Assembly: GCA_025352265.1 (NCBI GenBank)
Contig: JANXTS010000105.1
Coordinates: 1-64,000 of the forward strand
From: Variovorax sp.
Lineage (GTDB): Bacteria > Pseudomonadota > Gammaproteobacteria > Burkholderiales > Burkholderiaceae_C
DNA length: 64,000 bases
Direction of reading: 5' to 3'
Shown: positions 1 to 64,000 of the stretch, piece by piece
How the letters are laid out: each line of letters begins with the position of its first letter
Position numbering within the stretch: position 1 is the first letter of the stretch
The notes under the pieces: generated by a model
What the model was told of the DNA's origin: nothing
Database searches by the model: none
The model's input: only the letters and a program-made list of their open reading frames with translations
Program-made: the position numbers and the translations under genes

Positions 1-948
1 TGATCCGGTATTCGATTGCGAACTGCATCGGATTCTACAGCCGGGTTGCCGCTGCCACCGCCTCCAGCACTGCAGGCTGGTCGTCGGGGTGAATGACCGA
101 GACCGCGTGCAGGTAGTCCGTCCACTCCTCGGTCGTGCCAAAGATGGCCCGGTATCGGGCATCGGTCGTCGTGGCACGGGTCTCCGGTTCCACATGCCAC
201 ATGCCGAGCTTGGCAGCGTCGAGAGCCAACCGCCGCTTCTCCTCGCTCGCCCGCAGCAGGTTCTCAGCCTTATGGCGCTCGGTCAGGTCACGGGTCACAG
301 TAGCGTACCCGTTGACGTTTCCGCTAGTGTCCCGAAGCCTCAAAAAAGACCAGGAGACCGGAATCAACTGGCCGGTCTTCAAATGCTGGAACCAGGTGTC
401 CACGACCACATGGTCTCCATCCTCGGCGCCGGTGATGAGCCCCATGACGCGGTCGTGCTCGCTTTGGGGAAAGAAGTCGAGGACGCTGATGCTACTTATT
501 TGGTCGGGCTGCAGCCCGACCAACTGCTGCCCGGCCCGGTTAACGTACACGCCCCGCTGGTCGAGTCCGGCCACGCCAATGAAGTCGCTGCTGGCGTCCA
601 CCAGGGCGGCGAACTGCTGGCGCTCTTGCTCGCCCTTTCTGCGGTCGGTGACGTCCCGAAAGTACACGGACAAGCCTTCCGGCGCGGGGTAGGCGGTGAC
701 CTCGTACCAACGGTCGTTATCGGGGGAGTGAGCGGTTAAGGACTCACTCACCTGGCTGGCAGCGACTCGGCGGTAAAAGCGCTCGAACTCGCTGCCGACG
801 GTGCCGGGGTATTCGTCCCAAAAACACTTGCCGATCAGGTAGCCGGGTGTGCAGTCAATAGATCGCTCGCCCGCTGCGTTCACGTAAGTGAACCGCCAGT
901 TGGAGTCAAGGGCGAAGAAACCGTCGGTGATGCTATCCAGAATGTTCG
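1..948 (-). pseudogene. PAS-domain sensor gene, downstream fragment (frameshifted, with premature stop)
   Basis: Continuation of the PAS-repeat gene whose 5' part lies at 880-2124. The open frame 35-883 holds PAS modules: one begins in the frame leading into NAAGERSIDCTPG, and another contains DASSDFIGVAGLDQRG. It ends at a TAG (35-37) directly before codons for NPMQFAIEYRI, which align with EDPTPYAIEHRV in the upstream module, so TAG stands where a Glu codon is expected. Upstream of residue 1 the same frame reads ILDSITDGFFALDSNWRF, matching ILESITDGFFAVDRNWRI of the first module, so the true frame extends to about 948. No output domain (kinase or GGDEF) is visible before the window edge. 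Either a real pseudogene or two sequencing errors. Confidence 0.75.
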
Positions 949-2124
949 GCTACGGTTTTCGCTCGCTTTTAACGCGTCTTCGCTGCGCTTGCGGTCGGTA
1001 ATGTCGGCCACGGTGCCATTGAAACTGGACACCCGCCTCGTCTCGCCGGTCCCATCAATGCTTGAACGCCCTTTTGCAAAAACCCAGCGCAGCGAGCCGT
1101 CTGGGTGGACGACCCTGTGCTCGATGGCGTAGGGGGTGGGGTCCTCCAGCCGAATCGCCGCTGCCAATGCCTTTTGCACAGCCGGAGCGTCATCGGGGTG
1201 GATGACAGCAATCAGCCGAGAGAAATCCGAGCATTCTTCAGTCGTGCCGAAGATCGCGCGAAACCGCGCGTCGGTCTGAATAGCATGGCTGGCCATCTCC
1301 ATATTCCACATGCCGATTTCGGCCGCGTCGAGGGCTAGCCGCCGCCGCTCCTCGCTGGCCCGCAATCGTTCTTCGCAAAGCTTTTGCTCGGTCACGTCGC
1401 GGAAGTAAACCGTCAGACCTTCAGGTGCAGGGTAGGCAGTGACTTCGTACCAGCGGTCGAAGTTTGGGTAATAGGCCGTAAAAGACTCTGCCTTCCGCCC
1501 AGCGACGACCCGGCGGTACACCCGCTCGAACTCGCTACCGACCGTGCCGGGAAACTCGTCCCACAAGACCTTGCCAATCAGATCGCCAGGGGTGCGGTCC
1601 AGAAAGCGCATGCCTGCCATGTTGATGTAACTGATGCGCCAGTTACGGTCAACGGCAAAGAAGCCGTCGGTGATCGACTCCAGGATCATGCGAATCCGAT
1701 CTTCACTGGCTCGGATCGCCGCTTCTGATGCTTGCCGCTTGGTGATGTCACGCAGAACGCCCTGTACCCGCCCGTCCGACAGTTGGCTACCGGTAATCTC
1801 ACCGACAAATATCGAGCGATCCTTGCGGCGGAACCGCCATTCACTGCGCATCACTTCCCCATGGCCACACCGGGCGATTTCTGGTGCGATGCGAGACCAT
1901 TCCTCAGGCTCCAACATGTCAGAAATGGTGCGGGCGAGCACCTCTTCGCGGCTGTACCCCAACGCCTCGCAGCCAGCCGTGTTCACGTCCAAGTACCGGC
2001 CTGCGGCGTCAACCAGGAAGATGGCGTCTACCGATTGCTCGAACAGCAACCGATAGTGCGCCTCATTGGCTTGCAAAGCTTCCAATGAGTTTGAATCGGA
2101 GGCTAGCTTGTCACTTTGTTTCAT
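880..2124 (-). pseudogene. PAS-domain sensor gene, 5' fragment (frame lost near 945)
   Basis: N-terminal part of a cytoplasmic multi-PAS sensory protein. No signal peptide or membrane segment is visible. From the N terminus there is a PAS domain (HYRLLFEQSVDAIFLVDAAG), a PAC-like segment, a second PAS (MILESITDGFFAVDRNW) and a third PAS/PAC module (GMWNMEMASHAIQTDARF...FNGTVADITDRKRSE). I chose the ATG at 2124 (MKQSDKLASD) over the TTG at 2172 in the ORF track because it sits next to the first PAS domain; neither has a strong ribosome-binding site. After KASENRSR the frame shifts, giving the unrelated tail TFWIASPTVSS before a stop. One added base near 942-950 would restore NILDSITDGFF and join it to the next fragment. 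The ligand and output are unknown. Confidence 0.75.
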
Positions 2125-2403
2125 GAAAGGCCTGAGGTATGGAAATTGCACCGCCGCGTTACCGCGCTTCAATGTAGTGGACTTTGCATCGCCGTTAGCC
2201 TAAACAACTCGATCCTCGTCACCTATAAACTCACGACAGCCGATATGTCCGGTTTAGTTGCGCTGTCGCCTATCAAGCGTCCGCTTTGGGGACGACTTCC
2301 GAGTGCCGCTTTTACGGTGATACCTGCTGCTTGAGCGCCGAACACGACGGACCGCTTACGCTGCATTGCGGACGGTTATTCCTGCCCGGGACCTGCTCAT
2401 CCT

Positions 2404-2688
2404 TCACGGCCGCCGAATCCGAATCGGCCCACCCTTCGAAAGCGCGTCGACTTCCACCTTTCCCCGCGTGACCTTCACTCGCCCCTGTGCCGCAAGCCGC
2501 GCAGCCACACGTCGAATATCCGGCATCTTGGCGCGCCAGACTTTTTCATCGGCCGCCATCGCACGCGCCACGTCCGAAGGGCAGATCGAGGCCGAAGGCG
2601 CACGTGTCGCCAGCAGCGCCAGGGTCGCGTCTGCGATCGCTTCGTCTTCTTCCGGGCTCGGATCGCGGGTCGAAGCGTCGGCGCTCAC
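2404..2688 (-). CDS. DUF3253 domain protein
   Basis: A small protein of 94 residues. It matches my memory of the DUF3253 family: DEAIADATLALLATRAPSASICPSDVARA, then [28 protein letters not shown] and a terminal GPIRIRRP. The fold looks like a winged helix, but no function is established. The ORF track shows a 336-residue frame that is mostly a shadow of the LysR gene; I chose the GTG at 2688, which overlaps the LysR TGA as GTGA, so the protein is probably made by translational coupling from the regulator's message. It is the last gene of this minus-strand pair. The family assignment is by recall and moderately sure. Confidence 0.7.
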   Translation of the reverse strand: MSADASTRDPSPEEDEAIADATLALLATRAPSASICPSDVARAMAADEKVWRAKMPDIRRVAARLAAQGRVKVTRGKVEVDALSKGGPIRIRRP

Positions 2689-3620
2689 GATGCAGACCCC
2701 GCCGCCATCAACGCCGGCAACCGCTGCGCCAGCAGATCGATCACCACGCGCACCTTCATCGGCAAGGTCCGCATCCGCGGCCAGACCGCGTTGAGCTCGT
2801 AGCCGAAGGGTTGGGGCTCTTCGAACACGCGCACCAGTCGCCCCGCATCGACATCGCGCGCGGCCATCCACATCGGCAGGCGCGCCAGGCCCCAACCGGC
2901 AACGGCGGCGTCCATCACCACGTCCAGCGAGTCGCAGAAGAAGCGGGATTCGATCTCGAACGGGAGGTCGATGTCCGCGTTGTCGGCGGAGGCAAAGCGC
3001 CAGGGTTGCCGCCAGCCGCGTCGCGCGTAGCCCACGAAGCGATGCGACTCGCGCTGCGCCACCAGTGCGTCGAAGGTTGCCGGTCGCGGGTGCTCGGCCA
3101 GGTAGGCCGGCGACGCGTAGACCGCCATCACCTGCCGACCCAGAGGCCGCGCCGCCAGCGTCGTGCTGTCGTCGAGTACGCCGCTGCGGACGGCGAGGTC
3201 GATGCCTTCTTCGATCAGGTCGACCCGCCGGTCGCTGTAACCGACATCGAAGCTCAGTTGCGGATGCCGCTCGCCCAGCGCGAACAGCAGCGGCGCGATC
3301 AGCGGCCGGCCAATGATGACGGGCATGGTGAGCCGCACGCGGCCCAGCGGCTCCTGCCGTCCGGCGTCGAGTTCTTCGCCGGCAGCGGCTAATTCGTCCA
3401 GCGCCCGTCGGCACCGCTCGTAATAGGACTGCCCCGGCTCCGTCAGACGGTGGCTGCGCGTGGTGCGATGAAAGAGCCTCGTGTCGAGGCGCGCCTCGAG
3501 CCGCGCCACGCTCTTGCCGACTGCTGAGCGCGTGCGCTTTAGCTTCTCCGCGGCTGCCGCGAAATTGCCCGCTTCAACCACCGCCACGAAGACTTCGATG
3601 CTGTCCAGACGTTCACTCAT
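2685..3620 (-). CDS. LysR-family transcriptional regulator
   Basis: A DNA-binding transcription factor of 311 residues, the usual LysR length. The N-terminal winged helix-turn-helix covers about residues 1-60 (FAAAAEKLKRTRSAVGKSVARLEARLDTRLFHRTT). It is followed by a linker helix and a periplasmic-binding-like effector domain (about 90-300) with the PLGRVRLTMP entry strand. It is transcribed divergently from the MDR oxidoreductase at 3725, with about 100 bp between the start codons, so the classical expectation is that it controls that gene and itself. Its stop overlaps the GTG start of the DUF3253 gene. The effector cannot be read from sequence. Confidence 0.9.
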   Translation of the reverse strand: MSERLDSIEVFVAVVEAGNFAAAAEKLKRTRSAVGKSVARLEARLDTRLFHRTTRSHRLTEPGQSYYERCRRALDELAAAGEELDAGRQEPLGRVRLTMPVIIGRPLIAPLLFALGERHPQLSFDVGYSDRRVDLIEEGIDLAVRSGVLDDSTTLAARPLGRQVMAVYASPAYLAEHPRPATFDALVAQRESHRFVGYARRGWRQPWRFASADNADIDLPFEIESRFFCDSLDVVMDAAVAGWGLARLPMWMAARDVDAGRLVRVFEEPQPFGYELNAVWPRMRTLPMKVRVVIDLLAQRLPALMAAGSAS

Positions 3621-3724
3621 TGGAGAATTCTAGGCTGCAATTTGGAGAGTCAGATGCATCACTAGGGATGCAAGAGAACCAATAGCATCTGACGCATCGA
3701 CATCCTCTTTGAAGAAAGTACGCC

Positions 3725-4768
3725 ATGACAAGCGCGATCCAACGTTGGCAAATTGAATCCTTTGACCGCGGCAGCCTGAAGCAGGTCGAGGCGCCGATGC
3801 CGTCGCCCGCGGCCGGCCAGATCCTGGTTCGCACGCAAGCGGTGTCACTGAACTACCGCGACTTGATGATCACCAGCGGCAACTACGCGTGGACGCCGTC
3901 GCTGCCGTTCACGCCCGGTTCCGATTTGGCCGGCGTGGTCGAAGCCGTGGGCCCGGAGGTGACGCGCTGGAAAGGCGGCGACAAGGTCATCAGCACCTTC
4001 GTCGCGGGGTGGATCGACGGCCAGGCGCCTCCGGGCACTTTCTCGCTCGGCGGCCCCGGGCCGGGCGCTTTGGCCACGCATGTGCTGCTCGACGAGCAAT
4101 GGGTCGTGGCAGCGCCAAGAACGCTCAACGCCGAACAGGCGTCGACCTTGCCTTGCGCCGCGCTCACGGCCTGGTTCTCCTACTTCGAGGAGGGTTCGCT
4201 CAAGCCCGGCGACACGGTCTTGATCCATGGCACGGGCGGCGTCGCGCTGTTCGGCCTGCAGTTCGCGGCGATGCACGGCGCGACGGTGATCGTGGTGTCG
4301 GGCGGCGCCGCCAAGCGCGACAAGGCGTTGGGGCTTGGCGCCTCGCATGTCATTGCCCGAGACGCCGACTGGCCGACCGAGGTCCGGCGCCTGACGGGCG
4401 GCCGCGGTGTCGACCACGTGCTGGAGACTGTCGGGGGGGCCAACCTGGGCAGGTCTCTGAGAGCCGTGGCACAAGGGGGCCGGGTTTCGCTGATCGGCGT
4501 GATCGATGGTGGCAGCGTCGAGGCGCAGGCGATGGACTTCATTCGCAGCCGTGGCGTCGTTCAAGGAATCAGCGTGGGCCATCGCCGTGCGCTGGAAGAC
4601 ATGGTTCGCGCCATTGATGCGACGCACATGCAGCCCGTCATCGACAAGGTCTACAGCTTTGCCGATGTGCCTGCGGCGTTCGCGCACTTGGAGCGCGGGG
4701 CCTTCGGCAAGGTCGTCGTCTCGGTGTCAGGCCCGGCGCTTTTGCCGACTGCCGACTCGGCGCCCTAA
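3725..4768 (+). CDS. NAD(P)-dependent MDR alcohol dehydrogenase / quinone oxidoreductase-like protein
   Basis: A medium-chain dehydrogenase/reductase of 347 residues. The N-terminal GroES-like domain carries NYRDLMITSGNY and PGSDLAGVVEAVG. The Rossmann domain has the cofactor loop HGTGGVALFGLQFAAMHGA (near 170) and DHVLETVGG. The usual structural-zinc cysteine cluster is absent, and the catalytic zinc site looks incomplete, so this is closer to zinc-independent quinone oxidoreductase or YhdH-like enzymes than to classical alcohol dehydrogenase. It is divergent from the LysR gene at 2685-3620, which probably regulates it. Its TAA overlaps the TAG of the convergent SDR gene by two bases. Substrate unknown. 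Confidence 0.85.
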   Translation: MTSAIQRWQIESFDRGSLKQVEAPMPSPAAGQILVRTQAVSLNYRDLMITSGNYAWTPSLPFTPGSDLAGVVEAVGPEVTRWKGGDKVISTFVAGWIDGQAPPGTFSLGGPGPGALATHVLLDEQWVVAAPRTLNAEQASTLPCAALTAWFSYFEEGSLKPGDTVLIHGTGGVALFGLQFAAMHGATVIVVSGGAAKRDKALGLGASHVIARDADWPTEVRRLTGGRGVDHVLETVGGANLGRSLRAVAQGGRVSLIGVIDGGSVEAQAMDFIRSRGVVQGISVGHRRALEDMVRAIDATHMQPVIDKVYSFADVPAAFAHLERGAFGKVVVSVSGPALLPTADSAP

Positions 4769-5505
4769 AACACCATCCCGCCCGCCACATCGATGGTCGT
4801 CCCCGTCACCCAGCCGGCATCCTCGGACACCGCATACGACACCGCCGCCGCGATGTCGCCGGGTTGCCCAACGCGGCCGAGCGGGGTCTTGCCCACCAGG
4901 TAGTCGGTCATGCCCTTGGCGGACTCGGCATTGCCTTCGGTGGCGACAAAGCCCGGCGCGATGCCGACGACGCGAATCTGGCGGGGGCCGAGTTCGGCGC
5001 CCAGCGTGCGGGTCAGGGTGTCGACCGCCCCCTTGGTGGCGCAATACACATGCACCATCGGCAGGGGGCTCTTGGCCACGCCGGAGCTGATGTTGACGAT
5101 CACGCCGCCCGCCGGCATCACGCGCGCAGCCGCCTGGGTCATGAGCAGCAGGCCGCGCACGTTGATGTTGAAGTGGTGTTCAATGCTTTCGGCCGTGATC
5201 GTCTCCAGCGAATCGACCTGGTAGACCCCGGCGTTGTTGACCAGAATGTCGAGCCGGCCGAACTGCTTCGTGGCTGCATCGACCAGCGGCTGGATTTCTT
5301 CGGGCTTGCCGATGTCGGCCTTCACCGCAAAGGCCTTGCCGCCCGCCGCGACGATGGCCTGCACGACGACCGCTGCGTCTTTGGCGCTGCGCGTGTAGTT
5401 GACGATGACCGACGCGCCATCGGCCGCGAGGCGCTTGGCGATGCCCGCGCCGATGCCTTTGGATGAACCCGTGACGAGGGCGACTTTGCCGGAAAGGTTG
5501 CGCAT
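4765..5505 (-). CDS. SDR-family oxidoreductase (3-oxoacyl-ACP reductase-like)
   Basis: A classical short-chain dehydrogenase/reductase of 246 residues. Visible motifs are TGSSKGIG (12-19) for the NAD(P) site, NNAGVY (near 90), the catalytic Ser in VNISSG and the YCATK motif (Tyr/Lys), ending in DVAGGMVF as in FabG-type enzymes. I placed the start at the ATG at 5505 (MRNLSGKVAL), which has an AGGA ribosome-binding site eight bases upstream; the track's start 15 codons earlier adds an unrelated leader. It is divergent from the LysR gene at 5627 across about 120 bp, so that regulator probably controls it. The substrate is unknown. Confidence 0.88.
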   Translation of the reverse strand: MRNLSGKVALVTGSSKGIGAGIAKRLAADGASVIVNYTRSAKDAAVVVQAIVAAGGKAFAVKADIGKPEEIQPLVDAATKQFGRLDILVNNAGVYQVDSLETITAESIEHHFNINVRGLLLMTQAAARVMPAGGVIVNISSGVAKSPLPMVHVYCATKGAVDTLTRTLGAELGPRQIRVVGIAPGFVATEGNAESAKGMTDYLVGKTPLGRVGQPGDIAAAVSYAVSEDAGWVTGTTIDVAGGMVF

Positions 5506-5626
5506 GAGGATGTCCTGAAAAATTGGGAAAAAGCAGAAGAGACCGGACACACGTTAGCCCCGGCACGGCTTTTGATAAATCGCATCCAGCGGGACGCGGC
5601 ATGAAGCCCAGCTTCATAATCACGGC

Positions 5627-6520
5627 ATGTCCTCCGACCTGTTCCCCGCCATTGCCGCCTTTGCCCGGGTCGCCCATAACGCCAGCTTCACTCGCGCGGC
5701 CGTCGAGTTGGGCGTGTCGCCCTCGGCCTTGTCCCAGACCGTGCGCACGCTCGAACGCCGGCTCGGCGTGCGGCTGCTGGACCGATCGACGCGCCGGGTC
5801 GGCGTGACCGAGAACGGCCAACGCTTTCTGTCGGACGCTCGGCTCGGGCTTTCAGCGCTGGAAGGCGCGATCGATGCGGTGAACGAGAGTCGCGACCGGC
5901 CCGCCGGCCTGTTGCGGTTGAACCTGTCGCGTACCGCGGCCGACATCCTCGTGATGCCGCACCTGATCGCGTTCAACGACGCCTTCCCCGACATCACGCT
6001 GGAGATGAACTGCGACAACGCGCTGCTCGACCTGATCGGCAACGGCTTCGATGCCGGTATCCGGCTTGGCGAGAACCTGGCACAGGACGTGGTGGCCGTG
6101 CCGCTGGGTGGCCGGCATTGCATCGCCACCGTGGCGGCGCCGCGCTATCTTGAAGGGCGCACGCTGCCGCGCACGCCCGAAGACCTGAAGGCGCATCGCT
6201 GCCTCAACGCCCGCGTCGGCGGCAGCGTTTATCGCTGGGAGTTCTCGCACAAGGGTCGCGACTTCGACATCGAGACCACCGGTCCCTTGCTGACCAACGA
6301 CGGCGACATCCTGCTGGCTGCCGTACGCGCCGGTGCCGGCATCACCTGCGTGTTCGAGGCCCAGGTGCAGGCCGACCTAGCGGCCGGGCGACTGGTGCCC
6401 TTGCTTAAGGCATGGTGGCCGACCTTTCCGGGTTTTTATCTCTACCACCCGAGCCGGGTCCACGTGCCGCGCAAGCTGCGCGTGTTCATCGACTTCATGC
6501 AGCAGCGGTTGAACGGGTAG
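5627..6520 (+). CDS. LysR-family transcriptional regulator
   Basis: A LysR transcription factor of 297 residues. The winged helix-turn-helix is at about residues 5-63 (SFTRAAVELGVSPSALSQTVRTLERRLGVRLLDRSTR). The effector domain runs from about 90 with the RLNLSRTAADILVMPHL segment common in the AaeR/DmlR-like branch, and the C terminus RVHVPRKLRVFIDFMQQRL is typical. It is divergent from the SDR gene at 4765-5505, the likely target. Downstream it faces the paoABC operon tail-to-tail, so control of that operon is less likely. The inducer is unknown. Confidence 0.9.
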   Translation: MSSDLFPAIAAFARVAHNASFTRAAVELGVSPSALSQTVRTLERRLGVRLLDRSTRRVGVTENGQRFLSDARLGLSALEGAIDAVNESRDRPAGLLRLNLSRTAADILVMPHLIAFNDAFPDITLEMNCDNALLDLIGNGFDAGIRLGENLAQDVVAVPLGGRHCIATVAAPRYLEGRTLPRTPEDLKAHRCLNARVGGSVYRWEFSHKGRDFDIETTGPLLTNDGDILLAAVRAGAGITCVFEAQVQADLAAGRLVPLLKAWWPTFPGFYLYHPSRVHVPRKLRVFIDFMQQRLNG

Positions 6521-6568
6521 CCAGCACGACGTCCGGGCGTGGTAGCCGCAATGGCAGGCCTCGCCCGT

Positions 6569-6781
6569 TCATGGTTTGCTTGCCGTGGACGCAAGCCGCG
6601 CATGCAGCTCGGCGACTTCCGCTTCCAGAATTCCCAACCTTTCCCGAAGCGGCCGACCCGCATCGGCCAACTCTTTCCGCCGTGAACCGGCGACGAGTTC
6701 CGTGAGCACTGCTTCGGCATCCAGCGCCGCTTCCTCAACGCGTGCACAAATTTTCAGCCGGGCGCGGCCGGCGTTTAGACG
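6569..6781 (-). other. Open 71-codon stretch continuing in frame after the paoC stop; possible small coiled-coil ORF or remnant
   Basis: Directly after the paoC TAG (6782-6784) the same frame stays open for 70 codons to a TGA at 6569. It reads as a charged helical segment (VEEAALDAEAVLTELVAG, then LREREGI-like and EAEVAELHARLAST) with coding-like codon use. There is no ATG; a GTG inside the stretch is the only ordinary alternative start, and no ribosome-binding site is evident. The paoC product already ends at the family's normal C terminus (YPLTLDKIIRSLA), so this is extra. It may be an untranslated remnant, a small ORF with an unusual start, or a rare readthrough tail. Confidence 0.25.
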
Positions 6782-8974
6782 CTACGCCAACGACCGGATG
6801 ATCTTGTCCAGCGTCAGCGGATAGTCCCGCACCCGCACGCCGCAGGCGTTGTAGACCGCGTTGGCGATGGCCGCCGCGCTGCCGCACAAGCCCAGCTCAC
6901 CGACACCCTTGGCTTTCATCGGCGACGACTTGTCGTCCACCTCGTCGAGGAAGAACACGTCCTGTTTCGGCACGTCGGCGTGCACCGGCACGTGGTACTC
7001 GGCCAGGTCGTGGTTGACGAAGTAGCCATAGCGCGTGTCGACGATCGCCTCTTCCATCAGTGCGGCGCCAAGCCCCATCGTCATCGCGCCGATCACTTGG
7101 CTGCGGGCCGTCTTGGGGTTCAGGATTCGGCCGGCCGCGAAGGCGCCGCTCATGCGCCGCACGCGCACTTCGCCGGTGGCTGCGTCGACGCCGACTTCGG
7201 CAAAGTGCGCACCGAACGTGGCCTGCGCGTAGGTCTTGCCGAGGTCGCCGAACTCGATGCCGTCTTCCACGGTGATGCCTTGGCGGCCCGCCACTTCGGC
7301 CAGCGTGAAGCTGCGGCTGCCCGAGATGATCTGGCCATCGTCGAAGCGCGCATCCCCCGCCATCAGGCCGGCCTGGCGTGCCATCGCCTCGCGCAGTTTC
7401 ATGCACGCCGCGTAGACGCCTGCCGTCGAACTGTTGCCGCCCCATTGCCCACCCGACCCGGCCGATACCGGAAAGTCCGAGTCGCCCAGCCGCACGACGA
7501 CCTGTTCGAGCGGCACGCCGAGCAACTCCGCGGCCGTTTGCGCAATGATTGTGTAGCTGCCGGTGCCGATGTCCGTCATGTCGGTCGAGATCGTGATCAC
7601 GCCCTTGCCATCGACCGAGGCACGCGCCGCAGATTTCATCGTGAGGTTGCCGCGGAACGCACTCGCCATGCCCATGCCGATGAGCCAACGCCCATCACGC
7701 ACCTGGCCGGGCGTGGCACGGCGCTGGTCCCAACCGAAGCGCTCCGAGCCGATACGCAAACAACCGATGAAGTCGCGATGCGAAAAGGCACGCTCGGGCT
7801 TCTCGGGATCGACCTGCGTGTCGTTCGCGATGCGCAGTGCGACCGGGTCCATCTTCAGGCGCTCAGCCAACTCGTCCATGGCAATTTCAAGCGCCATCAT
7901 TCCGGATGCTTCGCCGGGCGCCCGCATGGAGTTGCCCTCGGGCAAATCGAGCGTGGCAAGACGATGGGACGTGATGCGGTTCGCAGCCGCGTAGAGCAGG
8001 CGCGTCTGCATCGCCGCGGTTTCGGGCTGACCGCCGGGCAGGTCGCCGGACCAGCTCTCGTGCGAGATGGCGACCAGTTTGCCGTCGCTGCCGGCGCCCA
8101 GCCGGATGCGCTGGACCGTCGCGGGGCGATGGGTCGTGTTGTTGGGGATCTGCGGCCGCGCGAGCGCCACCTTGACCGGGCGGCCCGCCACGCGCGCCGC
8201 CAGCGCCGCCATGACGACGTCGCTGCGGATCCATAACTTCGAGCCGAAACCGCCACCAACATAGCTCGACACGACACGGACGTCCGCAGGTTGCAGGCCG
8301 AGCACTTCCGCCAGGTCGCGCTTCGCCCAGGCGACCATCTGACTTGATGTCCACACCGTGAGCTTGCCCTGCTGCCATGACGCGATGCTTGCGAACGGCT
8401 CCATCGCCGAGTGGCTCTGGTCGGGCGTGGTGTAGGTCTGGTCGACTTTTACGGCGGCCTTTGCGAAGGCGTCATCAAAGTTGCCGACGGCGGTGTCCGG
8501 CGGGTCGTCCATCTCCGGCTTCACGGCCGAAGCGCGTTCCTTGGCCAGATCGAATCTTCCCTCGACGCGGTGGTACTCGACGACGATGAGCTGCACCGCT
8601 GCTCTGGCCTGCTCGAAGGTCGATGCGACCACGATGGCCACCGCCTGATCGAAGTGATCGATGTCGGGCCCCGCCATCAGCCTCGCAGTGATGGCCTTGG
8701 CCTTGTTGACCTTGCCAGCGTTCTCGTGCGTGACCACGGCGATCACGCCGGGTGCCGCCTGAGCAGCGCTTGTGTCCATGCGACGGATGCGCCCCTTTGC
8801 GATCGCGGCACCCAAAATGACGCCGTAAGCCTGGTTGGGCACGACGTCGTGCCGCTCGTAGGCGTAGGGCGCAGTGCCGGTCGTTTTCAGCGGGCCGTCG
8901 ATGCGGTCGTGTGGCTTGCCGACAACCTTCAGGCGGTCGATAGGATTGCGTGTCGCGGGTTGATCGAATTTCAT
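6782..8974 (-). CDS. paoC: Periplasmic aldehyde oxidoreductase, molybdenum cofactor subunit PaoC
   Basis: The large catalytic subunit, 730 residues, of a xanthine-oxidase-family aldehyde oxidoreductase that oxidises aldehydes to carboxylic acids. Family features are DRIDGPLKTTGTAPYAYE at the N terminus, GGGFGSKLW, SGGQWGGNSSTAG and the C-terminal KGVGELGLCGSAAAIANAVYNA, which carries the active-site glutamate. The length fits E. coli PaoC (about 732). I used the ATG at 8974, four bases after the paoB stop and preceded by AGAGG; the ORF track's 66-residue leader is a shadow of paoB. It has no signal of its own, so export would rely on the Tat signal of PaoA. No paoD/XdhC-like chaperone gene adjoins it. 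Confidence 0.9.
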   Translation of the reverse strand: MKFDQPATRNPIDRLKVVGKPHDRIDGPLKTTGTAPYAYERHDVVPNQAYGVILGAAIAKGRIRRMDTSAAQAAPGVIAVVTHENAGKVNKAKAITARLMAGPDIDHFDQAVAIVVASTFEQARAAVQLIVVEYHRVEGRFDLAKERASAVKPEMDDPPDTAVGNFDDAFAKAAVKVDQTYTTPDQSHSAMEPFASIASWQQGKLTVWTSSQMVAWAKRDLAEVLGLQPADVRVVSSYVGGGFGSKLWIRSDVVMAALAARVAGRPVKVALARPQIPNNTTHRPATVQRIRLGAGSDGKLVAISHESWSGDLPGGQPETAAMQTRLLYAAANRITSHRLATLDLPEGNSMRAPGEASGMMALEIAMDELAERLKMDPVALRIANDTQVDPEKPERAFSHRDFIGCLRIGSERFGWDQRRATPGQVRDGRWLIGMGMASAFRGNLTMKSAARASVDGKGVITISTDMTDIGTGSYTIIAQTAAELLGVPLEQVVVRLGDSDFPVSAGSGGQWGGNSSTAGVYAACMKLREAMARQAGLMAGDARFDDGQIISGSRSFTLAEVAGRQGITVEDGIEFGDLGKTYAQATFGAHFAEVGVDAATGEVRVRRMSGAFAAGRILNPKTARSQVIGAMTMGLGAALMEEAIVDTRYGYFVNHDLAEYHVPVHADVPKQDVFFLDEVDDKSSPMKAKGVGELGLCGSAAAIANAVYNACGVRVRDYPLTLDKIIRSLA

Positions 8975-8978
8975 GATT

Positions 8979-9923
8979 TCAGCCTCTCGCTTCCGCCAGC
9001 ACCGAGGCCAGCGTGCGTTCCACCAACAGTGGTTTGAACGCGTTGTGTTCACTGGTGCGCGCGCCTGCGAGCGTGACGCGCGCAATCGACGCAGCATCGG
9101 CCTGCGATTCGGCAGCCTCGACGCGCCACGGTTTCGGTGCCAGGCCGCCATAGGCAAAGCGCCGCCGCCCATCGGGCTGGATCACTGCTGCCACCGAGAT
9201 CAGCGCGAACGCATAGGACGCGCGATCACGCACCTTGCGGTAAATGTGCTTGCCGCCCAATGGCGCCGGCAGCGTCACGGACGTGATCATCTCGTCGCGC
9301 GCGAGGGTGTTTTCCAGGTGTGGCGTGGTGCCGGGCAGGCGATAGAAATCGGCGATCGAAATCGCGCGCCGCGTGCCGTCGGCCCGCACCGTTTCCACCG
9401 ACGCGTCGAGCAGGCGCATGGCGACGGCCATGTCGCTCGGATGCGTCGCGATGCACTGGTCGCTGGTCGACAAAATCGCCAGGTTGCGATCGAAGCCGCC
9501 AATCGCGGCGCAACCCGAGCCCGGCTGGCGCTTGTTGCAAGGCTTGGTCGTGTCGTAAAAATAAGGGCAGCGCGTACGTTGCAGCAGGTTGCCCGCAGTG
9601 GTCGCCTTGTTTCGCAACTGGCCCGAGGCGCCCGACATCAGCGCGCGGCTGAGCACCGCATAGTCGGCGCGCACGCGCGGATGTGCGGCGAGGTCGGTGT
9701 TGCGCACGAGCGCGCCGATGCGCAAGCCGCCGCCCTGTACGTCTTCGACCTGATTCAGGTTCAAGCGGTTGATGTCGATGAGGTGTGTTGGCGTTTCGAT
9801 CTGCAGCTTCATCAGATCGAGCAGGTTGGTGCCACCTGCGATGAGCTTGGCGCCGGGCGTGTTGGCCAGCGACGCAGCCGCGCCTGCAGGCGTCGTGGCC
9901 CGCTCGAAAGTGAACTGCTTCAT
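8979..9923 (-). CDS. paoB: Aldehyde oxidoreductase FAD-binding subunit PaoB
   Basis: The medium subunit, 314 residues, which binds FAD and passes electrons out of the enzyme. The N-terminal FAD-binding segment is [20 protein letters not shown] (about 20-39), followed by [20 protein letters not shown]. The insert [21 protein letters not shown] contains the cysteines that in the PaoABC structure hold an additional [4Fe-4S] cluster, which separates this subfamily from ordinary xanthine dehydrogenases. The CO dehydrogenase flavoprotein C-terminal domain follows. The ATG at 9923 overlaps the paoA stop as ATGA, and four bases separate its stop from paoC. The track's longer ORF start is in the paoA shadow. 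Confidence 0.9.
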
Positions 9924-10579
9924 GCGGCGTCTCCGGCGACTTCCTGGATGGCGTCGAGGATGTTGGCGTAGGCGCCGCAACGGCAGACGTTGCCGCTCAT
10001 GCGCTCGCGGATTTCCTCCGGTGTGGCGCGCTGGATGGCCTTGATGTCGACGCTCACGTTGCTCGGTATGCCGGCCTTGATTTCCTGCAGCGTTCCTACT
10101 GCAGAGCAGATCTGGCCCGGCGTGCAGTAGCCGCACTGGAAGCCGTCGTGCTTGATGAACGCAGCCTGCATCGGGTGCAGCTTGCCGGGGGTTCCCAAGC
10201 CTTCAATGGTCGTGATCTCGTCGCCGTCGTGCAGCACGGCCAGCGTGAGGCAACTGTTGATGCGTCGACCATTGACCAGTACGGTGCAGGCGCCGCATTG
10301 GCCGTGGTCGCACCCCTTCTTTGAACCGGTCAGATGAAGGTGTTCTCGCAGCGTGTCCAGCAAGGTCGTGCGTGTGTCGAGGTTGAGGGCGTGCGTTTGC
10401 CCGTTGACTTTGAGTTCGATGGGCAGCATCGGTGTGGAGCCTGTGGTTATAGTCGCAGGCGAGCCAGTGGTTTGTGCCCGACTGGCGGCGATGGGCAGCA
10501 CGGTGCCGGCGGCGGTGGCAAGGCCACCTGCGAGCACACCGCGTCTGCTGACTTCGAAGGAGGTTGGCTGGTTCGACAT
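9920..10579 (-). CDS. paoA: Aldehyde oxidoreductase [2Fe-2S] subunit PaoA (Tat-exported)
   Basis: The small iron-sulfur subunit, 219 residues, first gene of the paoABC operon. The N terminus carries a twin-arginine signal ([15 protein letters not shown]), so the folded complex should be exported to the periplasm. The plant-type ferredoxin domain shows [21 protein letters not shown], and the C-terminal helical domain shows [11 protein letters not shown] and CRCGAYANI, giving the two [2Fe-2S] clusters of the family. Its TGA overlaps the paoB ATG. No regulator gene lies directly upstream. Electron acceptor and natural substrates are not predictable here. Confidence 0.92.
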
Positions 10580-10705
10580 CGTGGTTCCAGAGGTGGTTCG
10601 TGGTCAGTTCAAGGCGCCACTGCGGGTGCCTAGCGGGTGTCGCGTCTTGGGGCCTTGCATGTAAGGCCCGCTATAGTTACGTCGACGCGCTCAGACGCTT
10701 GGTAT

Positions 10706-10894
10706 TCAGATGCCAGAAGTAGCGCCGTCGGCGTCTTCGTCCGACTTGGCATCGCTCTTGTCGTCGGAATGCTTGAGGGCTGGCTTCATGCCGGGCTGCG
10801 GGGCATGTTCTGCATCCGGTGCGACTTCCTCGCCGCGATGCTTCTTTTCCTGTTGCACTTTCTTGTCGTGCGCGACATTTCTTGGATCGGTCAT
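10706..10894 (-). CDS. Small highly charged hypothetical protein
   Basis: A 62-residue, very hydrophilic protein (MTDPRNVAHDKKVQQEKKHR, then Asp/Glu/Ser-rich). There are no cysteines, membrane segments or known domain, and the composition suggests disorder. I chose the ATG at 10894 rather than the GTG at 10915, although the ribosome-binding site is weak. It lies between paoA and selC on the same strand. I have an impression of similar short proteins in other Burkholderiales but cannot verify it. Function unknown; the opposite-strand ORFs here look like shadows. Confidence 0.5.
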   Translation of the reverse strand: MTDPRNVAHDKKVQQEKKHRGEEVAPDAEHAPQPGMKPALKHSDDKSDAKSDEDADGATSGI

Positions 10895-11013
10895 GCCGCT
10901 ACGGTGCCCCGGCACACCACAGCGTCACGTCGGACTTAACGCCGAGCGCCAGTGCTCCGGCGGTGCACGGCAAAGGCGAGAGAGACAAACCCGCCGACCT
11001 GATGGTCAGAGGG

Positions 11014-11106
11014 CGGAAGGGAGAGGGAGTCGAACCCTCCCGGCGACGCGTGGCGCCACCCACCGGGTTTGAAGCCCGGCCGCCCCACCAGGGACGATTC
11101 CCTTCC
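11014..11106 (-). tRNA. selC: tRNA-Sec (anticodon UCA)
   Basis: The tRNA that inserts selenocysteine at UGA, 93 nt without an encoded CCA. The 5' GGAAGGGA pairs with TCCCTTCC to give the 8-bp acceptor stem, the T arm is GAGGG-TTCGACT-CCCTC, and there is a long variable arm around GGTGGGTGGCGCCACGCG. The anticodon loop lies in CCGGGCTTCAAACCCGG, with TCA as anticodon. The 8+5 acceptor/T-stem arrangement and long extra arm are the hallmarks of bacterial tRNA-Sec. It lies 24 bp after the selB stop on the same strand, so it is probably cotranscribed with selAB and fdnG. The discriminator base is G, followed by CCC rather than CCA. Confidence 0.95.
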
Positions 11107-11130
11107 ATGTCTTGTTGTCCATGGAACGAT

Positions 11131-13089
11131 TCATGTCGACGACGTACCGACTCGCTTGCTGCTGCTGCTGCAAGCCGCACCGAAGAGTACGGTATCGGGC
11201 CGCAGCAAGTGAACGTCCTTGACGCGTCGCATGTAGCCGATGCGATCGAAAAATTCGAGTAGCTGGATCGCGCGCTTGCGGCCGAGTCCGGTTGCATCCC
11301 TGAAGCTCGCGGCTTGCAAACCATCGGGCAACGCGAGGCAATCGCGAGCCAGTGCGGCGAGTCGTTCGATCGTCGCTGCTGGATAGTACAAGTCCTTCAC
11401 CACCTGGAATGTCAGACCGCGCCGCGCCAGGCTGGCGAGGGTCTGGCGCACGACGGCATCCGATGCGCCGCAGTCTTTGGCGAGGTCGCGCACCCATGGC
11501 GGATCGAAGGCGCCGTCGGCCAATCGGGGCATCAGCTTTTGCGCGAGCCGTTCTTCGGTGGCGCTGAGCACGGCGGCATGTGCGGGCAGATGCAGCCAGT
11601 GACCGCTGCGCGCCAACGCGCCACCGGTGAGCAACGCTTCGACGGCGTGCAGCCACAGCGCATCGCCGGTGCGTGGCGCGGCCAGTCGCTTGAGGCGGCG
11701 CGCATCGGGTCCGACTTCTTCGGGTGATGCGGCGTGGAATTCGGCGAGGCGGTCGGTGATGCGCTGCTGCAGTGCGGTGAGGTGCGTGCCGGCGATCAGC
11801 ATGTCGGGCGACAGCGTGCCGCCGAGTCGCACCGCATCAACCGGCAGCGGCAACGCCACGTCTGGCTGCAGCGCGAGCGTACGCATTAAGCGGTCGGCTT
11901 CGATACCGAGCGGTGCGCTCGCAAGCAACGCCGTCACGAGCACAGCGCGGTCGTCGAGCGCCCAGGCGGCAAGCGCCTGCAGCCGCTCCGGCGTGCGCCG
12001 ATAGCGCACGGGCGCGAAGGGGTCGAGCACGCGCACGCCCGCGACGGTGCGCAGGGCCGATGCGTCGCGCAGAACGCCGCGGTCGCCGTGCCATGCGCTC
12101 ACGCGCTCGCGCAGCACGAGTTGCGCGAGCGCCGTGTCGCCCGGTGCCAGCACGTCGCGGTCGAGCAGGGCGACCGACGCCATCACGTCACGGGTACCGA
12201 GGTGCGCATGCACGGTGGTGCCGGAGCGAAGCGCGTGCACCTCGCCGGGCCACAGAGTGAGCTGCACGTCGATGCGCTCGGTGCTCAACGCGATGCCAGG
12301 TGCGCACACCCACTGGCCGCGCTGGACCTCGTCTTTGGCAACGCCGGCCAGCGCGAGGGCGCAGCGCTGGCCAGCGTGTGCCGTATCCGCCTTCTCGTTC
12401 TGCGCGTGGATGCCGCGCACGCGCACCTTGCGTTCGCCGGGCATGACGAGCAGTTCGTCGCCTATGCGAACGTGGCCCGCCATGACCGATCCGGTAACGA
12501 CGGTGCCTACACCGGCCAGCGTGAAGGAGCGGTCGATTGCCAGGCGGAAGGCCAGGGCGTCATCGTGCGTGTGCGTGGTGTGCGCTGCGTCGATCAGGTG
12601 ATCGCGCAGGGCATCCACGCCTTCACCGGTCGTTGCGGACAGCGCAAAGGTCGGTGCGCCGGCGAGCGCTGTGTCGAGCAGCAGCGCATCGATGTCGGCA
12701 CGCACCTGCACGACACGCGCGCTGCGATCGGTGGCATCGATGCGGTCGATCTTCGTGATGACGACGGTGCCGCGTTGCAGGCCGAGCAGCGCGACCACGG
12801 CGAGGTGCTCGCGCGTCTGCGGCATCACGCCGTCGTCGGCTGCGACTACCAGCAAGGCGTGGTCGACACCCGTGGCGCCGGCCAGCATGGTGTGCAGTAG
12901 GCGCTCGTGGCCTGGCACGTCGACGAAGCCCAGTGAAACGTCATCGGCAGCGCGCAAGTACGCATAGCCCAGCTCGATCGAAATGCCGCGCCGCTTTTCC
13001 TCGGGCAGCCGGTCAGTGTCGACACCCGTGAGTGCGCGCACCAGGGTCGTCTTGCCGTGGTCGATGTGGCCGGCGGTGCCGATGATCAT
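11131..13089 (-). CDS. selB: Selenocysteine-specific elongation factor SelB
   Basis: A GTPase of 652 residues that carries Sec-tRNA-Sec to the ribosome at UGA codons marked by a SECIS hairpin. The N terminus [16 protein letters not shown] holds the P-loop, [12 protein letters not shown] the switch I region, DVPGHE the G3 motif and TKID the G4 motif. EF-Tu-like domains 2 and 3 follow, then a C-terminal region of about 250 residues with winged helices ([21 protein letters not shown]) that reads the SECIS element. I used the ATG at 13089, which gives the canonical N terminus; the track's 108 extra residues are a shadow of selA. It is separated from selA by 178 bp and followed closely by selC. 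Confidence 0.95.
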
Positions 13090-13105
13090 GAAGCGCGCCC
13101 GGCCA

Positions 13106-13249
13106 TTACATGAAGTGGCAAGTGTGCATGTCGACCAGGCGGTCGGCCTCGACACGCTCGAAGCCCAATCGGCTTGGCCGCGCACGTCGGCCCGCGTGCG
13201 GCCAGGCCCCAGCCGGCGAGCGCGTCTTCGGCGGGTGTGTCGACGGCAT
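13106..13249 (-). other. Possible 47-codon ORF in the selA-selB spacer
   Basis: The 178 bp between selA and selB contain an ATG-started frame of 47 codons ending in [20 protein letters not shown], 16 bp before the selB ATG. Its second half has the GC-rich third positions seen in genes here; the first half ([20 protein letters not shown]) looks non-coding, and another frame has coding-like codon use there. It could be a small ORF, a frameshifted remnant or chance. No ribosome-binding site is evident. Confidence 0.18.
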
Positions 13250-13267
13250 TGGTCTGGCCACCCACAG

Positions 13268-14728
13268 CTACTGCAAGCGCTCGCGCAGGGCAGGCAGCTG
13301 TTCGACAAAGGGCGCGCTGTTTTCGAGGCACCGCAGGTCGAGCAGCAATCGGTCATCCGCGATGCGGCCGATGACGGGCAGCGGCAGGCTGCGCAGCGCG
13401 GTTGCCAATGCATCGAGCGCAGTGCCGATTCCTTTCTTCGACGTGCCCGCGGGCGCTAACGCGAGGCCGGCGGACGGCAGGCGTTCGACTGGCAATGAGC
13501 CCGAGCCGATCTGGCCGAGCAGTTCGACCACCTCCACCGTAAAGCGCGGGCTCACCGCATCGGCCACCGCCGGCAGAACCGCATGCGCGAGCGCACGGAT
13601 CGCATCGGCGGGCCGCGTCAGCAGACGGAGCGTCGGCAAATCATGTGCGAGACGCTCGGGCCGCAGATAGAGCATGAGTGTCGCTTCGAGCGCGGCCAGC
13701 GGGAGCTTGCTTATGCGCAGCGCGCGCTTCATCGGGTACTTGCGTATGCGGCCGACAGCCGCCTTGCTGCCGACGATCAGGCCCGCTTGCGGACCGCCAA
13801 GCAACTTGTCGCCGGAGAAGGTGACGACGTCGCAGCCGGCGGCCAGCATCTCTTGCGGCAATGGCTCGCGCGGCAGGCCGTAGTGCGCCAGGTCGATCAA
13901 CGAGCCGCTGCCCAGGTCGGTGGCGAGCGGCACGCCACGCGCATGCGCAATGGGCGCCAGCACCGCTTCGTCGACCGTCGCGGTGAAGCCTTGCACCACG
14001 TAGTTGCTCGTGTGCACCTTCATCACGAGGGCGGTGTGCTCGTTGATGGCGCGCTCGTAGTCGGAGGGATGCGTGCGGTTGGTGGTGCCGACTTCGACCA
14101 TGCGGGCGCCCGCGCTCGTCATCACGTCGGGCATGCGAAAGGCGCCCCCGATTTCGACCAGCTCACCACGCGAGACGATCACTTCGCTCTTGCCGGGAGC
14201 GGCACTCGCTAAGGCCGCGATGGTGAGCAACACAGCCGCGGCGTTGTTGTTGACGACGGTCGCAGCCTCGGCGCCGGTGATGGTGCAGAGCAGTTCTTCG
14301 ACGATCGAGTCCCGGTCGCCACGGCCACCCGATGCCAGGTCGTATTCAAGGTTGTTGGGCGACGCCATCAGTTTCAGGATGTGCTGCAACGCTGCATCGG
14401 CCAGCAGGGCACGACCGAAGTTGGTGTGGATGACGGTGCCGGTGAGATTGAGCACGGCCTGCATGCGCGCGGCAAGACGCGCTGCTACGCGGGCAGACAG
14501 CGCAGTCGCAACGGCCTCCGCCTGGACTGCAGCTGCCGGCAGCCTGCCGGCCACCGCTTCCGCACGCAAACCGTCGAGCAGCGCACGCGCCTCTTTCACT
14601 ACCAATGCATGGCCGTGCTCCTGGAGCAAGGCAGCTGCAATTGCGCTGCGCAACAGCAAGTCGACCGAGGGCAGATCCTGGGGCCTTGCCTTCGAGCCGT
14701 GGACCACGGACTCTTCGGGCGCGGCCAT
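13268..14728 (-). CDS. selA: L-seryl-tRNA(Sec) selenium transferase SelA
   Basis: A PLP-dependent enzyme of 486 residues that converts Ser-tRNA-Sec to Sec-tRNA-Sec using selenophosphate. Family motifs are [44 protein letters not shown], and the PLP lysine in [17 protein letters not shown]. The C terminus ([13 protein letters not shown]) is normal for the family, and the length is close to E. coli SelA (463). The ATG at 14728 overlaps the fdhE stop as TGATG; the longer ORF in the track is a shadow of fdhE. SelA would act with SelB and selC next door, while the selenophosphate synthetase gene selD is not in the window. Confidence 0.95.
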
Positions 14729-15777
14729 CAGCCGGCTCCGCCGTCGCTGTCGGGGGGACTCGGCTCCGGGTCGCCGAAGAGCAGCATCAGGTTGTGGCCG
14801 CTGCGCTCGAACCCGGCTTCGGACACGAGCAGGTCGAGCGCCACGCTGGCGAGGTCGTCGGCGACGGGTTCGACTTCGGGGTCTTTCTCCATTGAAACCT
14901 GCTTCAGGTAATGGCCGCAGGTGTCGCAGCATTCGGCCCTGACTGCGCCCGCTTTAGTGCCCGGTAGGCCGCTTGCGGCCGGTAGCGCGACGCCTTCATC
15001 GACCGCCAGTTCCTGAAAATGGATGCCTTCGGTGCTTTCGCAATTCGTGCATTTGATGCGAACGAAATGCCATTGCATGCTGCACAGCGAACAGTGCAGA
15101 TAGCGAAAGCCAGACTCTTCAGCGCCGATGCGCGTGACGCTGGTTGTCGGTCCGCTGCCGCAGCAAGGGCATTCGGTCGCGGGCTCGGTGTGGCCAAAGG
15201 CGCGCTCGCCGTGCGTATCGGCAGTCAACATCGCCAGATGCGCCCAGTACGTCTGGAGGCCGGCCGCGATCAACGGGGCCGTTGCCAGGTCGAGCCCGAT
15301 GGTGATGCGGCGCGACAGGTGATCGGCTTGATGCTCGATCCAATGGTCCGGGCTGGCGATCAACCGGTCGACGGTATCGCGCGCTGGCCCTGCGACCAAA
15401 CGCGCCCTGAACACGCCGAGCAGCCGCCGCAACTCATCGCGCCACGCCGGATCGCGCGACCAGCCAAACGCTGGGGTCGGCGGCTTCAAGGCTTCGGCTG
15501 CGGCCTGGCAAGCGTCGGCGTCCGGCAGTGCGACCGCCGGGTAGTTTTGCAGCACCTCGTGCTGCGCCGTTGCCAGGTCAGCGATAAAGATGAGGTACTC
15601 GCGCATCGGGTGCGACGCGGCGAGTTGACGCAGCCGAAGCTGCCGGTCGGAGAAGAGGTTGGAGCGCTCAGGCAGGCGGACGAACGGCATTTGCCGCCCG
15701 GCCTGCAAGGCAATCTCTTCAGCACTCAGAACCCGAATGTTGCGGACAGGAGGCGCGTTGCTGGTGTTGCTTGTCAT
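14728..15777 (-). CDS. fdhE: Formate dehydrogenase accessory protein FdhE
   Basis: A cytoplasmic maturation factor of 349 residues for exported respiratory formate dehydrogenases. In E. coli FdhE binds the catalytic subunit and is needed for activity. The C-terminal half carries paired cysteine motifs, CPCCGSGPTT, CSLCSMQW, CTNCEST and CDTCGHYLK, which bind iron as in rubredoxin-like folds. The N-terminal helical part is less conserved. The stop overlaps the selA ATG, and the gene starts 14 bp after the gamma-subunit stop, so it belongs to the fdn-sel operon. Confidence 0.92.
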   Translation of the reverse strand: MTSNTSNAPPVRNIRVLSAEEIALQAGRQMPFVRLPERSNLFSDRQLRLRQLAASHPMREYLIFIADLATAQHEVLQNYPAVALPDADACQAAAEALKPPTPAFGWSRDPAWRDELRRLLGVFRARLVAGPARDTVDRLIASPDHWIEHQADHLSRRITIGLDLATAPLIAAGLQTYWAHLAMLTADTHGERAFGHTEPATECPCCGSGPTTSVTRIGAEESGFRYLHCSLCSMQWHFVRIKCTNCESTEGIHFQELAVDEGVALPAASGLPGTKAGAVRAECCDTCGHYLKQVSMEKDPEVEPVADDLASVALDLLVSEAGFERSGHNLMLLFGDPEPSPPDSDGGAG

Positions 15778-15790
15778 CGCGGCCGATTAT

Positions 15791-16420
15791 TCACGGCTTG
15801 TCATTCCCGGTCATTTCGCGGTGCCACAACGGGTGATTGAGCTTGGCCCACGCTTCGGTCACCGTGCCGCGCGTCATCGCTCGCGTCGTGCCCTTGACCC
15901 AGATCGCTGCGTAAACGTGCGTGATGACCGACAGGATCAGCACGATGGCCGAGAACGCATGCACCAGCACCGCAATGCGTCGCAGGGTGATCGGAAAGTA
16001 GCCGACGAACCAGGGGCTCCAGAAAATAAAGCCGGTGAGAAACAGCAGCACCAGGCTTATGCCGAAGGCCCAGAACACCAGCTTCTGCCCGGCGTTGTAT
16101 TTGCCGACCGGCGGCATCTTGGACTTGTCGCCCTTGAGCATGCTCGGCGCATTCTTCATCCACTCGACGTCTACGCGATTCAGCACGTTGTCGCGCCACA
16201 CCGTGAAGAACAGGAAGGCGAAGCCGAGCACCATGGCGACGCCCATGAACGGGTGCAGCACACGCGTCCACGGACCGCCACCGAACAGTCCGCTCAGGAA
16301 GAACAGGCTGGGGTGAAAGAAAGCGAGCCCCGAAAGGGCTGCTGCAACGAACATCATCGCGACGAACCAATGGTTCAGGCGGGTCGAGTCCGGGTAGCGG
16401 CGCAAGTAGCGAATCGTCAT
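15791..16420 (-). CDS. fdnI: Formate dehydrogenase gamma subunit, membrane cytochrome b556
   Basis: The membrane anchor of respiratory formate dehydrogenase, 209 residues. It binds two b haems and passes electrons to quinone. Four hydrophobic segments are visible: NHWFVAMMFVAAALSGLAFF, VLHPFMGVAMVLGFAFLFF, LVFWAFGISLVLLFLTGFIF and IAVLVHAFSAIVLILSVITHVYAA. They include the histidines expected as haem ligands. I placed the start at the ATG at 16420 because it has an AAGGAGG ribosome-binding site; the track's longer ORF overlaps the beta gene. It lies 10 bp after the beta-subunit stop and upstream of fdhE. Confidence 0.92.
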   Translation of the reverse strand: MTIRYLRRYPDSTRLNHWFVAMMFVAAALSGLAFFHPSLFFLSGLFGGGPWTRVLHPFMGVAMVLGFAFLFFTVWRDNVLNRVDVEWMKNAPSMLKGDKSKMPPVGKYNAGQKLVFWAFGISLVLLFLTGFIFWSPWFVGYFPITLRRIAVLVHAFSAIVLILSVITHVYAAIWVKGTTRAMTRGTVTEAWAKLNHPLWHREMTGNDKP

Positions 16421-16430
16421 GGCGTCCTCC

Positions 16431-17432
16431 TTATTCCACAGGCGGCACATCGGCACGCGAAGACGGACCGGACCTTGCCAGCGCAATGCGTGCGGCATCG
16501 TTCGGCGGAGGCGGCGGCCCCTCGATGATTTCCACGTCACCGCTGCCATCGCCGTCGATGCCGGCTTTTTCCTTCGGCTCGATCGGTCCGACCTTCATGT
16601 AGTGGAAGAAACTGCCGACCACCGCGCCGACCATCGCCAGCACCGCCAGTGGCTTGGCCACACCCTTCCACAAAGAGACGAACGGGCTGATGTGCGGGTC
16701 TTTCGGCAAGCCGCTGTAGAGGCCCGGCCGGTCGGCGTGCTGGAGTACGTACATCACGTGCGTGCCGCCCACGCCTGCCGGGTCGTACACGCCGGCATTC
16801 GCGAAGCCGCGTTCCTTCAGGTCGACGATGCGCTCATCGGCGTATTCGTGCATGGCTTCCTTGGTGCCGAAATGAATCGCACCGGTCGGGCAAGCTTTGA
16901 CGCACGCTGGCTCCAGGCCCACGCCCACGCGGTCGGAACACAGCGAGCACTTGTAGGCCTTGTTGTCGCTCTTGCTGATGCGCGGCACGTCGAAGGGGCA
17001 GCCCGTGACGCAGTTGCCGCACCCTACGCAATGCTCGCTGATGAAGTCGACGATGCCGTTGCTGTATTTGACGATCGCGCCCGGTGATGGGCATGACTTC
17101 AGGCAACCTGGGTCTTCGCAATGCATGCAACCGTCTTTGCGGATCAGCCACTCGAGCTTGCCGGGCTCGGGCTCTACCTCGGCAAAGCGCATGACGGTCC
17201 ATGAGGCGGGCGTCAGGTCGTTCGGGTTGTTGTAGCTGCCGACGTTTTCACCGATCTCGTCGCGAAGGTCGTTCCATTCCATGCACGCGACCTGGCAGGC
17301 CTTGCAGCCGATGCAGGTCGACACGTCGATCAGCTTGGCAACCTCCAGCACGGCCGGGCGATGCCGCACGTCGGGCGAGGGTTGCGTGGTCGCCGAGCGG
17401 GCGGCGATGTCCAGAGTTTGAAGTGAGGACAT
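16431..17432 (-). CDS. fdxH: Formate dehydrogenase beta subunit, four-cluster iron-sulfur protein
   Basis: The electron-transfer subunit of FDH-N/O, 333 residues. It carries four [4Fe-4S] motifs: [35 protein letters not shown] and CSLCSDRV...CVKAC. A single C-terminal transmembrane helix ([19 protein letters not shown], near 265-285) anchors it, as in E. coli FdnH. The tail after the helix is rich in Pro and Gly/Asp ([14 protein letters not shown]) and longer than expected. It begins three bases after the fdnG stop and is followed 10 bp later by the gamma gene. Electrons pass from the Sec-Mo centre through these clusters to the haems of the gamma subunit. Confidence 0.93.
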
Positions 17433-17435
17433 TTC

Positions 17436-20400
17436 TTAGGCCTTCTCGATGTTCACGGTAAACGACTTGTACTCAGGCGTTTGCGTGTTGGCATCACCTA
17501 CGAACGGTGTCAGCGTATTGACCAAGTAGCCCGGTTTGGCCAGGCCCACGAAGCCCCAGTGGTTCGGCATACCGACCGTATGGACGGTACGCCCGTCGAC
17601 CTGCAGGCCGGTAATGCGTTTGGTCACCAGCGCCACCGCCTTGATGAAGCCGCGCTTGCTGCTGACCTTGACCACATCACCGTTGGCAATGCCCTTGTCC
17701 TTGGCCAGTTCCTCGCCAATTTCAACGAATTGCTGCGGCTGGATGATGGCCGAAGCGCGCACGTGCTTGGTCCACTGCTGGAAGTGCTCTGTCAGGCGGT
17801 AGCTCGTTGCCACATAAGGAAAGTCTTTTGGCACGCCCAGGCGTTCCAGGTCACCCTTGAAGATGCGAGCGGCCGGATTGGCACGCGCCACCTTGCTGTT
17901 CGGGTGCATCAGATTGTTGACCAGCGGCGACTCGAAGGGCTCGTAGTGCTCGGGCAATGGCCCTTCGGCCAGGCCCGTCGGTGCGAACAGCCGGGCGACG
18001 CCCTCTGCCGTCATGATGAACGGACGCACCGCGTCGACTGCGAAGGGATCTGCATCCGGACGAATGTCCGGGATGTCCGAGCCCGACCATTTCTTGCCGT
18101 CCCAGCTGATCAATCCGCGCTTGGCGATCCACGGTTTGCCGGTGGCCGGATCGGCCCCCGCCGCGTTGTACAAGATTCGCCGATTTGCTGGCCAGGCCCA
18201 CGCCCAGTTGAGCGCCTGGCCAATGCCGTACGGGTCGGCGTTATCACGTCGCGCCATCTGGTTGCCGGCCTGCGTCCAGGCGCCTGCGTAGATCCAGCAG
18301 CCGCTGGCGGTGCTGCCGTCGTCTCGCAGCAAGCCGAAGCCGGGAAGCTGCTCACCGGCTTTGGCCAGTACTTTCGTGGGATCGGTCGGGTCCAGCAGGT
18401 CGGTCAGTGCCTTGCCGTTGTATTCCATCGCAACCTCTTGCGCGGAGGGCGACGAAGGAATCTTGTAGTTCCAAGTGAGCTTGACGATCGGATCGGGGAA
18501 GGCACCACCATCCTTAACGTAGGCCTGGCGCAACTTGTTGTAGATGCCGGCCACGATCTCCAGGTCGCCCAATGCCTCACCGGGACCTTCGGCGCCTTTC
18601 AGGTGCCACTGAAGCCAACGACTGGAGTTGGTCAGTGAACCTTCTTCTTCAGCGAAGCAGTTTGCAGGAAGTCGGAATACGGTGGTCTGGATATCGGCAG
18701 TCTTGACGTCGTTGAACTCGCCATAGTTCTTCCAGAATTCACTCGTTTCGGTGATCAGCGGATCAATGATCACGAGGAACTTGAGCTTGGACAAGCCGCC
18801 GATGATCTTGTTCTTGTCCGGCAGTGCACCCACCGGATTGAAGCCTTGGCAGATGTAGCCGTTGATCTTGCCTTGGCTCATCAGTTCGAAGGCCTGCAAA
18901 ACGTCATACACCTTGTCGATTTTGGGCAGATAGTGGAAGCCCCAATCGTTCTCGGCGGTGGCCGCATTGCCCCACCAGGCTTTTTGCATACTGACGAAGA
19001 ACTTCGAATAGTTCTGCCAGTAGCTCATCTGGTTCGGACGCAACGGCTTGAGCGCGCGGCTCTTGTAATAGACGTCGAGCGTTTGTTCCGAGTCTCGCGC
19101 CAGCGACATATAGCCCGGCAGCGAGTTCGAAAGCAACCCCAGATCGGTCAGGCCTTGAATATTGCTGTGACCGCGCAGCGCATTCATGCCGCCGCCAGAG
19201 GCGCCTATGTTGCCCAGCAGCAGCTGCATGATGGCCGCGGTGCGGATCATCTGCGTACCCTGGCTGTGCTGTGTCCAGCCGAGCGCGTACAGCACCGTCA
19301 TGGTCCTGTCGGTGGTGCTGGTACTGGCGATGTACTCGCACACCTTCAGGAATTTGTCTTGCGGGGTGCCCGTGATGCGGCTCACCAGTTCCGGCGTGTA
19401 GCGCGAAAAGTGACGCTTCATGACCTGCAGCACGCACTGCGGGTCCTGCATGGTCATGTCGACTTTCGCCATGCCGGCATCATCTAGTGCATAGCCCCAC
19501 GACTTCGCATCGTAGGTCCGCTTTTCTGGGTTGTACCCGCTGAAGATGCCTTCCTCGAACTTGTAGTCTGGCCCGACGATGAATGTCGCATTGGTGTAAT
19601 TGCGAACGTATTCGGTCTGGATCTTGTTGTTACTGAGCAAAAAGTTCAGTACGCCACCCAGGAATGCGATGTCGGTGCCGGCACGTACCGGCGCGTAATA
19701 GTCGGCCACGGCGGCTGACCGCGTAAAGCGCGGGTCGACAACCACCAACTTAGCCTTGTTGTGCTTTTTGGCTTCAATAACCCATTTGAAGCCGCACGGA
19801 TGCGCCTCCGCTGGATTGCCGCCCATCACCAGCACAACATCCGCATTTTGGATGTCTTGCCAATGGTTGGTCATTGCACCTCGTCCGAACGTCGGGGCCA
19901 GACTGGCCACCGTAGGTCCGTGTCAAACGCGTGCCTGGTTATCGAAGACCAGCATCCCGGTCGAGCGGAACGCTTTGTGCGTGAGATACCCGGTCTCGTT
20001 GGACGAGGCCGATGCGCACAGCATGCCGGTGGTGGTCCATCGATTGACAGTCTTGCCTTCGGCGTTGGCGGGCTGGAAGTTGGCGTCGCGGTCAGCCTTC
20101 AGCAAAGTCGCGATGCGCTCGAAGGCGCTGTCCCAGCTGATGCGCTTCCACTCATTGCTGCCAGGCTCGCGCATCTCGGGGTACTTGAGACGGCTGGGGC
20201 TGTGGACGAAGTCGAGCAGGCCTGCGCCCTTAGGGCACAGCGTGCCGCGGTTGACCGGGTGATCCGGGTCGCCCTCGATATGCAGGATTGCCGGGATCAC
20301 GTTCTTGGCCTTGTCGCCAAGGCTGTACATGATGATGCCGCACCCTACCGAGCAATACGGACAGGTGTTGCGCGTCTCGGTGGTACGGGCCAGCTTAAAG

Positions 20401-20510
20401 TTGCGTGCCTCTGCCAGCGCGGCTGTCGGCGAAAAGCCAAGAGCGACCAGACTGGAACCGACCAGACCGGCGCTGCTGACTCGGAAAAAATGACGGCGAT
20501 TCATGTCCAT
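17436..20510 (-). CDS. fdnG: Selenocysteine-containing formate dehydrogenase alpha subunit (FDH-N/O type)
   Basis: The molybdopterin catalytic subunit, 1024 residues, oxidising formate to CO2. The ORF track splits it at a UGA (19923-19925), but DNQARV-UGA-HGPTVASLAPTFGRG matches the Sec196 site of E. coli FdnG at the same position. A hairpin resembling the fdnG SECIS follows directly, and selA, selB and selC lie downstream. The N terminus has a twin-arginine signal (NRRHFFRVSSAG), so the enzyme should be exported. The first [4Fe-4S] site is CPYCSVGC with LCPKGAG. Molybdopterin-domain landmarks include VDPRFTRSAAVADYYAP and ALRGHSNIQGLTDLG. It heads the fdn-fdhE-sel gene run; an AAGG ribosome-binding site precedes the ATG. 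Confidence 0.95.
19886..19925 (-). promoter_or_regulatory. Bacterial SECIS element with UGA selenocysteine codon in fdnG
   Basis: The recoded UGA (19923-19925) is followed by a hairpin within the coding sequence: GGCC-AGTCT-GGCC, with stem 19905-19908/19896-19899 and loop 19900-19904. E. coli fdnG has the same AGUCU loop on a different stem (GCA/UGC), about the same distance after its UGA, and SelB's winged-helix domain recognises such elements. Stem compensation with a conserved loop is good evidence for function. Confidence 0.85.
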
Positions 20511-20600
20511 GAAGCAGCCTTTTTGAACGTTGCGGTTTTCATCGGAGGTTTTACTTTTTCGAAAAAATTAGAATTGGAAACCGCGGCAAAGGGAGCGGAC

Positions 20601-20915
20601 TCACTTGGTCTTGCCGTCTCCTCCGGTCGGCGCTGCAGCGCCGCCGGTTACCGAAGTAGCAGCCTGACCAGAGGTCATCCCACCGATGGCGGTGCCACCT
20701 TCTGATGGGCCTTTATTTACAGAAGTGGAATCGACCTTATCACCCAATGCTGCGGGGTTAATACCGTCAGGATGTCTGTTTGAGGGCGTGCCCTCGGGTG
20801 CGCTGGTGGGTAAAGGCGGCGTTGCAGGTTTCCTGTCACAAGCGCACAGGGCGAGGAGCGCCGCAAGACCCAAAGTCGCGGCGGTTGTTCTGCAGTGAAG
20901 ATGTCGTGAATTCAA
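20601..20915 (-). CDS. Small predicted lipoprotein upstream of fdnG
   Basis: A 104-residue protein with a signal peptide (TAATLGLAALLALCAC) ending in a lipobox, LALC, so it is probably a lipid-anchored envelope protein. The mature part is Gly/Thr/Pro/Ser-rich and low in complexity (TSGQAATSVTGGAAAPTGGDG) with no recognised domain. It lies 90 bp upstream of fdnG on the same strand and could be the first gene of the formate dehydrogenase transcript. It is divergent from the FtsX-like permease. Function unknown; a role in the FDH locus is only suggested by position. Confidence 0.6.
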   Translation of the reverse strand: MNSRHLHCRTTAATLGLAALLALCACDRKPATPPLPTSAPEGTPSNRHPDGINPAALGDKVDSTSVNKGPSEGGTAIGGMTSGQAATSVTGGAAAPTGGDGKTK

Positions 20916-21017
20916 GCTTTACCCTTATCGATTTAGTCTAGCAATGGAACAAAGTCCTTGCACTCCGGCATCACCCTAAAAATAAATGCCGCCAACGCTG
21001 TCGGCTATCGTCGGTGC

Positions 21018-23534
21018 ATGAACGCACCTCTTCGCCTTGGCTGGCGCACTCTTTGGCGCGATCTGCGCGCCGGCGAACTGCGCCTGTTAATTGTCGCAGT
21101 GCTGCTCGCCGTGGCAGCCTTGACGGCGGTCGGGTTTTTTGCCGACCGGCTCAACGGCGGCTTGCAGCGTGATGCGCGGCAGTTGCTCGGCGGCGATGCG
21201 GTGCTGGCCAGCGACAACCCGACCCCACCGGCATTTGTCGAAAAGGCAAAGTCCCTTGGTTTACAGGCTGCGGGAACTTACGGCTTTCCTACGATGGCGC
21301 GCGCCAGCGATGAACAAGGCGGCGCCAGCAAGCTGGTCGCGCTGAAGGCGGTCAAGGCCGGCTATCCGTTGCGCGGTCGCCTGCAAACCTCCGTCACCGC
21401 CGAAGGCACCGGCGAGCCGACACGCGATATTCCCGCACCCGGCGACGTCTGGGTCGATGCGTCGCTGCTCGAATCGTTGGGCCTGAAGGTCGGCGACATG
21501 ATGCTGCTCGGCGACACGCAGTTGAAGATCGCGCGCATCGTGGTGCTCGAACCCGACCGCGGCGCCGGCTTCATGAGCTTCGCGCCGCGCGTGATGCTGA
21601 ACCAGGCAGATGTCGCCCGCACAGGGCTCGTGCAGCCAGCCAGCCGAATCAGCTATCGCTTTGCAGTTGCCGGAGATGCGGCGGCGGTTAAATCGTTCAG
21701 CGACTTCACCGACGCGACGCTAAAAAAGGGTGAACTGCGTGGTGCGCGGCTCGACTCGTTCGAAAGCGGGCGACCTGAAATGCGGCAGACGCTGGACCGC
21801 GCAGAGAAGTTCCTGAACCTCGTCGCATTGCTTGCAGCATTGCTGTCGGCCGTGGCCGTAGCGCTCGCGGCGCGCGGCTTCGCGGCCAGCCATCTCGACG
21901 ACTGCGCGATGCTGCGGGTGCTCGGCCAGAGCCAACGCACCATCGCGATGGCCTATTCATTCGAGTTCCTGTTCATCGGTCTGGTGGCGAGTGGGCTCGG
22001 CGTCGCGATCGGTTTCGGCGTGCACTATGTCTTCGTCGCACTGCTCGCGGGTCTTGTCGATGCGTCGTTGCCTGCGGCGACGTTGTGGCCCGTGGCTTTC
22101 GGCTTCGGCATGGGCTTGACGCTGCTTTTCGCTTTCGGGCTTCCGCCGGTGTTGCAGCTTGCGAAAGTGCCGCCGCTGCGCGTGATCCGGCGCGATGTCG
22201 GCGGGCTCAAGCCGGCGTCGGTTGCGGTGCTCACAGTCGGTGTGCTGGGCTTCGCTGCGCTGCTGCTCGCTGCCAGCAGCGACATCAAGTTGGGACTCAT
22301 CGCAGTCGGCGGTTTTGCTGCAGCGGTCGCGTTGTTCGCGGCATTGAGCTGGCTTGCGGTCAAGGTCTTGCGGCGCAGCGTCAACGAGACGACTGCACCG
22401 CGCTGGCTCGTGCTGGCAACGCGGCAGATTTCGGCGCGCCCCGTGTATGCGGTGGTACAGGTCAGTGCGTTGGCGGTCGGACTGCTCGCGCTCATCTTGC
22501 TGGTGCTGCTGCGCACCGACCTCGTGTCGAGCTGGCGCAAGGCGACGCCGCCCGATGCGCCCAATCGCTTCGTCATCAACGTCATGCCCGAGCAGAGCGA
22601 TCCGTTCCAGAAATCGCTGCGCGATGCCGGCGTCAGCAAGTTCGACTGGTACCCGATGATTCGCGGGCGACTGATCTCGATCAACGACAAGCCGATCGCG
22701 CCCGACGACTATGCCGACGATCGCGCCAAGCGCCTCGTGGATCGCGAATTCAACCTCAGCAACAGCGCCGACGCGCCCGCGCACAACACCATCACCGCCG
22801 GCAAGTGGACGCCAGATGCCAAGGGCGAGATCAGCGTGGAAGAAGGTTTGGCCGAGACGCTCGGCCTGAAGCTCGGCGACAACTTGCGCTTCGATGTCGG
22901 CGGCATCCCGAGCGATGCACGCATCACCTCGCTGCGCAAGGTCGACTGGGGCTCGCTGCACGCCAACTTCTTCGTGATGTACACCGTGGCGACGCTGCCC
23001 GATGTGCCGGCGACCTACCTCGCCGCTTTCCGCGCGCCGCCGGCCAAGGGCTTCGACAACGCACTGGTGCGCAGTTACCCGAACATCACCAACGTCGACA
23101 TGAGCGCGACCATCGCGCAGGTGCAGCGCGTGCTCGACCAGGTCATCAGCGCGGTCGAGTTCTTGTTCGGCTTTACGCTGGCAGCCGGTCTCGTTGTGTT
23201 GTTCGCTGCCGTGACCGCGACGCGCGAAGAGCGGGCGCGCGAGTTCGCGGTGATGCGTGCCGTCGGTGCGCGCGCCAGCCTGCTGCGGCAGGTACAGCGT
23301 GCAGAGCTGATCGGCGTCGGACTGCTGGCCGGCTTGCTCGCCAGCATCGTGGCGTCGGCCATCGGTTGGGCGCTGGCGCGCTACGTCTTCGAGTTCACAT
23401 GGACCGCGTCGCCGCTGGTTCCGCTAGGCGGCGCGCTCGCTGGTGCGGTGCTGGCGCTGGCCGCCGGCTGGTGGGGGCTGCGCGAGGTGCTCCGCCGGCC
23501 GGTCGTGGAAACGCTGCGCCGCGCGGCTGAATAA
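21018..23534 (+). CDS. FtsX-like ABC transporter permease (YbbP family)
   Basis: A large inner-membrane permease of 838 residues. It has an N-terminal transmembrane helix (LLIVAVLLAVAALTAVGFFA), a periplasmic MacB-like domain, a central cluster of helices (LVALLAALLSAVAVALAARGFAASHLDDCAML), a second periplasmic domain and a C-terminal FtsX module (FLFGFTLAAGLVVLFAAVTATREERAREFAVMRAVGA). This two-module layout fits YbbP, which pairs with the ATPase YbbA in E. coli; no ATPase gene adjoins here. I chose the ATG at 21018 (MNAPLRLGWRTLWRDLRAG) over the track's start 20 codons upstream, because this is where family proteins begin. Role unproven; related systems export lipids or hydrophobic compounds. 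Confidence 0.85.
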   Translation: MNAPLRLGWRTLWRDLRAGELRLLIVAVLLAVAALTAVGFFADRLNGGLQRDARQLLGGDAVLASDNPTPPAFVEKAKSLGLQAAGTYGFPTMARASDEQGGASKLVALKAVKAGYPLRGRLQTSVTAEGTGEPTRDIPAPGDVWVDASLLESLGLKVGDMMLLGDTQLKIARIVVLEPDRGAGFMSFAPRVMLNQADVARTGLVQPASRISYRFAVAGDAAAVKSFSDFTDATLKKGELRGARLDSFESGRPEMRQTLDRAEKFLNLVALLAALLSAVAVALAARGFAASHLDDCAMLRVLGQSQRTIAMAYSFEFLFIGLVASGLGVAIGFGVHYVFVALLAGLVDASLPAATLWPVAFGFGMGLTLLFAFGLPPVLQLAKVPPLRVIRRDVGGLKPASVAVLTVGVLGFAALLLAASSDIKLGLIAVGGFAAAVALFAALSWLAVKVLRRSVNETTAPRWLVLATRQISARPVYAVVQVSALAVGLLALILLVLLRTDLVSSWRKATPPDAPNRFVINVMPEQSDPFQKSLRDAGVSKFDWYPMIRGRLISINDKPIAPDDYADDRAKRLVDREFNLSNSADAPAHNTITAGKWTPDAKGEISVEEGLAETLGLKLGDNLRFDVGGIPSDARITSLRKVDWGSLHANFFVMYTVATLPDVPATYLAAFRAPPAKGFDNALVRSYPNITNVDMSATIAQVQRVLDQVISAVEFLFGFTLAAGLVVLFAAVTATREERAREFAVMRAVGARASLLRQVQRAELIGVGLLAGLLASIVASAIGWALARYVFEFTWTASPLVPLGGALAGAVLALAAGWWGLREVLRRPVVETLRRAAE

Positions 23535-23577
23535 GACCGGTGAAGGCCGTCGAACGGCGGCGAGGACAATCGAACCC

Positions 23578-24003
23578 ATGCAGATTGAAGACAAACCCAA
23601 GTTCGACTCACCCTTCGAGTGGATCGGTGGCGAAGAAAAAGTGAAGTCGCTGGTCGACCGGTTCTATGACTTGATGGAGATCGAGCCAGCCTACGCGGTG
23701 CTTCGCGCAGTGCATGGCAACACGCTCGACAACGCGCGTCAGCGGCTCTTCTGGTTCCTGTGCGGCTGGCTCGGCGGACCGCAGTACTACACCGACCGTT
23801 TTGGCAATCCGATGCTGCGCGCGCGGCATTTGCCACAAAGCATCGGTGGCCACAGCATCGGCATCAAGGAGCGCGATCAGTGGCTCGCGTGCATGGACCA
23901 GGCGATGGGTGAGACGGGCGTCGATGAAGCGCTGCGAGAGCGGCTGCGCGACTCGTTTTTCAAAACCGCAGACTGGATGCGCAACAGGGGAGAGGCTGCA
24001 TGA
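23578..24003 (+). CDS. Group II truncated haemoglobin
   Basis: A small haem protein of 141 residues. The group II pattern is clear: FEWIGGEEKVKSLVDRFYDLM at the N terminus, FWFLCGWLGGPQYYTDRFGNPMLRARHLP carrying the proximal histidine (RARH), and the Trp of helix G in ERDQWLACMDQAM. Such globins bind oxygen, NO or sulfide and are often linked to nitrosative or oxidative stress. The track's longer ORF begins inside the permease; I used the ATG at 23578. The TGA overlaps the ATG of the next gene as ATGA, so globin and reductase are coupled. Confidence 0.92.
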   Translation: MQIEDKPKFDSPFEWIGGEEKVKSLVDRFYDLMEIEPAYAVLRAVHGNTLDNARQRLFWFLCGWLGGPQYYTDRFGNPMLRARHLPQSIGGHSIGIKERDQWLACMDQAMGETGVDEALRERLRDSFFKTADWMRNRGEAA

Positions 24004-25280
24004 GTGGCATCGGTGACATGAGTGACATGGGCGAAATGAACAACATGAACAAATCGAACGACATCGTGATCATTGGCGGCGGTCATGCGGCTGCGCAGCT
24101 GTGCGCTTCACTGGTCGAGGCCGGGCAGGGCGCCCGTGTGCATCTGGTGTGCGAGGAGCCTTGCGAGCCATATCACCGGCCGCCGTTGTCCAAGGCGTTC
24201 TTGAAAAGCGCTGAAGAAACGACGCAGCCGCACAAGGCTGCTGACTGGTATCGCGAGGCCGGCATCGCGCTGCATCTCGGGGATGCGGCCACGGCGATCG
24301 ACCGCGCGGCGCACACCGTCACATTGCGTTCCGGCGCGGTGCTGCCGTGGGAGCGGCTGGTGCTGGCGACAGGCACGCGCGCGCGCCGGCTCGAAGGCTT
24401 GCCTGATGGTCTCGCCAACGTAGCGATGCTGCGCGCGGCCGACGAGGCGCATCGGCTACGCGCGCAACTCGCGTCGGCGCAGCACGTCACCGTGCTCGGC
24501 GGTGGCTTCATCGGACTCGAAGTGGCCGCCACTGCCAAGGCGATGGGCAAGACGGTGCGCGTCGTCGAAGCGGCACCACGATTGATGGGCCGCGCGGTGT
24601 CGCCCGAATTGTCGGCGCACGTGCTCGCGGTGCATCGCGCGGCCGACATCGACATCGTGCTGAACGCCAAGATCGGCGGCTTTGAAATTTCTGAAAACCG
24701 GCTGCAGTCGATGCAGATCGATGGTGTCGAGGTGGCGGTCGACCTGCTATTGCTCGGCATCGGCGCAGTGCCCGAAACCGCGTTGGCGGAGGCAACTGGA
24801 CTGGAGTGCGCCGACGGCATCGTGGTCGATGCGCACATGCAGACCAGCGATTCAACCGTGCTGGCGATCGGTGATTGCACGCGCTTCCCGGACCGGCGTG
24901 CCGGCCGCGCGCTGCGGCTCGAATCGGTCGCCAACGCGAACGAGCAGGCGCGCACGGCGGCCGCCACGCTCATCGGCGCGCCGCGGCCGCACGATGCGAT
25001 GCCGTCGTTCTGGTCGGAGCAGGGCGGGATGCGGCTGCAGATGGTCGGGTTGATGCCGCAAGGTGTGGCGGGCCAGGTCACGGTGCGTCGGCCTGGCCCC
25101 GGCGCGAACCCCAATGCCTTTTCGCTGTTCCATTTCGCCGACGGTCAACTGGTGTGCGTCGAGTCGGCCAACGCGCCGGTCGATCACATGATGAGCCGCA
25201 AGCTGATGGAAGCCGGGCGCAATCCCGAGCCAGGGGCGGTGGCCGATGTGGCGGTGCCGTTGAAGTCGCTGCTGGGCTAG
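24000..25280 (+). CDS. FAD/NAD(P)-dependent ferredoxin reductase-like oxidoreductase
   Basis: A flavoprotein of 426 residues of the BphA4/rubredoxin reductase type. The FAD motif is VIIGGGHAAAQLCASL, the NAD(P) motif VLGGGFIGLEVAATAKAMG, and the second FAD contact VLAIGDCTRFPD. The C-terminal domain (MPSFWSEQGGMRLQMVGL) fits the family. The start overlaps the globin stop and has a GGGGAGAGG ribosome-binding site. The first 16 residues are a Met-rich stretch (SGIGDMSDMGEMNNMNK) from a repeated ATG-containing run, so internal starts are possible. It is probably the electron donor for the adjacent truncated globin, inferred from position only. Confidence 0.88.
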   Translation: MSGIGDMSDMGEMNNMNKSNDIVIIGGGHAAAQLCASLVEAGQGARVHLVCEEPCEPYHRPPLSKAFLKSAEETTQPHKAADWYREAGIALHLGDAATAIDRAAHTVTLRSGAVLPWERLVLATGTRARRLEGLPDGLANVAMLRAADEAHRLRAQLASAQHVTVLGGGFIGLEVAATAKAMGKTVRVVEAAPRLMGRAVSPELSAHVLAVHRAADIDIVLNAKIGGFEISENRLQSMQIDGVEVAVDLLLLGIGAVPETALAEATGLECADGIVVDAHMQTSDSTVLAIGDCTRFPDRRAGRALRLESVANANEQARTAAATLIGAPRPHDAMPSFWSEQGGMRLQMVGLMPQGVAGQVTVRRPGPGANPNAFSLFHFADGQLVCVESANAPVDHMMSRKLMEAGRNPEPGAVADVAVPLKSLLG

Positions 25281-25304
25281 CGGCTCCACCCTGCGTCGGC
25301 AGCG

Positions 25305-26009
25305 TTACTGGCGTCCCACCGGCGCCAGCAACACCACCAGCGCGCCCGCGCCGCCTTCCGCTGGTTTGGCCTGCACGAAGGCCAACACTTCGATCTTCTG
25401 GATCAACCAGCGCTGCGCCTTGGTCTTGAGCACGGGCAGCTTGCCGGGTGAGCCCAGCCCTTTGCCATGCACGACGCGAACGCATCGGATTCCCTGTCGG
25501 TGCGAGGTGCGGATGAAGGCACCGAGCGCCTCCCGCGCCTCGTCGCTGCGAAGGCCGTGCAGGTCGACCTGGCGCTGGATCGACCATTCGCCGGCGCGCA
25601 GCTTGCGCGTCACGTCGGTGCCGATGCCAGGACGGCGAAAGCTCATCGCGTCGTCGACGTCCAGCAGCGTGGTCACGTCGAACTCGTCGCTGATCGATTC
25701 ACGTAGCGCGCGCTGTTCGTCGAGCTGGTGCTGGAGCGGAATCGGCGCGGGCGGTTCGGGTGCAAGCGGCACCGATGCCTTGCGCCGCAGCGGTTCGGTG
25801 GCGCCGATAGCGCGGCTGAACAGGTCTTTTTCCGCGGCGCGTTTTTTCTCGGCGGCGAGTCGCAGCGCAGCGGCTGTGGCCTCGCGTTCACGCTCTGCCG
25901 CCAGCGTTTGCTGAATCAGCTTCAGATCGGCGAGTGAGCGCAGGCCAGGGCGCAGGCCAGGGCGCAGGCCCGCAGGTTGTTTACCGGAATCCGGTTTGGC
26001 GCGAGCCAT
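25305..26009 (-). CDS. Smr (MutS2 C-terminal) domain protein
   Basis: A 234-residue protein with a C-terminal Smr endonuclease-like domain (about 140-225). It shows QVDLHGLRSDEAREALGAFI, RVVHGKGLGSPGKLPVLK and TKAQRWLIQ. The DLHG and HGKG motifs are the family signature; stand-alone Smr proteins nick DNA or RNA. The N-terminal part is a charged coiled coil (LAAEREREATAAALRLAAEKKR) preceded by the short repeat GLRPGLRPGLR. The ATG overlaps the radC stop as TGATG, so the two are translationally coupled. Confidence 0.9.
   Translation of the reverse strand: MARAKPDSGKQPAGLRPGLRPGLRSLADLKLIQQTLAAEREREATAAALRLAAEKKRAAEKDLFSRAIGATEPLRRKASVPLAPEPPAPIPLQHQLDEQRALRESISDEFDVTTLLDVDDAMSFRRPGIGTDVTRKLRAGEWSIQRQVDLHGLRSDEAREALGAFIRTSHRQGIRCVRVVHGKGLGSPGKLPVLKTKAQRWLIQKIEVLAFVQAKPAEGGAGALVVLLAPVGRQ
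25939..25970. repeat. 12-bp tandem repeat in the Smr gene
   Basis: The unit cgcaggccaggg occurs twice, followed by a partial third copy. Being a multiple of three it adds GLRP units in the Smr protein's N terminus (GLRPGLRPGLR) without changing the frame, so copy number could vary between strains. Confidence 0.7.
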
Positions 26010-26686
26010 CAGATCAATCCTTTTTCAGCCATCGACAAAGTCTGGCCCGCTGCAACGATGACGTGATCGAGCACGCGCACGTCGACCAGTGCCAGCGCCG
26101 CTTTAAGTGTTTGCGTGAGCGACTCGTCGGCGCGCGATGGCTCGACGCTGCCGCTCGGGTGGTTGTGCGCCAGCACCACGGCCGAAGCGTGATGGTGCAA
26201 AGCGCGGATGACGACCTCGCGGGGATACACGCTGGTTTGCGTCAGCGTGCCGCGAAACAGCTCTTCGAGCGCGATCAGCCGATGCTGCGCGTCGAGAAAC
26301 AGCGCAGCGAAGACTTCATGTGGCCGCGACGCGATGTGCAGTTGCAGGTAGTGCTTGACGGCTTCCGGCGAGTCGAACACTGTCCGTTCTTTAAGTCGCT
26401 CGGCCATGGCACGGCGCGCGAGTTCGAGCACGGCAGTGAGCTCGGCGCGCTTGGCCGGGCCGCCGAGCCCTTTGATTTTTTTCAAGTCGTCGAGGCTGGT
26501 GTTCAGCAGGCCGGCCAGGCCGCCGAAGGTGTCGAGCAGTTCCTGCGAAAGCTGAAGCACGTTTTTGCCGACCATCCCGGTTCGAAGCAGCAGTGCCAGC
26601 AGTTCAACGTCTCCGAGCGCACCGGGGCCACGAGCGAGCAGCTTTTCGCGCGGGCGGGCGTCGGCGGGGAGGTCCTTGAAGGCCAT
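26009..26686 (-). CDS. radC: RadC family (JAB1/MPN) protein
   Basis: A 225-residue protein with helix-hairpin-helix-like motifs in the N-terminal part ([19 protein letters not shown]) and a JAB/MPN metalloprotease-like domain. The latter has the metal motif [15 protein letters not shown] and an upstream glutamate. Despite the name, RadC is not a proven repair protein; the fold suggests a peptidase or nucleic-acid function. It is divergent from the FKBP gene at 26776, and its stop overlaps the start of the Smr gene. Confidence 0.92.
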
Positions 26687-26775
26687 GCGGGCGGTCGGTG
26701 AGGGAATTTGGAGCGGAGCGCGAGGGTCCGGGCCCGGCTCCTTAAAATGAAGGTCAGTTTATCGGGATACTCATT

Positions 26776-27258
26776 TTGTCTTTGCCTCCCACCGCTGCCG
26801 CCGCCTCCCTCGTTGCCCTGCCCGTGGTGCAGCCCGGCTCGTTCCTCACCCTGCACTACCGGCTCGGCGGTCCGGCGGGCGACATCATCAACACCTTCGC
26901 GGACAAGCCGGCGACGCTGTCGCTCGGCACAGGCGAGCTGTCGCCGGCGATGGAAGCTCGGCTGATCGGTCTCGAAGAAGGCGCTCACGCGACCTTCCAA
27001 CTGCCCGCCGGCGAAGCTTTTGGCGATCGAAATGCCGAGATGCAACAGTGGGTCGCCAAGACCCTGCTCGCCAAGATGGGGGATCCCGACGAGCGCTATG
27101 CGGTGGGGGACGTGGTGCAGTTTCCGACGCCCGACGGCACCGGCAGCTACGCCGGGGCGGTGATCGAAGCGAGCCCGACGGCCGTGCGCTTCGACTTCAA
27201 CCATCCGTTGGCGGGGCAGCCTGTGACCTTTGAAGTGCGACTGATCGGCGTGCTGTGA
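26776..27258 (+). CDS. fkpB: FKBP-type peptidyl-prolyl isomerase, SlpA/FkpB family
   Basis: A 160-residue two-domain FKBP/SlyD-like chaperone. The FKBP part begins VVQPGSFLTLHYRL, continues with PATLSLGTGELSPAMEARLIGLEEGAHATFQLPAGEAFGD and is interrupted by an insert-in-flap segment (MQQWVAKTLLAKM...TPDGTGSYAG). The only sensible start is the TTG at 26776; an ATG 28 bp upstream is out of frame. Its TGA overlaps the GTG start of ispH, the same slpA-ispH pairing as in E. coli and many proteobacteria. Role: prolyl isomerisation and folding in the cytoplasm. Confidence 0.88.
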   Translation: MSLPPTAAAASLVALPVVQPGSFLTLHYRLGGPAGDIINTFADKPATLSLGTGELSPAMEARLIGLEEGAHATFQLPAGEAFGDRNAEMQQWVAKTLLAKMGDPDERYAVGDVVQFPTPDGTGSYAGAVIEASPTAVRFDFNHPLAGQPVTFEVRLIGVL

Positions 27259-28229
27259 CCGAAGTAAAAACGCTCGATGAAATCGTATTGGCAGAGCCGC
27301 GCGGCTTTTGTGCAGGTGTCGACCGCGCCATCGAAATCGTCGAACGGGCGCTTGCCAAGTTCGGTGCACCAATCTATGTGCGCCACGAGATCGTGCACAA
27401 CACTTATGTGGTGAACGAGCTCAAATCGAAGGGCGCGATCTTCATCGAGGATCTGGCCGACGTGCCGCCGGGATCGACGCTGGTGTTCAGTGCGCACGGC
27501 GTAAGCAAGGCCGTGCAGGTAGAAGCGCGTGCGCGTGGTTTCGACATCTTCGACGCGACCTGTCCGCTGGTGACCAAGGTCCACGTCGAGGTCGCCAAGC
27601 TCGCCAAAGAGGGCTACGAATTCATCATGATCGGCCACAAGGGCCATCCTGAAGTTGAGGGCACCATGGGGCAACTCACGAGCGGCATCCATCTGGTCGA
27701 AGACGTTGCCGACGTGGCCATGGTGCAGCCGGCGCAGAGCGAAAAACTTGCGTTGGTCACTCAGACCACGCTGAGCGTGGACGATGCGGCCGAGATCGCC
27801 GCCGCCTTGCGGGCGCGCTTCCCAAAGGTGCGCGAGCCCAAGCAGCAGGACATCTGCTACGCCACGCAAAATCGGCAGGACGCGATCAAGATCATGAGCC
27901 CGCAGGTCGACCTGGTGATCGTCGTCGGCAGCCCCACAAGTTCCAACAGCAACCGGCTGCGCGAACTGGCGCAGCGGCTGGGTACCGAGAGCTACATGGT
28001 CGATTCGGCGGACGAACTCCAGCCCGCATGGTTCGAAGGCAAGAGCCGAATCGGCATCACCGCCGGCGCGTCGGCGCCCGAGATTCTGGTGGCGGAAGTA
28101 ATCGACCGCGTCAAGGCGCTCGGTGCTGTATCGGTACGCAAGATGGATGGCATCGTGGAGACGGTGAAATTTCCGTTGCCGAAGGGGCTGCGGCTCGACG
28201 ATCTACCCCCGCCAGGACACATCTCGTGA
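27255..28229 (+). CDS. ispH: 4-hydroxy-3-methylbut-2-enyl diphosphate reductase IspH
   Basis: The last enzyme of the MEP isoprenoid pathway, 324 residues, reducing HMBPP to IPP and DMAPP. The three cluster cysteines are in PRGFCAGVDRAI, DATCPLVTKVH and ICYATQNRQ. Other markers are HEIVHNTYVV, the GHKGHPEVEGTMGQ motif and VGSPTSSNSNRL. Translation starts at a GTG overlapping the fkpB TGA (GTGA), so it is coupled. Its own stop overlaps the GTG start of the next gene in the same way. Confidence 0.96.
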   Translation: MTEVKTLDEIVLAEPRGFCAGVDRAIEIVERALAKFGAPIYVRHEIVHNTYVVNELKSKGAIFIEDLADVPPGSTLVFSAHGVSKAVQVEARARGFDIFDATCPLVTKVHVEVAKLAKEGYEFIMIGHKGHPEVEGTMGQLTSGIHLVEDVADVAMVQPAQSEKLALVTQTTLSVDDAAEIAAALRARFPKVREPKQQDICYATQNRQDAIKIMSPQVDLVIVVGSPTSSNSNRLRELAQRLGTESYMVDSADELQPAWFEGKSRIGITAGASAPEILVAEVIDRVKALGAVSVRKMDGIVETVKFPLPKGLRLDDLPPPGHIS

Positions 28230-29188
28230 GCGCGGCGACGATCGACTGGCGACGCGAGATCGAAGACGCGGCGCAACGGCTTCAGGCGCGTGCCGAACAC
28301 TTTCTGATTCAGACGCCTCTCTGGAGACTACCGGCATCGGCTGTTGGCTCGACTGCTCCTGGCGCCGAGGTCTGGCTGAAGCTCGAACAGCTGCAGGTGA
28401 GCGGCAGCTTCAAGGCGCGCGGCATGATGAACCGGTTGCTGGCCAACGACATTCCCGCCAGCGGCGTCGTAGTGGCGTCGGGCGGCAACGCCGGCATCGC
28501 AACGGCGGCTGCCGCACGGGCGCTGGGCGTGCGCTGTGAAGTGTTTTTGCCAGGCGTTTCGTCGGAAGCCAAGCGCGCCCGGCTGCGCGATCTGGGCGCC
28601 GAAGTGATGGTGGTCGGCGAGGTCTATTCCGACGCGCTGGCAGCCTGCCTGACACGCCAAAAAACAACTGGCGCGCTGTTGACGCATGCCTACGACCAAA
28701 TTGAAGTGGTAGCCGGCGCCGGCACGCTGGGTCGTGAAATCGAAGCGCAGGGCGGTTTGCCCGATTCGGTTCTGGTGAGCGTAGGCGGGGGTGGCCTGAT
28801 TGGAGGACTGGCGGCCTGGTTCGAGCAGCGAAGTCGTATGGTCGCGCTCGAGCCCGAGCGCGCACCGACGCTGTTCCGGGCCCGCGAAGCCGGCGAGCCG
28901 GTCGATGTGGAGGTGGGCGGCATTGCTGCCGATGCGCTTGGCGCCGAGCGCATCGGCGCGCTTTCTTGGGACATCACGCAGCGTCAGGTGCGCGACGCGC
29001 TGCTGCTGCCGGACGAGGCGATTCGAGCGGCGCAACGCTGGCTGTGGACAGAGATGAAGCTGGCGGTCGAACCGGCAGCCGCGTTGCCGCTGGCGGCGCT
29101 GCAAACCGGCGCATACCGAGTGCGAGACGGTGAGCGTGTCTGCCTGATCGTCTGCGGTGCCAACGTCGATCCGGCCACGCTGGCTTGA
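28226..29188 (+). CDS. Threonine/serine dehydratase-like PLP enzyme
   Basis: A fold-type II PLP enzyme of 320 residues. The PLP lysine lies in SGSFKARGMMNRLL, the substrate/cofactor loop is ASGGNAGIATAAAARALG, and the phosphate-binding glycine loop is SVGGGGLIGGLAAWFE. There is no ACT regulatory domain, so it resembles the catabolic or short dehydratases (or a serine racemase-like enzyme) rather than biosynthetic IlvA. The GTG at 28226 overlaps the ispH stop (GTGA); the track's longer ORF is an ispH shadow. Exact substrate not determinable. Confidence 0.87.
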   Translation: MSAATIDWRREIEDAAQRLQARAEHFLIQTPLWRLPASAVGSTAPGAEVWLKLEQLQVSGSFKARGMMNRLLANDIPASGVVVASGGNAGIATAAAARALGVRCEVFLPGVSSEAKRARLRDLGAEVMVVGEVYSDALAACLTRQKTTGALLTHAYDQIEVVAGAGTLGREIEAQGGLPDSVLVSVGGGGLIGGLAAWFEQRSRMVALEPERAPTLFRAREAGEPVDVEVGGIAADALGAERIGALSWDITQRQVRDALLLPDEAIRAAQRWLWTEMKLAVEPAAALPLAALQTGAYRVRDGERVCLIVCGANVDPATLA

Positions 29189-29225
29189 AATCAGCCGAAA
29201 TCGGCTAAAAATTCGCGCCACCTAA

Positions 29226-30578
<1,353 letters not shown>

Positions 30579-30593
30579 GGCTCGACAGTGACC

Positions 30594-30681
30594 GGAGAGG
30601 TGGCAGAGTGGTCGAATGTACCTGACTCGAAATCAGGCGTACGGAAACGTACCGAGGGTTCGAATCCCTCCCTCTCCTCCA
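30594..30681 (+). tRNA. tRNA-Ser (anticodon CGA)
   Basis: An 88-nt tRNA with encoded CCA. The acceptor GGAGAGG pairs with CCTCTCC, the anticodon arm is CCTGA-CTCGAAA-TCAGG with CGA as anticodon (reads UCG), the long variable arm of class II tRNAs is CGTACGGAAACGTACC, and the T arm is GAGGG-TTCGAAT-CCCTC. It lies 15 bp after the serS stop and is probably cotranscribed with it. Confidence 0.96.
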
Positions 30682-30697
30682 GAAATGGATTGCTAAC

Positions 30698-30721
30698 GCC
30701 CTGCTAGCCGGGGCCTTTTTG
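30698..30721 (+). terminator. Weak intrinsic terminator after tRNA-Ser
   Basis: A five-pair stem GCCCT/GGGGC (one G-T pair) with a seven-base loop, followed by CTTTTTG. The position 17 bp after the tRNA fits termination of the serS-tRNA transcript. Confidence 0.5.
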
Positions 30722-30897
30722 CATTTGTTCGTCGCTTAACAGTTGTGCCGCTGCGACGTCATCGAGAAAACTTTCGGTGACAATGCTTGATCTCCCGACC
30801 GTCAGTGACATGCAAGTTGCGTGGCGCAGAGGTCGGGGAAACCTACAAGGCATGCGGGGTTCAGCTTGATTCGTGACTGCTTCGCTCTCTTTCAGGG

Positions 30898-30925
30898 GCT
30901 CCTTTATCAAAGGGGCTTTTTTGTA
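30898..30925 (+). terminator. Intrinsic terminator or attenuator upstream of the histidine kinase gene
   Basis: Hairpin GCTCCTTT-atc-AAAGGGGC (one G-T pair) followed by TTTTTTG. It lies about 30 bp before the kinase start, so it could be the final stop for serS-tRNA-Ser transcripts, or an attenuator if the kinase promoter is upstream. The 170 bp between the two hairpins shows no gene or clear motif. Confidence 0.6.
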
Positions 30926-30954
30926 GACCTTGCAGTGAGGTGCCATTCGGACAC

Positions 30955-32391
30955 ATGAAGGGCAATTCTTCTTTCGCCGGCCTGGGCAACTCGTCCTTTG
31001 CCAGCCTGACGCCAGCACCTGCATCCGCTGACGAAGCCGAACCGTGGGTCCGCGGTGAGCTGATCCGCAGTTTGATGCGCGCATCCCGCGGCTCGCACTT
31101 CCTGGCGGCCGCATTGCTGCCGGCAATGATCGGGCTGAGTTGGGGATACGTGCCGCTTTGGCAGTTGATGGCGTGGCTGGCCATCGGCATCGCCGCCACT
31201 TGTTGCCGCGTCTGGGGCGAGCAGGTCTACCAGCGACGCTATGCCGATCGCGACTCCGAGGGCCAGCAGCGTTTTGTCGAGAAGTATCACTTTCTCTGGA
31301 GCATCAGCGCATTCGCGTGGGGCCTGTCAATCCTGATCTTCTTCGAGCGCACGCCGCTCATCAACCAGTTCATGAGCTGGCTGATCGTCGCCGGTGTGGC
31401 GACTTTTCCGCTCAACGGCTTGGCGCTGCATCCCCCGCTGCTCAAGCGCTACGTCAACACGCTCTTCATCACGATGCTCGCGGCGGTGCTGTTCCGCGTC
31501 GTCGAAATGAATTTCGAGAAGCCGCATTTCAACTACGGTTTTCTATTGCTGCCGATGCTTCACTGGTGGCTGCTGCTACGTGCCGGTCGGCGCATTCACG
31601 AAACGGCTCGCAACAGCTTCGAGCTGCTCTTTCATAACCACATCCTGATCGCCTCGCTGACCCAGCAGCGGCAAGCGGCAGTGTCGGCCGTAGCGATGAA
31701 AAACCGCTTTCTGGCGAGCGCGGCGCACGACATGCGTCAGCCGGTGCTGGCGCTGTCGCTCTACGCCGACTGGCTGAGAAACGAGCCGGAACTGGTCCAG
31801 GAGATCGCGCCGAAGATCGTCCGCGCAACGCACGCGGTCAACGCGCTGTTCGATTCGCTTTTCGACCTGGCGCGTATCGATTCCGGCCAGGTGCGGCTGC
31901 ATATCGAGCGGGTCGATGTCGGCCAGCTACTTCATGACCTCGAGCTGCAGTATCGTCCGGTGGCGGAGGCTAAAGGCTTGAAGTTTCAGGTGCACATTTC
32001 GAAGGGCACGGTGCTGACCGACCCCATTCGCGTGCGCCGGATGATCGGCAATCTGATCGCCAATGCGATCAAGTACACAGTCGAAGGCGGGGTGCTGCTG
32101 GCATCGCGGCAAACGCGCGATGGCCTCAGGGTGGAGGTCTGGGATACCGGTATCGGCATTGCGCGTGAGCACCTGCGCGATGTGTTCCTGGAGTTTTACA
32201 AGGTGGCCGACCATGCCGGCACGTCAGATGGTTTCGGCCTAGGCCTGGCCATCGTGGCCCGCCTGTCCCATGCGCTAGGTCATCCGGTAAGTGTGCGGTC
32301 GCGACTCGGGCGCGGCAGCGTCTTTCGCGTGGCACTGCACGACGCCGACGAATCGCAAGCGCAAGCCCGCGTCAGCTCTGCTGTCGGCTGA
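30955..32391 (+). CDS. Membrane sensor histidine kinase
   Basis: A two-component sensor kinase of 478 residues. The N-terminal half has about six membrane segments (for example AAALLPAMIGLSWGYVPLW, FLWSISAFAWGLSILIFF, FNYGFLLLPMLHWWLLL) with little periplasmic sequence, so sensing is probably within the membrane. The HisKA box is FLASAAHDMRQPVLALSLY, and the ATPase domain shows NLIANAIKYTVEGG, VWDTGIGIAREHL and GFGLGLAIVARLSHAL. I chose the ATG at 30955; the GTG at 30940 is an alternative. It converges on the response regulator at 32454, its probable partner. The signal is unknown. Confidence 0.88.
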   Translation: MKGNSSFAGLGNSSFASLTPAPASADEAEPWVRGELIRSLMRASRGSHFLAAALLPAMIGLSWGYVPLWQLMAWLAIGIAATCCRVWGEQVYQRRYADRDSEGQQRFVEKYHFLWSISAFAWGLSILIFFERTPLINQFMSWLIVAGVATFPLNGLALHPPLLKRYVNTLFITMLAAVLFRVVEMNFEKPHFNYGFLLLPMLHWWLLLRAGRRIHETARNSFELLFHNHILIASLTQQRQAAVSAVAMKNRFLASAAHDMRQPVLALSLYADWLRNEPELVQEIAPKIVRATHAVNALFDSLFDLARIDSGQVRLHIERVDVGQLLHDLELQYRPVAEAKGLKFQVHISKGTVLTDPIRVRRMIGNLIANAIKYTVEGGVLLASRQTRDGLRVEVWDTGIGIAREHLRDVFLEFYKVADHAGTSDGFGLGLAIVARLSHALGHPVSVRSRLGRGSVFRVALHDADESQAQARVSSAVG

Positions 32392-32414
32392 AGAAACCCC
32401 GGTCGGGGTTTCTT
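32391..32414. terminator. Bidirectional intrinsic terminator between kinase and regulator genes
   Basis: A perfect 10-bp stem, AAGAAACCCC/GGGGTTTCTT, with a four-base loop, begins at the last base of the kinase stop. The A and T runs at either end and the convergent genes suggest it works for the kinase and perhaps for the regulator transcript. Confidence 0.75.
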
Positions 32415-32453
32415 CTTCTCCAAGCCGGCGGGCAGCAGGCCGGTAGGCAGTTG

Positions 32454-33050
32454 TTAGCCGGACAGCAGACCGTTGGTCCGCGCGTAATGCAGCGCCTGTG
32501 TACGGCTCTTCACTCCGAGGCGACGGAACAGACGCCACAGATGCACCTTGACCGTGTGTTCGCTGATTTCGAGTTCGGACGCGATGTCACGGTTGCTCAT
32601 GCCCTTATCGAGCATGGCGATAAGTTGCGTCTGGCGCTTGGACAACTTGCTATTTGCAGCGGCTGCAGGCTCCTCGACATCCGAATCGGCCATCAGGAGA
32701 CCGCGCAGGGCTGCTGTCAATTCGGCCGAACTGGCTGATTTTTCGATGTACTGGTCGGCGCCGGCTTCGATGCAGGCTTCTTCCATATCCGCCGCGGGCG
32801 AGGCTGAATACACAGCGATCGGCACATCCGGATAGGTCTGTTTGACCGCGATCACACCGGAACAACCGGTCGTATCGGGCAACTTGAGATCGAGGCAAAA
32901 CAAACCCGGCGTACCGTGCTGCTTGACTGCGCTGGCGAGTTTGTCGAGCCGCTCGAGCTCCACGATGTTTTCGGCAGGCCGCAGGCGGCGCAGCACCATG
33001 ACGATGGCGTCGCGCATCAAGGGATGGTCGTCGATGACGTAAATGCTCAT
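32454..33050 (-). CDS. Response regulator, NarL/LuxR family
   Basis: A 198-residue two-component regulator. The receiver domain (about 1-115) starts IYVIDDHPLMRDAI with the acidic pocket and has the phosphoacceptor aspartate in CLDLKLPD, then YSASPAADM and the conserved Lys in IEKSASS. The C-terminal LuxR-type helix-turn-helix (about 135-195) reads LSKRQTQLIAMLDKGMSNRDIASELEISEHTVKVHLWRLFRRLGV. It lies tail-to-tail with the histidine kinase at 30955-32391, its likely cognate kinase. Target genes are unknown. Confidence 0.92.
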   Translation of the reverse strand: MSIYVIDDHPLMRDAIVMVLRRLRPAENIVELERLDKLASAVKQHGTPGLFCLDLKLPDTTGCSGVIAVKQTYPDVPIAVYSASPAADMEEACIEAGADQYIEKSASSAELTAALRGLLMADSDVEEPAAAANSKLSKRQTQLIAMLDKGMSNRDIASELEISEHTVKVHLWRLFRRLGVKSRTQALHYARTNGLLSG

Positions 33051-33118
33051 GTTTTGCTTTCGTTTGCGCGCAACTTATATATTGACTGTTGTGAGGCGCG
33101 CGAATCTCTCCCTTTACT

Positions 33119-34453
33119 TCAGCTCGCCTGACCGGCGAGTTCCTTCAGCGCAGCCATCACGGCTTGCACTGCGTCATTGTCAACCGGTTCAAGTTGTTCT
33201 GTGAGCGCTGTGAGTGCTTCATTCGGATGGTGTTGCAATGCGCCTATGGCGCGTCCGGCTTCTTGCGGCGACTGAAAGCCGCGGCTCTGCAACAGCGTCT
33301 CGTTGTGGCCGTCGAGCAACTTGAAATAGAACTGCCCGTCGCGCTCCCGGTATTGCTTGAAGGCGGGCTTTCCAGTCTTGCCGCCTTTGCCGGCCGTCTT
33401 GCCGACAGCTGCTTCCTGACCGCCCAGGCTGGCAAGGCTGCGCAACCCGACGGCTTGACGCAACGTGGCCATGAAAGGCCGCGACAGCTCGCGCGCCTTG
33501 TCGGCACCGATCAGCAAGGTGCGCTCGATTTGCGCCGGGTCGTTCATCAAAGTTTCATAGTGCTCGCGCAGCGGTGTCAGCTCTCGGTCGATACGCTCGA
33601 ATACGAGTTGCTTGGCATCACCCCAGCCGATGCCTTCGGCATAGGCCTTGCGCAGTGCGGCTGTTTCGTCGGCGTCCGCAAAGGCCTGGAAAATCTGGAA
33701 CAGGGCCGAGCCTTCGGTTTCTTTTGGCTCGCCCGGCGCACGCGAGTCGGTCACGATGCCGCCGATGAGTTTTTGCAGCTGAGCACGCGGCGAGAACAGC
33801 GGAATGGTGTTGTCGTAGCTCTTGCTCATCTTGCGGCCGTCGAGGCCGGGCAGGGTGGCAACCGCGTCGTCGATCTCAGCCTCGGGCAACACGAAATGCT
33901 CGCCATACGAATGATTGAAGCGCTGCGCGATGTCGCGCGCCATTTCGATGTGCTGAATCTGGTCGCGCCCGACCGGCACCTTGTGCGCGTTGAACATCAG
34001 GATGTCTGCGCCCATCAGCACCGGGTACATGAAGAGGCCAGCGGTGACGTCGGCGTCCGGGTCTTCGCCCTTGGCAATGTTCTTGTCGACCGAGGCTTTA
34101 TAGGCGTGCGCACGGTTCAAGATGCCCTTGCCGGTGACGCAGGTCAGCAGCCAGGTCAGTTCCGGAATCTCCGGGATATCCGACTGGCGGTAGAAGACGA
34201 CGCGCTCGGGGTCGAGCCCGCAGGCCAGCCAGCTGGCGGCGATTTCAAGAGTCGAACGCTGGATGCGCGCCGGGTCATCGATCTTGATGAGCGCGTGGTA
34301 GTCCGCCATGAAATAAAAGCTCTGCACATCGGCCCGCTGGCTGAAGCGCACAGAAGGCCGCACGAGGCCGGCGTAGTTGCCCAGGTGCGGTGTGCCCGAT
34401 GTGGTGATGCCGGTCAGGAACCGGGTTGTGTTGGGTGGTGTGAATAAGGCCAT
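33119..34453 (-). CDS. trpS: Tryptophanyl-tRNA synthetase with C-terminal DUF1508-like extension
   Basis: A class I synthetase of 444 residues, about 100 longer than E. coli TrpS (334). The HIGH-type motif is GTPHLGN near residue 21, and the KMSKS motif is present as DGRKMSKSYDN. The core ends near RPFMATLRQAVGL. The extension has a Gly/Lys linker (VGKTAGKGGKTGKP) and then FKQYRERDGQFYFKLLDGHNETLLQSRGFQS..EAGRAIGALQ, which resembles a DUF1508 (YegP) repeat, followed by a helical tail. The start is the ATG at 34453; the track's longer ORF is a shadow of the protease gene. The extension may be common in this family of bacteria; its role is not known to me. Confidence 0.92.
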   Translation of the reverse strand: MALFTPPNTTRFLTGITTSGTPHLGNYAGLVRPSVRFSQRADVQSFYFMADYHALIKIDDPARIQRSTLEIAASWLACGLDPERVVFYRQSDIPEIPELTWLLTCVTGKGILNRAHAYKASVDKNIAKGEDPDADVTAGLFMYPVLMGADILMFNAHKVPVGRDQIQHIEMARDIAQRFNHSYGEHFVLPEAEIDDAVATLPGLDGRKMSKSYDNTIPLFSPRAQLQKLIGGIVTDSRAPGEPKETEGSALFQIFQAFADADETAALRKAYAEGIGWGDAKQLVFERIDRELTPLREHYETLMNDPAQIERTLLIGADKARELSRPFMATLRQAVGLRSLASLGGQEAAVGKTAGKGGKTGKPAFKQYRERDGQFYFKLLDGHNETLLQSRGFQSPQEAGRAIGALQHHPNEALTALTEQLEPVDNDAVQAVMAALKELAGQAS

Positions 34454-34470
34454 GCGAAATAGGACCGGGG

Positions 34471-35172
34471 TCAGCGCAGCAGTGCCGTCAGCGGCGAAAT
34501 CAGCAGCTCGATGGCCTGGTAGCCCAGCGCCATCAGCGGGCTGAGCCAGTATTTGCTGACGACACCGGCCAGCACCAGCGCCATCACGATGAAAAAGCCG
34601 TAGGGCTCGATGCGCGCCAAAAACATCTGGGCCTTTCCGCGCGGCAACAGCCCGGCGAGCACGCGGCCACCATCGAGCGGCGGCAGCGGGAACAGGTTGA
34701 AGGCACACATCACCAGATTCACCAGCACGCCGCCCTGCGCCATCTTGATGAAAAACGGCTCGCTCACGCCAGCAGCGATGAGGCCGACGAACACCAGCGC
34801 CCAAAGGATCGCCTGGATGAAGTTCGAACCGGGCCCGGCGAGTGCGACCCAGATCATGTCGCGCTTCGGGTTGCGCAGATTGCCGAAGTTGACGGGCACC
34901 GGCTTGGCATAACCGAACAGGAACGCGCCGGAGGTTGCGAAGTACAGCATCAGCGGCATCAGGATCGTGCCGATCGGGTCGATGTGCTTGAACGGATTGA
35001 GGGTCACTCGACCCATCACATAAGCCGTGTTGTCGCCGAAGTGGCGAGCTACATAGCCGTGCGCCGCTTCGTGCACCGTGATCGCGAAGAGCACAGGCAA
35101 CGCGTAGATGAGGATGCTTTGAATCAGGTTGGGGATGTCCACCGGCTCGATTGTCTCAGACGAAAGTGACAC
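34471..35172 (-). CDS. Site-2 protease (M50) family membrane metalloprotease
   Basis: A 233-residue integral membrane protease. The zinc motif is in VLFAITVHEAAHGYVARHFG (HEAAH), and the second metal site is FNLFPLPPLDGGRVLAG. About five or six transmembrane segments are visible. The track starts at a GTG (35172) giving MSLSSETIEPVDIPN; a GTG at 35142 giving VDIPNLIQSIL would match the N terminus I remember for relatives, so the start is uncertain by ten codons. It is the third gene of a minus-strand run PHP-EamA-YciO-protease-trpS. Substrate unknown; this short subgroup lacks a PDZ domain. Confidence 0.85.
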   Translation of the reverse strand: MSLSSETIEPVDIPNLIQSILIYALPVLFAITVHEAAHGYVARHFGDNTAYVMGRVTLNPFKHIDPIGTILMPLMLYFATSGAFLFGYAKPVPVNFGNLRNPKRDMIWVALAGPGSNFIQAILWALVFVGLIAAGVSEPFFIKMAQGGVLVNLVMCAFNLFPLPPLDGGRVLAGLLPRGKAQMFLARIEPYGFFIVMALVLAGVVSKYWLSPLMALGYQAIELLISPLTALLR

Positions 35173-35197
35173 GGGGCGTTGACCCCCGCCGATCGCA

Positions 35198-35833
35198 TCA
35201 CAACCCCAGCAGCGCGAGTGAGCCGCGGCCCATCCGGATCACGACTGGGTCGTCGCCCGTTCCCATCGGCGTCAAATCGACCACGGTGGTGGGCTCGGAA
35301 GGGCAGGCGCCGGCGTCGATGACGGCGCCGAGTTGCTTTTCGAAGCGCTGGCGAATTGTCTGCGCGTCGTTCAGCGCCTCGGTCTCGCCGGGCGGGATCA
35401 GCGTGGTCGCGAGCAGTGGTGCGCCGTGCAGCGTGAGCAACTCGCACAGCACCTTGTGATCCGGTACGCGCAGGCCAATGGTCTTGCGCTGCGGATGGCT
35501 GACGCGGCGCGGCACTTCCTTGGTCGCTTCAAGCAGAAAGGTGTACGGACCGGGTGTCGCCGCTTTCAATAGCCGGTACTGCTTGTTGTCGACTCGCGCG
35601 TAATGCGATACCTCGCTCAGGTCGCGACACAGCAGCGTGAGATGGTGCTTCTCGTCGACCTGACGGATGCGGCGGAGCTGGTCGACCGCGTCCTTGTCGT
35701 CGAGGTGGCAAGCCAGCGCGTAGCTGGAGTCGGTCGGCACCGCGACGATCTCCCCACGGGCGAGCAGGGCGACCGCCTGCTTCAACAGCCGCTGCTGCGG
35801 GTTCTCGGGGTGGACTTCAAAGAACTGGGCCAT
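35198..35833 (-). CDS. L-threonylcarbamoyladenylate synthase family protein (YciO-like)
   Basis: A 211-residue YrdC-fold protein. Motifs include VAVPTDSSYALACHLDD, HHLTLLCRDLSEVSHYA, TPGPYTFLLEATKEVPRR and RKTIGLRVPDH. Length and motif wording fit YciO rather than TsaC/Sua5, whose reaction makes threonylcarbamoyl-AMP for tRNA t6A; whether YciO-type proteins have that role is unsettled. It is cotranscribed with the protease gene downstream (25 bp gap), and the EamA gene lies upstream. Confidence 0.87.
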   Translation of the reverse strand: MAQFFEVHPENPQQRLLKQAVALLARGEIVAVPTDSSYALACHLDDKDAVDQLRRIRQVDEKHHLTLLCRDLSEVSHYARVDNKQYRLLKAATPGPYTFLLEATKEVPRRVSHPQRKTIGLRVPDHKVLCELLTLHGAPLLATTLIPPGETEALNDAQTIRQRFEKQLGAVIDAGACPSEPTTVVDLTPMGTGDDPVVIRMGRGSLALLGL

Positions 35834-35867
35834 GGCAATCGATCAGGTTCGCGGTTTCGGGGTCAGC

Positions 35868-35903
35868 AGGTTCAACAGGTTCAAAAGGTTCAACAGATTC
35901 AAC
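35868..35903. repeat. 9-bp tandem repeat spanning the EamA stop codon
   Basis: Four adjacent copies of aggttcaac, two of them with one change (aggttcaaa, agattcaac). The EamA stop codon (TGA, 35899-35901) lies in the last copy. Slippage would not shift frames since the unit is nine bases. Confidence 0.8.
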
Positions 35904-36828
35904 TCTCGGCGGGCTCGATAGGAAGCCGCCGTTCTTTGACGGTAAGCCAAGCGCCGGCCGCACCGCACACCGCGATCAGCCCTATGCCTGCCAGCGACGC
36001 AATGTCGGGCACATGCGAGAAAATGAGCCAACCACCGAACATCGCGAAGCCGATCTGCGCGTAGAGATAAGGTGTGAGGGTCGATGCGGCGGCGCGCTGG
36101 TAGGCCAGGATCAGCAAAAAATGGCCGACCGTGCCCATGAAGCCCATCAGGCACAACAGCGCCCACCAATGCCACGAGGGGAGCGCCGTCCACACGAAGG
36201 GCAACGCACACGATGCGATCAGCGTGCCGACCCAGCCCGTGTAGAAATGCATGGTAAGCGGGTTCTCGGTCTGTGCCAGCTTGCTTGTCAGCAGCTGGAA
36301 CCATGCGTTAGTCAGCACCAGTCCGATCGGCAGAAGGATCGCCCAGCTGAAGCTGCTGCCACCTGGCCGCAGGATGACCAGCGTGCCCAGAAAGCCGCCG
36401 CACACCAGCGTCCAGCGCAACGGAGACACGCGCTCCTTGAAGATCGTGGCGGCCAGCAGCGTGATGACCAGCGGCGCGATCAACACGATGGACGTGAATT
36501 CCGGCAGCGGCATGTAGCGCAGGCTGAAAAAAGCGAAGAGGCTGGTCAGCAACAGCAGGGCGCCGCGCAGCACGTGGTACCTGGGATGTGCCGTGGCCAG
36601 CAACGATGTGCCATAGACCGGCAGCAGCACCGCAGTTGTCGCAACCGCCTGGAAGGCGTAGCGAAACCACACGCCCATGATGATCGGCACCGCGCCGACC
36701 GAAATCTTTGTGGCGGTGTCGAGCGTCGAAAAGCAGCCTACCGCCAGCACCACCATGCCGATACCGGCCAGGATGCGTTCGGATTCGAGATCGCGCGCGC
36801 CCCGCTCCGCTGGCTGCACCGCGCTCAC
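35899..36828 (-). CDS. EamA/DMT-family transporter
   Basis: An inner-membrane drug/metabolite transporter of 309 residues with about ten predicted helices in two EamA repeats. The first spans about 20-145 (FRYAFQAVATTAVLLPVYG, LPEFTSIVLIAPLVITLLAATIFKERVS), the second about 155-295 (FQLLTSKLAQTENPLTMHFYTG, LTPYLYAQIGFAMFGGWLIF). The GTG start overlaps the stop of the PHP gene as GTGA. The substrate cannot be told; relatives export amino acids or metabolites. Confidence 0.88.
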   Translation of the reverse strand: MSAVQPAERGARDLESERILAGIGMVVLAVGCFSTLDTATKISVGAVPIIMGVWFRYAFQAVATTAVLLPVYGTSLLATAHPRYHVLRGALLLLTSLFAFFSLRYMPLPEFTSIVLIAPLVITLLAATIFKERVSPLRWTLVCGGFLGTLVILRPGGSSFSWAILLPIGLVLTNAWFQLLTSKLAQTENPLTMHFYTGWVGTLIASCALPFVWTALPSWHWWALLCLMGFMGTVGHFLLILAYQRAAASTLTPYLYAQIGFAMFGGWLIFSHVPDIASLAGIGLIAVCGAAGAWLTVKERRLPIEPAES

Positions 36829-37679
36829 TGAATGCGGTTTTCGAGCAGTTCCCAGACCGGCGTGAGTTTGCCGGGCAGCCAGGGGAGTTTGCCGAGGTCC
36901 ATGTGACTTTCGTCGGGGCTATGGAAGTCGCTGCCGCGCGATGCCGCAAAGCCGAATTCAAGTGCCTTGTCGGCGTACTCGACGTACTCGGCCGGCGTGT
37001 GGCTCCCCGTGACAACCTCGATCGCCTTGCCGCCGTGCGCCTGGAATTCGAGGAATAGCGCGTACTCCTCGTTGGCGGTGAACTTGTAGCGACCCGGATG
37101 CGCGATCACAGCGATGCCCTTGGCCTCGGTGATCCAGCGGATCGCGTCTTTCAACCTGGCCCACTGATGCGGAACGTAACCGGGCTTGCCCTCAGTCAGA
37201 TACTTGCGAAACACCTCGTAGGTGTCTTTACACACGCCGCTTTCGACTAGGAAGCGGGCGAAGTGAGTGCGCGAAATCAATTCGGGGTTGCTGACGAAAG
37301 TAAGCGCGCCTTCGTAGGCGCCCTTGATGCCGACCTTGGCCAGCCCGTCGGACATTTCCATGGCCCGCTTGCCGCGGCCGCCACGGGTGTCGTACAGGCC
37401 CTGACTGATCGCCGCGTCGTCCGGATCGAAGCCGAGACCCACGATGTGCACAGTCTCGTTGGCGAAGGTGACGGAGATCTCGGTTCCTGTCAGATAGCGC
37501 ATGCCGTTTTCTCGGGCCGCTGCGGCTGCGCGGTGCTGGCCGCCGACTTCGTCGTGGTCGGTGAGCGCCCACAACTCGACCCCGTTTGCAGCGGCGCGGG
37601 CGGCAAGCGCCTCGGGCGTCATGGTGCCGTCGGAAACAACGGAGTGGCAATGCAAGTCGGCGTTCAAGATGTTGTGCAC
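36825..37679 (-). CDS. PHP-domain phosphatase, probable 3',5'-nucleoside bisphosphate phosphatase (YciV/Rnm-like)
   Basis: A 284-residue metal-dependent phosphoesterase. The PHP signature is ADLHCHSVVSDGTMTPE at the N terminus, then ALTDHDEVGGQ, GTEISVTF, IAHPGRY and SRGSDFHSP. E. coli YciV (Rnm/TrpH) of this family hydrolyses 3',5'-bisphosphonucleotides and trims 5' ends of small RNAs; length and motifs match. Translation starts at a GTG at 37679, with AAGG close by; a TTG four codons later is possible. It is the first gene of the operon that runs to trpS. Confidence 0.88.
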   Translation of the reverse strand: MHNILNADLHCHSVVSDGTMTPEALAARAAANGVELWALTDHDEVGGQHRAAAAARENGMRYLTGTEISVTFANETVHIVGLGFDPDDAAISQGLYDTRGGRGKRAMEMSDGLAKVGIKGAYEGALTFVSNPELISRTHFARFLVESGVCKDTYEVFRKYLTEGKPGYVPHQWARLKDAIRWITEAKGIAVIAHPGRYKFTANEEYALFLEFQAHGGKAIEVVTGSHTPAEYVEYADKALEFGFAASRGSDFHSPDESHMDLGKLPWLPGKLTPVWELLENRIQ

Positions 37680-37734
37680 GCCTTAATTTTATGCTTTGCA
37701 CCCTGCGCGCGCAGCCCTGGCCGCAAACGCCCCG

Positions 37735-38796
37735 CTAGCGTCCCTTCTTCTTGCGGAAAGCAATTCGCGCCGCTACCCCGGTGAAACTCACGATGAGCGC
37801 CACCACGATCCAGAAGCCTTGCTTGTGTTCGGCCAGCGGAATTCCGCCGACGTTCATGCCGAACAGGCCGGCCATGATGTTGATCGGCAAGGCCAGCACC
37901 GTGACCACCGTCAGCACGAAGAGGCTGCGGTTGTTGTCTTCGTTGACGTTGGCTGCAATCTCTTCCTGCAGCAGCTTGATGCGTTCCTGCAAAGCCTGCA
38001 TGTCGCGCAACACCACCGAAAACTCCTCGGTCGAGCCGCGCAACTCCTGCGCATCGGCTTCGGTCATCCAGCCGGGCGGGTTTTGCAACAAGCGGAACAG
38101 CGCCGCCGGCTCGGGTGCCAGCAAGCGCTGCAAACGTACCAGCATGCGGCGCAGCCCGCCGAGCCGCGCACGCTTGTTGTCGAGGCGCGCGGCCAGCAGG
38201 TCGTCTTCGATCGCGTCGATGCGAGAAGTCGCGTCGCGCACGATTTGCACCAGCACGTCGGCCTGCGCGCGCAGCAGGTGCTCTAGCAATTCGGTGCTCG
38301 ACCTCGGCGCGTCGCCGGCATTCACCGCCGTGCGCAGCGCGTCGACCGACCGTAGCGGCTTGGTTCGCGCCGTCACCACGAGCTGCGGGCCCACGCTGAT
38401 CCACAACGTGGAGATGTCCGACGGCTCGAAGCTGAACTCGAAATGCACGTCGTTGATGACGGCTATCAGGGCATCGTCGGCGCGCTCGATGCGAGTTGAC
38501 GGAAGGCCTTCGTGCAGCGTCTCGAAGAAGGTGTCGGAGAGCGCGGCATGTCGGCGCAGCCAGCGCTCGGCCTGAGCGTGACTCAGGTTGAAGTGCAGCC
38601 AAAGATAGGCGTTGCCGCGGCCTGCAATGCCGACTGCATCCCTCCCGGCCAGGTAAGCGGCGGCCGCTGCCGAGTCGAGCGGGCGGACCGGCTTAGACGC
38701 CTCGGCGTCGAACAGATAGCCGCAGATAAGGCCAGCTTCGTCACCGCCATAAGAAGCCGGATGAGAGGCTGCTTTGGCACCGATCGCCGTGCTCAA
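37735..38796 (-). CDS. zntB: CorA/ZntB-family divalent cation transporter
   Basis: A 353-residue membrane transporter. The large N-terminal cytoplasmic domain (about 1-290) ends in long helices (MQALQERIKLLQEEIAANVNEDNN). Two transmembrane helices follow, with the pore signature FGMNVGGIPL; the GMN plus GGIPL form is that of ZntB, which moves zinc, rather than CorA. The start I favour is a TTG at 38796 that overlaps the Pit stop as TTGA, giving MSTAIGAKAASHP; the ORF track begins 23 codons earlier inside the Pit gene. It is coupled to the phosphate transporter gene upstream. Confidence 0.87.
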   Translation of the reverse strand: MSTAIGAKAASHPASYGGDEAGLICGYLFDAEASKPVRPLDSAAAAAYLAGRDAVGIAGRGNAYLWLHFNLSHAQAERWLRRHAALSDTFFETLHEGLPSTRIERADDALIAVINDVHFEFSFEPSDISTLWISVGPQLVVTARTKPLRSVDALRTAVNAGDAPRSSTELLEHLLRAQADVLVQIVRDATSRIDAIEDDLLAARLDNKRARLGGLRRMLVRLQRLLAPEPAALFRLLQNPPGWMTEADAQELRGSTEEFSVVLRDMQALQERIKLLQEEIAANVNEDNNRSLFVLTVVTVLALPINIMAGLFGMNVGGIPLAEHKQGFWIVVALIVSFTGVAARIAFRKKKGR

Positions 38797-40433
38797 AAGA
38801 TGTGCGTGAAGAGCCAGTACAACGAGCCCGAGAGCAGCATCGCCACCGGCAAGGTCAGTACCCATGCCATCGCCAGATTGCGAAGCGTCGACATCTGCAA
38901 ACCGGAGCCGTTAGCGACCATCGAGCCCGCCACGCCGGAAGACAGCACGTGCGTGGTCGACACCGGCAGCCCGTACATATCGGCTGCACCGATGGTCACC
39001 ATCGCCACCAGTTCGGCAGAAGCACCTTGTGCATAGCTCAGGTGTGTCTTGCCGATTTTCTCGCCGACGGTGACCACGATGCGCTTCCAGCCGATCATGG
39101 TGCCGAGGCCCAATGCGATCGCGACGGCGACCTTGACCCACAGTGGAATGAACTTGGTGGCATCGTCGATTTCCTTCCGGAACTCGCCGACCTTGGTCGT
39201 GGTGTCGTTGTCGAAATGCGCAGCGTCGCTCTTGCCCAGATGGCGCAATGCTTCCGACGCCAGGTACATGTCGTTTCGCACGTTGGCAACTGCGTCGGCC
39301 GGCACGCCGGCGAGCGAGCCGTGTTCTTTCACTTGCGTTCCGATGCTTCCGGCCGTAGCGGCCAGCGCGGGCACGACCGACGGATTGAACTCGCGTGTAC
39401 GCACGTAGGTCGACAACACTTCGCGAGCCGCGGCCGGCTGCAAAGCAGGCAGCGAGGCGACGGCCGAGGCATTGCGGTTCAGCGCGCTTTGTGCGCTCTC
39501 TGCAACCGCGACGAAGCGCACCGTTTGATCCACCGGCATCGAGCGATTGAGCGCATACGCCATCGGCACCGTGCCGACCAGGATCAGCATGATCAGCCCC
39601 ATGCCCTTTTGCCCATCGTTGGAGCCGTGCGCGAACGACACGCCGGTGCAGGTCAGGATCAGCAGGCCGCGAATCCACCAGGGTGGAGGGGCCTCGCCAC
39701 GCGGCTCTTCATAGAGTGCCCGGTTCTTGACGAATGTGCGCAGCACGAGCAGCAGCAAGGCCGCGCAGCCGAAGCCGACGAGCGGCGACAGCAGCAGCGA
39801 GTAGCCGATCTTCACGGCCTGCGGCCAGTCGACGCCACTGGTGCCGTCGCGCCCGTGCATCAGTGCATTGGCGACGCCTACACCGATGATCGAGCCTATC
39901 AACGTGTGCGAAGAAGAAGCTGGCAAACCGAGCCACCAGGTGCCCAGGTTCCACATGATGGCGGCGATCAGCAATGCGAAGACCATTGCGAAGCCCGCCC
40001 CCGAGCCGACCTGCAGGATCAGCTCGACCGGCAGCAGCGAGATGATGCCGAAGGCCACCGCACCGCTCGACACCAGCACGCCCAGAAAGTTGAAAAAGCC
40101 GGACCATACGACCGCGAAATTGGGCGGCAGCGAGTGCGTGTAGATCACCGTCGCGACGGCGTTGGCCGTGTCGTGGAAACCATTGACGAATTCGAAGCCC
40201 AGCGCCACCAACAAGGCAACGCCCAGCAGGATGTACGGCACCCACGTCGTGGTTTGAGCGCCGGTTGCGCGCACGTCGTTCGTAAGGCTCCAGGCGGTGT
40301 AGAGCAGTCCGGCAGCCAGCAGGCCGGTGAACACGATCAGCGTGACCGGTCCGGGCTTGGCGTCGAGCTTTGGCCTTTGCACCGGCTTGGGGTGAACCGG
40401 AAGATTGCCATCGGAGGCGGCAAGGGTGTTCAT
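38793..40433 (-). CDS. Inorganic phosphate transporter, Pit family
   Basis: A 546-residue low-affinity phosphate (metal-phosphate) symporter. Family signatures appear twice: GFEFVNGFHDTANAVATVIYTHSLPP near the N terminus and FAHGSNDGQKGMGLIMLI in the middle. About ten to twelve membrane segments are present, with a long central cytoplasmic loop. I used the ATG at 40433 (MNTLAASDGN); the track's upstream start is unlikely. Its stop overlaps the TTG of zntB. It is divergent from the Bug-protein gene at 40543, with about 110 bp between them. Confidence 0.92.
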   Translation of the reverse strand: MNTLAASDGNLPVHPKPVQRPKLDAKPGPVTLIVFTGLLAAGLLYTAWSLTNDVRATGAQTTTWVPYILLGVALLVALGFEFVNGFHDTANAVATVIYTHSLPPNFAVVWSGFFNFLGVLVSSGAVAFGIISLLPVELILQVGSGAGFAMVFALLIAAIMWNLGTWWLGLPASSSHTLIGSIIGVGVANALMHGRDGTSGVDWPQAVKIGYSLLLSPLVGFGCAALLLLVLRTFVKNRALYEEPRGEAPPPWWIRGLLILTCTGVSFAHGSNDGQKGMGLIMLILVGTVPMAYALNRSMPVDQTVRFVAVAESAQSALNRNASAVASLPALQPAAAREVLSTYVRTREFNPSVVPALAATAGSIGTQVKEHGSLAGVPADAVANVRNDMYLASEALRHLGKSDAAHFDNDTTTKVGEFRKEIDDATKFIPLWVKVAVAIALGLGTMIGWKRIVVTVGEKIGKTHLSYAQGASAELVAMVTIGAADMYGLPVSTTHVLSSGVAGSMVANGSGLQMSTLRNLAMAWVLTLPVAMLLSGSLYWLFTHIF

Positions 40434-40542
40434 GGTGTCGTTTTTTGATGTTGGAATAGCCCCGCGCATCGTGGCGGCTGCCGATGACAGGCATGTGTCA
40501 CCTGTGGCAAGGTCGGGGTCGATCAAACAAGGGACTCACCAA

Positions 40543-41529
40543 ATGATTCAGCGCCGCACTCTCGCCGCCGTTCTGCCACTTTTCGCTACCGCAGCGCTGC
40601 TGCCCAGCCTTGCGCTCGCGCAAGCGCAGACCTGGCCCACCAAGCAACCGATCCGGATCATTTCGCCTTACGCGCCCGGTGGCACCACCGACGTTTTGGC
40701 GCGACTGCTCGCGCAGCCGCTGCAGCAAAAGCTTGGCCAGACCGTCATCGTCGAGAACAAGGGTGGCGCGGGCGGCAACGTCGGCACTGACTACGTGTCG
40801 AAGGCGGCGCCCGATGGCTACACGCTGCTGCTGGCCGCCAGCGGGCCAATCGTGATTTCACCGTCGCTCTACGCCAAGATCCCGTACGACTCGATCAAGG
40901 ACTTCACCTTTGTCGCGCCGATTGCCAACGCATCGTTCGTGGTGCTGGCCAATCCGGCGTCGGGCATCACGTCCATCAAGGACCTGATCGCGCGCGCGAA
41001 GAAGGGCGAACAGATCAATTTCGCCTCGGCTGGGTCGGGAACGCCGCAGCACATCATCGGAGAGATGTTCAACCAGGCGGCCGGCATCAAGATGCAGCAC
41101 ATTCCGTACAAGGGCTCGGGCCCGGCGATGAACGATCTGCTGGCCGGTCAGGTGCCGATCTCGTTCGAGAACCCGGTGCCAGCGATGCCACACGTCAAGG
41201 CCGGCAAGGTCAAGGTGCTGGCCAGCACCGGCGCGGTTCGTTCCGCCGCCTTCCCAGACATTCCGACCGTCGCGGAGCTCAACCTGCCGGGATTTGATGC
41301 CAAGCCCTGGTACGGCCTCATGGCGCCGGCCGGCCTCGACCCGGCCATCGCTAAAAAGTTGAACGATGCGGTGCGCGAAGCGCTCTCCAACACCGAGATG
41401 AAGGCGCGACTCTTCGCGTTGGGCGCCGAGCCGATGGCCATGACGACGCCGGAGTTCCAGGCCTTCGCGCAGAAGGATCGCGATAAGTGGACCAAGGTCG
41501 TCAAGACCTCCGGTGCCACGCCCGACTGA
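40543..41529 (+). CDS. Bug/TctC-family periplasmic solute-binding protein
   Basis: A 328-residue secreted binding protein of the tripartite tricarboxylate transporter family. The signal peptide is RRTLAAVLPLFATAALLPSLALAQA. The mature start WPTKQPIRIISPYAPGGTTDVLARLLAQ and ENKGGAGGNVGTDYVSKAAPDGYTLL are the Bug-family signature. No TctA or TctB membrane subunit is adjacent, as is usual for the many orphan Bug proteins in Comamonadaceae. The ligand is probably a carboxylate, but not identifiable. I used the ATG at 40543. Confidence 0.92.
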   Translation: MIQRRTLAAVLPLFATAALLPSLALAQAQTWPTKQPIRIISPYAPGGTTDVLARLLAQPLQQKLGQTVIVENKGGAGGNVGTDYVSKAAPDGYTLLLAASGPIVISPSLYAKIPYDSIKDFTFVAPIANASFVVLANPASGITSIKDLIARAKKGEQINFASAGSGTPQHIIGEMFNQAAGIKMQHIPYKGSGPAMNDLLAGQVPISFENPVPAMPHVKAGKVKVLASTGAVRSAAFPDIPTVAELNLPGFDAKPWYGLMAPAGLDPAIAKKLNDAVREALSNTEMKARLFALGAEPMAMTTPEFQAFAQKDRDKWTKVVKTSGATPD

Positions 41530-41541
41530 GTTGATTTTTCA

Positions 41542-41937
41542 ATGACAGCGCTCACCGCGGCACAGATTGTCGGACTCGCGGCGCACTACGTCCCTGAAGC
41601 GGGGTGCGCTTGCAGCGCGCTCAAGTGCGCCGGCTGGGAGAGCCTGCCGGCCACCTTCGACGCGTCGCTGCTGCGCCGCGTGGGTCAGACCAACAATCGC
41701 GATCCGTACGACGAGCCGACCCTTGAAGAGCACCATCCGCAAGGTACGCGCTACGACGCGGCCGATGCGCCTATTGCGTTGGGCCACTTCCCATACAACC
41801 GCTGCGAAATCTGGCAGTGCGCGAATTGCGCACGACCTTTGCTTCGCTACACCGAATACGGCGGCTACTACGTCGATCAGCGCATTCGCGAGCTGAATGC
41901 CGCGCTCGTTGTCGACACCGCCGCCACCCTGGACTGA
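41542..41937 (+). CDS. Hypothetical protein with two cysteine clusters
   Basis: A 131-residue soluble protein with no domain I recognise. Cysteines cluster as CACSALKC (22-29) and in CEIWQCANC (88-96), spacing that suggests a metal-binding site. The C-terminal part reads RPLLRYTEYGGYYVDQRIRELN. It starts 12 bp after the Bug-protein stop, and its own stop is 8 bp before the dehydrogenase ATG, so the three form a likely operon. Third-position GC supports it as a real gene. Confidence 0.7.
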   Translation: MTALTAAQIVGLAAHYVPEAGCACSALKCAGWESLPATFDASLLRRVGQTNNRDPYDEPTLEEHHPQGTRYDAADAPIALGHFPYNRCEIWQCANCARPLLRYTEYGGYYVDQRIRELNAALVVDTAATLD

Positions 41938-41945
41938 AAGACCCG

Positions 41946-42932
41946 ATGCCGAACCGTCCCATTGTCGTGCTGCTCGACGACTACGAACTTGCTGCCCGAC
42001 GGCTGGCCGACTGGAGCGCGGTCGAGGCGCTGGCAGAACTGCGGATCTGCCAGGCGCCGTTGCGCGGCGACGCGCTGCGCGAAGTCGTGCAGGACGCCGA
42101 CGCACTGCTGCTGATGCGCGACCGCACGCCGATCGACTCGGCGCTGATCGACACCATGCCCAGGCTCAAATACGTTTCCTTCACCGGGACGCGCAACAAC
42201 GCGCTCGACCTCGACGCGTTGCACCGGCGCGGCGTGCCGGTGGGTCTGACCGAATGGGGTCCGTCCAAGGAGAGCACCTGCGAACTGACGTGGGCGCTGA
42301 TCCTCGCAGCCATCAAGCGCTTGCCGCAGGCGATGCAAGCGCTGCAGGACGGCCGATGGCGCGATGGCGGTGCGCTGGGTCAGGTTCTGCACGGCGAGCG
42401 ACTTGGCTTGGTCGGGCTCGGTGATATTGGCAGCCGCGTCGCGCGCGTTGCAAAAGCTTTCGGCATGGATGTCGTGGCGTGGAGTCCGCGCATGACGCCC
42501 GAACGCGCGGCCGAGCACGGCGCGCGTTCAATGTCGCTCGATGAACTTGTGCAGACTTCCAAGGTCGTCAGCCTGCATCTGGTGATGACCGATGCGACGC
42601 GGCAGCTCTTCGATGCCGCGCGCTTTGCGCAGATGCGCACCGATGCGATCTTCGTGAACACGTCGCGCGCCGGTCTGGCCGACGAAGCCGCGCTGGTCGC
42701 GGCACTGCAAGGTGGTCGACCCGGCGTTGCCGCGCTCGATGTGTACGCCCACGAGCCGCTGGCCACGGACCATCCGCTTCGTGCGCTGCCCAATGCGCTG
42801 CTGTCTCCGCATTTGGGCTTCGTTACGCAGCCGGTGTTCGAGCGTTTCTATTCAGATATGGCAGAAGGTGTGCTCGCCTGGCTGCGCGGCGAGCCGATTC
42901 CCCGCCGCATGCCCGCGCCACCAAACGCCTGA
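41946..42932 (+). CDS. D-2-hydroxyacid dehydrogenase family protein
   Basis: A 328-residue NAD-dependent dehydrogenase. The nucleotide-binding loop is GLVGLGDIGSRVARVAKAFGMDVVAWSP. The catalytic set is in NTSRAGL (Arg), DVYAHEPL (Glu) and LSPHLGF (His). The catalytic-domain segment YVSFTGTRNNALDLDALHRRGV fits phosphoglycerate dehydrogenase-like members, which often act on unknown 2-hydroxyacids. I used the ATG at 41946; the track's longer ORF runs into the previous gene. With the Bug protein upstream it may belong to a carboxylate uptake and use unit. Confidence 0.88.
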   Translation: MPNRPIVVLLDDYELAARRLADWSAVEALAELRICQAPLRGDALREVVQDADALLLMRDRTPIDSALIDTMPRLKYVSFTGTRNNALDLDALHRRGVPVGLTEWGPSKESTCELTWALILAAIKRLPQAMQALQDGRWRDGGALGQVLHGERLGLVGLGDIGSRVARVAKAFGMDVVAWSPRMTPERAAEHGARSMSLDELVQTSKVVSLHLVMTDATRQLFDAARFAQMRTDAIFVNTSRAGLADEAALVAALQGGRPGVAALDVYAHEPLATDHPLRALPNALLSPHLGFVTQPVFERFYSDMAEGVLAWLRGEPIPRRMPAPPNA

Positions 42933-42966
42933 CTGACAGCGTCATCTTCGGCGTGCACACTGCGCT

Positions 42967-44034
42967 ATGGCCCGCCGAAGCTCCATCAACTCCGCCACCT
43001 CCGCCACCTCCGCGTTTGCGCGCGCATACCAGCGCAATCTGCGGACGCTTGCCAAGGTCGCGCTGAAAGCGACGCTCAAAACCGGCAAGCGCGCTGCCAC
43101 TCAAGTGCAGCGTGCCGCGCTAAAGCAACTGAAGCCGCCGCCTGGCAAGGGCGACTGGCTTGCCGGCATGGCACTCGGCCCGGGCGGCGCTCGGCGCTAC
43201 CACCTGTTTCGCCCCGCTGACTTGAAGCTGGCGGCGGGCGAGAAGCTCCCGCTGATCGTCATGCTGCATGGCTGCGGCCAGACCGGCCGAGACTTTGCCG
43301 CTATCACTTGCATGAACGCGCTGGCAGCGCGCCATCGCTTTCTGGTGCTTTACCCGGAGCAGGATCGCATCAGTCATCCGCAAGGCTGCTGGAATTGGTA
43401 CGAAACGCGATCCGGCAAGTCGGCCGCTGAAGCAGCGACGCTGATGGCGGTGGTCGATCAGGTGTGCGTTCTGTATGCGGCCGATCGCGCGCGCGTCGCG
43501 GTAGCCGGGCTGTCGGCCGGTGCTGGCATGGCGGCGTTGCTGGCCACGCACTATCCCGCGCGCTTCCGGGCGGTCGTCATGCACTCCGGCGTGGCACCAG
43601 GTGCCGCGCGATCGTCTGCCACCGCGCTGGGCGCAATGCGCGGCCGGCACGTTCCACCGATGCCCGTGACGGCGGTTGGAAAGGCGATGAGTGCGGCTGC
43701 CGCCATGACAACGCTACCGCCCCTGCTCATCCTGCATGGCGACCGCGATCTGGTGGTGTCGTCGAGCAATGCTGGCAGCGCTGCTGCCGTGTGGGCAACG
43801 GCTACGGGTGCGCTGCCGGCTGCGTCGCGCAACCTGCAGCGCGGCAAGCGGCACCCTATGCGCGTGACCGACTTCAAGCTGCGCGGCAAGACCAGCGTCA
43901 CGCTGTGCGAGATAGCCGGCTTGGGTCACGCGTGGAGTGGTGGCGCTGCGCGCCTGGCTTTCAGCGATCCCGCGGGGCCGGACGCCACGCGGATGACGTG
44001 GGCGTTTGCGGCGCGGCAGTTCGCGAGTCTTTGA
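42967..44034 (+). CDS. PHB depolymerase family esterase
   Basis: A 355-residue alpha/beta hydrolase. Markers are LPLIVMLHGCGQTGRDFAAI (oxyanion region), the lipase box VAGLSAGAGMAA with the nucleophile serine, LLILHGDRDLVV carrying the aspartate and GLGHAWSGG carrying the histidine. This matches the type 1 catalytic domain of short-chain PHA depolymerases. No clear signal peptide is present; the N terminus is basic and Ala/Thr-rich. It could be an intracellular esterase or PHA depolymerase. It stands about 35 bp after the dehydrogenase gene. Confidence 0.83.
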   Translation: MARRSSINSATSATSAFARAYQRNLRTLAKVALKATLKTGKRAATQVQRAALKQLKPPPGKGDWLAGMALGPGGARRYHLFRPADLKLAAGEKLPLIVMLHGCGQTGRDFAAITCMNALAARHRFLVLYPEQDRISHPQGCWNWYETRSGKSAAEAATLMAVVDQVCVLYAADRARVAVAGLSAGAGMAALLATHYPARFRAVVMHSGVAPGAARSSATALGAMRGRHVPPMPVTAVGKAMSAAAAMTTLPPLLILHGDRDLVVSSSNAGSAAAVWATATGALPAASRNLQRGKRHPMRVTDFKLRGKTSVTLCEIAGLGHAWSGGAARLAFSDPAGPDATRMTWAFAARQFASL

Positions 44035-44039
44035 GTCCG

Positions 44040-44060
44040 TACGCCACCGGGCGTATTTGT
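44040..44060 (+). terminator. Weak intrinsic terminator after the esterase gene
   Basis: Hairpin TACGCC-accg-GGCGTA followed by TTTGT, a few bases after the esterase stop and about 85 bp before urtA. The stem is short and the T run is poor. Confidence 0.4.
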
Positions 44061-44143
44061 AGGAGACGACCGCGTCCGCACACTCCGTGCATCGACAGCG
44101 AAGGTGCTGGCGACAAGTTCACTACAACCGGAGAAGGATGCAC

Positions 44144-45412
44144 ATGCAACGTCGTTTCACACTCAAGGCACTTACCGCCAGCGTCGCGCTCGCGGCCCTG
44201 GGCGCCGCCCCCGCTTTTGCCGCCGACACCATCAAGGTCGGCATCCTGCACTCCCTGTCGGGAACGATGGCGATCTCCGAAACGGCGCTCAAGGACATGG
44301 CGCTGATGACGATCGACGAGATCAACAAAAAGGGCGGCGTGATGGGCAAGCAGCTCGAGCCCGTGATCGTCGATCCGGCTTCCAACTGGCCGCTGTTCGC
44401 TGAGAAGACCAAGCAGCTGCTGGGTCAAGACAAGGTCGCTGTGATCTTCGGTTGCTGGACCTCGGTGTCGCGCAAGTCGGTGCTGCCGGTGATCGAGGAG
44501 CAGAACGGCCTCCTGTTCTACCCTGTGCAATACGAAGGCGAAGAGCTCTCCAAGAACGTGTTCTACACGGGCGCAGCGCCCAACCAGCAAGCCATTCCGG
44601 CTGTCGAATATTTGATGAGCAAGGCCGGCGGCGGCGCCAAGCGCTTCGTGCTGCTGGGCACCGACTACGTCTACCCGCGCACCACCAACAAGATCCTGCG
44701 CGCCTTCCTGAAGAGCAAAGGTGTGAAGGACTCGGATATCGACGAGAAGTACACGCCCTTCGGCCACAGCGACTATCAAACCATCGTCGCCGACGTCAAG
44801 AAGTTCTCGCAAGGGGGCAAGACGGCCGTGATCTCGACGATCAATGGTGACTCCAACGTGCCGTTCTACAAAGAACTCGGCAACGCCGGCCTGAAGGCCA
44901 AGGACGTGCCGGTCGTGGCCTTCTCGGTCGGCGAAGAAGAGCTGCGCGGCGTGGACACCAAGCCGCTCGTCGGTCACCTTGCTGCATGGAACTATTTCAT
45001 GTCGGTCAAGAATCCGACCAACACCGTGTGGATCAAGACGTGGAGCGACTACGCCAAGGCGAAGAAGCTGCCGGGCCAGATGGACAAGCCTTTGACCAAC
45101 GACCCGATGGAGGCCACCTACGTCGGCATCAATATGTGGAAGCAGGCCGTCGAGAAGGCCAAGTCGACCGATACCGACAAGGTCATCGCCGCCATGGCCG
45201 GCCAGACTTTCAAGGCACCGGACGGCTTCACCGTAGAGATGGACCCGAAGAACCATCACCTGCACAAGCCGGTGTTCATCGGCGAAATCAAGGCCGACGG
45301 CCAGTTCGGCGTGGTCTGGAAAACGCCGGCACCGGTCAAGGCCCAGCCGTGGAGCCCGTTCATCGAAGGCAACGACAAGAAGCTTGACCAACCAGCAGGG
45401 AAATCCTCTTAA
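44144..45412 (+). CDS. urtA: Urea ABC transporter substrate-binding protein UrtA
   Basis: The periplasmic urea-binding protein, 422 residues. It has a signal peptide (TLKALTASVALAALGAAPAFAA) and the family pattern DTIKVGILHSLSGTMAISE, VIFGCWTSVSRKSVLPV, LLFYPVQYEGEE and LGTDYVYPRTTNKILRAFL. The ATG at 44144 has a GGAGAAGG ribosome-binding site; the in-frame ATG at 44138 is nearly as good. It heads urtABCDE. A hairpin terminator follows it, so it is probably transcribed in excess of the membrane components. Such operons are normally induced by nitrogen limitation, but I see no clear promoter site to confirm that here. Confidence 0.95.
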   Translation: MQRRFTLKALTASVALAALGAAPAFAADTIKVGILHSLSGTMAISETALKDMALMTIDEINKKGGVMGKQLEPVIVDPASNWPLFAEKTKQLLGQDKVAVIFGCWTSVSRKSVLPVIEEQNGLLFYPVQYEGEELSKNVFYTGAAPNQQAIPAVEYLMSKAGGGAKRFVLLGTDYVYPRTTNKILRAFLKSKGVKDSDIDEKYTPFGHSDYQTIVADVKKFSQGGKTAVISTINGDSNVPFYKELGNAGLKAKDVPVVAFSVGEEELRGVDTKPLVGHLAAWNYFMSVKNPTNTVWIKTWSDYAKAKKLPGQMDKPLTNDPMEATYVGINMWKQAVEKAKSTDTDKVIAAMAGQTFKAPDGFTVEMDPKNHHLHKPVFIGEIKADGQFGVVWKTPAPVKAQPWSPFIEGNDKKLDQPAGKSS

Positions 45413-45444
45413 CTTTCGCGCGCCTCGTTCAAGTGACCTGTTCT

Positions 45445-45485
45445 GGGCTCGATCTTTTCTTTGAGGATCGGGCCCTGTTTTATTT
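45445..45485 (+). terminator. Intrinsic terminator/attenuator between urtA and urtB
   Basis: Stem GGGCTCGATC/GATCGGGCCC (10 pairs, one G-T) with an 11-base loop, followed by TGTTTTATTT. The urtB start codon lies 10 bp further, so partial termination here would set the ratio of binding protein to permease. Confidence 0.75.
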
Positions 45486-45494
45486 GAGGATGAT

Positions 45495-47102
45495 GTGAAA
45501 ACACTCCCGCGCCGAATCTGCCAGACCGCGTTCGCCGGACTGCTTTTGGTGGCCGCACATGCACATGCATTGACCGCTGACGAAGCCAAGGCCATTGCGA
45601 CCGGTGAAGCCGAAGACCGCGTTGCCGCGCTCAACAAGGCCGTCGCCACCGCCGATGACAAGACGACCGCCTTCATCCAGGCGCTGACCGACGACGCCGT
45701 CAAAGTCACCGAAAACAAGGTCTTCGTGATGAAGGACCGGAACGGAGAAGTACGGGGCTACGACCCGGTCACCGATGCCGAGCTCAAGGTACCCGATACG
45801 GCCGAAGACGTGGTCAACAACAACCTGATGCGCGGCGCGCTCGATGCTGCGAAATCGATGCTGACGCTGATGAGCAGCAAGGACGAGGCAGTGCGCCTCG
45901 AAGCCGCCAACGCGCTGCTCAAAGACCCTGATGAGTCGCGCATTCCGATGGTCGAGAAGGTGCTGGCCGGCGAAACCAATACCGCCATCAAGGCCAAGCT
46001 GGAACTGGTGCGGGCCGCTTCGCTGCTCAACAGCGCCGACGCCGCCAAGCGCATCACCGCTGCGGCCGCCTTGTCCGAAAGCAAGAACCCCGACACCAAG
46101 CTGCTGCTGAACGAGCGCCTGACCGACGAGACCGATCCAGCCGTCAAGGCTGCGCTGCATAAGGCCATCACCAGCATCGACGGCGCGCTGGTGTGGGGGG
46201 ACCGAATCAACGCCGTCTTCAGCGGCATCAGCCTGGGCTCGGTGCTGTTGCTCGCGGCGCTCGGCCTGGCCATTACTTACGGCTTGATGGGCGTCATCAA
46301 CATGGCGCACGGCGAGCTGATGATGATCGGCGCCTACGCCACCTACATGATGCAGGGGCTGTTTCAGCGCTATCTGCCGGAGTCGTGGTTCGGTGGTTAT
46401 CTGGTCGCCGCGATTCCCGTTTCGTTCCTGGCTTCGGCGCTCGTGGGCGCCATCCTGGAGCGCGGCGTCATCCGCTTTTTGTACGGTCGCCCGCTTGAAA
46501 CATTGCTAGCCACCTGGGGCATCAGCCTGATGCTGCAGCAACTGGTGCGCACCTTGTTCGGTGCGCAGAACGTCGGCGTCGAAAACCCCTCATGGATGAG
46601 TGGCGGCTTCACCATGCTCGGCAACGTCGCGCTGCCCTGGAACCGGATCTGCATCATCATTTTTGCGGTGCTCGTGTTGCTGGCAATGGGCTGGCTCATC
46701 GGCAAGACACGCCTCGGTCTGTTCGTGCGCGGCGTCACGCAGAATCGGGCGATCGCCTCATGCATGGGCGTCAACACGGCCCGCATCGACACCTACGCGT
46801 TCGCGCTCGGTTCGGGCATCGCCGGGCTCGCGGGTTGTGCGCTGAGCCAGATCGGCAACGTCGGCCCCGACCTCGGGCAAAGCTACATCGTCGATTCCTT
46901 CATGGTGGTCGTGATGGGTGGCGTCGGGCAACTGGCCGGCACGGTGTACGCGGCGCTCGGCCTCGGCATCCTGAACAAGTTCATCGAAGGTTGGGCCGGC
47001 GCGGTGCTCGCAAAGATCTGCGTGCTGGTCTTTCTCATCGTCTTTATCCAGAAGCGACCACAAGGCATCTTTGCGATCAAGGGTCGGAGCGCAGAAGCAT
47101 GA
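45495..47102 (+). CDS. urtB: Urea ABC transporter permease UrtB
   Basis: A 535-residue permease. It begins with a signal-like segment (AFAGLLLVAAHAHA) and an extracytoplasmic region of about 220 residues with helical repeats, as is typical of UrtB, then the LivH-like membrane domain (LLLAALGLAITYGLMGVINMAHGELMMIGAYATYMM). It ends with SFMVVVMGGVGQLAGTVYAALGLGILNKFIEG. The start is a GTG with TGAGGA ahead of it. Its TGA overlaps the urtC ATG as ATGA. Confidence 0.94.
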   Translation: MKTLPRRICQTAFAGLLLVAAHAHALTADEAKAIATGEAEDRVAALNKAVATADDKTTAFIQALTDDAVKVTENKVFVMKDRNGEVRGYDPVTDAELKVPDTAEDVVNNNLMRGALDAAKSMLTLMSSKDEAVRLEAANALLKDPDESRIPMVEKVLAGETNTAIKAKLELVRAASLLNSADAAKRITAAAALSESKNPDTKLLLNERLTDETDPAVKAALHKAITSIDGALVWGDRINAVFSGISLGSVLLLAALGLAITYGLMGVINMAHGELMMIGAYATYMMQGLFQRYLPESWFGGYLVAAIPVSFLASALVGAILERGVIRFLYGRPLETLLATWGISLMLQQLVRTLFGAQNVGVENPSWMSGGFTMLGNVALPWNRICIIIFAVLVLLAMGWLIGKTRLGLFVRGVTQNRAIASCMGVNTARIDTYAFALGSGIAGLAGCALSQIGNVGPDLGQSYIVDSFMVVVMGGVGQLAGTVYAALGLGILNKFIEGWAGAVLAKICVLVFLIVFIQKRPQGIFAIKGRSAEA

Positions 47103-48292
47103 CCAATATTCGAAACTTCAAACTCCCGGCCAAAGGCCCGTTCATGAGCGGTAAGGGCTGGAGCGTTTTCTTCGTCGCGCTCATCGTCATCTGCGCGCTG
47201 GCGCCGGTGCTCAACATCGTCGTGCCAGACGGCAGCCCGCTGCACATGAGCGACTACGCGGTGGCACTGGTCGGCAAGATCATGTGCTACGCGATCTGCG
47301 CGCTGGCGATGGATTTGATCTGGGGCTACACCGGCATCCTGTCGCTCGGCCACGGCCTGTTCTTTGCGCTCGGCGGCTACATGATGGGCATGTACCTGAT
47401 GCGCCAGATCGGCCGCGACGGCAACTACAAGAGCGACCTTCCGGACTTCATGGTGTTCCTCGACTGGAAGGAACTGCCGTGGCACTGGACTTTCAGCGGC
47501 AGCTTTATCGCGACGCTGATTCTCGTCGTGCTGGTGCCCGGTCTGATCGCGCTGGTGTTCGGCTTCTTCGCCTTCCGTTCGCGCATCAAGGGCGTGTACT
47601 TTTCGATCATTACGCAGGCGCTGACCTTCGCGGCACTGCTGCTCTTTTTCCGCAACGAGACGGGCTTCGGCGGCAACAACGGCTTCACCGACTTCAAGCG
47701 GATTCTGGGCATTCCGATCGCGACACAAGAGATGCGCATGACGATCTTCGGGCTCACCGGTGTCACGCTGCTGGTGTTCTTCCTGTTCTCCAAGTGGCTC
47801 ATCGGCAGCAAGTTCGGCCGTGTGCTGCAGGCCATTCGCGATGCCGAAACCCGCGTCATGTTCTCGGGCTACAACCCGCTGCCGTACAAGCTCACCATCT
47901 GGGTTATCTCGGCCATCATGTGCGGCGTGGCCGGTGCCCTGTACGTGCCGCAGGTCGGAATCATCAACCCGGGTGAAATGAGCACGGCCAACTCTATCGA
48001 GATCGCCATCTGGGTCGCGGTCGGCGGCCGCGCCACGCTGATTGGGCCGATCCTCGGCGCCTTCATCGTCAATGGCGCGAAAAGCTGGTTGACCGTGGCG
48101 TACCCGGAATACTGGCTGTACTTCCTCGGCGCGATCTTCATCGCCGTGACACTGTTCTTGCCGGACGGCATCGTCGGGTTGGTAAAGAAATTATTGAACC
48201 GGGACCACTCACCAACGCCCGCCCGGTTCGAGGCAGTCGAGCCCAGCGCGATGGCGCCGCTCGCAGCGGAAGCCGGAGGAGCACGCGCATGA
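47099..48292 (+). CDS. urtC: Urea ABC transporter permease UrtC
   Basis: The second membrane subunit, 397 residues, LivM-like. Characteristic segments are LAMDLIWGYTGILSLGHGLFFALGGYMMGMYLM, RIKGVYFSIITQALTFAALLLFFRNETGFGGNNG and STANSIEIAIWVAVGGRATLIGPILGAFIVN. It has about nine to ten helices. The ATG overlaps the urtB stop, and the TGA overlaps the urtD ATG; the track's much longer ORF is a shadow of urtB. Confidence 0.94.
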   Translation: MTNIRNFKLPAKGPFMSGKGWSVFFVALIVICALAPVLNIVVPDGSPLHMSDYAVALVGKIMCYAICALAMDLIWGYTGILSLGHGLFFALGGYMMGMYLMRQIGRDGNYKSDLPDFMVFLDWKELPWHWTFSGSFIATLILVVLVPGLIALVFGFFAFRSRIKGVYFSIITQALTFAALLLFFRNETGFGGNNGFTDFKRILGIPIATQEMRMTIFGLTGVTLLVFFLFSKWLIGSKFGRVLQAIRDAETRVMFSGYNPLPYKLTIWVISAIMCGVAGALYVPQVGIINPGEMSTANSIEIAIWVAVGGRATLIGPILGAFIVNGAKSWLTVAYPEYWLYFLGAIFIAVTLFLPDGIVGLVKKLLNRDHSPTPARFEAVEPSAMAPLAAEAGGARA

Positions 48293-49164
48293 CGCCAGAC
48301 TTGATGGAAGAAGGTGCGCAACGCGTCGCCAAATTGCGTGGCCCCGACCTCGGCTCGACGACCGAGTCAGGTGGCCGCGAGGCGGGCTACGGCCGCATCG
48401 GTACGCCGGGAGAAGTCGACGTCACGCACGGTCGCATCCTGTATCTCGAAGACGTGAGCGTGAGCTTCGATGGCTTCAAGGCGATCAACAAGCTGAGCCT
48501 GGACATTGCACCCGGCGAGCTGCGCTGCATCATCGGCCCCAATGGTGCGGGCAAGACCACGATGATGGACATCATCACCGGCAAGACGCGGCCCGATTCG
48601 GGCACCGTCTTTTTCGGCAGCACCATCGATTTGCTGCGGCACAAGGAAGTCGACATTGCACAGATGGGCATCGGCCGAAAGTTTCAGAAGCCGACAGTGT
48701 TCGAACAACTCACCGTTTTCGAAAACCTCGAACTAGCGCTGAAGACAGACAAGGGCGTGAAGCGCTCGATGTTCTTCAAGCTCGATTCAGCGCAGGGCGA
48801 TCGGCTCGCGGAAATCCTCGAAACCATTCAGCTGTCGGGCAGCGTGTTGCGCATGGCGGGCAACCTGAGTCATGGGCAAAAGCAGTGGCTCGAGATCGGC
48901 ATGTTGCTGATGCAGGACCCGAAGTTGCTGTTGCTCGACGAGCCTGTCGCTGGGATGACGGACGAAGAAACGGCACGAACGGCAGAGCTCTTTCTGACGC
49001 TGAAGGGCAAACACTCGTTGATGGTGGTGGAGCACGACATGAGCTTCATCCGAACGATCTCGGAGATCGTCACCGTGCTGTGCGACGGGTCTGTGTTGGC
49101 ACAGGGCACGCTCGACGAAGTGCAGGCGGATGAGCGGGTAATCGAGGTTTATCTTGGCCGCTGA
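48289..49164 (+). CDS. urtD: Urea ABC transporter ATP-binding protein UrtD
   Basis: An ATPase of 291 residues, LivG-like. Walker A is GPNGAGKTT, the Q-loop region IGRKFQKPTVFEQLTV, the signature NLSHGQKQWLEIG (a variant used by UrtD) and Walker B LLLLDEPVAGM. The first 45 residues are a low-similarity extension that precedes the conserved RILYLEDVSVSFDGF. Coupled to urtC by ATGA overlap; the last codons precede urtE by 13 bp. Confidence 0.95.
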   Translation: MTPDLMEEGAQRVAKLRGPDLGSTTESGGREAGYGRIGTPGEVDVTHGRILYLEDVSVSFDGFKAINKLSLDIAPGELRCIIGPNGAGKTTMMDIITGKTRPDSGTVFFGSTIDLLRHKEVDIAQMGIGRKFQKPTVFEQLTVFENLELALKTDKGVKRSMFFKLDSAQGDRLAEILETIQLSGSVLRMAGNLSHGQKQWLEIGMLLMQDPKLLLLDEPVAGMTDEETARTAELFLTLKGKHSLMVVEHDMSFIRTISEIVTVLCDGSVLAQGTLDEVQADERVIEVYLGR

Positions 49165-49177
49165 AGAAAGAACATCC

Positions 49178-49870
49178 ATGCTCACAGTCAAGAACGTTCA
49201 CCAGTACTACGGCGGCTCGCACATCCTGCGCGACGTGAGCTTCACGGCGACGCTCGGCAAGGTCACCGTGCTGCTCGGCCGCAACGGCGTCGGCAAGACG
49301 ACCTTGCTCAAGTCGTTGATGGGCCTGGTGCCGATCAAGAGCGGCAGCATCGAGTTCGACGGGCAGGCGATCCAGAAGAAGACACCTTACGAGCGCGCGC
49401 GTCTGGGCATGGGCTTCGTGCCGCAGGGCCGTGAGATTTTCGCGCGGCTCACTGTCGAAGAAAACTTGCGCATGGGGCTGGCCTACAGGAACGGCAGCAC
49501 GCCGATTCCCTCTGAACTGTACGAATTGTTCCCCGTCTTGAAGCAGATGTTGCATCGCCGTGGCGGTGATCTCTCCGGCGGTCAGCAGCAGCAACTCGCT
49601 ATCGCGCGGGCGCTTGCCCCCGGGCCGAAGCTGCTCATCCTCGACGAGCCGACCGAAGGCATTCAGCCATCGATCATCAAGGACATCGGCCGCGTCATTC
49701 GCATGCTGGCCGATCGTGGCGACATGGCGATCGTGCTGTGCGAGCAGTACTACGATTTTGCGCAGGAGCTTGCCGACGACTACCTTGTGATGGAGCGGGG
49801 TGAGTTCATCGCGCGGGGGGAGGGGAAGGACATGGAGGCGAACGGGGTGCGGAATCTGGTGGCGATCTGA
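49178..49870 (+). CDS. urtE: Urea ABC transporter ATP-binding protein UrtE
   Basis: The second ATPase, 230 residues, LivF-like. Walker A is GRNGVGKTT, the signature DLSGGQQQQLAIARAL, Walker B LLILDEPTEGIQPS, and the switch region IVLCEQYYDFA. I used the ATG at 49178 (MLTVKNVHQYYGG) instead of the upstream TTG in the track, because it matches the family N terminus and has a GAAGAAAG region upstream. It ends the urt run; urease genes are not in the window. Confidence 0.95.
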   Translation: MLTVKNVHQYYGGSHILRDVSFTATLGKVTVLLGRNGVGKTTLLKSLMGLVPIKSGSIEFDGQAIQKKTPYERARLGMGFVPQGREIFARLTVEENLRMGLAYRNGSTPIPSELYELFPVLKQMLHRRGGDLSGGQQQQLAIARALAPGPKLLILDEPTEGIQPSIIKDIGRVIRMLADRGDMAIVLCEQYYDFAQELADDYLVMERGEFIARGEGKDMEANGVRNLVAI

Positions 49871-49887
49871 TCCTTGCCCACAGGTGG

Positions 49888-51378
49888 CTACACAGCCATC
49901 GGAATCCGATGGAACCAGGGCTGCGCCTGTTCCAGTTGTGCGGCAAGCCGAAACAACAACCCTTCCTGCGAGGGTGCGGCCATGAAGTGAACGCCAAGTG
50001 GCATACCGTCCGGAGTCCAGTGGAGCGGTACCGACATGGCGGGCGTGCCGGTGAGGTTCGCGAGTTCGGTGAAAGGAATATGCCGCAGGGCGCCGTGAAC
50101 CTTTTCCTTCAGCTTTGCCGAGCGCAACAAGACCCTGGACATTCCCATGGCCTGCAGCCACCCGACGATCACCTGTTCGTGCCGTGGCGTGGCGTTCTCG
50201 CCAGTCAGTGGGGGAGGGAAGGCAACGGTCGGCGTCATGAAGACGTCGTAGCTGGAAAGGAACTGGTTGGTGATCCGCTGGTAGTCCTGCCAGCGGCCCA
50301 GGCTGGCGACATATTCGTCGGCCCGAATGGCCCGTCCAAATGCCGCCATCAGCAAGGTATCGGGCTCGAAACCCTCCTTGCCGCATCGTGTTGCTGTCCG
50401 TACCTGTGTCACGACGAACGCCGCGTTCGCGTACATCATCGTCATCATGTCGGCAAACATCTGCTCCCAGTCGATGGCCGGTGCAGCCAATTCCACTTCG
50501 TGCCCCAACGACATGAGCAGCCGCGCCGCGTCGTTGACCGCGAGAACGGCATCCGGAGAAATATCACCCACGGGTGAACTGTCGCTGAAGGCAATGCGCA
50601 GTTTTCCCGGATCGCGACCGACCTCCTCACGATAGGGCCGCTCCGGCGGGGCGATGTGAAACGAAGCAGGACGCTCGCTGCCGTGGGTAGCGTCGAGCAT
50701 CGCTGCGCTGTCGCGCACGCTGCGGGTCAGTACATGCTGGCTGGCCGCGCCGTGCATCGTTTCCCCACGTTCGGGCCCCCATGGCGTGCGTCCCCGACCG
50801 GGCTTGAAACCGAACAGGCCGCACACGGCAGCTGGAATCCGGATCGAGCCTCCGACGTCGTTTCCACCTGCCATCGGCACGATACCGGCAGCAACTGCAG
50901 CAGCAGACCCGCCGGAGGAACCGCCAGGCGAGCGCGCAAGATTCCAAGGATTTTTTGTCGGCCCGAAGAGCAGCGGCTCCGTGATCGGCAGCAGGCCGAA
51001 TTCCGGGGTGTTGGTCTGGCCAGTGATCACGACCCCGCTGCGCAGCCAGCGTTGCGTGATCTCCGAATGCCTGGCAGCAACCATCTTGCTGCGCATGACG
51101 CCCTTGCATCCATTGGCAGACATCACGCCAGCGTAGTCCTGCTCCAGATTTTTAGACACGAAAGGTACGCCGGCGAAAGGGCCTGCCAGCACGTCGTTGC
51201 AGCGGGCGCGTGCCAGCGCGTCCATGCGGACGACGACGGCGTTGATCGTCGGATTTACCGCCTCGGTGCGCGCGATCGCGATCTCCAGCAACTCCGACGC
51301 CGTCACCCCTCCCGAGGCCACCAGTCGCGCCAATCCAAGGCCGTCGTGCTGCCGGTATTCGCTGAAGTTCATGGTCAT
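49888..51378 (-). CDS. Amidase signature family hydrolase
   Basis: A 496-residue amidase of the Ser-cisSer-Lys type. The lysine is in FAGVPFVSKNLEQDYAG, the cis-serine in SPGGSSGGSAAAVAAG and the nucleophile serine in GGNDVGGSIRIPAAVCGLFGFKP. The end GMPLGVHFMAAPSQEGLLFRLAAQLE is typical. The substrate (amide, carbamate or nitrile-derived) is not predictable. The ATG at 51378 has an AGAGGG ribosome-binding site; the track's earlier start lies beyond it. It is convergent with urtE and divergent from the MFS gene at 51525. Confidence 0.88.
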   Translation of the reverse strand: MTMNFSEYRQHDGLGLARLVASGGVTASELLEIAIARTEAVNPTINAVVVRMDALARARCNDVLAGPFAGVPFVSKNLEQDYAGVMSANGCKGVMRSKMVAARHSEITQRWLRSGVVITGQTNTPEFGLLPITEPLLFGPTKNPWNLARSPGGSSGGSAAAVAAGIVPMAGGNDVGGSIRIPAAVCGLFGFKPGRGRTPWGPERGETMHGAASQHVLTRSVRDSAAMLDATHGSERPASFHIAPPERPYREEVGRDPGKLRIAFSDSSPVGDISPDAVLAVNDAARLLMSLGHEVELAAPAIDWEQMFADMMTMMYANAAFVVTQVRTATRCGKEGFEPDTLLMAAFGRAIRADEYVASLGRWQDYQRITNQFLSSYDVFMTPTVAFPPPLTGENATPRHEQVIVGWLQAMGMSRVLLRSAKLKEKVHGALRHIPFTELANLTGTPAMSVPLHWTPDGMPLGVHFMAAPSQEGLLFRLAAQLEQAQPWFHRIPMAV

Positions 51379-51524
51379 TTGTCCCTCTCCTTTGTCATTG
51401 TTTCGGGTACGGCAATCGGTCGCGCACACAGTCATTCGATTTAAGACGAAGTCGGTTGATTCAGGGTTTACCCTAAAATTCGCCCTTGCCCGCCATCGCC
51501 GGGCGCCTCTTCAAGGACCCGGTT

Positions 51525-52766
51525 TTGCATCCCTCCCTTTCCGATTCCGCGTTGACTGTCGCAGCGCCTGCCACTGCGTCTTCCATCCATTTCGGCCGCG
51601 CCATGTTCGCGCTCGGCGTCGGCGGCTTCGCTATCGGCACCGGCGAGTTCGTCATCATGGGTTTGTTGCCTGAAGTGGCGACCGATATCGGCGTCAGCAT
51701 TCCGCAAGCCGGGCATGTCATCAGCGCCTATGCGCTGGGTGTTGTCATCGGCGCGCCGGTGCTGGCCGTGATGGCAGCCGGCTGGCATCGGCGCGCGCTG
51801 CTCATCGCGTTGATGGCGGTGTTCGCGGCTGGAAATTTTGCAAGCGCGCTGGCACCGGACTACCTCTCGCTCAACCTTTTGCGCTTTGCGACGGGGCTGC
51901 CGCACGGCACCTACTTCGGTGTGGCTGCGTTGGTGGCAGCCGCGCTGGCGCCCCCCGACCGGCGCGCTCGCGCTGTCGGGCTCGTGATGTTGGGCTTGAC
52001 CGGCGCCACTCTGATCGGCGTGCCTATCGCAGCCTGGCTCGGGCAAGCGTTCGGGTGGCGCTCTGCGTTCGTCTTCGTCGGCGTTATCGCACTGATCGCG
52101 ATCGTGCTGCTACACCGAGACATCCCGGATATCGCACCCCGCGCGGGTGCCAGTCCATGGCGCGAACTCGGTGCGCTCAAGCGCAAACAGGTGTGGTTCA
52201 CGCTCGGCATCGGCGCCATCGGCTTCGGCGGCATGTTCTCGGTGTTCAGCTACATCAAGCCGACGCTGATCGAAGTGGCGGGGTTGCCGCTGGCCGGTGT
52301 GCCGTTCGTGCTGGCGTTGTTCGGCCTCGGCATGGTGGCTGGCAACCTGGTGGGCGCGCGGCTTGCCGACAAGTCGCTGATGCGCACCATCGGCGGTCTG
52401 CTGGTGTGGTCGGCGCTGGTGTTGACGCTGTTCTCTTTTGCGGCGCACCACGTCGTCACTGCGGCCATCAACGTCTTTTTGCTCGGCACCATCGTCGCCA
52501 TCGCGCCGGCCTTGCAGATCCGTCTGATGGACGTGGCCGGCGACGCGCAAACGCTGGCGGCTGCGCTCAACCATTCGGCTTTCAACACCGCCAACGCACT
52601 CGGCGCTTGGCTTGGCGGCGCGGCCATAAGCGCCGGCCTGGGCTGGACCTCGACCGGCTGGGTCGGTGCCTTGCTCGCATTCGCGGGCATGGGTGTGTTC
52701 GCGTGGTCGATCACCAGCGCACGGGCCGATGCGCGGATAGCGCTGGCCCGCCAGATGACACGCTGA
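51525..52766 (+). CDS. MFS transporter, AraJ/YdhP-type exporter
   Basis: A 12-helix major facilitator transporter of 413 residues. The first helix GVGGFAIGTGEFVIMGLLPEVATDIGVS and the loop RFATGLPHGTYFGVAALVAAALAP are typical of the AraJ/PbuE/YdhP branch, mostly efflux proteins. No ATG exists before residue 40 of the track's ORF; I favour the TTG at 51525 (MHPSLSDSAL) because AAGGA stands seven bases upstream. The TTG at 51486 lacks such a site. It is divergent from the amidase gene. Substrate unknown. Confidence 0.87.
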   Translation: MHPSLSDSALTVAAPATASSIHFGRAMFALGVGGFAIGTGEFVIMGLLPEVATDIGVSIPQAGHVISAYALGVVIGAPVLAVMAAGWHRRALLIALMAVFAAGNFASALAPDYLSLNLLRFATGLPHGTYFGVAALVAAALAPPDRRARAVGLVMLGLTGATLIGVPIAAWLGQAFGWRSAFVFVGVIALIAIVLLHRDIPDIAPRAGASPWRELGALKRKQVWFTLGIGAIGFGGMFSVFSYIKPTLIEVAGLPLAGVPFVLALFGLGMVAGNLVGARLADKSLMRTIGGLLVWSALVLTLFSFAAHHVVTAAINVFLLGTIVAIAPALQIRLMDVAGDAQTLAAALNHSAFNTANALGAWLGGAAISAGLGWTSTGWVGALLAFAGMGVFAWSITSARADARIALARQMTR

Positions 52767-52928
52767 TCCCGCTGCTTCTATGGTGGCCCGCGGTGACCGG
52801 CCGCGTTTGGTTCCGTAGCGAAATGCGGCACAAATTCGCGGAACCTCAGCTTCTGCAGCGACTGAAGTGAAAAGTCTTGGGTACCTTCGCTGGTTACTCA
52901 AACAAAAGACTCAGGAGGAATTTCAGCC

Positions 52929-53831
52929 ATGAATATCGACACCACAGGCATCCAGCGGAGCCACATCCGCAACTCGGTCATCGCGGTCATCGCATTGGTC
53001 ATGCTGGCCGCCTTCTGGCCACTCACGAGCGTGCCAACCGGTTACCGTGGCGTCATCACGGTCGGCGGCGCGATCAAGAGCCTGAAGGAAGAAGGGTACG
53101 TGCTGCTCTGGCCATGGGAAAAGAAGGTGGACTTCAACATTCGAGCCGAACAGGCCGACGTCGAAAAGGCCGAAGGCAGCACGCTGGATACGCAACCGGT
53201 CAATGTCAGCCTGACCGTGCGCTATTCGATCAGCCTGGACCGCGTCACAGAGGTGTACGAAAAGTACAGCCATGACGGTAACTTGGCGAGCTACGTGCAG
53301 ACTGCGACAGCCGAAGTGTTCAAGGCCGTCACCGCGCGCTACACGGCAACCGATCTGATCGCGAAGCGTTCAAGCGTCAGCAACGACATCAGCGCCCTGC
53401 TGCGCGACAAAATGAAAGTGTTCGGCGCCCAGATCATCAGCATCGACATGCGCAACTTCAGTTTCAGTCCGTCGTACATGGCGGCGATCAACGAGAAGGT
53501 CACGCAGGAACAATTGCGGCAAGCGGCGGACAACAAGCTCAAGACGGTGGAGTCCGAACAAAAGCAGAAGGTCGCGGTGGCCGAGGCCGAGGCTGACGCT
53601 GCGAGGAAAACAGCAGACGGTGAAGCCTACGCACAGCTCAAGATCGCGACGGCACAAGCGGACTCGCTGAAGATCCAGAACGCGGCACTGGCGCAAAACA
53701 AGGAGGTACTCGAACTCCGTCGAATCGAGGTCGAGCTGGAAAAGGCGCGGAAGTGGAACGGGGCGTTGCCCACGAGCAACTACGCCGGGGCGCCGATCCC
53801 GTTCTTGAATCTCGAAAAGTCTTCGAGGTAG
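52929..53831 (+). CDS. SPFH/band 7 (prohibitin-like) membrane protein
   Basis: A 300-residue protein with one N-terminal transmembrane helix (VIAVIALVMLAAFWPLTSV, about 17-35). The SPFH domain (about 40-200) contains PTGYRGVITVGGAI, SLTVRYSISLDRVTEVYEKY and the prohibitin-like RNFSFSPSYMAAINEKVTQEQ. A coiled-coil tail rich in Ala/Glu/Lys follows (EAEADAARKTADGEAYAQLK). Family members form ring assemblies in the membrane and regulate proteases such as FtsH. It has an AGGAGG ribosome-binding site. It stands alone between an MFS gene and the aldo/keto reductase. Confidence 0.88.
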   Translation: MNIDTTGIQRSHIRNSVIAVIALVMLAAFWPLTSVPTGYRGVITVGGAIKSLKEEGYVLLWPWEKKVDFNIRAEQADVEKAEGSTLDTQPVNVSLTVRYSISLDRVTEVYEKYSHDGNLASYVQTATAEVFKAVTARYTATDLIAKRSSVSNDISALLRDKMKVFGAQIISIDMRNFSFSPSYMAAINEKVTQEQLRQAADNKLKTVESEQKQKVAVAEAEADAARKTADGEAYAQLKIATAQADSLKIQNAALAQNKEVLELRRIEVELEKARKWNGALPTSNYAGAPIPFLNLEKSSR

Positions 53832-53886
53832 TTCACTCACCTCGCCGCCGTCAGCGCGTTTCACCCGCCCTGTCTATCATGACCAA

Positions 53887-54897
53887 ATGAGCATCCCTAC
53901 CACCCGACTCGGCCGCACCGGCCTCACCGTTTCGCGACTCGCGCTCGGCACCATGACCTTCGGCCTGCAGACCGATGAAGCGACGTCGTTTCGCATCCTC
54001 GACAAGGCGACCGAGGGCGGCATCAACTTTCTCGACACGGCAGACGTGTACCCGCTCGGCGGTACGGCCGAAACGGCAGGCCGCACGGAGGAAATCATCG
54101 GTCGCTGGCTGAACGCCAAGGGTGGCAGCCGTCGCAGCGAGTTCATTCTTGCGACCAAGGCGGCCAACAAGGTCGGACCCAATCCGTGGGATCAGGGCAA
54201 CTCGCGCAAGCACTTGCTAGACGCCATCGACCTTTCGCTGAAGCGCCTGCAGACCGACCACGTCGACCTGTACCAGCTGCATCACAACGACCCCCATACG
54301 CCGCTCGACGAAAGCCTCGAAGCGCTCGACACCATCGTGCGGTCGGGCCGCGCGCGCTACATCGGCGTGTCGAACTTTCTGGCCTACCGATTGGCGCGGG
54401 CCATCGGCCGCACCGAGCTGCACAAGCTCACCAAGCTGGTGTCGGTGCAGCCGCGCTACAGCCTGTTGTTTCGCGAGATCGAACGCGAGTTGCTGCCGTT
54501 GGCGGACGAAGACGGCATCGGCGTCATTCCATACAACCCGCTGGCCGGCGGCATGCTCACCGGAAAATACAAGCCAGGTTCGAAGCCCGAAGACCAGACG
54601 CGGTTCACGCTCGGCACGGCCGGCGCGATGTACCAGGACCGCTATTGGAACGATCGGAGCTTCGCGACGATCGCGCAGCTGCACGCGTTGGCCGACGAGG
54701 CCGGCGTGCCGCTGGCGACACTGTCTGTTGCGTGGGTCATGGCGAACCCGCTCATCACTGCTCCGTTGCTCGGCGCCAGTCGCCCGGAGCAACTAGACGC
54801 CACGCTGGCCGCTGCCGAATACAAGCTTGACCCTGCGCTGAAGCTGAAACTCGACGAGCTGACCGCCGAATACCGCAAGGGCGATGCGCCGCGTTGA
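53887..54897 (+). CDS. Aldo/keto reductase
   Basis: An NADPH-dependent oxidoreductase of 336 residues with a TIM-barrel fold. The catalytic residues are recognisable in NFLDTADVYPLGGT (Asp and Tyr), FILATKAANK (Lys) and VDLYQLHHNDP (His). Cofactor-binding segments are VQPRYSLL, IPYNPLAGGMLTGKY and ITAPLLGASRPEQLDATLAAAE. It resembles the YajO/Tas-like aldo/keto reductases. The substrate is unknown. The CheB remnant follows 55 bp later. Confidence 0.88.
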   Translation: MSIPTTRLGRTGLTVSRLALGTMTFGLQTDEATSFRILDKATEGGINFLDTADVYPLGGTAETAGRTEEIIGRWLNAKGGSRRSEFILATKAANKVGPNPWDQGNSRKHLLDAIDLSLKRLQTDHVDLYQLHHNDPHTPLDESLEALDTIVRSGRARYIGVSNFLAYRLARAIGRTELHKLTKLVSVQPRYSLLFREIERELLPLADEDGIGVIPYNPLAGGMLTGKYKPGSKPEDQTRFTLGTAGAMYQDRYWNDRSFATIAQLHALADEAGVPLATLSVAWVMANPLITAPLLGASRPEQLDATLAAAEYKLDPALKLKLDELTAEYRKGDAPR

Positions 54898-54951
54898 CAC
54901 AGCGATGCCAAGCCGGAACAAATAACGGCGTTCTCCTTCGCGGGAACCAAC

Positions 54952-55474
54952 ATGTCAGTCGGTCGTGATCTCATCGTGATCGGCGGTTCAATGGGCGGTT
55001 TGAGCGCACTGTGCCGCTTCGTGGTGCCTTTGGCCGCCAACTTTCCCGCGGCCATCGTCGTTACGATCTACAACGGACCGGCCGCAGGCTCCAACACCGA
55101 CGAGAGCGCACAGCTGCCTGCCATCGTGGGCCAGCACACGCGATTGCCGGTGCTCGATGCGGTCGATGGCGAGGAGTTTCATCCTGGCACCATCTATCTG
55201 GCGCCCCAGGGTCATCACCTCGTCGTCCTGCCCACCGGCCGCAGCTTACGGGCGCCGCGTCATCGGCATCGTGCAAAGCCCGTCGGATGCAACCGCGCGC
55301 GGCATGCCGACAAGTGCCTTGTTGTCCAACCACACTGACTTTTGCGTGCTGCTCGACGAGATGCCAAAACTGCTGATGTCACTGGTGAGCGCGACCAGCG
55401 TCGATGGCGTCAACACCATCGGCTTCAGCGTGGCGCCCTCCGCACTGCCCGATTCGATCAAAGAGGCCGCATAG
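54952..55474 (+). pseudogene. CheB-type protein methylesterase remnant (internal deletion and frameshift)
   Basis: The first frame (54952-55338) starts RDLIVIGGSMGGLSALCRFV, the CheB nucleophile region, and runs to FHPGTIYLAPQGHHLVVLPTGRS. Here it leaves the family pattern. A second frame, entered near 55245-55260, reads RRVIGIVQSPSDATARGMPTSALLSNHTDFCVLLDEMPKLL, which is the C-terminal part of CheB methylesterases. The segment between them, including the MG-DG region with the catalytic aspartate, is missing. So about 50-60 codons are lost and the frame changes. It was probably a stand-alone CheB_methylest-domain protein. No other chemotaxis gene is present. Confidence 0.75.
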
Positions 55475-55522
55475 TCTCGACGCTGACAATCACGCTCATC
55501 AATCTGTTTCGGAAAGACAAAA

Positions 55523-56206
55523 ATGCCCGACACCCTGCTTGGCGGTTTGCGGATCCTGATAACGCAGGCGGACGACTTCATGGGGCCGACGTTGTGCGAA
55601 GTCCTGGCCGAGCACGGTGCGGACGTCATCGCGAGTCGGGAATCACTGATCGACCCGACCGCGCCCGCCGCAGTCGTCACGGCTGCCGGACGTGTCGATG
55701 TGTTGATCGCGAATCTGGCCGTTCCGGCACCGTCCACGGAAGTGGTTTCCATCAGCGACGATGAATGGCGCGCTACTTTTGCAGCGCTCGTCGATCCGCT
55801 GCCGCGGCTGGTGCGGGCCGTGTTGCCTTCGATGATTGAGCGCAAGTCGGGACGCATTCTCGTCATGGGCAGCGCGACGGCCTTGCGCGGAATGCGCCGC
55901 ACGGCGACGTACGGCGCGGCCCGTGCGGCCCAGATCGGGTACGTCCTGAGTGCGGCCCTCGAGGCTGCTCAGCACAACGTGCAGATCAACGCGATCGCCC
56001 AGAATTTCGTGGAGAACCCGACGTACTACTCGGTCGAGGTCCAGGCCAAGCCACGCTTTCAAGAGTTCATGAAGCGTGAGGTGCCGCTCGGCAGACTCGT
56101 CAGCGCGAGGGAGGACGCCGAGTTCGCCGCTTACCTGTGCAGCAAAGCGGCAGCGTGCTTCGTTGGCCAGGTATTTCCCGTTGCCGGGGGGTGGGCGATT
56201 CGATGA
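55523..56206 (+). CDS. Halohydrin dehalogenase-like SDR protein
   Basis: A 227-residue short-chain dehydrogenase/reductase fold protein. The normal NAD(P) loop (TGxxxGxG) is replaced by ITQADDFMGP, matching T-X4-F-X-G with T14, F19 and G21. The catalytic set is S117, Y130 and R134 in SATALRGMRRTATYGAAR, matching S-X12-Y-X3-R, where ordinary SDRs have Lys. These two motifs together define halohydrin dehalogenases (HheA-G), which turn vicinal halohydrins into epoxides without cofactor. NAIAQNFVENPTYYS and GQVFPVAGGWAIR fit that family's halide pocket and C terminus. Length (227) also fits. Alternatives: a divergent SDR of other function. It has a GGAAAG ribosome-binding site and no obvious operon partner. 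Confidence 0.72.
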   Translation: MPDTLLGGLRILITQADDFMGPTLCEVLAEHGADVIASRESLIDPTAPAAVVTAAGRVDVLIANLAVPAPSTEVVSISDDEWRATFAALVDPLPRLVRAVLPSMIERKSGRILVMGSATALRGMRRTATYGAARAAQIGYVLSAALEAAQHNVQINAIAQNFVENPTYYSVEVQAKPRFQEFMKREVPLGRLVSAREDAEFAAYLCSKAAACFVGQVFPVAGGWAIR

Positions 56207-56389
56207 CGCGCTGTCCCGATGCCATCGGGTCGCCCAGCTCGGGACCGAAGCCGAGGCCGCGGTGGCTGCCGCAGCAGTAAGCAATTTCCTTCGCGCTGAA
56301 CGTTTTTGGCTTCTGCCGCAAAATCGTCTTGCAATGAAGTGCGTCTTGTTCCTCCTCGGTCGCAGCAGCGCGCGGGCGCAGGAGTAGCC

Positions 56390-57406
56390 ATGGCGCAACT
56401 GATGACTCTGATGATCGAGAACGCGCTCGGCTTGATCTTCGCGGTCAGCCTGGCAGCCCGCCTAGGCCTTCCGGTGCCTGCCGCGCCGGTACTGGTGGTG
56501 GCCGGCGCACTGGTGTCCATCGGCCAAGTGTCGCTGCCTGGCGTGTTGCTTGCCGCGGTGCTCGGTAACCTGATTGGCGACGGTGCCTGGTTCTATGCGG
56601 GTCGACGCTACGGCCATCGCTTCATGCGGCTGCTGTGCCGTATCTCTCTATCGCCGGACTCTTGCGTGCGCCGCAGCGAATTGCTCATCACGCGCTGGGG
56701 CGGCTTGTCGTTGCTGGCAGCTAAATTCGTGCCTGGCGTGTCGGTCGTGGCACCACCGATGGCTGGTGCGCTTGGCATGTCGTCGCTGCGTTTCTTGCTG
56801 TTTGAAGTTGGCGCGGCATTGGCCTGGGCCGGGGTGTTCCTTGGTTTGGGCTACGCCTTCCGCGACAGCGTGCAGGGCGTGCTGAACGGGTTGGCCGACG
56901 CGGGCGGTGTCGCGACTCTGGCGGTCGTGGGCGCGGTGCTCGCAACGCTGGCCGTCCGCTTCTGGCGGAGGCGGCGCTTCATGCAGCTGACCCGCATGCC
57001 GCGCATCTCGGTGGATGAGTTGTATGACTTGATGGGCACAGCAACGCCACCGCTGGTGATCGACGTGCGTGGCAATGCGAGCATCCGGATCGATCCGCGC
57101 CGCATTCCCGGTGCACTGCCGCTGAGCCTCAAGGACATTCAGCATCGTCGCAGGGCGAACGTCTTCGATGGCGCTCGCGATGTGGTGCTCTATTGCGATT
57201 GTCCGAATGACGTATCGGCTGCCCTGGCGGCCGGTGCACTGGCCGCGCAAGGCGTGGTGCGCGCGCGCCCATTGGCGGGCGGACTCGATGCGTGGGTGGC
57301 GGCAGGTCTACCGATGTCATTGCACACGACGGCAACGGTGCGACGCAGGGCCGGTGCGCCCGACGCCACCGCAGACGCCACTGTCTTGCCCGGCATCAAT
57401 CTCTGA
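56390..57406 (+). CDS. DedA-family membrane protein fused to a rhodanese domain
   Basis: A 338-residue two-domain protein. The N-terminal 200 residues are a DedA/VTT membrane domain (GLPVPAAPVLVVAGALV, LGNLIGDGAWFYAGRRYG, FVPGVSVVAPPMAGALGMSSLRFLLFEVGAALAWAGVFLGLGY), a family thought to scramble or flip lipids. After a helix and basic linker (RFWRRRRFMQLTRMPRIS), a rhodanese-like domain (about 220-310) shows PPLVIDVRGNASIRIDPRRIPGALPL and the loop VVLYCDCPNDVSAA, with cysteines at the active-site position. GGAG precedes the ATG at 56390; the track's earlier start is unsupported. Rhodanese activity is not assured, and the role of the fusion is unknown. Confidence 0.87.
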   Translation: MAQLMTLMIENALGLIFAVSLAARLGLPVPAAPVLVVAGALVSIGQVSLPGVLLAAVLGNLIGDGAWFYAGRRYGHRFMRLLCRISLSPDSCVRRSELLITRWGGLSLLAAKFVPGVSVVAPPMAGALGMSSLRFLLFEVGAALAWAGVFLGLGYAFRDSVQGVLNGLADAGGVATLAVVGAVLATLAVRFWRRRRFMQLTRMPRISVDELYDLMGTATPPLVIDVRGNASIRIDPRRIPGALPLSLKDIQHRRRANVFDGARDVVLYCDCPNDVSAALAAGALAAQGVVRARPLAGGLDAWVAAGLPMSLHTTATVRRRAGAPDATADATVLPGINL

Positions 57407-57427
57407 ATCGCTTCAAGACACTCGCTC

Positions 57428-58705
57428 GTGCCCTTACCGACATCCCCGCTCGCCACATCGTCGCTTGCTGACTCTTCCGAACCGCAAGGACTGACGACCG
57501 GCCTGACATTCGTCTTTGCCGTGGCCTGCGGTCTGTGCGTGGCCAACATCTACTACGCGCAGCCGCTGCTCGGCCCGATCTCCGCCAGCCTCGGTCTGCA
57601 CGCGGGCTTGGCCGGGCTGATCATGACGGTGATACAGCTCGGCTTCGGCAGCGGCCTGTTGCTGCTGGTGCCACTGGCCGACGTCATTGAAAACCGGCGC
57701 CTTGTCAGCTGCATGCTGTCGGTCGCAGTGCTTGGCTTGATCGGCATTGCGTTGTCCAATTCGGCTGTTACTTTTCTGGCGGCATCTTTCGTGGTGGGCC
57801 TATGCGCCGTGGCAGCGCAGGTGCTCGTTCCGTTCGCTTCGCACCTGGCGCCCGAGGCCACGCGTGGCAAGGTGGTCGGCAACATCATGGCGGGGTTGCT
57901 GGCCGGCATCATGCTGGCGCGGCCGTTTTCCAGCCTGGTCGCGGCAGGCTACGGATGGCGCGCCGTGTTCTGGATTTCCGCCGTGGTCATGGCCGTGCTC
58001 ATAGCCGTGCTGTGGCGCGCGCTGCCGGAACGCCATCCGCATGGATCGGTCGGATACAGGCGGACCATGGCGTCTTTGCCGGGAATCGTTCGGCGTACGC
58101 CGTTGCTGCGGCGCCGGGCCTTCTACCAGGGGATGATGTTCGCGGCTTTCCAGACCTTCTGGACTGCCGTGCCGCTGGCCCTGGTGCATGAATTCGGCTT
58201 GGGGCAGGGCGGCATCGCGGCGTTCGCGTTGGCCGGCGCGGCCGGCGCGTTGGCCGCACCTTGGTCGGGTCGTTTGGCCGACAGGGGCTTGACGCGGCCC
58301 GCTACCGGCTGGGCTATCGCCTTGGGGCTGCTGTCCTTCATGATCGGCGCCGTGTCGGTGCACTACCACTCGCTCGCAGGGCTGGTGGCGTCTGGCGTGT
58401 TGCTCGACGGTGCGGTGCAGCTGTGCCAGATCTTGAGCATTCGCAGCATCTTCATGCTAGCGCCCGAGTTGCGCGGCCGCCTTAACGGCCTCTTCATGAC
58501 GTTCGTCTTCTTGTGCGCCGCCGTTGCGTCCGGTCTCGCGGCAGCGGTGTACGCCTTCCACGGCTGGACGGCGCTGTGCCTTCTGGGTGGCGGCTTCATC
58601 GTTGCGGCGCTGGTGTTTTATGCGACGGAATTTCTGGGTCGGGGCGCGCTGGTTGAAGGACGAGGCATAACCTGTTTGCCATCCGGCGATTGCCATAACC
58701 TGTAG
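57428..58705 (+). CDS. MFS transporter
   Basis: A 425-residue, 12-helix major facilitator protein. The start ANIYYAQPLLGPISASLGLHAGLAGLIMTVIQLGFGSGLLLLVPLAD and loop APEATRGKVVGNIMAGLLAGIMLARPFSSLVA identify the YgaY/YnfM-like drug:H+ antiporter subgroup. The start is a GTG at 57428, 21 bp after the DedA-rhodanese stop. The last 20 residues (VEGRGITCLPSGDCHNL) are hydrophilic and unusual. The methyltransferase gene follows after 3 bp. Substrate unknown. Confidence 0.88.
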   Translation: MPLPTSPLATSSLADSSEPQGLTTGLTFVFAVACGLCVANIYYAQPLLGPISASLGLHAGLAGLIMTVIQLGFGSGLLLLVPLADVIENRRLVSCMLSVAVLGLIGIALSNSAVTFLAASFVVGLCAVAAQVLVPFASHLAPEATRGKVVGNIMAGLLAGIMLARPFSSLVAAGYGWRAVFWISAVVMAVLIAVLWRALPERHPHGSVGYRRTMASLPGIVRRTPLLRRRAFYQGMMFAAFQTFWTAVPLALVHEFGLGQGGIAAFALAGAAGALAAPWSGRLADRGLTRPATGWAIALGLLSFMIGAVSVHYHSLAGLVASGVLLDGAVQLCQILSIRSIFMLAPELRGRLNGLFMTFVFLCAAVASGLAAAVYAFHGWTALCLLGGGFIVAALVFYATEFLGRGALVEGRGITCLPSGDCHNL

Positions 58706-58708
58706 CCG

Positions 58709-59323
58709 ATGATCGAACTTCCGCACAGTCCCGCCGCCGACCGCAACAAGCAACCGATCCTCGATGTGTTGAGTCACGTCCTGGGAGCGCGAGGTACCGC
58801 GCTGGAGATCGCGTCGGGCACGGGCCAGCACGTCGCCGCATTCGCAACGGACATGCGTCAATGGGTTTGGCAACCCACGGATGCGGACCCGGGCATGCTG
58901 CCCGTGATTGCAAGCCGGGCAACCGAGGTCGGGCTATCAAACCTTCGGGCGCCGCTTCTGCTGGACGTGACCGCGCCTCGGTGGCCTTCGCAGGGCCCTG
59001 CCTTCACCAAAAGCTTCGACGCCATCTACTGCGCCAACATGTTGCACATCGCGCCACCGTCCGCGTGTGCTGGCCTCATGCAAGGTGCAGCGCGCTATCT
59101 GCTTGCTGGCGGACTGCTCGTTACGTATGGCCCGTACTTTGAAGAGGGCCCATCGGTACCGAGCAACCTGGCGTTCGATGAAAGTCTGCGTGCCCGTAAT
59201 CCGTTTTGGGGAATCCGTCGCCTGAAGGATGTCGAGGCGGAAGCGCGACGACACGGACTCACGCTGCAGGAGCGGCATCCGATGCCCGCCAACAATTTAT
59301 TGCTGGTTTTCGCGCTCGCCTGA
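58709..59323 (+). CDS. DUF938 family SAM-dependent methyltransferase-like protein
   Basis: A 204-residue class I methyltransferase fold protein. Its DUF938 N terminus is SPAADRNKQPILDVLSHVL, and the SAM-binding motif is ALEIASGTGQHVAAFA, followed by QPTDADPGMLPVIASRA. The segment FDAIYCANMLHIAPPSACAGLMQGAARYL and YGPYFEEGPSVPSNLAFDESLRARNPFWGIR are family-specific. The target of methylation is unknown. It is 3 bp downstream of the MFS gene and thus likely cotranscribed. Confidence 0.88.
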   Translation: MIELPHSPAADRNKQPILDVLSHVLGARGTALEIASGTGQHVAAFATDMRQWVWQPTDADPGMLPVIASRATEVGLSNLRAPLLLDVTAPRWPSQGPAFTKSFDAIYCANMLHIAPPSACAGLMQGAARYLLAGGLLVTYGPYFEEGPSVPSNLAFDESLRARNPFWGIRRLKDVEAEARRHGLTLQERHPMPANNLLLVFALA

Positions 59324-59351
59324 GAGTGCGGCGCTGCTTCAAAATACGGAC

Positions 59352-59573
59352 ATGGACGCTCGCTCTAACGATGTTGCGACGCTGACCGACGCGGCTCTGA
59401 CCGGGGCTGCGTTGGAAGAGCGACGCAAGGCCGCGCAAGGCAACCCCTACGCGCTCGAGCGCGCGCGGGAGTTGGAGAACGAGTTGCGGCGCCGTGCGGG
59501 CATCGTCAGCACGCTGGGCGCGCCGCTCGAGTTCGCGCGTCCGCGGCCGCTGCCGTGGTGGCGATTCTGGTGA
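59352..59573 (+). CDS. Small conserved-looking hypothetical protein
   Basis: A 73-residue protein with a central charged helix (LEERRKAAQGNPYALERARELENELRRRAG) and a basic, Trp-rich C terminus (PRPLPWWRFW). No domain recognised. The third-position GC content fits the genes around it. I used the ATG at 59352; the track's longer frame overlaps the methyltransferase. No strong ribosome-binding site is seen. It may be cotranscribed with the two genes upstream. Confidence 0.55.
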   Translation: MDARSNDVATLTDAALTGAALEERRKAAQGNPYALERARELENELRRRAGIVSTLGAPLEFARPRPLPWWRFW

Positions 59574-59589
59574 AGCTCTGACCCCGGCT

Positions 59590-59733
59590 TCACCTGGCCG
59601 GCGCATGAATTTGGCTGCGGCCAATGCCCAAGTCGGTTAGTTCCTGGTCGCCCATGGCGCGAATTTCTGGGTCGTTCGAAGGCGCCGTGAACACGGTGAC
59701 CGGGGCGCTGATGCAATTTCGCCAGACATCAGA
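59590..59733 (-). pseudogene. DUF1127-like small protein remnant
   Basis: Downstream of katG, a frame reads SDVWRNCISAPVTVFTA...DPEIRAMGDQELTDLGIGRSQI, resembling the DUF1127 pattern in which a short basic protein ends RALSDRELRDIGLSRSEI. No ATG, GTG or TTG occurs at the expected start (the codon before SD is GGA); the ORF track's start is 35 codons upstream, within katG, and a GTG further in would give only 34 residues. The middle also seems shortened. It may be a decayed gene or a small ORF with an unusual start. Confidence 0.35.
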
Positions 59734-59750
59734 TCCGTCGCTGAAAGCAA

Positions 59751-59778
59751 AACGCCGGAGGCGATGGCCCCCGGCGTT
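59751..59778 (-). terminator. Intrinsic terminator of katG
   Basis: Stem AACGCCGG/CCGGCGTT (8 pairs), read on the minus strand and followed by TTGCTTTC, about 20 bp after the katG stop. A good terminator for katG. Confidence 0.7.
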
Positions 59779-59795
59779 CAGAGAAACGACCTTGA

Positions 59796-62243
<2,448 letters not shown>

Positions 62244-62338
62244 TTAGCAAAAGCCGGGAGGCCTTGAGCGCCGGCCCGTTCTCGACATGGCAAACGGTAC
62301 GCTCTTCCTGCAAGTGTCTGACGCCCGTTCTCGAAAGC

Positions 62339-62914
62339 TTATGTCGCTATGTTTCGATTCGCGCCAAACTGCGCCTTGCGTGCCAAGTAAACGGCCAAGG
62401 AAATCCCGGCAACGCTCCCGACGAACGGCAGGACCGTCAGCCCTCTGGGCAGCATGAAAAGGTCGAGCGCGATCAAAACGCTCCCCAACGCGCAAGCCAC
62501 CGCGACACGCCAGCGCGGCGCTGCCGCCCAACCGCCCAGCACGAAGCCGAAGTGGCTGAGCAGTGAGCCCAATGGCTGGAGCAAGTAAACGAACACCATG
62601 TCTTCGTCCCCGATGTGGAAGACTCCGATGAACGCGCGCAAAAGCCAGGTCAGGGTGAGCAAGCCGAGCAACGCGAACGGGAGCATCGCGGCCCATCGAC
62701 CGATGTCAGGCCAAGCTTTCAAGCCTTTGAAGCCACCGCTTTTGTCGATGCTAAAAAAGGTTTGCTTTTGTGTTGAAGCAGAGCGAATTGATTCCGCTTC
62801 ACCCAGAGCGTTTCTATCCAGCTTCTTTTTGGCCCGGAGGAACAAGGCGACGACTGCGATCATCGCCAGGGACAGGATAAGGAAGAGCGTTGGCACGTTG
62901 CTCAATGCCCGCAC
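62339..62914 (-). CDS. Predicted inner-membrane protein
   Basis: A 191-residue membrane protein. Hydrophobic segments are FLILSLAMIAVVALFLRA (N-terminal), WAAMLPFALLGLLTLTWLLRAFIGVF, MVFVYLLQPLGSLLSHFGFVLGG, WRVAVACALGSVLIALDLFML and LPFVGSVAGISLAVYLA. No family is recognised. It starts at a GTG (62914) inside the end of the lipoprotein gene (13-bp overlap), or at a TTG (62905) that overlaps the stop as TTGA; either way the two are coupled. Confidence 0.68.
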   Translation of the reverse strand: MRALSNVPTLFLILSLAMIAVVALFLRAKKKLDRNALGEAESIRSASTQKQTFFSIDKSGGFKGLKAWPDIGRWAAMLPFALLGLLTLTWLLRAFIGVFHIGDEDMVFVYLLQPLGSLLSHFGFVLGGWAAAPRWRVAVACALGSVLIALDLFMLPRGLTVLPFVGSVAGISLAVYLARKAQFGANRNIAT

Positions 62915-63870
62915 TGGTTGGACACTTTAACGGTCTCATTGCGCGCGTTGGACCATGCGATCGCGGCTGAGTCGGTGGCTGGTCGGTCGTCCGCTTCTAT
63001 GAGTCCGACCAGCGTGCGGGTCGCACCCATCAGCGAGTCGACCGACGACTTGTACATCTCGCACACCGGGTCCCATGCAGGCTTGGCTTTCGGGTCGCGC
63101 TTCAGCGTGCCGAGCTCTGCGTTGGCAAGGCCCAGAGCCTGCAGCGATACGGCAATGGCCGCGACCTGCTCCTTGTCGGACAAGCCGCCCTTTACCGCGG
63201 CTGCCAGCTTGCGCACTTGGAGCGACACCCTGAGCTTGTGGAAGCGCACCGTGCCCGGCGTGAGCGAGGCCAATTCGGCCTCGTCGCGCTTGAGCGTCTG
63301 CTGGGACAGCGCAGTGCCAAACGCGCTGGTCGCCTTGCCCGCTGCGATGAGTGCAGCGACGAAGCGGTCGTCCATCGCTCGCGCCTTCACGCCCTTGTCG
63401 CTCAGGTATTCTTTCGTTTTCTCGTAGGTGTCGGCTTCTTTCAACAACGGGTTCACCGTTTCGAGCGCGGCATTGAGGGACTTGGCGACTTCGTTGAGTT
63501 CCGGCAGCGACTCGCTGATCGCCATGGCTCGCTCAAATGCTTGTAGCGGCGCGTCGACGTCATTGCCACTTGCGCTGTAACGGTCGAGCGGAGGATTGCC
63601 CTTGGCATTTATCTTGGGGTTCGACCGGCGATAGTCCTTGAGGATGTGGCCGAAGTCGTGCCATTGCAGTAGCTTGTTGTAGGCGATCACATAGGCGTTG
63701 AGCTTTTCGGACTCCTGCTTTTCCGGCACTACGAGTCCGGCAAGCTTGGGTGCGATATCGGGGTTGCACGCGCTGAGGGAGACAATAAGGGAAAGCGTCA
63801 CCGCACCCAAGGAAAGGTAGACGCAAAGGCGTGTGGCGGTCGCGCGCGATGACCTAGACATGAACGTCAT
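62902..63870 (-). CDS. DUF3829-type lipoprotein
   Basis: A 322-residue predicted lipoprotein. The signal peptide YLSLGAVTLSLIVSLSAC ends in a lipobox, and the mature protein is mostly helical with a coiled-coil pattern (EKLNAYVIAYNKLLQWHD, FERAMAISESLPELNEVAKSLN). The layout fits the DUF3829 family of YiiG-like lipoproteins; function unknown. The ATG at 63870 has a strong AGGAGGA ribosome-binding site, so the track's earlier start is unlikely. It is coupled to the membrane-protein gene downstream. The last 130 bp of the window beyond its start show nothing recognisable. Confidence 0.72.
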   Translation of the reverse strand: MTFMSRSSRATATRLCVYLSLGAVTLSLIVSLSACNPDIAPKLAGLVVPEKQESEKLNAYVIAYNKLLQWHDFGHILKDYRRSNPKINAKGNPPLDRYSASGNDVDAPLQAFERAMAISESLPELNEVAKSLNAALETVNPLLKEADTYEKTKEYLSDKGVKARAMDDRFVAALIAAGKATSAFGTALSQQTLKRDEAELASLTPGTVRFHKLRVSLQVRKLAAAVKGGLSDKEQVAAIAVSLQALGLANAELGTLKRDPKAKPAWDPVCEMYKSSVDSLMGATRTLVGLIEADDRPATDSAAIAWSNARNETVKVSNQCGH

Positions 63871-64000
63871 GAAATTCCTCCTGAATCTTTTTGTATTAGC
63901 GGGGGACTCTACACAGCGCACGGTCCCCTTTGCCCGCATCCCACTTGCGGCACTGTGCGGTTGTCGACGGTTTCAGAGATAGCTTGCCGACTCGACGCAC

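Follow-up and report, generated by a model that had tools for sequence, protein, structure and literature searches.

Organization of the locus

The window, a 64,000-nucleotide stretch of a Variovorax sp. contig, carries on its forward strand an uninterrupted frame (55523-56206) that opens with ATG and encodes a 227-amino-acid product, flanked on one side by a gene remnant and on the other by a gene shared with congeners. The features on which the analysis draws are the following.

53887-54897, + strand: aldo/keto reductase (Pfam; 80-89% identical in congeners), the left conserved flank of the insertion spot
54952-55474, + strand: broken CheB-like methylesterase remnant directly upstream of hheD (Pfam CheB_methylest, first half only)
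55523-56206, + strand: predicted hheD-type halohydrin dehalogenase (HHDH) gene, 227 amino acids (open frame; 64% identity to HheD2, PDB 7b73; tree)
55562-55585, + strand: motif 1, T14-Q-A-D-D-F19-M-G21, the nucleophile-pocket loop that replaces the SDR TGxxxGxG NAD(P) loop (residues and conservation)
55871-55924, + strand: motif 2, S117-X12-Y130-X3-R134, the predicted catalytic triad (residues and conservation)
56000-56032, + strand: pocket segment QNFVENPTYYS, residues 160-170, equivalent to QNFVDNPTYFP of HheD2 (alignments)
56390-57406, + strand: VTT-domain/rhodanese membrane protein, the right conserved flank (Pfam; adjoins the aldo/keto reductase in congeners G004 and G011)

The gene order is MFS transporter, Band 7 protein, aldo/keto reductase, broken CheB-like gene, hheD and VTT/rhodanese protein, followed by an MFS transporter, a DUF938 methyltransferase and, on the other strand, KatG; none of these listed neighbours of hheD is a dehalogenation partner. 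The CheB remnant has its N-terminal part in one frame and a C-terminal-like part in another, and is missing between the flanking genes of congeners. It is not part of the enzyme and marks the locus as disturbed. The right flank encodes a DedA/VTT membrane domain fused to a rhodanese domain and is matched in all 15 sampled congeners as well as in some other families of the order.

Signature motifs of the hheD product

An earlier note on this DNA, made from the sequence, had reported T14-X4-F19-X-G21 together with S117-X12-Y130-X3-R134, and all six residues indeed occupy these positions. The two motifs constitute the published HHDH signature (defined in PMC4989007 and PMC11976700). When the protein's own composition was shuffled 20,000 times, motif 1 arose in 3.8% of the sequences and motif 2 in 1.8%, with both present in 0.115%; more telling than these frequencies, both motifs lie at homologous positions of the SDR fold. 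Conservation among close homologues is nearly complete, with T14 and F19 each in 100/100, G21 in 100/101, and S117, Y130 and R134 each in 101/101. By comparison, neither motif occurs in any of seven further SDR loci taken from this genome, each of which keeps S-X(10-14)-Y-X3-K and six of which keep the TGxxxGxG loop. The shuffle frequency and the motif-free SDRs of the same genome thus indicate that the motif pair is genuine and matches the register of the SDR fold; read at their proper positions, the published motifs tell the HHDH apart from the seven SDRs compared with it.

Classical SDR features are correspondingly absent: TQADDFMG stands in place of the TGxxxGxG loop and YGAAR in place of YxxxK, and the position of the SDR Asn-Asn-Ala-Gly element reads A63-N64-L65-A66. 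The proposed resemblance of NFVENPTYYS to an HHDH pocket segment was borne out by its alignment with NFVxNPTYFP of HheD2 and HheD8, with Y169 and S170 replacing the usual F and P; by alignment, residues 160-170 correspond to the halide/epoxide pocket segment of HheC.

Assignment to the D subtype

Several lines of analysis converge on the same family. A sequence search of solved structures returned HheD2 first (7b73, E 9e-95), HheD8 second (8xxb, E 5e-84) and HheB next (E 2e-50), with FabG-type reductases and NAD(P)-dependent SDRs far below. HheD2 of the gamma-proteobacterium HTCC2207 is equal in length to the window protein and 64% identical over 224 residues; it shares both motifs and the pocket segment, in which it has TYFP against TYYS, and the window protein differs from it further by A135, A145 and F182. 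HheD8, solved as an engineered triple mutant with chloride, has both motifs and is the second-best entry in sequence and in fold, although at 60% identity it is more divergent overall. HheD12 of Halopseudomonas pelagia CL-AP6 (L087; locus named after PMC6922532) is 61% identical and belongs to the same clade, of which it forms a separate branch. HheB of Corynebacterium sp. N-1074 (PDB 4zd6), similar in length and 43-45% identical, has both motifs with Tyr where the window protein has Phe, and lies outside the D clade that contains the window protein.

Phylogeny, which the earlier note had named as a check that could refute its proposal of HHDH identity, placed the protein inside the HHDH clade and within the D subtype. 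In a maximum-likelihood tree of HheA2, HheB, HheC, HheG, 6a41, SDRs of the same genome and 47 homologues, without E- and F-type sequences, it falls within a 41-row clade (support 98/99) that holds HheD2, HheD8 and the HheD12 locus, and five SDRs of its own genome are set apart from its side at 100/99. The HheA2, HheC and HheG references were confirmed by identity to their PDB copies. The long HheA, HheC and HheG branches make the order among subtypes unsure, with the D placement unaffected. HheD19-38 are reported to share 57-95% identity with verified D enzymes (PMC4989007); the window protein groups with HheD2 and HheD12, and its 64% identity to HheD2 lies within this range.

The AlphaFold model (pLDDT 87.5, pTM 0.88, with residues 119-123, beside the active site, poorly predicted) retrieved with Foldseek four 7b73 chains first (TM 0.92), HheD8 fifth and then HheB, with NADP-bound FabG below; the entry names identify 7b73 as HheD2 and 8xxb as engineered HheD8 with chloride. 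At the cofactor site, the loop is devoid of the NAD(P) glycine pattern and the predicted fold matches HheD2 and HheB. The same motif pair previously guided the choice of 37 novel genes, a diverse set of 19 of which proved to have HHDH activity (PMC4989007). Taken together, the motifs, structure-database matches, tree and fold model strongly suggest that the window protein is a D-subtype HHDH (HheD), with a probability of about 0.92.

Distribution and probable gain of hheD

The description of HHDHs as a small group, given in the earlier note, is out of date, since D-type genes are widespread in Pseudomonadota and the series HheD to HheD38 has already been catalogued in a review (PMC4989007). 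In a contig scan of one genome per species, the best 80 of at least 445 loci share 61-74% identity with the window protein, and these 80 come mostly from Pseudomonadota, with some from Thermodesulfobacteriota and one from a Gemmatimonadota bin. Within the order, matches at E 1e-60 or better occur in 22 of 300 sampled genomes, a count that includes the genome of the window itself. The window protein is therefore a further sequence within a known subtype, neither rare nor a new kind of enzyme: a biocatalytically useful family gains one more D-type member, correctly predicted and under-annotated, and knowledge of that family is left unchanged.

Counting the window's own copy (L001), 105 homologues score above 150 bits, and both motifs, searched as regular expressions, occur in 100 of them. 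The five exceptions are a locus cut by a contig end (L047), a D-type homologue (L097) and a Cys variant found in three congeners (L010-L012). The L097 gene (1441-2178) reads THAGHFIA at motif 1, with Ala for Gly (F-I-A for F-M-G), and has an otherwise intact catalytic triad, which makes it a naturally occurring variant at the third position of that motif.

Close copies (60% or more) were found in 0 of 24 sampled congeners, and no plasmid-borne close copy was found in the plasmid collection at E 1e-40. The interval between the aldo/keto reductase and the VTT gene, 1.5 kb in the window (54898-56389) and made up of the CheB remnant and hheD, measures about 40 bp in congeners G004 and G011; in G007, G009 and G014 it is occupied by about 8.4-8.8 kb of other DNA with similarity to neither hheD nor CheB. 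This stretch is a variable spot in the genus. Because the flanks are directly adjacent in two congeners and a broken CheB-like gene adjoins hheD, a recent gain of hheD is likely. The gene may instead have been lost in other congeners; the simplest reading is nonetheless that this lineage acquired it at a variable position, and the gene appears to stand alone. The GC content does not stand out.

Genomic context was also surveyed across the 105 loci containing homologues, by clustering open reading frames of at least 110 amino acids by similarity. Apart from spurious frames overlapping hheD, neighbour groups are mostly confined to single lineages, such as an acetyltransferase and RadA in SAR92/Porticoccaceae and a photolyase in some Thauera-type loci. 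An operon or pathway context for hheD was accordingly discarded, the groups representing ordinary synteny within lineages, with no functional partner found among the 105 loci.

Putative mechanism and cellular role

The mechanism that best fits the window protein is inferred to be the cofactor-free Ser/Tyr/Arg dehalogenation and epoxide ring opening described for HHDHs (PMC4989007). By analogy with the chemistry of HheC and HheD2, Arg134 would lower the pKa of Tyr130, Ser117 would hold the oxygen of a vicinal haloalcohol, and Tyr130, acting as the base, would take its proton. The substrate oxygen would then displace the halide to yield the epoxide, the halide leaving into a pocket whose walls are presumably formed by the 14-21 loop together with the 160-170 segment. 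In the reverse direction, Tyr130 would protonate an epoxide under ring-opening attack by halide, azide, cyanide or nitrite.

Whether such chemistry would serve xenobiotic dehalogenation is a separate matter. A folded HHDH handling endogenous epoxides, or catalysing another anion-dependent reaction, is a credible though less probable alternative, and the genomic surroundings are compatible with it: no dehalogenation or epoxide hydrolase gene lies beside hheD, the single EHN-type epoxide hydrolase that the genome was found to encode lies on a different contig, and D-type genes occur in many marine and soil bacteria, with no neighbours common to different lineages. The review likewise leaves room for other physiological functions of HHDHs (PMC4989007). 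Against this stands the lack of positive evidence for any particular alternative substrate.

Lineage-specific residues

Compared with 101 close homologues, the window protein is alone in having A135 (Gly in the others) and F182 (Arg in the others) and nearly alone in having S170 (Pro or Gly in the others) and A145 (Gly in the others); Y169 in place of Phe is shared with 10 others. With A135, A145, F182 and S170 at positions that are otherwise invariant or nearly so in the D type, the activity or range of the enzyme may differ from that of its relatives. A more specific proposal, in which these four residues and Y169, around the active site, have shifted substrate range or selectivity towards an unrecognised natural epoxide or halohydrin, is unlikely.

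The same substitutions at otherwise invariant positions could mark a D-type copy that is inactive or in decay within a disturbed locus, as could the broken CheB-like gene directly upstream and the sigma-70 promoter scan near hheD, which yielded nothing, albeit with a simple pattern that makes for a weak test. Such decay is quite improbable in a gene that keeps a full-length open frame, the six signature residues, most of the pocket and a predicted fold of high confidence.

Annotation of the hheD product

All 25 NCBIfam models listed for the protein are FabG/SDR models that score far under their cut-offs, and Pfam returns adh_short families only. These resources recognise no more than the SDR superfamily, so a pipeline could well name the protein just an SDR, in line with what the earlier note had guessed. 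That the protein is in fact a FabG-like NAD(P)-dependent SDR oxidoreductase bearing both motifs by chance, as these names taken at face value would have it, is hardly credible, given that the best FabG model reaches 98.7 of 222 bits with every FabG model far under its cut-off, that the glycine loop and the catalytic Lys are both lost while 7/7 SDRs of the same genome keep Tyr-X3-Lys and 6/7 keep TGxxxGxG, and that tree and structure group the protein with HheD.

A divergent Cys variant in congeners

Three congeners (G005, G008 and G015; L010-L012) carry an HHDH-like relative that is 49% identical to the window protein, at the following loci.

L138:4724-7867: gene string with the HHDH-like Cys variant (G005)
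L139:4794-5534: HHDH-like Cys-variant gene (G008)
L012: HHDH-like Cys-variant locus (G015)

Motif 1 of this variant reads T-Q-A-D-E-C-C-G, with Cys at the aromatic position, and motif 2 reads S-X13-Y-X3-R, with 13 residues rather than 12 between Ser and Tyr; in the tree it branches outside the B and D types. The variant thus fails both strict motifs and is not to be filed as an HHDH on sequence alone: it may represent an HHDH whose anion pocket is altered, or its activity may be a different one. It was found in none of 300 genomes sampled from the order, a loose bound on its spread, as the carrier congeners apparently lie outside that sample.

In G005 the L138 string runs ABC-transporter ATPase, alpha/beta hydrolase, SDR and HHDH-like gene, with neighbouring frames sharing a few bases (start codons assigned by eye). 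As of 2016, only two known HHDH genes had been reported to share an operon with an epoxide hydrolase gene (PMC4989007), and the Cys-variant string therefore deserves a look of its own; as a lead it may be worth more than the window gene. Its hydrolase matches the isobutylene epoxide hydrolase 9c2g (E 2e-58) and the soluble epoxide hydrolase 1ehy (E 3e-53).
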